A stretch of DNA of 23,409 nt, taken from the IMG/VR virus record IMGVR_UViG_3300025168_000695, positions 1-23,409 of that record. One strand, 5' to 3'. A program made the translations under genes and the position numbers. This stretch comes from a virus. Positions 1 through 23,409 of this stretch are shown piece after piece. Positions within the stretch are counted from its first letter, which is position 1, and every line of letters begins with the position of its first letter. The notes below the pieces were generated by a model. The model saw nothing but the letters and a program-made list of their open reading frames with translations. It was not told the origin of the DNA and ran no database searches.

Positions 1-33
1 GTGATGACTAAGAAGAAGGTGGCAGATGTATAA
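1..33 (+). CDS. 3' end of a truncated upstream gene (last 10 codons)
   Basis: An open frame enters from the left edge and stops at TAA 31-33, leaving ten lysine-rich codons. It overlaps the start of the next gene (ATG at 26) by eight bases, which matches the overlapping style of the rest of this cassette. That is the only reason to treat it as the tail of a real gene. Function cannot be judged. Confidence 0.4.
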   Translation: MMTKKKVADV

Positions 34-244
34 ACCAGAAACAGGTAAGTGGACTCTTACAGCTGTACAGCAGAAGGAGTTGGATAAGAAAGATTGGGAA
101 GTAATACCAAACGCTAGATTCTTAGATCTATACCATGACGACTTCGAAGGCGATGCATGGGATCAAGTATGCCAAGTGTTTGACAAAGAGAAGGTAGCTG
201 ACAAACTGACGTTGTTGGTTGTGGGAGTGAAGACTAATGAGTAA
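26..244 (+). CDS. Small hypothetical protein, 72 aa
   Basis: I do not recognise this protein. It is a 72-residue acidic soluble polypeptide with no signal peptide or membrane segment; the middle (about residues 30-50) is rich in Asp, Glu and Trp. The ATG at 26 is preceded by a purine-rich AAGGTGG sequence, a plausible ribosome binding site. Its stop overlaps the start of the next gene at 237 by eight bases, so the two are probably translationally coupled. It opens the run of small early-type genes that ends at the primase. One exact CTGTACAG palindrome (63-70) lies inside it. That it is coding rests on the overlaps and tight packing; function is unknown. Confidence 0.7.
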   Translation: MYKPETGKWTLTAVQQKELDKKDWEVIPNARFLDLYHDDFEGDAWDQVCQVFDKEKVADKLTLLVVGVKTNE

Positions 245-407
245 ACTTACCTATACAGAAATACAGCAACGGATTGATGCTGTAGAGGGCAGATATTACA
301 AAGGTCACAATCAAAGCGAGGAGTGGTGGAGGATCACAGGAGATGTACACACTACCGATAGAAGGTTGTGGACTTATTATCATAATTTATTGAATGAGAG
401 AAAATGA
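237..407 (+). CDS. Small hypothetical protein, 56 aa
   Basis: This is a short gene read directly from the sequence: ATG at 237, TGA at 405-407, 56 residues. It fills the gap between the genes at 26 and 404 exactly. It overlaps the upstream stop by eight bases and the downstream start by four (ATGA), the pattern used throughout this arm. The product is polar and aromatic, with a Trp-Trp pair near residues 30-31 and Tyr-rich ends. No domain is recognisable. Confidence comes from the two overlaps rather than from homology. Confidence 0.6.
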   Translation: MSKLTYTEIQQRIDAVEGRYYKGHNQSEEWWRITGDVHTTDRRLWTYYHNLLNERK

Positions 408-589
408 CTGTACAGAAAAAGAAATACGTTGTTTATGCCAGAGAAGTATCCTACTATAAGCGAATTGCTGAAGGTACGAGTGAGCTAGACGTTAAGAAAA
501 AGATGGAACGCTTACTGACAAAAGACACGTTTGATTTTGTACACCAAGAGTTTTATATTGCAGATATTGATGAGGAGGAAAACAAATGA
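404..589 (+). CDS. Small hypothetical protein, 61 aa
   Basis: This 61-residue protein is not recognised. It looks like a small alpha/beta polypeptide: a basic N-terminal strand (residues 1-12), a central Lys/Glu-rich helix (about 28-40) and an acidic C-terminus. The start overlaps the preceding stop as ATGA, and the stop overlaps the next ATG at 586 in the same way. A GAGGAGG-like stretch at its 3' end serves as the ribosome binding site for the next gene. An exact CTGTACAG palindrome (408-415) covers codons 2-5. Function is unknown; probably a non-essential early or accessory gene by position. Confidence 0.7.
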   Translation: MTVQKKKYVVYAREVSYYKRIAEGTSELDVKKKMERLLTKDTFDFVHQEFYIADIDEEENK

Positions 590-798
590 AATATAGAATA
601 TATAGACACCCAGAAGGCATAGGATTAAACGGTAAAGAGTTTGCATTAGATGATAAAAAAGATATCATGCTTTTTACCACTGTTAAAGATGCTGTACAGT
701 TTTTAGTAAAAGCTGTTGGCAAAGCCGTGACCAGAACACAGCTAGAAGATAATCACGGATTACATATCGAGGAAAACATAGAGGAGGATGACGAATGA
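586..798 (+). CDS. Small hypothetical protein, 70 aa
   Basis: This is a 70-residue protein with no recognised family. It has a basic, Tyr-rich N-terminus, a hydrophobic middle (about residues 28-48) that reads as an amphipathic helix rather than a membrane span, and a very acidic C-terminal tail (about 60-70). The ATG at 586 is preceded by GAGGAGG and overlaps the upstream stop as ATGA. The downstream helix-turn-helix gene starts inside its stop codon. Its position directly before a putative regulator suggests co-expression, but nothing in the sequence indicates a role. A CTGTACAG palindrome lies at 692-699. Confidence 0.7.
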   Translation: MKYRIYRHPEGIGLNGKEFALDDKKDIMLFTTVKDAVQFLVKAVGKAVTRTQLEDNHGLHIEENIEEDDE

Positions 799-968
799 AC
801 GTAAAAAAGATTATACAGGATAAAAAGATTGATCCTAAAGATTTTGCTAGAGAGTTAGATGTATCTGTCACGCATGTATATAACCTGATTGATGGTAAGT
901 ATAATCCTAGCATGAAACTGATGAAAAAGATTAGACAAACTTATGATATACCATTAGGTGGTATTTGA
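795..968 (+). CDS. Minimal Cro/XRE-type helix-turn-helix DNA-binding protein, 57 aa
   Basis: This small gene has ATG at 795 and TGA at 966-968. The 57-residue product reads as one lambda-repressor-like HTH domain: a helix at about 14-21 (DFARELDVS), the turn, and a recognition helix at about 24-33 (VTHVYNLIDG), followed by a conserved-looking Asn-Pro (37-38) and a C-terminal Lys-rich helix. Cro/XRE proteins bind palindromic operators, usually as dimers, and repress or activate phage genes. It overlaps its neighbours (ATGA at the start, TGATG at the end) and lies among small early-type genes, so it may tune this arm's transcription. There is no integrase or partner repressor in the window, so lysogeny cannot be inferred. 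The fold assignment is fairly firm; its target is unknown. Confidence 0.7.
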   Translation: MNVKKIIQDKKIDPKDFARELDVSVTHVYNLIDGKYNPSMKLMKKIRQTYDIPLGGI

Positions 969-1204
969 TGACAAAAGATTATAAATACACTTATAAGGTA
1001 GAACAACACACTGTAGACGTAAGATATTATACTGTACAGTCTGATGTTAAGTTGACAGAGGAGGAGTGCAAAGAGAAAACTACTGAAGTGACACTGACTA
1101 ATGGCAGTGAACACGTTATGAAAAACAGCAAGGTTAAATTTCACGGTATAGAATATGGGGCTGACACGCAAATTACTGTACACGGAGAGGTGGAGGAGGA
1201 TTAG
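968..1204 (+). CDS. Small hypothetical protein, 78 aa
   Basis: This 78-residue protein is not recognised. It alternates Thr, Val, Tyr and Lys over most of its length, which suggests a small beta-rich fold, and it ends in an acidic tail. I chose the ATG at 968, which overlaps the upstream TGA by one base; an in-frame TTG at 965 is a less likely alternative. The stop at 1202-1204 abuts the next ATG at 1205. A GGAGGAGG-type purine run at its 3' end is the ribosome binding site for that next gene. One exact CTGTACAG (1032-1039) and one near-match (1176-1183) fall inside it. Function is unknown. Confidence 0.7.
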   Translation: MTKDYKYTYKVEQHTVDVRYYTVQSDVKLTEEECKEKTTEVTLTNGSEHVMKNSKVKFHGIEYGADTQITVHGEVEED

Positions 1205-1465
1205 ATGGGTAAATATAAACGCTATATAGAAGAACAGGACGACAAAACTTGGAAGGACATAGCAAAGTTATGTAGAGAATCAGAAGCTGTAGACGAGGTC
1301 TTATTCCACGTAGACATTATGATGACTAAGGGTAAGATGTTTCTACCGATAGGATATTCGTGGACAGAGTTTGAAGAGCAAGTTAGAGAATTATGGGACG
1401 AAATATGGGAAGATTATAAACAGGAGGTACACAATGAAAACGAACAGGCAAAAACTGAAGATTGA
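1205..1465 (+). CDS. Small acidic hypothetical protein, 86 aa
   Basis: This is an 86-residue, strongly acidic and Trp-rich protein with helical character (about residues 5-28 and 52-75). It has no recognised domain, signal or membrane span. It starts directly after the preceding stop behind a GGAGGAGG purine run. Its last 32 bases overlap the next gene, whose ATG lies at 1434 in another frame; this is the longest overlap in the cassette. The acidic, compact make-up would fit a phage inhibitor or adaptor protein, but that is a guess from composition only. Confidence 0.65.
   Translation: MGKYKRYIEEQDDKTWKDIAKLCRESEAVDEVLFHVDIMMTKGKMFLPIGYSWTEFEEQVRELWDEIWEDYKQEVHNENEQAKTED
1422..1427 (+). promoter_or_regulatory. 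Ribosome binding site AGGAGG for the gene at 1434
   Basis: A perfect AGGAGG lies six bases upstream of the ATG at 1434, inside the preceding coding region. It decides the start: the open frame extends upstream to 1371, but only the internal ATG has this signal. Confidence 0.7.
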
Positions 1466-1646
1466 ATTTGACGAATCATTTTATGAGAGTCGAGTTTTGG
1501 AAATAGTAGGAGATGACATACTTACTACACACCAGATGCAGATGATAAAAGGCTACTACAAGTTAGCCTATACACAAGGTGAGACTAGTGGTATTAAAAT
1601 AGCAAGGGAGAGATTTGACAATGCGTTTAAGACACCAAAACCGTAG
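1434..1646 (+). CDS. Small hypothetical protein, 70 aa
   Basis: This is a 70-residue protein of unknown family. It begins with a very basic stretch (residues 2-9) and continues with two likely helices (about 14-30 and 33-60), containing a Gly-Tyr-Tyr-Lys turn. The frame is open further upstream to 1371, but the ATG at 1434 has a perfect AGGAGG six bases before it. That start gives a 32-base overlap with the preceding gene. Its 3' end overlaps the next gene (ATG at 1621) by 26 bases. The basic N-terminus could contact nucleic acid, but no motif supports that. Confidence 0.65.
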   Translation: MKTNRQKLKIEFDESFYESRVLEIVGDDILTTHQMQMIKGYYKLAYTQGETSGIKIARERFDNAFKTPKP

Positions 1647-2163
1647 GTTTAATAGATTATCCTATATGGCAAATGATGGTAGAGCAAAGGCTGTACTGAA
1701 GAAATATTTAATTAGCAGAGGTCATAAGATTACAGACGATAAGGAAAACTTCTCATGGGATCTGTCTACGGTGTCTGATTCTGGCAGTGCTAGTTTTTGG
1801 GAGGTAGAAGTAAAGAATCAGTGGGGCAAGGTATGGAATGACAATTGGAAAGAGGTCAGGATACCACAGCGTAAGCAAAGACTGATTGACAAATTCTACC
1901 ACGAGGAGAATAAAGCAAAAGAGTATGGACAGGCTAATGATATTTCTAAGTTTGTCAGACCGTTAGAATTGACATTTGTCGTGTTGAACACACACTTAGA
2001 TCAAGGTTGGTTCATACCACATTGGGTGTTAGAAAATAGTCCTATACAGACTATACAGAATTCACGGCATGTTGACGCACCACATTTAAAAGAACCGTTT
2101 TTTCATGTGGATGTGAAACATGAGGATATTTATAAATTAGAATTGGACAGGATGGATGGATAA
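1621..2163 (+). CDS. Putative PD-(D/E)XK-fold nuclease, 180 aa
   Basis: The 180-residue product has a pattern resembling the PD-(D/E)XK nuclease core. An N-terminal helix (about 20-34) is followed by a strand with Asp47 in SWDLS, a strand with Glu63-Val-Lys65 in WEVEVKNQW, and a helix-leading IPQRKQ (81-86). This would be the usual Asp...Glu-X-Lys metal site followed by a Gln/Lys helix, as in restriction-type and resolvase nucleases. A second half (115-180) with a predicted strand FVVLNTH and Trp/His-rich turns is not assignable. The ATG at 1621 follows a GGGAGAG; an upstream TTG at 1615 is less likely. It overlaps the genes on both sides. If it is a nuclease, host DNA degradation or branch processing is the obvious role. 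Assignment is by motif spacing only. Confidence 0.45.
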   Translation: MRLRHQNRRFNRLSYMANDGRAKAVLKKYLISRGHKITDDKENFSWDLSTVSDSGSASFWEVEVKNQWGKVWNDNWKEVRIPQRKQRLIDKFYHEENKAKEYGQANDISKFVRPLELTFVVLNTHLDQGWFIPHWVLENSPIQTIQNSRHVDAPHLKEPFFHVDVKHEDIYKLELDRMDG

Positions 2164-2329
2164 AGTAATTAAAGCATTAAGAGAAGCTAGTGTGTCAGTA
2201 GCCTGTGGCTTAGATGACGGTGTGCTGTACAGAAAAGATATAGAACACATTCAGAAACAGATTACTATCATAGAGAATTTTTTAGAACCATTTGCTGTAG
2301 AGGAACTTACAGAGATGAGTAAGAAATGA
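2156..2329 (+). CDS. Small hypothetical protein, 57 aa
   Basis: This short gene runs from ATG at 2156, eight bases inside the end of the preceding gene, to TGA at 2327-2329, giving 57 residues. It looks helical: residues 1-15 are amphipathic, and residues 27-55 form a second long helix rich in Ile, Glu and Lys, possibly a coiled-coil hairpin. The next gene starts at 2326 in an ATGA overlap. A CTGTACAG palindrome lies at 2225-2232, here read as Leu-Tyr-Arg. No family is recognised; support comes from the overlaps at both ends. Confidence 0.6.
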   Translation: MDKVIKALREASVSVACGLDDGVLYRKDIEHIQKQITIIENFLEPFAVEELTEMSKK

Positions 2330-2493
2330 AGTGTTATAACTGTCAGACAGAATTAATCTGGGGAGGCGACCACGATTGTGAAGATGACGAAGAGCATGAG
2401 ATAGTGACAAATTTAAGTTGTCCTAACTGTGGTGCATTCCATTTAGTATATTGGGGAAAGAAAGAGGAAGATGAGCAACGACAGGGAACGTAG
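2326..2493 (+). CDS. Small zinc-ribbon protein, 55 aa
   Basis: The 55-residue product has two CxxC knuckles, Cys3/Cys6 (CYNC) and Cys32/Cys35 (CPNC), separated by a very acidic Asp/Glu/His stretch. This is the layout of a zinc ribbon, a fold used for binding nucleic acid or protein. The gene starts in an ATGA overlap with its upstream neighbour, and its last 23 bases overlap the membrane-peptide gene at 2471. Small zinc-ribbon proteins are common in phage early regions, where some act on host transcription or replication; the sequence does not say which. A zinc-binding role is likely; a more specific function is unknown. Confidence 0.6.
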   Translation: MKCYNCQTELIWGGDHDCEDDEEHEIVTNLSCPNCGAFHLVYWGKKEEDEQRQGT

Positions 2494-2608
2494 ACTAAAA
2501 GCCACAGGTAAGTGGTTTGCTAAACAGCAAAGAGGACGACTATGGCTTAATCATATTTTTCCTGTACTGCTAGTTATTAGCTTGATTTTGTTATTGGTTA
2601 ACATATGA
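2471..2608 (+). CDS. Single-span membrane peptide, 45 aa
   Basis: This gene encodes 45 residues: a basic cytoplasmic-type N-terminus (residues 1-26, many Arg and Lys), then one strongly hydrophobic segment (about 28-45) rich in Leu, Ile and Val that runs to the C-terminus. By the positive-inside rule the N-terminus would stay in the cytoplasm. The ATG lies 20 bases inside the zinc-ribbon gene, and the stop overlaps the primase start at 2605 as ATGA. Small membrane peptides of this kind can be superinfection-exclusion or inner-membrane inhibitors, or holin-like, but it sits in a replication context rather than beside lysis genes. Function is unresolved. Confidence 0.55.
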   Translation: MSNDRERRLKATGKWFAKQQRGRLWLNHIFPVLLVISLILLLVNI

Positions 2609-3384
2609 GAAATAAAGGAGTAAATATAAATGCAATCATTGATTCTATGGCTGTGCCAGAAGGCGTTACTCTTCGTAGTAACTGTCCTGTATGTGGTCAT
2701 AATAACAGCTTTTCTGTCACTGCTAACTCTGGTTATTTTCTGTATCATTGTTTCCATGCTGATTGTTCTGTTAGTGGGAAGATTAAAAAAGGTTTACAGC
2801 TTAATACTGTACAGCATAAGAAAAGTATAAACCTAAGCCTGTATAGAACCTTTTTTGTACCATTGGCTAGGTCACCAGAAGCAATAGACTATATAAGAAA
2901 AAATAACATAGAACACGCCTACTCCCAAAAGTTGGTCAATCTAGAACATGACGTTAGAGAAAACAGGGTAGTATTTTTTGTGTACGACAAGAACATGACA
3001 ATTGTTGATGCTGTGGGTAGGTCGTTAAAAAACAAAAAGCCTAAGTGGAAAAGATATGGTGCATCAAGAGTACCATTCGTGACAAATAATAAAAGCAAGA
3101 CTTGTGTCGTGGTTGAGGATTGTGCATCTGCCTGTGCAGTAACAAAAGCTGGAGTAGTAGGCGTATCACTCATGGGTACTAACTTGATAAAAGAGTATAT
3201 ACCATACCTGACAAAGTTTGACAGAGCTGTCATTGCACTTGACAAAGATGCCAGTTTAAAAACGCTGACAATTGCTAAAGAGTTATACACACATATGACT
3301 GTACATACTCTTATGATAGACACCGATATTAAGACGTGGACTACCGACCAGATACTAGAGAGATTTAGGGAGTATCACGCATGA
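2605..3384 (+). CDS. DNA primase, zinc-binding plus Toprim domain (T7 gp4 N-terminal half-like)
   Basis: This primase makes short RNA primers for lagging-strand synthesis. The 259-residue protein has an N-terminal zinc-binding module with Cys27, Cys30, Cys49 and Cys54 (CPVC...CFHADC), then a Toprim catalytic domain. The Toprim acidic motif is Glu171 in VVVEDCASAC and the Asp-X-Asp motif is Asp213/Asp215 in ALDKDA; these bind the metal ions. The length matches the primase half of T7 gp4, but here the helicase is a separate gene that starts in a four-base ATGA overlap at 3381. Such coupling would keep the two subunits in ratio. The start at 2605 overlaps the upstream membrane-peptide stop. A CTGTACAG palindrome lies at 2807-2814. 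The assignment is strong. Confidence 0.88.
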   Translation: MRNKGVNINAIIDSMAVPEGVTLRSNCPVCGHNNSFSVTANSGYFLYHCFHADCSVSGKIKKGLQLNTVQHKKSINLSLYRTFFVPLARSPEAIDYIRKNNIEHAYSQKLVNLEHDVRENRVVFFVYDKNMTIVDAVGRSLKNKKPKWKRYGASRVPFVTNNKSKTCVVVEDCASACAVTKAGVVGVSLMGTNLIKEYIPYLTKFDRAVIALDKDASLKTLTIAKELYTHMTVHTLMIDTDIKTWTTDQILERFREYHA

Positions 3385-4589
3385 CTATAGAAAAACAGTT
3401 ATTAGCACACTGCTTAAAAAAAGACTTTTATAAACAAGTAACTGATGTTATAGGAAAGGAGATGTTTGCCAATGGAGTGGGTACTATATTCGATACTATT
3501 GCTTTTGCTCATGTAAAATACAATAGTGATTTAACTGTAGAGGAACTTATGCACTTACACAGAGATAAGTTTCCCTCGATGCCAGATAGTTCTCGTGAGT
3601 CTGTAGAGGATGTTATTAAAGACTTGCGAAACTTCTCTGGTAACCCTGACATTACAAAAGACTTAGTGACAAATTTCTGGAGAAGAAATAAGGCACACGA
3701 GATAGGGTCAAAAGCGACTGACATTTGGCTAGGTCACGATGGTGACTATTCTGGGCTACAAAGTTTGGTTGACAATTTAGCTGACAAACAGCCACAGGAT
3801 GACAGTAATTTTATAAAGGTTGATGACAATGTGTCTGACTATTTAGAGGCATGTGAAAAGGGTTTTGATTTTAAGTTTGAGTTAGCACCGTTGAGAGATA
3901 GAATCAGTGGTGTAGGTAGGGGTAACTTAGGTATTATCTTTGCTAGACCAGAGACAGGTAAAACAACTTTCTGTACATACTTAGTGTCTGAGTATATTAA
4001 ACAAGGTTATAAGGTAGCGTACTTTGCTAATGAAGAACCGGGAAGGATGGTAAAAGGTAGGATATTTTGTTCCTATCTAGGCAAGTCAACCAGTGAATTG
4101 AAAGAAGATGTTGACAGATACGATGAGATATACGATAGAGAGATCAAACCTAACCTGTTGCTGTTGGAAGGTAGAGAAATATCCATAGCAGAGATTGACA
4201 AATTTGTAGAACTTAACAAGCCTGACATTGTCTTTGTAGATCAGTTAGATAAGGTTAACATTAGTAGTACATACTCAAGGGTAGATGAGAAACTTCGTGC
4301 TATATACGAAACATCAAGAGCGATAGCAAAGAAACGAGAGTGTATGGTCTGGGCTGTATCGCAAGCAAGTTATGAAGCCCACAATAGACAGGAGATAGAT
4401 TTTGCCATGTTAGAAAACTCCCGTACAGGCAAAGCAGCCGAGGCTGACATTATCATAGGGATTGGTAAGAACTTTGGAGATGAGGAAGATTACATACGAC
4501 ATTTGTGTGTTAGTAAGAATAAACTTACAGGTTGGCATGGCACAGTAACTTGTAGGATAGATATTAAGAAGGCGAGGTATATGCCATGA
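3381..4589 (+). CDS. Replicative DNA helicase, DnaB/T7 gp4 C-terminal type
   Basis: This is a hexameric 5'-3' helicase that unwinds the replication fork using nucleotide hydrolysis. The 402-residue protein has a helical N-terminal region (about 1-150) and a RecA-fold motor. The Walker A motif is at 188-196 (ARPETGKTT, with Lys194), and the following YKVAYFANEEPG stretch carries the catalytic-type Glu pair. Walker B is PDIVFVDQ with Asp287. A polar WAVSQ sensor motif and a C-terminal basic SKNKLTGWHG segment follow. It overlaps the primase upstream and the small gene at 4586 downstream, each by ATGA. Compared with T7, primase and helicase are split into two proteins that presumably interact. 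The first Walker A position is Ala rather than Gly, which is permitted. The assignment is strong. Confidence 0.9.
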   Translation: MTIEKQLLAHCLKKDFYKQVTDVIGKEMFANGVGTIFDTIAFAHVKYNSDLTVEELMHLHRDKFPSMPDSSRESVEDVIKDLRNFSGNPDITKDLVTNFWRRNKAHEIGSKATDIWLGHDGDYSGLQSLVDNLADKQPQDDSNFIKVDDNVSDYLEACEKGFDFKFELAPLRDRISGVGRGNLGIIFARPETGKTTFCTYLVSEYIKQGYKVAYFANEEPGRMVKGRIFCSYLGKSTSELKEDVDRYDEIYDREIKPNLLLLEGREISIAEIDKFVELNKPDIVFVDQLDKVNISSTYSRVDEKLRAIYETSRAIAKKRECMVWAVSQASYEAHNRQEIDFAMLENSRTGKAAEADIIIGIGKNFGDEEDYIRHLCVSKNKLTGWHGTVTCRIDIKKARYMP

Positions 4590-4789
4590 TAAAAAGAATA
4601 CATGTAAACCAACATTTAGTAAGGAAGAAAGCAGAGAAGTGTATCACAGTTAAAACTTATAAAGATAACAGGTACGCTAAGGAAGTAGAAATACTTGGGA
4701 AGAGCAAGGTTATTTACAGACCTGACAAACCACTATCTTGTGGAGCAAAAGTGTGGATAGAAACAGAGGCGGAGGTTATATTAAAATGA
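4586..4789 (+). CDS. Small basic hypothetical protein, 67 aa
   Basis: This 67-residue protein, very rich in Lys and Val, sits between helicase and DNA polymerase and overlaps both by ATGA. The sequence suggests a small all-beta fold: alternating hydrophobic residues around 17-36 (CITVKTYKD, EVEILG) and 40-66, with a Pro-Asp-Lys-Pro turn. A small basic beta-barrel in this position might bind nucleic acid or bridge helicase and polymerase, but no family is recognised and that is inference from place and composition only. Confidence 0.65.
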   Translation: MIKRIHVNQHLVRKKAEKCITVKTYKDNRYAKEVEILGKSKVIYRPDKPLSCGAKVWIETEAEVILK

Positions 4790-6837
4790 TTACAGTATTA
4801 GATATAGAAACTACATATAAAGTAGATAAAGATAATAAGACAGAGGCAGAACCCTATACAGGCAACATGTTAGTGTCTGTAGGTTATGATATGGAAGGTG
4901 ATAAGAACTACTTATGTTTCTACCACCAAGATAGATCTCCTACAGAGGATGCAACTAAGACTCTACAGGATGTTTTAGATAAGACTACGTTATTAATAGG
5001 TCACAATATAAAGTTTGACCTGAAATGGTTGCGTGCTTGTAAGTTTATCTATACAGGTAAGGTGTATGACACGATGATTGCAGAGTATTTATTAAACGGT
5101 GGTAGTAAAATACCCTTATCATTAAAGAAATGCTGTGAGAGGTACGCCTTGTCAAAGAAAAAAACAGATCTGACAGAGAAGTACTTACAGGATAAAATAT
5201 CTTTTGAGAAGATACCTTGGCCTATTGTACAGGAATACGGTGAAGCAGACGTGCAAGTTACCAAAGAATTATATGAAGCACAGATAGATAACATGCCTAG
5301 TAGACTTAAAAATACATTAGAGTTATCACATGAGATGTGTGATCTATTGTGTGACATGGAGAACAATGGTATACAGATCAGCAGAGAGAACCTGTACAGC
5401 ATAAGGGAAGAGTATACAAAAGAGTTGGCTAGTTTAGAATCATTCTTAACTAGAGAAATAAAAAGAGTTATGGGAGATACTGAAATTAATCTAGACAGCA
5501 GTGTTGATAGATCTCGTGTGATATTCTCAAGAGAAGTAATAGATAAAAAAAAGTGGGCTTTGACTTTTAACTTAGGTTATGAGGATCGTGGTAATTCACG
5601 AAGGAAGAAGAGACCTAAACGTATGACAGCAACAGTATTAGGACAGACGTTAGCTAAAATGACTAAGTTGCTGTATAGAACTAAAATGGAGTCTTGCAAT
5701 AAGTGTGGAGGATCAGGACATTACTTCGCACTGAAAAAAGATGGTACTATTGGTAAACAACGTAGGCTGTGCAAAGCCTGTAGAGGTAAAGGTGTTGTAT
5801 ATATCAGACAGAAAGAGATCGCTGGATTTAAAATGAATATTGATACTGTTGAAGATATCACAGTGCATGGTTTTAAGACTGATAAACACACAATTGATAA
5901 ACTGGTTAAATCAGCAAATCCTCAACAAAAAATTTTCGTGGAATCTTACTCTAAGTATAATGCTATCAAAACATACTTGAAAACTTTTATAGATGGTATA
6001 GAGAGAGGATTAGACAGTAAGGACAAGATCCATCCACAATACATGCAATGTGTCACTTCAACGGGTAGATTATCTTCTAGAAATCCTAACTTTCAAAATA
6101 TGCCTAGGAGTGGCACGTTTCCTGTACGTAAGGTAGTCATTAGTAGATGGGAAGGTGGACATATGCTAGAGGGTGATTACTCACAGCTAGAGTTTAGGGT
6201 TGCTGGATTTCTTTCTAAGGATAAGCAAGTGTACGAAGATGTAGGTAATAACATAGATGTACATGCCTACACAGCATCTATCCTAGGAGTGTCTAGACAG
6301 GATGCAAAAGCAGATACATTTAAACCTCTCTACGGAGGGATGATGGGTACTCCTAAACAGGTACAATATTATAAAGCATTTAAAGATAAATACAAAGGCG
6401 TGACCAAGTGGCATGAGGATCTGTGCAACGAAGCTGTAACTGAAAAACAAATAAATTTACCTTCTGGTCGACATTATGCCTTTGAAAATACATATAGATT
6501 GCGATATGGAGGGGTTACAAACGCTACGTCAATAAAAAATTACCCCGTGCAAGGCTTTGCTACAGCGGATTTGCTACCTATTGCATTAATCTATACAAAA
6601 AAACTGTTGACAGATAATAATATGAAGACTATAATTTGTAATACAGTACACGATTCCATCGTACTTGATGTCTATCCCTCCGAAAAGGAGCTAGCGGTAG
6701 ATATATTAAAGACAGCAATGCTATCACTAAAGTCTGAATGTATACGGAGGTATAATATCGAGTATGATATGCCGATTGGAATCGAAATTAAAATAGGAAA
6801 TAACTGGTTAGACATGAAAGGAGTTCTAAACATATGA
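4786..6837 (+). CDS. polA: Family-A DNA polymerase with 3'-5' exonuclease and inserted DnaJ-like zinc finger
   Basis: This is the replicative polymerase, 683 residues from ATG 4786; the frame is open back to 4738, but this ATG makes the ATGA overlap with the preceding gene. The N-terminal DEDD proofreading exonuclease shows Asp6/Glu8 (LDIET), Asp78 (GHNIKFD) and Tyr151/Asp155 (YGEAD). Between exonuclease and polymerase lies a zinc finger of the DnaJ central type, Cys304/307 (CNKCGGSG) and Cys329/332 (CKACRGKG). The polymerase domain has motif A Asp464 (EGDYSQLEFR), an O-helix Arg504/Lys508/Phe512/Tyr516 and motif C Asp623 (VHDS). Phe512 aligns with E. coli Phe762. Motif C has Ser where most family members have Glu. 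Polymerases carrying a DnaJ-like central domain are the published mark of HMO-2011-type marine phages. The assignment is very strong. Confidence 0.95.
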   Translation: MITVLDIETTYKVDKDNKTEAEPYTGNMLVSVGYDMEGDKNYLCFYHQDRSPTEDATKTLQDVLDKTTLLIGHNIKFDLKWLRACKFIYTGKVYDTMIAEYLLNGGSKIPLSLKKCCERYALSKKKTDLTEKYLQDKISFEKIPWPIVQEYGEADVQVTKELYEAQIDNMPSRLKNTLELSHEMCDLLCDMENNGIQISRENLYSIREEYTKELASLESFLTREIKRVMGDTEINLDSSVDRSRVIFSREVIDKKKWALTFNLGYEDRGNSRRKKRPKRMTATVLGQTLAKMTKLLYRTKMESCNKCGGSGHYFALKKDGTIGKQRRLCKACRGKGVVYIRQKEIAGFKMNIDTVEDITVHGFKTDKHTIDKLVKSANPQQKIFVESYSKYNAIKTYLKTFIDGIERGLDSKDKIHPQYMQCVTSTGRLSSRNPNFQNMPRSGTFPVRKVVISRWEGGHMLEGDYSQLEFRVAGFLSKDKQVYEDVGNNIDVHAYTASILGVSRQDAKADTFKPLYGGMMGTPKQVQYYKAFKDKYKGVTKWHEDLCNEAVTEKQINLPSGRHYAFENTYRLRYGGVTNATSIKNYPVQGFATADLLPIALIYTKKLLTDNNMKTIICNTVHDSIVLDVYPSEKELAVDILKTAMLSLKSECIRRYNIEYDMPIGIEIKIGNNWLDMKGVLNI

Positions 6838-7658
6838 CCGAAACATTAATGGAAACAAATCTACCTGATAAGATTTCAACTATGTCTGTAGACGACATGA
6901 TGAAACTTACAGGGCAGTCAGCAGACGCACCAACTACTAGTAAAGGGTTGTCACGTCTGTCAATAAATCACTCAGCCGAAGACGAAGATGGAAACGCTTT
7001 ACCTCGTGGACATTTTAGTCTGTACACTGATGATGGTATAATCTACGCAGAGAAGGCAGTCATCAGACCGTTTATGAGAACGTATTCGTACTCAGTATGG
7101 GATAATGAAGAAGGTGCTTTTTCTGTACAGACAGTACAAGCTCCATCTTTTAATAGTGAGTTCTATGATACAGATGGTGGTTTGAAGTGTGGTAGATTAA
7201 ACGCAAGTGATCTAGAGTCCATGCCTAAAGATAGCCCTGAGTGGGTGCTACAAAAAAGTGTAAAGTGTAGCCAAAACATCTACGGTTTGATAACCTTAGA
7301 AGGTGCTAAAGATAAGAAAGGCAAGGCTGTAGAGGCTAAAGATATTCCTAGCGTGTGGTACGCTAAGGGTGCTAACTTCGTTCCGGCAAGCGATTGCCTA
7401 AAGAGCCTGCATAAGCAAAAGCAACCTATGTGGTTGACGACTATCGGGCTGTCTTCTGTAAGAAAAAAGAAAGGTGGGAACATCTATTTTCAAGCAGAGC
7501 TAACGCCTCGTGGGCAAATCGCTGACTGGACTGGAGAGGATGATACGCTGATGCATCAATTTATGGAAACTGTAAAGGGCTATAACGAGTCTATTATGAA
7601 GAGACATAGTAGTGCTCGTGGAGACAAAGAAGGCTTCGATACAGTTGTAAATGAATAA
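6834..7658 (+). CDS. Putative single-stranded DNA-binding protein, 274 aa
   Basis: The 274-residue protein follows the polymerase by an ATGA overlap and precedes a nuclease, the usual place for the phage single-stranded DNA-binding protein (T7 gp2.5-like role). An acidic, flexible N-terminus (about 1-55) leads into a beta-rich core with aromatic strands (about 60-150, e.g. FSLYTDDG, RTYSYSVW) and a second block (185-240) with WLTTIGLSS and IYFQAELTP. This is compatible with an OB fold, and the tail contains acidic residues. I do not see a signature that proves the family. The alternative is an unrelated replication accessory protein. It would coat exposed strands and help the helicase, polymerase and recombination nucleases. 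The call rests mainly on position, size and predicted beta content. Confidence 0.5.
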   Translation: MTETLMETNLPDKISTMSVDDMMKLTGQSADAPTTSKGLSRLSINHSAEDEDGNALPRGHFSLYTDDGIIYAEKAVIRPFMRTYSYSVWDNEEGAFSVQTVQAPSFNSEFYDTDGGLKCGRLNASDLESMPKDSPEWVLQKSVKCSQNIYGLITLEGAKDKKGKAVEAKDIPSVWYAKGANFVPASDCLKSLHKQKQPMWLTTIGLSSVRKKKGGNIYFQAELTPRGQIADWTGEDDTLMHQFMETVKGYNESIMKRHSSARGDKEGFDTVVNE

Positions 7659-8535
7659 TGCAATCATCCACAGGGTTCAGGGTTTTCTCAGCAAGGTCTC
7701 GAAAGAGGGCGTTGAGCTAGATCCAAAACTCGTCAAAGAGTTTAGAGATGCGTGTGAGGCTTCTATCCATAAACAATTCAGTCCTTCCGCTGATAAATGG
7801 AGACCTCGCATGTCATCTCTGGGCAGACCTCTTTGTCAACAGAAGATGGAGAGAGATGGTGCAGACAAAGACATTGAGTATAATGCTATACTTAGATTTA
7901 TATTTGGTGACCTTGTTGAAGCTATCTCTGTCTTGATTCTTAAATCGGCAGGCGTAAACGTAGAAGGCGAACAAGAAAGAGTCAAGTTAAAATTAGGAAA
8001 GAACGAGGTGTCCGGCACGTTAGATATCGTTATTGATGGTAAGGTGTGGGACATCAAGTCTGCTAGTCCGTATGCATTTGAACATAAGTTTGGTGAGATG
8101 GGTGGCTATAATAAAATTAAAGAAGATGATACGTTTGGTTATATAACACAAGGTTATCTATACAGCGAATCTAAGAATAAAGAGTTTGGTGGGTGGATTG
8201 TTATTAACAAAGCAAGTGGAGAGTGGAACGTATGTGAAGCACCTGTTGTACAGGATGAAGATAGGAAAGAGTTTCTACAGCTTGCTAAGAATAATTTAAA
8301 CGCTCTGTTAAAAGGTGAGAAGTTTAAAAGATGTTTTTCTGATACGACAGAAACATACAAAGATGATAATAAGAATGAAAAGAAAACAGGTAACAGGCTA
8401 CTGCCTAGCATCTGTGGCTTCTGTGATTTTAAAAGGAAGTGTTGGCCGGATGCTATACTGCACAAAAAGATAGGGTCTAAGGCTAGGTATCCAAGAACTG
8501 TTTGGTATAGTAAATTAGTTAAAAGAGAAGTATAA
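7651..8535 (+). CDS. PD-(D/E)XK exonuclease with Cas4/AddB-like four-cysteine (Fe-S) signature, 294 aa
   Basis: This is a RecB/Cas4-type nuclease. The metal site reads Glu90 (FGDLVEA), Asp125 in SGTLDIVIDG, Asp134-X-Lys136 in VWDIKSA, then Gln167/Tyr171 in TQGYLY, the classic QxxxY motif. One cysteine before the nuclease core (Cys62) and three after it (Cys255, Cys258, Cys264; CGFCDFKRKC) follow the 1+3 arrangement that holds a 4Fe-4S cluster in Cas4 and AddB. It probably degrades host DNA or resects ends for recombination and packaging, replacing the T7 gp6 exonuclease. It overlaps the upstream gene by eight bases and the next one at 8535 by one. There is no CRISPR array or other cas gene, so a spacer-acquisition role is not supported. 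The family call is strong; the cluster is inferred. Confidence 0.8.
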   Translation: MNNAIIHRVQGFLSKVSKEGVELDPKLVKEFRDACEASIHKQFSPSADKWRPRMSSLGRPLCQQKMERDGADKDIEYNAILRFIFGDLVEAISVLILKSAGVNVEGEQERVKLKLGKNEVSGTLDIVIDGKVWDIKSASPYAFEHKFGEMGGYNKIKEDDTFGYITQGYLYSESKNKEFGGWIVINKASGEWNVCEAPVVQDEDRKEFLQLAKNNLNALLKGEKFKRCFSDTTETYKDDNKNEKKTGNRLLPSICGFCDFKRKCWPDAILHKKIGSKARYPRTVWYSKLVKREV

Positions 8536-8966
8536 TGGCTTTGTATTTTCAGACGGACATCAACAGGAATGATATATTTATGAATGATAAAGTATATTTT
8601 TCCTATCCAGAAGCAGAAGATCGCATGGGTGGGCCGGATATAATACGAGAGATACGAAACCATTCTAAAAAGATACCAATACGTGTACGTTCTAGTTTTA
8701 TAAACTTAGGAGAGAAGTATGGAACTAACTATACAGGCTTATGGAGTGATGTACACCAAGAAGAAAAGTTAATTATATTTAGAGAAGACTTAGATAAGTT
8801 AAAGAGTTACCTAGACAGGAACGCTCTTGTTTGTTTTTTCATAACACAATGGACGGATGTTTTGTATGAGATGGAGAGGAAAGCACCTAAGCTGATGGAC
8901 ACTATCAGTGAGGATGCAGGCAGGATATTTGATATGTACCCACCGAAAGACATACGAAGTTTATGA
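8535..8966 (+). CDS. Hypothetical protein, 143 aa
   Basis: This 143-residue protein is not recognised. It contains a mixed alpha/beta N-terminal half (PIRVRSSFINLG around residues 48-60), a Lys/Asp-rich helix (about 78-95) and a hydrophobic aromatic stretch (LVCFFITQW, about 97-106) that is too short for a membrane span. The start is the TAATG junction with the exonuclease; the stop overlaps endonuclease I as ATGA. Being placed between two nucleases, it may take part in DNA metabolism, but nothing in the sequence defines a reaction. Confidence 0.7.
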   Translation: MALYFQTDINRNDIFMNDKVYFSYPEAEDRMGGPDIIREIRNHSKKIPIRVRSSFINLGEKYGTNYTGLWSDVHQEEKLIIFREDLDKLKSYLDRNALVCFFITQWTDVLYEMERKAPKLMDTISEDAGRIFDMYPPKDIRSL

Positions 8967-9334
8967 GCATGAAGTCACACGGATTTAGGTCTAACTTTGA
9001 ACTGACCGTAGCACAGCAATTGGTTAAGAATAAGATAAAGTATGAGTATGAAAAACATCCTATAGAGTATATTAAAGAGTGTGTGTATACGCCTGATTTC
9101 TACCTAGAGAAGTATGGATTTTTTATAGAGGTCAAGGGTCAGTTTACAGCACCAGATAGAGGGAAGCATTTGTTAATTAGAAAACAGCATCCGGATGTAG
9201 ACATTCGATTCCTGTTCTTAAATGCTAATAATAAATTATACAAGGGTTCTAAAACAACTTATGGGAGATGGTGTGATAGGTATGAAATTAAATGGTGTGA
9301 TAAATATATGCCAAAGGAGTGGTTAGATGAATAA
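8963..9334 (+). CDS. Endonuclease I, Holliday junction-resolving enzyme (T7 gp3-like)
   Basis: This 123-residue protein matches T7 endonuclease I along its whole length. That enzyme is a dimer that cuts four-way junctions and branched DNA before packaging and helps degrade host DNA. The PD-(D/E)XK site is visible as Glu13 (RSNFELT), Asp45 (YTPDF), Glu56 and Lys58 (FIEVKGQ), corresponding to T7 Glu20, Asp55, Glu65 and Lys67. The segments KHLLIRKQHPD, KLYKGS and the C-terminal DKYMPKEW are also characteristic. It is slightly shorter than the T7 enzyme at both ends. A second ATG two codons in is an alternative start. It overlaps its neighbours by four and eight bases. The assignment is very strong. 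Confidence 0.93.
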   Translation: MSMKSHGFRSNFELTVAQQLVKNKIKYEYEKHPIEYIKECVYTPDFYLEKYGFFIEVKGQFTAPDRGKHLLIRKQHPDVDIRFLFLNANNKLYKGSKTTYGRWCDRYEIKWCDKYMPKEWLDE

Positions 9335-9668
9335 AAGCACAGAGATATTTAAAGAGTTTGGTAAGACAATACCTAAAGATTGTTACGTAGTTATTGTTAA
9401 AGATATAAAAGGTGGATCTACTGATTTTATGTGCTATGATAGTTCTACAACAAAAGAGATAACAGATGGGTACGTAGTGATGAGAGGTATTACATCTATG
9501 ATTTTAAATGAACCAGAATATTTATTGGAGAAAGGTCAACTTGCTATATATAGAGACACAAAACTTAAAAAACCAGATACAGAACAGCCGTTTGTTATTG
9601 AGCAGCAAGAACCTGTTGAGGATAATGTTGTTCATTTTGAATTTGAGCCTGAAAAGAGGGATGATTAA
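9327..9668 (+). CDS. Hypothetical protein, 113 aa
   Basis: This is a 113-residue protein without a recognised domain. The N-terminal two thirds look like a compact alpha/beta fold (strands around CYVVIVKDI and GYVVMRGIT). The last 35 residues are Pro, Glu and Gln rich, acidic and probably disordered. It overlaps endonuclease I by eight bases. The GAGGG at its 3' end is the ribosome binding site for the DUF3310 gene. Its placement suggests a role in DNA metabolism or host takeover, but there is no direct evidence. Confidence 0.68.
   Translation: MNKSTEIFKEFGKTIPKDCYVVIVKDIKGGSTDFMCYDSSTTKEITDGYVVMRGITSMILNEPEYLLEKGQLAIYRDTKLKKPDTEQPFVIEQQEPVEDNVVHFEFEPEKRDD
9656..9660 (+). promoter_or_regulatory. 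Ribosome binding site GAGGG for the DUF3310 gene
   Basis: GAGGG ends nine bases before the ATG at 9670, a normal spacing. The in-frame ATG at 9661 directly abuts it and would be too close, so 9670 is preferred; ATGs at 9676 and 9679 also remain possible. Confidence 0.45.
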
Positions 9669-9669
9669 G

Positions 9670-9957
9670 ATGGGAATGATGGATGATGCAATTAGAGAGA
9701 CTGTGAAAGATAAAGAATTTAAAAAAACAGACATAAAGAAACTTGCTACTCGTAATAAACAAATAGGTGGTAATCATTACAAAGATTGTAAAATACAGCC
9801 TATTGATTTTATTATGGAAAACAATCTAACTTTCTGTGAAGGTAATGCTTTAAAATACATTACTAGGCACAGGAGAAAAGGTGAGGGTGCAAAAGATATA
9901 CACAAAGCAATACACTATTTAGAAATGATTTTGGAGATTGAATATGGCGAAGAATAA
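9670..9957 (+). CDS. DUF3310 family protein, 95 aa
   Basis: The C-terminal 65 residues carry the DUF3310 pattern: GGNHYKD (33-39), QPIDFI (43-48), GNALKYITRHRRK (58-70) and KDIHKAIHYLEMIL (75-88). This small helical family is widespread in phages and is sometimes annotated as nucleotide-kinase-like; the biochemical role is not established. I chose ATG 9670 because of the GAGGG at 9656-9660; starts at 9661, 9676 or 9679 are possible. Its end overlaps the ribonucleotide reductase gene by 14 bases. The placement next to a reductase would fit a link with nucleotide metabolism, which is inference. Confidence 0.82.
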   Translation: MGMMDDAIRETVKDKEFKKTDIKKLATRNKQIGGNHYKDCKIQPIDFIMENNLTFCEGNALKYITRHRRKGEGAKDIHKAIHYLEMILEIEYGEE

Positions 9958-11872
9958 CTTTTTACCGACTGAGTATCAGTCATTTATACACATGTCACGA
10001 TACTCAAGGTGGAAACCTGATGAGGGTAGAAGAGAAACATGGTCAGAAACTGTAGGTAGATCTATTGATTTCTTTTCAGACCATCTAGACAGGAACATCG
10101 GTGTTAAACTTGAGAATAGTACATGGGATAGGATTGAGAATGCAATTCTTAACACCTCAGTCATGCCATCTATGAGAGCGTTGATGACAGCAGGAGATGC
10201 TTTACGAAGAGAAAACATAGCAGGTTATAACTGTTCGTACATACCTATAGACAGCCCACGTTCTTTTGATGAAGTGCTGTACATACTAATGAATGGTACA
10301 GGTGTAGGCTTCTCTGTTGAAAGACAGTATGTAGATAAGCTACCTACCATACCAGATAGAGAGTTTGAACATACAGAAGATGTTATATCTGTAGCTGATT
10401 CTAAAGAAGGATGGGCTAGGGCGTTTAGAGATTTGATATCGTTCCTGTATACAAATAGAATACCAAAGATAAACGTCAGTAGGATAAGACCTGCCGGAGA
10501 GAGACTTAAAACATTCGGGGGGAGAGCTAGTGGCCCACAACCTCTGGTAAACCTATTTGATTTTACCATTGAGAAGTTCAGAGCTTCCAAAGGTAGCAAG
10601 CTAAATGCTATGACCTGTCACGATATTGTCTGTAAGACTGGTGAAGTTGTGGTTGTCGGTGGAGTACGTAGGTCAGCCTTGATATCCTTATCTAACTTAT
10701 CAGACCAGAGATTACGAATGGCTAAGTCTGGTGCTTGGTGGGATACTAATCCTGAGAGAGCCCTTGCTAACAACTCAGTAGCCTATACAGAAAAACCTGA
10801 TGCTGGTATCTTTATGAAAGAATGGCTATCCCTGTATGAGAGTAAGTCAGGAGAACGTGGTATATTCAACAGAGTGTCTGCACAGGATAAAGCTAGACAG
10901 AATGGTAGACGTAACGCTGATTACGACTTCGGTACGAACCCTTGTTCAGAGATTATACTCAGACCTAATCAGTTCTGTAACCTAACCGAGGTAGTTTGTA
11001 GACCTATGGACAGCATGGATACGTTGTTGGATAAGGTAGAAGTAGCAACGATACTTGGTACTATGCAGGCAACCCTAACTAACTTTGGTTATCTGCGTAA
11101 GAGATGGCAGGATAATACAGAGGAGGAGAGATTACTTGGTGTATCATTGACAGGTATCATGGACAGCACGTTGTTAAATAAGAATGATTCTAAACTAGTA
11201 GATAGATTGAACAAGTTGAAAGAGAAAGCTGTGGCTGTAAACAAGGAGTGGTCAAGTGTACTTGGCATCCCACAATCTACAGCAATCACCTGTGTCAAAC
11301 CATCCGGTACAGTCAGTCAGCTAGTAGATAGTGCAAGTGGTATACATGCTAGACACAATCCATATTACATAAGAACAGTCAGAGGTGATAACAAAGACCC
11401 ACTCACAGAGTTTATGAAGTCACAAGGTATTCCTAATGAGCCTGATGTTATGAAGCCTGAGCATACTACTGTGTTTGCGTTTCCAATGAAGACAGCAAAG
11501 GATGCCGTGTTTAGAACTAGCATGACAGCAATAGAACAGTTAGAGATGTGGAAAACCTACGCTGTCCATTGGTGTGAACATAAACCATCTGTTACCATAT
11601 CTGTTAAGGAACAGGAATGGGTTAACGTAGGTAACTGGTGTTGGGATAACTTTGATTACTTATCAGGTGTGTCCTTCTTACCGTTCTCAGATCACACATA
11701 CAAACAAGCCCCCTATCAAGATATTGAGGAGGCTGAGTATAAGAAGTTACAAAGTGAGATGCCTAAGAGTATAGACTGGAGTAAGTTACAGGATTTTGAG
11801 AAGGAAGATAACACGAAAGGATCACAAGAGCTAGCCTGTACAGCTGGTGTGTGTGAGTTGGTAGATATCTAA
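9944..11872 (+). CDS. nrdJ: Class II (adenosylcobalamin-dependent) ribonucleoside-triphosphate reductase, monomeric type
   Basis: This enzyme reduces ribonucleotides to deoxynucleotides using vitamin B12 to make the active-site radical, supplying the phage with DNA precursors independent of oxygen. The 642-residue protein shows the full cysteine set known from Lactobacillus leichmannii RTPR: Cys97 (YNCSY) and Cys345 (FCNLTEV) as the redox pair, Cys334 with Glu336 (NPCSEI) as the thiyl site, and Cys632/Cys637 in the C-terminal tail (ACTAGVC). The spacings 334-345 and 632-637 equal RTPR 408-419 and 731-736. The phosphate-binding KPSGTVSQLVDS segment is also present. The protein is about 100 residues shorter than RTPR. 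ATG 9944 has GGAG seven bases upstream. The assignment is very strong. Confidence 0.93.
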   Translation: MAKNNFLPTEYQSFIHMSRYSRWKPDEGRRETWSETVGRSIDFFSDHLDRNIGVKLENSTWDRIENAILNTSVMPSMRALMTAGDALRRENIAGYNCSYIPIDSPRSFDEVLYILMNGTGVGFSVERQYVDKLPTIPDREFEHTEDVISVADSKEGWARAFRDLISFLYTNRIPKINVSRIRPAGERLKTFGGRASGPQPLVNLFDFTIEKFRASKGSKLNAMTCHDIVCKTGEVVVVGGVRRSALISLSNLSDQRLRMAKSGAWWDTNPERALANNSVAYTEKPDAGIFMKEWLSLYESKSGERGIFNRVSAQDKARQNGRRNADYDFGTNPCSEIILRPNQFCNLTEVVCRPMDSMDTLLDKVEVATILGTMQATLTNFGYLRKRWQDNTEEERLLGVSLTGIMDSTLLNKNDSKLVDRLNKLKEKAVAVNKEWSSVLGIPQSTAITCVKPSGTVSQLVDSASGIHARHNPYYIRTVRGDNKDPLTEFMKSQGIPNEPDVMKPEHTTVFAFPMKTAKDAVFRTSMTAIEQLEMWKTYAVHWCEHKPSVTISVKEQEWVNVGNWCWDNFDYLSGVSFLPFSDHTYKQAPYQDIEEAEYKKLQSEMPKSIDWSKLQDFEKEDNTKGSQELACTAGVCELVDI

Positions 11873-12096
11873 TGAGTAAAAAGAAAGAAGCATTGCTGTT
11901 TAGGTTTTCTGTACTTTTAAACACAGAAGGCAGGATAGTTATCGAAGAAGATAATATAGATCCTGAAGAGTTTCAAGAAGCTATGGATAACTGGAATCCA
12001 GACTACCCAAATACAGCAATGATTGTAGCTATGATTAAAATGTTAGTTATGGCTGCAGCAGAATTACAAAGAGATATTAATAAAACTATTCATTAA
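11872..12096 (+). CDS. Small hypothetical protein, 74 aa, last gene of the replication arm
   Basis: This 74-residue protein begins at the TAATG junction with the reductase and is not recognised. An N-terminal strand (ALLFRFSVLL) is followed by an acidic linker (about residues 18-40) and a C-terminal amphipathic or hydrophobic helix rich in Ala, Met and Ile (about 49-66). By position it could accompany the reductase, but it has no cysteines and so is not a glutaredoxin. Its TAA (12094-12096) overlaps the stop of the opposing minus-strand gene and lies within an inverted repeat. Confidence 0.65.
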   Translation: MSKKKEALLFRFSVLLNTEGRIVIEEDNIDPEEFQEAMDNWNPDYPNTAMIVAMIKMLVMAAAELQRDINKTIH

Positions 12097-12101
12097 TATC
12101 T
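12072..12101. terminator. Perfect 10-bp inverted repeat at the convergent gene ends, candidate bidirectional terminator
   Basis: The arms AGATATTAAT (12072-12081) and ATTAATATCT (12092-12101) are exact reverse complements around a 10-base loop. The right arm contains both opposing stop codons. The stem holds only one G-C pair and no long T tract follows on either strand, so it is a weak classical terminator. A mild 3'-end hairpin or a site that limits collision of the two transcripts is equally possible. Confidence 0.45.
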
Positions 12102-12320
12102 AACTTTACGTACTCCACCACCCATAGCGTACTTCTTCACGTAACCACCACCGTATAGGTTCTGGTCTTCTGATGATCGTATTTTCATTTCTCTAGGGCT
12201 TTGAGCCATAGGTTTCATGTCCATAGCATCCTTTGTAGGTGTAGGCATCTGAGCACTCATGTCTGATCTACCCATCATACTCTGACTTTTGCTGTTATTA
12301 AGTTCATTTAGTTTAGCCAT
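12093..12320 (-). CDS. Small Met/Lys-rich peptide with C-terminal Gly-rich motif, 75 aa
   Basis: This is a 75-residue polar, probably disordered protein, with many Met, Ser, Gln and Lys in residues 1-50. It ends in a Gly-rich basic tail, YGGGYVKKYAMGGGVRK (56-72). Related tails or heads (aromatic residue, short spacer, GGG, often Val) appear in the neighbouring virion proteins at 20649 (RFSEGGGVAD) and 21470 (RFQEGGD), so it is probably a minor virion or assembly component. The start at 12320 has AGGAG seven bases upstream. Only two bases separate it from the 1807-residue gene, whose operon it ends. Its stop overlaps that of the opposing gene. Confidence 0.65.
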   Translation of the reverse strand: MAKLNELNNSKSQSMMGRSDMSAQMPTPTKDAMDMKPMAQSPREMKIRSSEDQNLYGGGYVKKYAMGGGVRKVRY

Positions 12321-12322
12321 TT

Positions 12323-15300
12323 TTATTCTCCTAATGTTATATATGCTTTTTTCTTAGTACCCAATAGTATGTCTAAAGGAATTGTTTCCAAATCACTTTT
12401 TATTTTATTTATTATTTGTAGATCTGTCGTGCCTTGTTTCTGTTCATTAAACATCCTTCCTATATATTTATGATAAGCCTCTCTTCTACTAAAATTAGAT
12501 GCATTTTCTGATCTTTTACCTTGTGTAAAATTATTTAAACTTTGATATTTGTCGGCTGTTTTTGAACTGAAAGGAAATAATTCTTCTGGGCTTATTTCTG
12601 GATATAAAGAATACATAGCCACTAAAAACTTATCATCATCAGACAGAGTTTGCTGTACATCCGTTAAAGCCTCTATCATATTTCCAGACATACCCACAGC
12701 ATCTGCAAAAAATGCTTCAAACATTTTGTAAGTTCTTGGGTCATTCATCCTTGCCTCAAAATTACCAGTAAGCATTATGTCAGTAACAAGATCTATAAAT
12801 TCACCATCAGCAGATAGCAATGCTGCCACAGCTTCTGCTTCTTTTTGTTTAGCAAGAGAAAACGTCATCTCCATCAACGGGTATCTTATAGAAGCACGTT
12901 GGCTGTACACAGCTGCTGCTCTAGACATCACTGTATTAAATTGCATCTTTGGTAAACCATGAGTCGGATCTTTTAAACTTAATTGAGCAGCGTCTGAACT
13001 TATAGTAGATAGTTTCATTATAACTTTTATTTTGTCGTACTTATCTTTTGTTAAATACTTTCTTAAAAACGCTTCGTTATTATCAAAAATTTCATACAAA
13101 GCTCTGCCATCAACATAGATCTCAGCTTCTTTTTTCATGCTGTTATCACCTATGCCGGCAAGTTCTCTAGGCCCTTCCTTATCTGTAGGGCTTAACTTAT
13201 CAAACTCTTTTAATTGGTTATCTACTTGTTTTTGTGTAGTACCATCTGGGTAATTTTCAAGATCAGCTCCTGCACTTCTTAAATTTTTATATCTATCAGT
13301 AGTTTGCCACTTATAACTATCAGTTGTTTTCGTTGCTTTTTGAGTTATTCCTACAGCAATTAATTTAGATACTGCATCTTTTGCTTCTTCCTCTGACATC
13401 CCATTGTCTATACTAGATTTAATAACACTATCTAATAGAGGGCTTGTTTCTTCTGTAGCCTCTCCTCTTAATGTTTTTTGAACACCTTCTACAGGAGAAT
13501 CTACAAAATGCATGTCTCCCATCATTATGTCCACAAAAGATTCAGCATTGGTTATTCTGTCTGTTTTACTTCCTTTAGAATTTAAATCCATGACCATAGA
13601 CTTTACAGCATTAGAATATTTTTTAGCTTCAGGAGCCGCTTTTTCTACTGCATTTGCTAGCTGCGTCATTGTTTGTGCTACTATTGGCCCGGCTTGATTT
13701 TCTATATTCATTCTAGTAAAAATCTCTTTATGAATATCAGTCCCCATTAGGTTAACATGTTTATTATTAGAATCACCTCTTATTTTTTTATCTAGTTCTT
13801 CTATTACTTTACCAAATTCAAGATGAGACCCTTCCCCAGTGCTGGTCAAATAAGCTGGAGTCTGTCCAAATTTAAGATTCTGTTCAAATTGTTTAAGACC
13901 TTTTACATCTTTAGATATCTTATTCCAATTCCATTTTCCACTAGCCTCTAATTCATTTAATGCTTTTTTGTGCCTAGCTGTTATGTACACATTAGCAGAT
14001 TTTAAAAAGTTTTGATACGAATGAAACAAACTATCACCTTCTTGTGGTAATCTAAATACATACACATTATCTTGAACATCTATTACTTCTCCATAGATAA
14101 CTTTTAACTCTTCATATATTTGTTTACCACTGTATTTACCACTAAACATCTCATCTAAAAATTTATTTTGATCTTTACTAAACATTCTTCCAGAAGCGTT
14201 ATTTCCGGAGTACATTTTTTTATTGCTAGGCAGTCCTGTTTTTTCATCTTTAAACTCTATTAAACTTTCTGCATCTTTTTTGGTTTTTCCTCTTCTATCA
14301 AGCCTTTGTGTAAATTTTGTTACGTCTCTTAATATAAGACTTTGACGTTGTCTTGCTTTTACAATACTATAATTTTCTTTTGCAAATGCAAATTGTCTAG
14401 CTGCCTTTGCGTAATTTTTTCTTAATTCTAAATCAAAAGAAACATCCTCTGCCCTACCTCTAAATACAGTAATTTTACTGTTTATTAGATTGTCTACATC
14501 ATTAGTAACTGTTTCCATCATTCTTGCTTTGGTTGAATCTGTTTTAGCAACATCTCTTCTAACAGCCGCAGAAAACTTACGCATGTTATAAACCTCTTCG
14601 AAAGACATTGTAAAATTAAAATTATATTTATCTTGAAGGTATTCTATCTGGTCTAGCGTATTAAATTTACCTTTTCTTTTAATCATATTTTCATCGGCTG
14701 CCATACCTTTGTTTATCATGGTTTTAGTTTTCTTAACATCCCAATCAGGTTTGTCTTTCATTATCCTAGCGGTTATTTTTTCTATAGCATCCGTCACTTG
14801 TTTCTTTTGTATTTTTTCTAAAAAGGGGTTTATAGCTTTAATAAAAGTATCATCTGCTTCTAATAGACCTCCAGACCTTGCCTTTTTATTTATTCCTATT
14901 AAAAATTCAGTAACATCAATGTCATCATCGCCCTTTTGTAAAGTAGAACCTATAAGATCAAATGCTTTTTGATACTGTGCACTGCCCCATACTTCGTGAA
15001 AATCTTCTGCTCTAGCTATGTTTACAAGACTAACAGTAGAGGCGTAGTTTTGTATATCTGCTGCAGCACCTATGTTTTGTCTTTTAACTTTAAAACCGTT
15101 TCCTTCACCGTAGTTTTGTATATTAGCATCAGTAAAAACAGGGTTTAATTTTATTAGTTCATCATCCATTTGTTCTGCGGCTCTACTATTAAATAAAGAA
15201 TCTAATTTTAATAAACCGTGTAAATCAAAAGTTTTTTTAGTTTGTGCTATAGTTTCATTAGACAACCTAAGACTTGGATTATTTTGTAATATCTCCATAA

Positions 15301-17746
15301 GTTCTCTGCCTGTATCTGTATCAAACTTGGTTCCCATTAATATTTCTGATACTTGTAATTGAACAGCTCTTTCTGTTAAGTAGGCTATCTCAGCATTTTT
15401 CTCTGTAGTCTCTCTTAATGTTTTTGCTGCTAAATCTTTAAAAGCATTTAAAGTAGGTAGATTTTTATCTTTTATTTCTTCAGATAAATTTGTTAAAACC
15501 TTACCTAATTCCATCTCTTGTTTTTCTCTTAAATTTCCTAACTCCATTGCCTTTTTAATAAACTTAAATTTTTGATCTATTTTTAAATCTTTACCGGCTA
15601 CCAGTTCTAACATTTGCATTTCTGCTTGTCTAAGACTAGCAATACCTGTTGCTGAACCTAGAGTTATTTGAGTTTTATTTACAACATCTCCCAAACCTAC
15701 TTCATCTGCTTCATTAAATAATTCTTCTACATACAATAAACTTTTTCTTATCTTATCTGCTTCTTTTTCATCGCTTTTATTTAATTTATAAAATGTTTGT
15801 AATACATTTCTTAAAATCTTTCTTTGACCCGGGTCTATGTCTTTACTAAATATAGGACTGGCTTTTTTTAATAAGGCATCTATAGCATCTGTAGGCTTAG
15901 ACATTATGTTTATCATCTTACGTAAACCCTGTGCGTCTGCTTTGTTTTGTGGTAAGATTGTTTTTAGACTGTTGTTAAGTGTTTCTACAACTGGTAATAC
16001 TTTACTTACACCATAATCTAATCCTGCCGCAGTGACTTTACCACCTATAATACCAGCTATGCTTGAAGTAAATGTTAAACCAAAATTTAACGCTCCTAAA
16101 GGGTCATCTTCTTTAACCATTTTAAGCTGTTCAAGGGCTGAGGGATATATCCACCTGTCAACAGCTTCTGTAGCAACCCCTATCATCGATTCTGTTCCAG
16201 CAAACTTTTTAAAAAATGTATAAGGAACATAACCAAACTCTGCCGCACCCAATCTCGATTCAACTTGGATGTACCTTACTATTCTATTATCATTTTTGTC
16301 TTTAGATTTTTTCCATTGTGTTTCTATAAGAGATTCCATCTCGTTGTATACAGTAGCCTGAGAAACAGGTATCTTTTTTCTTAACAAGTTCTGTTCAGCT
16401 TCTTTTGCTAATCTTGTAGAATAATTTACTGCTGTTTTTGCAAGTGGGGATAACACACCTAGGGCAAAAGAAAAGTCTCTTGCAAATATTCTAACAGCTC
16501 CAACTAATAAGTTTGGATTCTCAGAACCTTCCATTTGAGATAGAAGATCTTCTCCTCTTATTTCTTGCTTAGGCCAATCTGCAGATATTACTTTTGCAAT
16601 TTTATTATCATTGTAACTTACATTACTATCAATAAAAAATGTAGAATTAGGTTTATCTCCTAAATTCTTTTGTGTTGTAGATATAATACCCATGTAAGGC
16701 ACATGAAGTTTACTCATTATATCTGTCCACACCCCTCCTTTATCTTCAACTTTTTCTAAATAATTAGAAGATGCAGCTACGACATCTAATAACGCACCAT
16801 CAAGAGGAGGTATGATACCTAGTATCTGATCTAAACCACTAGCTACATCTGGGCTTAAAGAATAAAAATAGTTAGGTATAGCCATAGCACCGTTTTCGGC
16901 CAAGGTCATAAAACTAGCAACCATATCTTTAGTATCATTAGGCATGTTTTCTAATTGTTTTCTATCGTTTAACCAATTTAAATTTCTTGTGTAGTCTTTA
17001 GATGATTCCTTACGTACAGCCTGAGTTACTGCGTAAAGATCTCCTCTAGCAGCTAATAGTTCTTTACTTAAAGATTCTAAATTTTTATATGCTCCCGTGT
17101 AGAATTTCGCCCCACTTTTTTTTAGTTCATCATGTATTGACATAGCTGCATTAAATGCATCTTTAGGTGTTTTAGCAATGATTGTATAAGGATGTTCTTT
17201 ACCTCTAGGGAAATAATGATAATCAGCAGGGATGCCAGAATCAGGGTCGTACTCGTCTCCTATAGGCACTAAAGTAGAAAAAATAGGGTTATTTTCATCA
17301 CGGAAAGGTCTTTTTAAAACATTCTCTTGAAATATTCTTTCCTTTTGTTTCAGTATATCTGACTGTACTTTTGCTTTTTCTCTCTGTTCTAATATTTCTA
17401 CTTGTTCATCAAAAGAAAGATTATTTAATTCATTTACAGGAGATGTTTCCATTCCTAAAGGGCCGGCTGAAACAGATAATCTAGAAGGAGTTATCTTCTC
17501 TTTAAAAATACTAAATTTAGGTTTTACATAATCGGGTATTGTTTCTTTTTTAACTTCTTCAGGGTCTGGAATATTTTCTTTTTCAGTAAATTGTTCTTCA
17601 AGTGCAGGGTCTCCTTTTATTACTACAAACCCTTTATCAATAGCTTCTTTCTCAGGGACTGTCTCAGACCTTGAAGAAGAACCAAATAAAAACCCTTCAC
17701 TTCCTTCGTCTTCGGCTGTATCTAAATTTGTATTTTTATCTACCAT
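12323..17746 (-). CDS. Giant internal virion (ejection-type) protein, 1807 aa
   Basis: This is the largest gene of the window. The 1807-residue product is predominantly helical and rich in Lys, Glu, Asn and Leu, with an acidic disordered N-terminus (about 1-110). A Gly/Ala-rich hydrophobic stretch (NFGLTFTSSIAGIIGG, about one third of the way in) might insert into a membrane. It follows a 745-residue gene in the transcription order of T7 gp15-gp16; such core proteins are ejected into the host envelope and help form the DNA channel. It is larger than T7 gp16 (1318 residues). I saw no convincing lysozyme or transglycosylase active site and no polymerase motifs. The start has AGGAGA seven bases upstream (17754-17759). 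The virion role comes from position and composition and is reasonably safe; a specific enzyme is not. Confidence 0.72.
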   Translation of the reverse strand: MVDKNTNLDTAEDEGSEGFLFGSSSRSETVPEKEAIDKGFVVIKGDPALEEQFTEKENIPDPEEVKKETIPDYVKPKFSIFKEKITPSRLSVSAGPLGMETSPVNELNNLSFDEQVEILEQREKAKVQSDILKQKERIFQENVLKRPFRDENNPIFSTLVPIGDEYDPDSGIPADYHYFPRGKEHPYTIIAKTPKDAFNAAMSIHDELKKSGAKFYTGAYKNLESLSKELLAARGDLYAVTQAVRKESSKDYTRNLNWLNDRKQLENMPNDTKDMVASFMTLAENGAMAIPNYFYSLSPDVASGLDQILGIIPPLDGALLDVVAASSNYLEKVEDKGGVWTDIMSKLHVPYMGIISTTQKNLGDKPNSTFFIDSNVSYNDNKIAKVISADWPKQEIRGEDLLSQMEGSENPNLLVGAVRIFARDFSFALGVLSPLAKTAVNYSTRLAKEAEQNLLRKKIPVSQATVYNEMESLIETQWKKSKDKNDNRIVRYIQVESRLGAAEFGYVPYTFFKKFAGTESMIGVATEAVDRWIYPSALEQLKMVKEDDPLGALNFGLTFTSSIAGIIGGKVTAAGLDYGVSKVLPVVETLNNSLKTILPQNKADAQGLRKMINIMSKPTDAIDALLKKASPIFSKDIDPGQRKILRNVLQTFYKLNKSDEKEADKIRKSLLYVEELFNEADEVGLGDVVNKTQITLGSATGIASLRQAEMQMLELVAGKDLKIDQKFKFIKKAMELGNLREKQEMELGKVLTNLSEEIKDKNLPTLNAFKDLAAKTLRETTEKNAEIAYLTERAVQLQVSEILMGTKFDTDTGRELMEILQNNPSLRLSNETIAQTKKTFDLHGLLKLDSLFNSRAAEQMDDELIKLNPVFTDANIQNYGEGNGFKVKRQNIGAAADIQNYASTVSLVNIARAEDFHEVWGSAQYQKAFDLIGSTLQKGDDDIDVTEFLIGINKKARSGGLLEADDTFIKAINPFLEKIQKKQVTDAIEKITARIMKDKPDWDVKKTKTMINKGMAADENMIKRKGKFNTLDQIEYLQDKYNFNFTMSFEEVYNMRKFSAAVRRDVAKTDSTKARMMETVTNDVDNLINSKITVFRGRAEDVSFDLELRKNYAKAARQFAFAKENYSIVKARQRQSLILRDVTKFTQRLDRRGKTKKDAESLIEFKDEKTGLPSNKKMYSGNNASGRMFSKDQNKFLDEMFSGKYSGKQIYEELKVIYGEVIDVQDNVYVFRLPQEGDSLFHSYQNFLKSANVYITARHKKALNELEASGKWNWNKISKDVKGLKQFEQNLKFGQTPAYLTSTGEGSHLEFGKVIEELDKKIRGDSNNKHVNLMGTDIHKEIFTRMNIENQAGPIVAQTMTQLANAVEKAAPEAKKYSNAVKSMVMDLNSKGSKTDRITNAESFVDIMMGDMHFVDSPVEGVQKTLRGEATEETSPLLDSVIKSSIDNGMSEEEAKDAVSKLIAVGITQKATKTTDSYKWQTTDRYKNLRSAGADLENYPDGTTQKQVDNQLKEFDKLSPTDKEGPRELAGIGDNSMKKEAEIYVDGRALYEIFDNNEAFLRKYLTKDKYDKIKVIMKLSTISSDAAQLSLKDPTHGLPKMQFNTVMSRAAAVYSQRASIRYPLMEMTFSLAKQKEAEAVAALLSADGEFIDLVTDIMLTGNFEARMNDPRTYKMFEAFFADAVGMSGNMIEALTDVQQTLSDDDKFLVAMYSLYPEISPEELFPFSSKTADKYQSLNNFTQGKRSENASNFSRREAYHKYIGRMFNEQKQGTTDLQIINKIKSDLETIPLDILLGTKKKAYITLGE

Positions 17747-17749
17747 GTA

Positions 17750-19987
17750 CTACTCTCCTAATTTTTCTCTTAATTTATCTTGTAAACCTATGCTGTTATT
17801 AAATAATAGTAAAAAATTATCAAGATCCATATTCAATCCGTTCTTTACGCTAGCACCTTTTCTAAGGGTATTTTTAAAATCTGCTACCAAACCATTGACT
17901 ATACCTCTTTGCGTTTTTTCTGCTTGTGTATTATCCATTACATTTTCATCTAATGTGGCATTATAAGCCTTACTAAAAGCATTACCGTAATTTCCAATAG
18001 TTCCATATTTTTTTTGGTAATTAGAATTTGCGTCAGTAAACTCAACATTTAAAATACGAGCTATTTTATCTATCTCTTCCTGATCTTTTTCAACAGTTTG
18101 ATTAATGTTACTATCATCAGTTTCAGAAGATAAACTATCAAAAGGTATATTTGTATCCTTTATTAATTTTCTAGCCATAGCCTCTGCTCCAGAATTAAAT
18201 TCTCCTTTAGGAGCAAGACCTATATTAAAAATCCCTTGTGGGCCAGTCATTAACTTAGCCGCTCTGTATAAACTTAAATCTTCTTTACTTATAGCATTAT
18301 AAAATAAACCATGAAACTGTGCCACAGATTCCATATTATTTTTTATTTCTGTTATGACACTTTTAAAATCTGCCCCTGCTGTTAATATTCTTGCAGATAT
18401 TGCATTTTGCATTAAGTTAACGTCTTTATCAGATATGGTTCTACTATCTCCTCCTCCTTGAATAGCAGCCGCCATTTCAAAGGCTAATAAATAAGAATGA
18501 TATTTAATAATAGCTGTATTAGACTCTTTTATATTAGCTAAGTCTTTACTTCTAAATTCACTTTCTCCTTCTCTTCCAGCAGCAACCAGTGCTAATGAGT
18601 TATAAAATTGTTGATCATCCATATTATATTTCTGTTGTAATTCCTGCATAGTTTCTGTAGCACTTTCTAAATTTTTACTAGAGGTATTAAAAAGTCCATC
18701 TAAAAGACCTTCCCCACCTTCTGTTAACCTCACTCCACCCATGCCGGTAAGACTTTGAATTACTTTATTAAATTGGTTTTTAGAATCTTTTAAACCTCTT
18801 AGATATAGTTCCATTGTTTGAAACGCCCCTAGAGGAACAGTGGTATCACCTATGTTATTTAAAATACCCTTTGTTCTCTCTACCGATTTCATGGCGTTGT
18901 TATATGAATCTCTAGTTTTACCAAATTCTTCTTTATCAGATTTTATAGCTTGATCAAAACTTACTACTTTTAAATAATCTCCCTCTATATTTCTGTTAGC
19001 AGTTCTTTTTATATTTAAAGAAACAGCAGATTGTACATCTAAAGCATTGGGTAGGTAAAAACCTTTATCACTATTACTAGAATTTATTATTTGTGATAAC
19101 AGGGCATTAAGATTTTCTTTATTATTTGAAAGCTGTTTAAAACTTGTTCCAAATTTAGAAATTAAATAACCGGCATTTGCAATTGATATAGGATCTGCTG
19201 AATCAACATCCATACCTAGTTCTTCTTTTATTTCCTTACTAAACCCTCTCACTGCATTTACACCAGTTTGTAAATCTCCTCTAAGAGATCTACGTGTTAC
19301 TGCCCCTATTAAAAAATCTGCAAACTTAACCGGATCTACTTTTTCTCCGGCAATATTAGTTACTGTATCAAGTTCCTCATCACCGTATGTAGGTAAAATA
19401 TCTTTTATATTTTTGTTTTTAAGTAAATTGTAAGTAGCACTGTCGTTATTTAATAAAGATAAAACAGGGTTATTATATTTTCCTATAGGATAGTTGTATA
19501 AAAGAGTTTGATCTCTCGTAATCTCTTTATTTTTATTATTTATAAAACTAGTTTTTTGTGCCACATAAGGCTGTATTTTATTAAGCACTGACATAGCTTG
19601 ATTCTTCTCTTGCTCACTCCCGTTTTGTAAAAACTCAATAAAAGTTCTATTGTCACTAGATTGTAATCCTGTTTGCGATGTGTATAATTCAGAGAGAGGA
19701 GTATTCATAAAATCATTAACTCTACTTATATTATCATCGGATGCTAATATTTTATCAGACTCTGTATAATTACCTATTATGTTTGCATTGATTTGATTAC
19801 CATCGTTAAGCGTTAGATTACCAAAGTTAATAGTATTAGCAGAATCATTAACATTTTTATCAATACCAGCTTTGTATTTAACAGATTCTTGATATTTTAA
19901 TTTTTCTAACTCTGCAGCTTTCTTAGCAGCTATATCAGCGTTGTACCCATCAGCAAATCCTTTTGTAAATCCTCCAAAGAAACTCAT
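17750..19987 (-). CDS. Internal virion protein, T7 gp15-like in size and position, 745 aa
   Basis: The 745-residue protein is helical and very rich in Asn, Lys and Ser. The N-terminus is short and glycine/aromatic rich (FFGGFTKGFADGYN, residues 3-16) and is followed by a Lys/Glu/Ala-rich helix that may be a coiled coil. No enzymatic motif is seen. Its length is almost that of T7 gp15 (747), and it directly precedes the giant protein, as gp15 precedes gp16. In T7, gp14, gp15 and gp16 form the inner core that is ejected to build a trans-envelope channel. That role is inferred from synteny and size, not from visible sequence similarity. The gap to the upstream gene is one base, and a G-run precedes the start. 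Confidence 0.65.
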   Translation of the reverse strand: MSFFGGFTKGFADGYNADIAAKKAAELEKLKYQESVKYKAGIDKNVNDSANTINFGNLTLNDGNQINANIIGNYTESDKILASDDNISRVNDFMNTPLSELYTSQTGLQSSDNRTFIEFLQNGSEQEKNQAMSVLNKIQPYVAQKTSFINNKNKEITRDQTLLYNYPIGKYNNPVLSLLNNDSATYNLLKNKNIKDILPTYGDEELDTVTNIAGEKVDPVKFADFLIGAVTRRSLRGDLQTGVNAVRGFSKEIKEELGMDVDSADPISIANAGYLISKFGTSFKQLSNNKENLNALLSQIINSSNSDKGFYLPNALDVQSAVSLNIKRTANRNIEGDYLKVVSFDQAIKSDKEEFGKTRDSYNNAMKSVERTKGILNNIGDTTVPLGAFQTMELYLRGLKDSKNQFNKVIQSLTGMGGVRLTEGGEGLLDGLFNTSSKNLESATETMQELQQKYNMDDQQFYNSLALVAAGREGESEFRSKDLANIKESNTAIIKYHSYLLAFEMAAAIQGGGDSRTISDKDVNLMQNAISARILTAGADFKSVITEIKNNMESVAQFHGLFYNAISKEDLSLYRAAKLMTGPQGIFNIGLAPKGEFNSGAEAMARKLIKDTNIPFDSLSSETDDSNINQTVEKDQEEIDKIARILNVEFTDANSNYQKKYGTIGNYGNAFSKAYNATLDENVMDNTQAEKTQRGIVNGLVADFKNTLRKGASVKNGLNMDLDNFLLLFNNSIGLQDKLREKLGE
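17754..17759 (-). promoter_or_regulatory. Ribosome binding site AGGAGA for the 1807-residue gene
   Basis: Read on the minus strand, AGGAGA lies seven bases before the ATG at 17746 and inside the last codons of the 745-residue gene. The two genes are three bases apart, so translation is probably coupled. Confidence 0.6.
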
Positions 19988-19988
19988 C

Positions 19989-20645
19989 TTATAACATCCC
20001 CCCTTCTGGCATATCCGCCATTAATTCTTCATTTGATAAACCTTCTTCTACAGGTACTTCTACCATCTCATCAGGCATGACCTCTTGTACAGGTTCTAAA
20101 AACCCTCCAGATAACATCTCTTGTTCTACACCTGCTCTATTTGCACCTTCTTGTAAAGCCTCATAACCTGCAGGATTTAACTTACTCATGTTTCTTGCCA
20201 TATCACCCGGTTCCATTTTACCACCAGAAGTTTTCTCCGGATTGAAAACAACCATAGGTACATCTTCAGACATTGCTGTAATCATAAGGTACATAGCTAG
20301 CGGGGGCTTAATCAACTCCGCAACGTCAGGAGACCACTGGCCTTCTGAGAAACCTATAAAAGCAATGCTGTTTACAATAGACTCTATAGGAACACCTGAA
20401 GCTATTAAACTAAGCTGTTCTTCTTTAGCAGCCCTGTCAGTTTCTAGTCTTTCTATAATAAGTGCAACACATTCGTCTGGGTCAGTAAACTCAGCAGGCT
20501 TTTCAAATTTCTGACTTCCCGGAGCTACTGTTAAAGACTGTCCGGGCACTGGTGCGGAAAAAGGATCTATGGCTTCTACAGATCCGGGCTGTGGTTCTGT
20601 CCCCTCCGCTATATTGTCATTTGCTTTTTGCGGTTCATATCTCAT
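19989..20645 (-). CDS. Virion-associated protein with PGQSLT motif, 218 aa
   Basis: This is a 218-residue acidic protein. A Pro-rich N-terminal arm contains DPFSAPVPGQSLT (about 27-39), followed by an EKPAEFTDPDE segment and a helical domain (about 58-130, VALIIERLE, GVPIESIVNSIAF, GQWSPDVAELIKPPLAMYL). A very acidic C-terminus rich in Glu, Met and Pro (about 170-218) follows. The PGQSLT arm plus the helical domain resembles a conserved protein I know from marine myoviruses and pelagiphages, usually annotated only as a virion structural or hypothetical protein. It lies between the 274- and 745-residue virion genes in the place of T7 gp14. The resemblance is from memory, with no alignment. AAGGAC precedes the start. 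Confidence 0.55.
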   Translation of the reverse strand: MRYEPQKANDNIAEGTEPQPGSVEAIDPFSAPVPGQSLTVAPGSQKFEKPAEFTDPDECVALIIERLETDRAAKEEQLSLIASGVPIESIVNSIAFIGFSEGQWSPDVAELIKPPLAMYLMITAMSEDVPMVVFNPEKTSGGKMEPGDMARNMSKLNPAGYEALQEGANRAGVEQEMLSGGFLEPVQEVMPDEMVEVPVEEGLSNEELMADMPEGGML

Positions 20646-20648
20646 AGT

Positions 20649-21473
20649 TTATGTCCTTGTTGGTAGTGTAAAATTTACTTGTTGTGGAGTGACTGTATCG
20701 CTTACATATTTAGGCCTACGTACAGAAATCTTATCTGTAAATGAAGCTAACCCCTTAGTGTTCACTCCTTGCGTACCCATGTTAGCCATTAAAAACTTAG
20801 CTAAACTAGGACTTACATTAGGATTGAAAGCTCCTGCTAACTTGCTTGTTAGAGGAGTGTTCTGTGCTTGGCCTTTATTAAACTGTGCACCAGCAGACCC
20901 CCGTGCTCTTACAGTAGAGTTTCTAAACTTTTCCATATTCTCAAAAGGATCTGGAGGGCCTCCTCCGTTTTTCTGTTGGTTTACTAAATTTTTTAGAACT
21001 CTTTTTACCACATCGTTTTCTAAAACTACATCAGCACCTGCTTTAAATCTTTGCCAAAGAGAAGGTGACTTTGCAGGAGGATCACCTTTTAACATTCCTG
21101 TGTAGCCAATATTCCTAGCTGTTTTACTGTCGATAGTAGCGTAATTTGTAATTTCTCTAGATCTTGTTGGATTAGACATAGCGTACTGTTGGTAGCTGTT
21201 TGAAGACGATGGGCCTTGGGGGCCTTGGGCATATGATTGATAGTTGCTATAATCTGTAGAAGCCTTACGATAATTTGTAGGTTTTGATTTAAATTCTGAA
21301 GAAGTTCCATACGATCCATAACTGTCGTATCTGTCTGCAACTCCTCCTCCTTCACTAAACCTCTTAAAATCTCCTTTAGCAAATTCAATAGTCTTATCCA
21401 TATCTGTAGTAGCTAAGTCAAACAAACCTTCTTCGTTTCTAAAAACAGCCCTTAAACTATCTTTTAATTTCAT
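20649..21473 (-). CDS. Virion structural protein, Ser/Tyr/Gln-rich, 274 aa
   Basis: The 274-residue protein has a helical N-terminus (1-40) that runs into RFSEGGGVAD (38-47). A low-complexity segment rich in Ser, Tyr, Gln and Asn follows (about 48-115), with repeated Tyr-Gly and Tyr-Gln pairs. Then come a basic helix (WQRFKAGADVVLENDVVKR, about 140-158) and a Gly/Asn-rich C-terminus. This is not a recognised fold; the flexible Tyr-rich linker suggests a connector or tail-associated component. The gene starts inside the stop of the S74-domain gene (overlap 21470-21473, ATGA), so the two are translationally coupled and probably made in fixed ratio. It is likely part of the virion core or tail, by context. 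Confidence 0.6.
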   Translation of the reverse strand: MKLKDSLRAVFRNEEGLFDLATTDMDKTIEFAKGDFKRFSEGGGVADRYDSYGSYGTSSEFKSKPTNYRKASTDYSNYQSYAQGPQGPSSSNSYQQYAMSNPTRSREITNYATIDSKTARNIGYTGMLKGDPPAKSPSLWQRFKAGADVVLENDVVKRVLKNLVNQQKNGGGPPDPFENMEKFRNSTVRARGSAGAQFNKGQAQNTPLTSKLAGAFNPNVSPSLAKFLMANMGTQGVNTKGLASFTDKISVRRPKYVSDTVTPQQVNFTLPTRT

Positions 21474-23305
21474 ATTACCATCTCCATGTTTACATCTAAT
21501 AAATTATAATTAACTTTATAATAACCCATACTATCTGTAATAACAGCGTTTGGATTTATTTTTATAATCTCTTGTGCCATAACCCCTCTGTACCTACGGT
21601 CTTCATCCCATATATAATTCCATTCATACATATTTAATCCAGAAGAAGATTTTCCTATACTTATTATATTAGTCTTTAATCGAATATCAGAAGTTCTTGT
21701 TGCTAAAGCTAAGGCTACATTATAACCGGCCTGACCTAAAGAAACAGCAACAGAATCTTCAAACTGTTTATCGTAAAATTCTGATTGAGCATCTGCTTCT
21801 TGTGCAATCATAGCAGATTGGTGTGCTCTTTGCAGAATACTTTCACTAGAAGACATGACCCAAGTAGCCTCGTCTCTGTACCTCTGCCACAAATTAGCCT
21901 GTGCTTGTTTGTTTAAACTTAACAGGTTTGCCGTATTTATTCTATTACTTTCATTCTGTGCAGCAGTATCTCTAGTATTTATATCTCTTCTCCACTGTGC
22001 ATTTGACTGTAGGATTTGCGTAGCCATATTAGCATCGAACTTATCTCTACTATCTTGCATCTGTGCTGTAAACCTATTCATAGCATTTGCCTGATCAGCA
22101 TTGACCTGTGATATAGATGCTTTTCTATTATTGTTTGAGTTACCTATCTGTGCGTTTAATTCTAAAAAGAACTCATCTACTTCATTTTGTGTTTTAGCAT
22201 TAAACTGTCTAGAAGCATTCTCTTGTGATATATCTGTTAACATCTTCTGCATGTTTGTCTGATGATTTATCTCATTAACTCTCTGTGCATTATCCATATC
22301 TTTAACGTCCAAAGTTAAAAATGCTTTTGCATTATCTACAGCAGCTGTCAACCTAGCACTCATATTTGCCTTATCCATCGCAGCATACGTCATTGCATTC
22401 TGTAAAGTAGCTTGCTGTGTGTTGTTTAGATTAGCTAAATCCACAGTAGAATAAGTCTTAGCATCCTGTGCAGCAATTGGTATAGCAGATTCATAGATAG
22501 CATTAGTTATTGCAGCAGCAGCCATTGAAGAAGAACCTAATCCTCTTTGTTGCATGATAGCTCCTACCTTACGTACAGCAGGGGCAGCCCACGCAGGAAG
22601 AGTATCGCCAGAATCTAATGCTGTAAACAAGGATTCAATCTGTCCTTTTACCGTACCTAAATTAGATACTTGAGCAGTAGCTCCGGTGGATACAGACTCA
22701 GAAGATACTGTGCCCATCACAGCAGCTGTCTTTGCAAACTCAGTAGGGTCTCCTATAATAGAAGAAGGAGATACAGAACCTTGTGCAGCCGCAGCTTGAG
22801 GAGTGTTCTGTTGAGTGTAAGCAGAGTACGTGTTAGCAGACTGTATAGCAGGTATAGACACATCTGTTGCAATTGCACCTGAAGGTGTCAGTGTTGGAGT
22901 AGAAGGTAATTGTGTCATATTACCTTGTCCAAAATTAATCAATTCATCTGTGGCTACTGTAGTTGTCACCGGAGCTACAGTTTCTCCTTCAGTCAATCCT
23001 AGTTTTTGATTTGGTAATATTCCACTAATCGGTCTTGTTACAGGAAGGTCTGTTATGTTTTCTTGAGTAGATTGTGTTACAGCAGTGCTAGGAAAACCTG
23101 TAGTTTCTCCCGTTTGTTGTACACCAGCTGTTCCTGCACCCCCTATTGTAGTAGGTAAATTCTGTCCGGAAGTTCCCGGATACTGGTTGTATACAGGAGT
23201 AGTTTCTTCAGTAGTATCTCCACCTTCTTGAAACCTAGGTAGAACCTTTTTCATTCTCCTAGCGTAGCCTCCTCCAGCTTTGTGTAAATCTGATAATCTA
23301 GCCAT
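21470..23305 (-). CDS. Virion protein with C-terminal peptidase S74 / intramolecular chaperone domain, 611 aa
   Basis: The protein has four parts. The N-terminus is Gly-rich and basic (RFQEGGD, 24-30), followed by a long Thr/Pro/Gln linker (about 31-200). A conserved-looking domain (LPAWAAPAVRK, QRGLGSSSMAAAA, about 236-282) follows. A very long Asn/Gln/Ala-rich helical stretch spans about 283-525. The C-terminus is a short S74 domain (539-611). The Ser539-Asp-Ile-Arg-Leu-Lys544 motif has the Ser/Lys dyad spacing of self-cleaving chaperone domains (endosialidase, Peptidase_S74), and GVMAQEI is the second family motif. In known members the domain trimerises the preceding part and then cuts itself off before the Ser, which here would release about 73 residues. 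The domain call is firm. The body is helical rather than a typical beta-helical fibre, so a tail or ejection role remains open. Confidence 0.82.
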   Translation of the reverse strand: MARLSDLHKAGGGYARRMKKVLPRFQEGGDTTEETTPVYNQYPGTSGQNLPTTIGGAGTAGVQQTGETTGFPSTAVTQSTQENITDLPVTRPISGILPNQKLGLTEGETVAPVTTTVATDELINFGQGNMTQLPSTPTLTPSGAIATDVSIPAIQSANTYSAYTQQNTPQAAAAQGSVSPSSIIGDPTEFAKTAAVMGTVSSESVSTGATAQVSNLGTVKGQIESLFTALDSGDTLPAWAAPAVRKVGAIMQQRGLGSSSMAAAAITNAIYESAIPIAAQDAKTYSTVDLANLNNTQQATLQNAMTYAAMDKANMSARLTAAVDNAKAFLTLDVKDMDNAQRVNEINHQTNMQKMLTDISQENASRQFNAKTQNEVDEFFLELNAQIGNSNNNRKASISQVNADQANAMNRFTAQMQDSRDKFDANMATQILQSNAQWRRDINTRDTAAQNESNRINTANLLSLNKQAQANLWQRYRDEATWVMSSSESILQRAHQSAMIAQEADAQSEFYDKQFEDSVAVSLGQAGYNVALALATRTSDIRLKTNIISIGKSSSGLNMYEWNYIWDEDRRYRGVMAQEIIKINPNAVITDSMGYYKVNYNLLDVNMEMVI

Positions 23306-23307
23306 AA

Positions 23308-23409
23308 TTAACTCCTATTCCTTTCTATAAACCTATCCATTTTATCTTCCATTCTTTGTAGATGACCTATAATCTCTCTCACTTCTTCCTGTACATCACT
23401 TCTCTTTGC
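23308..23409 (-). CDS. 3' end of a small coiled-coil gene (partial, last 33 aa)
   Basis: An open minus-strand frame enters from the right edge and stops at TAA (23308-23310), two bases before the ATG of the S74-domain gene. The visible 33 residues form an amphipathic helix with Ile, Leu and Met at heptad-like spacing and end in a basic tail. Small coiled-coil proteins of this kind are common beside phage tail and lysis genes. The rest of the gene is outside the window, so no function is assigned. Confidence 0.6.
   Translation of the reverse strand, partial: AKRSDVQEEVREIIGHLQRMEDKMDRFIERNRS

Follow-up and report, generated by a model that had tools for sequence, protein, structure and literature searches.

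The family A DNA polymerase encoded at 4786..6837 of the window (the whole 23,409-nt stretch of viral DNA analysed here) carries a predicted four-cysteine zinc finger of DnaJ type. Structural modelling and alignment place this finger inside the polymerase thumb, within a long basic insert between helices H1 and H2. A zinc-stabilised insert of this kind may grip the primer-template while this marine phage of HMO-2011 type replicates its DNA, a proposal that we regard as evenly poised between right and wrong. The finger-bearing architecture as such is already published as the mark of an abundant group of phages, and the window protein adds another HMO-2011-type case to it. What is added here is the placement in the thumb, the invariance of the finger across 274 relatives and its retention by the polymerase in relatives whose exonuclease has a gene of its own. 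With the finger assigned to a loop that in T7 contacts the template, and tied to the polymerase and not to the exonuclease, an oddity of annotation becomes a testable question.

The polymerase and its membership of the HMO-2011 group

The features discussed below are the following.

2605..3384, plus strand: DNA primase (Toprim), a separate gene (phrog_47, E=3.5e-25)
3381..4589, plus strand: DnaB-like replicative helicase with a basic, not acidic, C-terminus (PF03796, E=6.6e-13)
4786..6837, plus strand: family A DNA polymerase of HMO-2011 type, fused exonuclease and polymerase, 683 aa (ORF, Pfam, AlphaFold2 mean pLDDT 91.4)
4786..5295, plus strand: 3'-5' exonuclease domain, about residues 1-170, DEDDy residues D6, E8, D78, Y151 and D155 (Pfam PF01612, residue invariance)
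5383..5526, plus strand: thumb helices H (200-229) and H1 (239-247), upstream of the finger (AlphaFold2 secondary structure, Klenow alignment)
5545..5883, plus strand: thumb insert, residues 254-366, about 113 aa, net charge +19 (AlphaFold2 model, alignment)
5695..5793, plus strand: predicted core of the DnaJ-like zinc finger, CxxCxGxG-17-CxxCxGxG, residues 304-336 (motif, Pfam, profile, conservation)
5884..6009, plus strand: thumb helices H2 (367-375) and I (379-408) (AlphaFold2 model)
6175..6657, plus strand: catalytic core of the polymerase, motif A D464, O-helix R504/K508/F512, motif C D623 (invariant in 106 aligned relatives)
6834..7658, plus strand: conserved 274-aa protein of no known family directly downstream of the polymerase (found in 106 loci)

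The polymerase ORF starts with an ATG and overlaps the stop codon of a 67-aa ORF that lies behind the helicase gene (window 4586-4789) and is found by similarity only in the closest relatives (L001, L002, L003 and L012). Two Pfam families match above their cut-offs, DNA_pol_A_exo1 (PF01612) at residues 46-164 and DNA_pol_A (PF00476) at 358-675, and both the DEDDy residues of the exonuclease and motifs A, B and C of the polymerase are intact. The DEDDy residues are invariant in 99 relatives, 30 of them separate exonuclease genes. At motif C (residues 623-624, window 6652-6657), all 106 aligned HMO-2011-type polymerases read HDS and not HDE, as do VpV262 and StenR_269; R8W, N37, K437b and 1.204.O have HDC.

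A partial DnaJ central domain containing two CxxCxGxG motifs is present in the DNA polymerase of every HMO-2011-type phage and serves to define the group (PMC9038755, PMC6918029). The initial annotation assigned the phage to this lineage on the strength of the motifs, and for the polymerase the assignment holds. Phage records that match the polymerase over its full length at 35% identity or more are exclusively HMO-2011-type isolates, namely HTVC033P (44%, the best isolate), CRP-1 (39%), CRP-3 (38.5%), HMO-2011 (37%) and CRP-207 (35%). These identities of 35-44% extend over 99-100% coverage and lie within the bounds of at least 25% identity and at least 80% coverage to HMO-2011-type DNAPs; the protein likewise combines a family A polymerase and 3'-5' exonuclease with the partial DnaJ domain and two CxxCxGxG motifs by which the group is recognized (PMC9038755). 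A polymerase tree built without the insert also puts the window among the finger-bearing rows, the branches of the far outgroup being very long and the root unsure. The order primase-helicase-polymerase, the endonuclease I and the ribonucleotide reductase of the window, a genome fragment of 23.4 kb, match HMO-2011, and the polymerases of HMO-2011, CRP-1/-2/-3 and HTVC033P share with it the domain order, the two CxxCxGxG motifs and the upstream helicase. The window lineage nevertheless differs from these isolates, since it has no isolate above 44% identity and branches with contigs in which exonuclease and polymerase are separate genes. Genome contigs were of no use for naming a host, since the matching contigs belong to MAG bins from unrelated taxa.

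Conservation and affinities of the four-cysteine motif

The two CxxCxGxG repeats reported in the initial annotation, at Cys304/307 and Cys329/332, lie exactly there in the ORF. They read CNKCGGSG (from nt 5695) and CKACRGKG (from nt 5770), which are the sole CxxCxGxG matches in the six frames of the whole window, and a chance origin can be dismissed because shuffling the protein 20,000 times never produced the paired motif. For comparison, 274 distinct related polymerases were gathered from IMG/VR (five scans), from genome contigs (one scan) and from the isolates, and every one of them has the four cysteines, the glycine of CxxCxG in motif 1 and the final glycine of motif 2. The other two glycines are looser, that of CxxCxG in motif 2 being a glycine in 166 of the 274. 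The spacer between the motifs has the same length in all relatives but CRP-738, in which it is longer. The remaining ten cysteines of the polymerase are not invariant. Natural knock-outs, that is relatives without the finger, numbered zero among the 274 distinct sequences, a sample drawn by polymerase similarity that could miss more distant losses. The invariance of the four cysteines lends indirect support to a putative tetrahedral Cys4 metal site.

Around them, the insert is basic. Its net charge has a median of +14 and ranges from +6 to +21 in 106 relatives (+19 in the window, +6 in HMO-2011), compared with -2 for the remainder of the protein, and lysine or arginine is always or almost always found at positions 273, 275, 298, 317 and 324. 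The invariance of the cysteines combined with this lysine/arginine profile fits a metal-held element that faces nucleic acid. Taken over its full length, the insert shares no more than 27-46% identity with the inserts of other subgroups.

As to the affinities of the module, the signature of the DnaJ central domain read into the two repeats stands in part. DnaJ_CXXCXGXG (PF00684) matches residues 299-339 of the polymerase (E=1.1e-4, 22.8 bits) and every one of the 59 sequences in the insert alignment (lowest E-value 1.7e-7), while the curated gathering cut-off of 32.7 bits is not reached, the scores being 22.8 and 24.6 bits. The motif pair corresponds to the interior of the Pfam model, at positions 13-54 of 65. 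When the profile of the insert was compared with solved structures, the nearest were antitermination protein Q (E=0.011) and E. coli DnaJ (1exk, E=0.021). The profile match to the zinc finger of lambdoid Q covers the finger, phrog_6060 being a further match, but the context of Q is a different one, transcription. A Foldseek search with the isolated insert gave no match below E=0.001, BSD2 and DnaJA2 coming first and the fingers of anti-TRAP and UvrA also ranking high. What does not carry over is the full domain: the cysteine-rich domain of DnaJ has four CxxCxGxG motifs and two zinc sites, whereas the window polymerase has two motifs and one predicted site, embedded in a polymerase thumb. On sequence grounds, the finger would therefore be a DnaJ-type pair of zinc knuckles, half of the DnaJ cysteine-rich domain. 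Pfam and the sequence itself revealed no J domain or HPD in the polymerase, which together with the missing half of the zinc domain makes a chaperone role unlikely.

Predicted position in the polymerase thumb

An AlphaFold2 model built with a 59-sequence alignment is confident (mean pLDDT 91.4, pTM 0.84), and its helices were named H, H1, H2 and I through alignment to Klenow and T7. By alignment, the H1-H2 loop measures 113 aa in the window against 16 in E. coli Klenow, 16 in VpV262 and 23 in StenR_269. Model and alignment agree in placing the finger inside the polymerase thumb, within this insert. The initial annotation had located it between the exonuclease and polymerase domains, which is correct as a description of the gap between the two Pfam matches but not of the predicted structure, since H and H1 precede the finger. 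A role as an inter-domain linker is ruled out by the model and by the relatives with separate genes.

T7 gp5, another family A replicase from a phage, also has a large and basic insertion at the tip of its thumb, the thioredoxin-binding domain. There the inserted segment separates H from H1 (helix numbers as in PMC9198812) and binds thioredoxin, whereas in the window it separates H1 from H2 and carries a four-cysteine site. The question raised in the initial annotation, whether the finger sits where T7 polymerase binds thioredoxin, is thus answered in the negative: in the model and alignment, the two insertions are in adjacent loops at the tip of the thumb, not in a shared one. In T7, it is the H1-6c-6d-H2 stretch that crosslinks to template DNA (PMC9198812), and in plant organellar polymerases lysine-rich thumb insertions have been modelled as DNA clamps (PMC7699545). 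Four podovirus polymerases (L038, L039, L040 and L041) have an extension of 115-134 residues at the H1-H2 loop that contains no CxxC pairs and whose flanks resemble those of the finger insert, with FGGxV at the start and GY...YST at the end.

Possible roles of the insert

Of the functions that the initial annotation offered for the finger, namely binding of a partner such as the primase-helicase, a role in processivity and contact with the template, position in the thumb and basic charge favour contact with the template or duplex. In the mechanism that we propose, the polymerase would replicate the genome of a marine phage of HMO-2011 type, and its basic H1-H2 insert of about 113 residues would be held by a single four-cysteine metal site acting as a structural finger, not as a chaperone. 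The insert would lengthen the tip of the thumb, its basic residues would hold the duplex of primer and template behind the active site, and processivity might thereby be raised without a thioredoxin-like partner. Metal binding, DNA contact and the effect on processivity are thus all putative. In favour of such a grip are the place in the thumb, the charge of the insert, the fixed cysteines and spacer within an otherwise divergent insert, and the retention of the finger by polymerases that have parted from their exonuclease. Against it are the charge of the HMO-2011 insert, a mere +6, and the failure of the isolated insert to find a significant Foldseek match. The literature searched contained no biochemistry of an HMO-2011-type polymerase, and one study of viral PolA omits the group.

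The basic charge could equally suit the binding of an acidic protein tail. The basic loops of the thioredoxin-binding domain of T7 bind the acidic tails of gp2.5 and gp4, and the T7 insertion serves both DNA grip and partner docking, so that by analogy the two roles need not be mutually exclusive. A docking platform for the acidic C-terminal tails of replisome partners is possible, if somewhat doubtful. The candidate partner is the downstream protein, possibly an SSB, which adjoins the polymerase in 106 loci and has 13 invariant columns across them. Its last 20 residues have a median charge of -3, reaching -11, against a median of 0 for internal 20-mers, and its tails often end in DLAADF-like motifs. 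In the window, however, this tail is weakly acidic (-1 over 30 residues) and the helicase tail is basic (+6), and identification of the downstream protein as a gp2.5-like SSB was abandoned because no SSB or OB-fold match is detectable. A pure scaffold, in which the metal site merely stabilises a fast-evolving insert that is dispensable or occludes the site of a thioredoxin-type factor, seems unlikely. It would account for the wide variation of the insert beyond its cysteines and glycines, and for the extensions of 115-134 residues, free of CxxC pairs, that the distant podovirus polymerases of R8W, N37, K437b and 1.204.O carry at the H1-H2 loop, but not for the lysines and arginines kept nearly throughout at 273, 275, 298, 317 and other positions, nor for a finger lost in none of the 274 relatives.

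The two remaining explanations are very improbable. Lambda replication requires DnaJ, and a DnaJ-like domain might by similar means recruit the host DnaK. The likeness to PF00684 is in keeping with such a mimic of a chaperone, and lambda is mentioned in connection with the group (PMC9038755), but a module embedded in the thumb, with neither J domain nor HPD and with half of the zinc domain absent, is hardly suited to it. It is just as hard to credit that the two CxxC pairs are a thiol sensor through which a redox switch controls the polymerase. A glutaredoxin gene has been reported in HMO-2011-type phages (PMC9038755), but it is a zinc knuckle that has this arrangement of glycines with a spacer of fixed length, and the four cysteines always occur together.

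Relatives with separate exonuclease and polymerase genes

About 35 marine viral contigs from IMG/VR encode an exonuclease of about 180-210 aa and a polymerase of 510-530 aa in two distinct ORFs. These relatives thus provide a family A replicase that is naturally divided between two genes.

Loci with separate genes: L018-L022, L051, L056, L064, L068, L073-L075, L078, L083, L085, L092-L094, L097, L099
Loci with separate genes (continued): L101, L103, L105-L107, L109, L113, L114, L116, L118-L123

The two ORFs mostly overlap in different frames; at some loci they lie 177-1237 nt apart, with unrelated ORFs in most of these gaps. Programmed frameshifting is impossible across such gaps and conceivable for the overlapping pairs. 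Catalytic residues are retained in both ORFs, and the finger invariably belongs to the polymerase ORF, where it begins to appear after some 130-155 residues. The best matches in phage collections included no isolate of this type, and no description of the arrangement was found in the literature searched. The nearest parallel is provided by MEP401-type OM43 phages, whose polymerase occupies two ORFs, with the break falling within the polymerase domain at a small ORF; these phages are reported to lack the HMO-2011-type domain structure (PMC10580990). Two polymerase ORFs are thus common to both, but the cut falls elsewhere, since here the exonuclease parts from the polymerase. A published DNAP screen asked for more than 540 aa and at least 80% coverage (PMC9038755); screens requiring one long gene with all domains would tend to omit the split relatives.

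In the insert-free polymerase tree, the window and four other fused relatives (L004, L011, L044 and L045) fall within the split-gene clade (100/100), and the same five rows adjoin four split rows (99/97). This nesting, seen in sequence trees, suggests either a re-fusion or two separate splits. The tree favours two changes; forcing a single split clade costs 16.7 likelihood units, with an AU p of 0.165, so that one origin is not rejected. The exonuclease-domain tree does not resolve re-fusion from repeated splitting. All but one of the five fused rows have a methionine (M170 in the window) that aligns near the start methionine of the split polymerases, which is suggestive only. One could imagine that a widespread marine phage lineage divided its family A replicase into an exonuclease and a finger-bearing polymerase, that the window gene was later re-fused and that the finger-bearing thumb is a built-in clamp replacing a thioredoxin-type factor, a scenario that we put forward tentatively and think rather less than probable. 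Some of the gaps contain ORFs of their own. One of about 147 aa lies between the exonuclease and polymerase genes in L018 (1626-2066) and L022 (2153-2596) and has by eye the look of a PD-(D/E)XK-type nuclease, and small HTH-like ORFs are found between the split genes in L097, L121 and L123.

Follow-up and report, generated by a model that had tools for sequence, protein, structure and literature searches.

A short peptidase S74 domain as an optional C-terminal module of a predicted helical, possibly ejection-type protein of a marine phage

Peptidase S74 domains are chaperones that mature beta-structured fibres and, in animals, release the transcription factor MyRF; their known Ser-Lys dyad has a +5 spacing. 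What, then, might such a domain be doing at the end of a viral protein whose preceding residues read as helix? This question is raised by a gene in the IMG/VR record IMGVR_UViG_3300025168_000695, of which the stretch from position 1 to 23,409 (23,409 nucleotides, hereafter the window) was analysed. A preliminary description had proposed that the domain assists the folding of a helical bundle rather than of a receptor-binding fibre. The open reading frame starts with ATG behind an upstream AGGAG and overlaps the next gene by ATGA; the features of the gene are as follows.

21470–23305, minus strand: S74 gene, encoding a 611-aa HMO-2011 gp25-type protein with a C-terminal S74 domain, putatively ejection-like
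22736–23218, minus strand: Thr/Pro-rich low-confidence linker, residues 30–190 (29% Thr+Pro; block pLDDT 34–63)
22520–22546, minus strand: RGLGSSSMA, residues 254–262, predicted break between helices (AlphaFold2); G255 nearly invariant in the alignment
22250–22528, minus strand: long helix, residues 260–352 (AlphaFold2)
21920–22231, minus strand: long helix, residues 359–462 (AlphaFold2)
21683–21910, minus strand: long helix, residues 466–541, modelled across the cleavage site (AlphaFold2; pLDDT below 50 at 520–522 and 524–538)
21692–21757, minus strand: hydrophobic segment, residues 517–538, adjoining the S74 serine and collinear with the native ends of S74-less relatives
21473–21691, minus strand: short S74 domain, residues 539–611, without the C-terminal alpha4 helix
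21689–21691, minus strand: codon of Ser539, predicted catalytic serine and cleavage point
21674–21676, minus strand: codon of Lys544, predicted catalytic lysine

The C-terminal S74 assignment of the preliminary description was borne out by Pfam, Peptidase_S74 matching residues 539–588 of 611 (E 1e-8; 35.7 bits against a curated cut-off of 22). Ser539 and Lys544 form a dyad at the +5 spacing, and the serine-lysine mechanism of S74 domains is described in PMC8326128. Both residues are kept in 17 of 17 S74 domains of the gp25-type family and in 13 of 13 aligned S74 domains, which were picked for their similarity to the window domain and are only 35–52% identical to it; the S74 domain of L107 begins at SDTRLK. 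Profile searches matched 7dc3 (E 4e-5), 3gud (E 1e-4) and 6f45 (E 2e-4), and the domain, which folds in the AlphaFold2 model with block pLDDT mostly of 81–90, aligned with the 7dc3 structure at Z 3.7 (rmsd 2.0 over 52 residues). The core fold and the dyad are common to the window domain and those of a neck appendage (3gud), a fibre (6f45) and MyRF (7dc3). The presence of S74 on this protein is more than chance, because a 72% identical protein on another contig (L030) carries it in the same position and because third codon positions within S74 vary about twice as often as first and second positions. On these sequence grounds the domain is confirmed as a Peptidase S74/intramolecular chaperone autoprocessing core with a predicted dyad.

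The domain had also been called short, and from Ser539 to the last residue it does count 73 residues, a length typical of the whole short class described below. It stops at its residue 73, solved S74 chains extend 41–66 residues past the matched stretch, and the model of the window S74 lacks alpha4, the C-terminal helix that serves trimerisation in MyRF and endoNF; we classed the domain as S74 core only, the core being the extent of the 58-position Pfam model. According to PMC8326128, the MyRF domain is preceded by a beta-helical stalk and carries alpha4, neither of which the window domain has; there, the alpha4 coiled coil at the C-terminus is the main driving force of trimerisation, and cleavage occurs only in the trimer.

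A survey of IMG/VR separated two groups of S74 tails, a short one (62–80 residues, mostly behind helical or hydrophobic bodies) and a long one (87–111 residues, mostly behind fibres). Fourteen of 80 loci were dropped from it (eight duplicates, L164 running off its contig, L170 with too little body, L183 ending early, and the unparsed L188–L190). In a second survey, five of 78 new loci were unparsed and two of the other 73 were open-ended; Lys conservation was not counted there, Lys being part of the search pattern. A sequence pattern for alpha4 fitted 0 of 44 short domains in the first survey against 17 of 22 long ones, a contrast that is only descriptive because the pattern was drafted after inspection of six long examples. 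Two proteins of Burkholderia phage JC1 considered as short-S74 candidates, gp57 and gp59, have S74 from residue 255 of 356 and 248 of 348, respectively (PMC9144972), and so fall into the long class, in agreement with their tail-fibre label in the same source.

If a cleavage-competent trimer may not form without alpha4, the short S74 could have ceased to cleave and would stay attached as a docking or plug domain at the portal, scaffold or nozzle. We find this improbable, as the dyad has been retained in every family and aligned domain despite the low identities given above, and a folded domain left in place would presumably need to pass through the portal channel at ejection.

Ahead of the domain, a long 240-residue helix rich in Asn, Gln and Ala had been reported, with an RGLGSSSMA region and a Thr/Pro linker further upstream. 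The composition (38% Asn+Gln+Ala and 1% Gly at residues 299–538 of the 611), the linker and the motif were all recovered. The helical character also stood, but not the single helix: AlphaFold2, run with 64 sequences (mean pLDDT 64, pTM 0.28), returned an all-helical body with three long helices, about 280 residues together. Alignments A3 and A6 comprised the window protein with 63 and 61 relatives, respectively. The model of the window protein contains no beta-helix, the fold that had been named as evidence against a helical bundle, and in place of the beta-structured body that precedes S74 in trimeric fibres and spikes it has helices throughout.

Nevertheless, fibres are the classical setting of S74; tail families make up most of the 21 PHROGs that the window S74 matches on its own, and gp18 of DB virus 2, a short-S74 protein, is annotated as 'tail spike protein/chaperone'. 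The window protein might on this basis be an external receptor-binding or tail-tip protein, its body helical only in prediction. Such a role is very improbable in our judgement, as the preliminary description had supposed for a receptor-binding fibre: besides the lack of a beta-helix, beta-type residues before S74 are fewer in short-S74 than in long-S74 proteins, and, of all PHROGs, ejection/virion families collect the largest numbers of short-S74 bodies (5, 4 and 3 of 44, against 1 for each named fibre family), long-S74 bodies instead falling into fibre families (up to 6 of 22).

Searches with the body itself returned little. Foldseek with the window model produced no PDB match below E 0.001 and 10 matches below 0.001 among predicted viral structures (five unnamed, two DUF4214, two S74/ICA and one uncharacterised); the domain-only model, at pLDDT 59.5, was poorer than the full-length one. 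Against PDB, the body profile matched only NEMO coiled coils, which are probably composition artefacts. Whole-protein PHROG matches to 'DNA ejection' and 'virion structural' families were traced by a control scan to S74 alone and were therefore not used for the body; with S74 removed, residues 1–538 matched no PHROG at E 0.1, and phrog_6121 was matched by 13 of 64 family members, the number that carry S74. Among eight S74-less relatives scanned against PHROGs, seven had no match and CHOED_13 weakly matched a single family of unknown function. A predicted helical body and a non-fibre role are supported.

This body is homologous to HMO-2011 gp25, CHOED_13, CRP-738 gp24 and others. At least 556 IMG/VR stretches match the window protein, and 27 of 30 matching phage records align through the body, the remaining three through S74 only. 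S74 was found in 12 of 80 IMG/VR relatives and in 17 of the 97 rows of a family tree (which took in 17 of the 27 body-matching phage records, with L007 left out and three duplicate IMG/VR bodies removed), while in the other 80 rows a body of this kind occurs on its own. On this tree, a quick one with SH-aLRT as its only branch support, the presence of S74 needs four changes, three of them forced by starred branches, and the domain appears to have been gained or lost at least three times. The window protein, L030 with S74 and L005 without it group as a clade (100*), nested in one of 21 rows whose other members lack S74. Within the gp25-type family, S74 is an optional, modular add-on. CHOED_13, CRP-738 gp24, CRP-3 gp24 and HTVC033P gp56 resemble the window protein in having a helical body, a like position among the genes and a hydrophobic C-terminus, and the CRP-738, CRP-3, CRP-235 and CRP-212 proteins also end in a short S74; the gp25-type proteins in those phage records are annotated as hypothetical and most of the family, unlike the window protein, is devoid of S74.

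The folding proposal of the preliminary description has to be judged against this distribution. In such a reading, S74 would trimerise, help the helical body to fold into a bundle and be released, leaving a structural rod or needle and not a membrane-active ejection protein. In its favour, trimerising chaperone activity is established for S74 domains (PMC8326128), and this domain lies directly behind the last helix of a long helical body. However, the body does not generally need S74 to fold, because 80 of 97 members have such a body without it, including L005, which is 71% identical to the window protein; the main trimerisation element of MyRF, alpha4, is missing as well. We consequently regard the folding role as unlikely.

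From the conserved R493, the distance to the C-terminus of S74-less rows has a median of 43 residues (IQR 41–51, n=80) and that to the serine of S74 rows a median of 39 (IQR 38–49, n=17). By this measure S74 begins about where S74-less relatives end, just past a hydrophobic segment. In the best 15-residue window before the serine, the median hydrophobicity is 1.37, compared with -0.11 in the body (p 2e-11, n=17); the corresponding values for S74-less C-termini are 0.85 and -0.15 (p 3e-30, n=80). Both p values assume independence among related sequences and among many background windows.

The S74 gene is the first in a block encoding proteins of 611, 274, 218, 745 and 1807 aa, the later members being:

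20649–21473, minus strand: second block gene, 274 aa, ATGA overlap with the S74 gene, no family match
19989–20645, minus strand: 218-aa protein, conserved across HMO-2011-type phages
17750–19987, minus strand: 745-aa protein, close in size to T7 gp15 (747 aa by coordinates); one weak PHROG match, tail protein, E 0.0095
12323–17746, minus strand: 1807-aa protein occupying the place of T7 gp16, no PHROG match

In relatives, a conserved protein of 164–208 aa and two larger genes come after the body gene. Judged by order and size only, the S74 gene thus lies where podophage ejection proteins lie, ahead of a pair of much larger genes in a single series. The block is not a proven ejection cassette, because neither the 745-aa nor the 1807-aa family profile matches anything in PDB; PHROG matches of the later block genes were weak only. 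Pfam searches of ten neighbouring products found sub-threshold matches to SLT (L006), Glyco_hydro_19 (CRP-207) and Senescence (HTVC104P); only LysM, also in CRP-207, exceeded the cut-off.

The arrangement recalls T7, in which gp14 is the first of the gp14-gp15-gp16 series and crosses the outer membrane. As described in PMC11784390, ejected gp14 consists of two antiparallel helices with a short loop between them, mature residues 87–100 being unmodelled; its GSSM, at 92–95, falls within this gap and would therefore lie in the loop. RGLGSSSMA of the window protein, at a predicted helix break, resembles EGSSM of T7 gp14 and GGLGSTATS of P22 gp7, a resemblance that is not statistically significant. 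When chains were ranked by VIA-align Z for the model of the window protein, gp14 chains came second (7ey7_A, Z 5.9, model residues 199–307) and third (9jz0_0, Z 5.8, residues 191–310), and with the domain model three gp14 chains were among 82 Foldseek-proposed chains (Z 4.1–4.6); these scores are no higher than those of unrelated helical rows and are below the VIA-align trust level for helical models. T7 gp14 differs from the window protein in its length of 196 aa and lack of S74, and the fold match is weak.

P22 gp7, whose N-terminal 20 residues are removed by host OpdA (PMC8402733 and the record note), offers a second comparison. Short-S74 proteins of PAE2, H6/1 and PVA1 match phrog_598 through their N-terminal parts (6e-30, 4e-16 and 4e-17), as does P22 gp7 itself (2e-95), and a short S74 thus occurs on P22 gp7 homologues in other phages, as judged from their sequences; tblastn with the PAE2 body returned four records, PAE2 included. 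The smaller ejection protein of H6/1 and PVA1 is followed by further injection-type genes, and H6/1 has a run of three genes, beginning with the S74 gene, whose annotation is ejection protein. The S74-bearing phrog_598 members have a Gly-Ser motif and a hydrophobic Gly-rich segment directly before S74; in P22 gp7, which has no S74, such a segment forms the natural end. The body similarity to the window protein is not significant: its profile against the P22 gp7 group gave E 0.16 (probability 0.4%), although the Gly-Ser motifs align, and pairwise comparison of P22 gp20 and four body groups gave no significant result in 10 pairs.

Our preferred reading, which we hold tentatively, is that the 611-aa protein of this marine phage is an internal ejection-type virion protein like T7 gp14 or P22 gp7, with the short S74 as a removable C-terminal cap; the ejection role of the body is inferred. 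S74 domains would gather on oligomers of the helical body during assembly, Ser539 and Lys544 would cut ahead of Ser539, and S74 would leave. The mature protein would then end in ...YNVALALATRT, a C-terminus of the type and position native to S74-less relatives, and its exposed hydrophobic tail may act on the outer membrane at ejection. The chief weakness of this reading is that the body of the window protein, once S74 is removed, resembles no known family and has only a weak fold match to T7 gp14; the dependence of MyRF cleavage on a trimer driven mainly by alpha4 also tells against it. A broader and more speculative possibility is that short S74 domains form a distinct class of cis-acting maturation proteases of podophage ejection proteins, shuffled among unrelated ejection-protein families. 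Until oligomerisation, each would keep a membrane-active C-terminal helix capped; it would then cut without alpha4, relying on the oligomer of the helical protein that bears it, and leave a C-terminus like that of uncapped relatives.

If true, a short S74 on helical ejection proteins would be a second job for this domain, in virion maturation, and would provide a handle on how a membrane-destined protein is kept harmless inside an assembling head; it would also aid the relabelling of proteins such as DB virus 2 gp18. The reading predicts a C-terminus at the residue preceding the S74 serine. Within the open-licence literature, titles and abstract starts included, we found no paper tying S74 to ejection or injection proteins; PMC10386132, on podovirus structure modules, does not mention S74, and PMC6918029, on RCA phages, mentions neither 'ejection' nor 'peptidase'. 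Some database records do link S74 to ejection proteins.

The core of the self-cleaving chaperone domain Peptidase_S74 (S74), without its trimerisation helix, is found on helical ejection-type proteins as a real and recurring variant. Databases already hold the pieces of this link between S74 and ejection, and our searches of the open literature found no paper joining the two. The window, a fragment of an HMO-2011-type podophage genome, encodes a class II ribonucleotide reductase, a DNA polymerase, a DnaB-like helicase and a Cas4-type exonuclease on its left side and virion-type genes on its right, including:

21470-23305, minus strand: S74 gene, an open reading frame of 611 residues

The gene starts with ATG, has AGGAG upstream and shares an ATGA overlap with the next gene. 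The preliminary description of a short S74 domain on a helical Asn/Gln-rich body, with an RGLGSSSMA region and a Thr/Pro linker further upstream, was borne out. Pfam places S74 at residues 539-588, well over the cut-off, with 73 residues from Ser539 to the C-terminus; Asn, Gln and Ala make up 38% of the body, and AlphaFold2 (64 sequences) predicts helices at 260-352, 359-462 and 466-541. RGLGSSSMA occupies residues 254-262 and the linker residues 30-190, preceded by a basic N-terminus ending in FQEGG. S74 was modelled as a compact fold (block pLDDT mostly 81-90), and the arrangement of the helices was not fixed (pTM 0.28).

Homologues of the body occur in 27 phage records, including HMO-2011 gp25 and CHOED_13, and in at least 556 IMG/VR stretches; those of RCA/pelagiphages are annotated as hypothetical, and one from a Manatee Spring podovirus record (L017 1951-4542) is labelled ‘huntingtin’, perhaps due to its composition. 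In relatives, the genes after the S74-gene homologue encode a conserved protein of 164-208 aa (218 aa in the window) and two larger proteins. The gene after this homologue resembles a cell-wall enzyme in some relatives, with a sub-threshold SLT match in locus L006 (3556-4686) and a LysM domain in CRP-207, L015 4265-5881; Pfam found neither in the 274-aa protein of the window.

S74 is an optional module in this gp25-type family, present in 12 of 80 IMG/VR relatives and in 17 of the 97 bodies (window, 17 phage records and 79 from IMG/VR) placed in a tree by a quick method with the S74 columns left out. At least four gains or losses are needed on this quick tree, three of them forced by starred branches. 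A fully supported clade unites the window with loci L030 (72% identical, with S74) and L005 (71%, without), and is nested in a 21-row clade otherwise devoid of S74. L005 matches the window up to residue 537 and, by alignment, ends six residues later. Another group, of 17 rows including the CRP-738, CRP-3, CRP-235 and CRP-212 types, has S74 in 15.

With the window S74 as seed, an IMG/VR scan yielded 80 loci, 66 of them usable and distinct, with 44 short (62-80 residues from Ser to stop) and 22 long (87-111) domains. A second scan started from the CRP-738 S74 and yielded 71 closed ORFs, every tail being 70-81; each survey is biased towards its own seed. Many long domains end in a VPLLIEAIKEL-type helix, which we take to be alpha4, the C-terminal trimerisation helix of MyRF; our own alpha4 pattern fitted 17/22 long and 0/44 short domains. 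Long domains, judged by eye, mostly follow beta-type fibre sequence; short ones mostly follow Gly/Ala-rich hydrophobic or Lys-rich amphipathic segments, the best hydrophobic window before S74 exceeding 1.0 in 25/44 short versus 3/22 long. Fibre-like sequence precedes a few short domains (L114, L124, L158), and the class border is imperfect because, in the long group, L112 has an upstream part resembling that of short-class proteins and L120 does not look like a fibre. In body-only PHROG scans, counted per family and not per body, the 44 short bodies matched phrog_598 (DNA ejection, 5), phrog_6121 (virion structural, 4) and phrog_4287 (DNA ejection, 3), with one each for all others among 25 of 31 families listed; the 22 long bodies matched fibre families (up to 6/22, among 25 of 76 listed). 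Five short-S74 proteins of about 300 aa (L115, L126, L134, L140, L141) carry before the Ser a Lys-rich amphipathic segment (KKVFKGVKKVTKKATNFVKKLF-like) resembling membrane-active peptides; the L115 body had no PHROG match.

Short S74 also sits on recognised ejection proteins of other phages. In PAE2, H6/1 and PVA1 the N-terminal parts of the S74 proteins match phrog_598, to which P22 gp7 belongs at 2e-95, and the C-terminus of gp7 itself, GGGIGLLGSLF, is the kind of segment that precedes S74 in its S74-bearing relatives. In H6/1, whose record has an ejection protein labelled pfam13884, two more annotated ejection proteins come after the S74 protein, as do two annotated injection proteins in RHph_Y1_10; in Salmonella phage 7-11 and Aeromonas phage APT65, the protein bearing S74 is annotated as a DNA ejection or injection protein. 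In Vibrio phage PVA1 (KJ395778), the S74-bearing gp7 homologue (L025 6395-7216) is not annotated as a gene and lies directly before an annotated DNA injection protein.

For the window protein, an ejection role is fairly likely, and is supported by gene order, a weak structural likeness of the model to T7 gp14 and a common Gly-Ser motif. Without S74, its body had no PHROG match in a control scan. The S74 domain alone best matched phrog_6121, then phrog_4287, and its nearest relatives in phage records include S74 domains on ejection proteins; such matches inform on S74, not on the body.

We consider self-cleavage of the window protein, as predicted, likely. The median distance from the conserved R493 is 43 residues to the C-terminus in S74-less proteins (IQR 41-51, n=80) and 39 residues to the Ser in S74 proteins (IQR 38-49, n=17); both stretches are far more hydrophobic than the body, the best window exceeding 1.0 in 37/80 and 16/17, respectively. 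Since position and hydrophobicity of the junction match S74-less ends, a putative cut before Ser539 would restore a C-terminus of the S74-less kind, which is central to the hypothesis that S74 acts as a removable cap. According to passages in PMC8326128, MyRF cleaves only in trimers, with alpha4 as the main driver; the window S74, unlike MyRF, has no alpha4, and the oligomer would therefore need to come from the helical body, which may supply it for cleavage. The ejected T7 channel comprises six gp14 copies (passages in PMC11784390) and P22 about twelve gp7 (passages in PMC8402733). Residues 21-154 of gp7 mediate procapsid binding (same source); a cap at the C-terminus need therefore not interfere with incorporation. 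Host OpdA trims gp7 at the other end, by 20 N-terminal residues (same source and a record note), although their deletion has little effect in P22; S74 may be a built-in, phage-encoded counterpart of this trimming.

Several virion-type proteins of HMO-2011-type phages share a GGxVKKYxxGG-like motif, examples being HMO-2011 gp25 (KGGMIRKMQTGGSV) and CRP-1 (EGGMVKKYQEGGDV); outside the window, it lies in the N-terminal parts of the homologues at loci L003, L006, L013 and L016. The motif might serve these proteins as a common tag for sorting or assembly. It appears in the window at:

12093-12320, minus strand: 75-aa protein with the motif, GGGYVKKYAMGGGV
23219-23305, minus strand: N-terminus of the S74 protein, a looser form by eye, YARRMKKVLPRFQEGG
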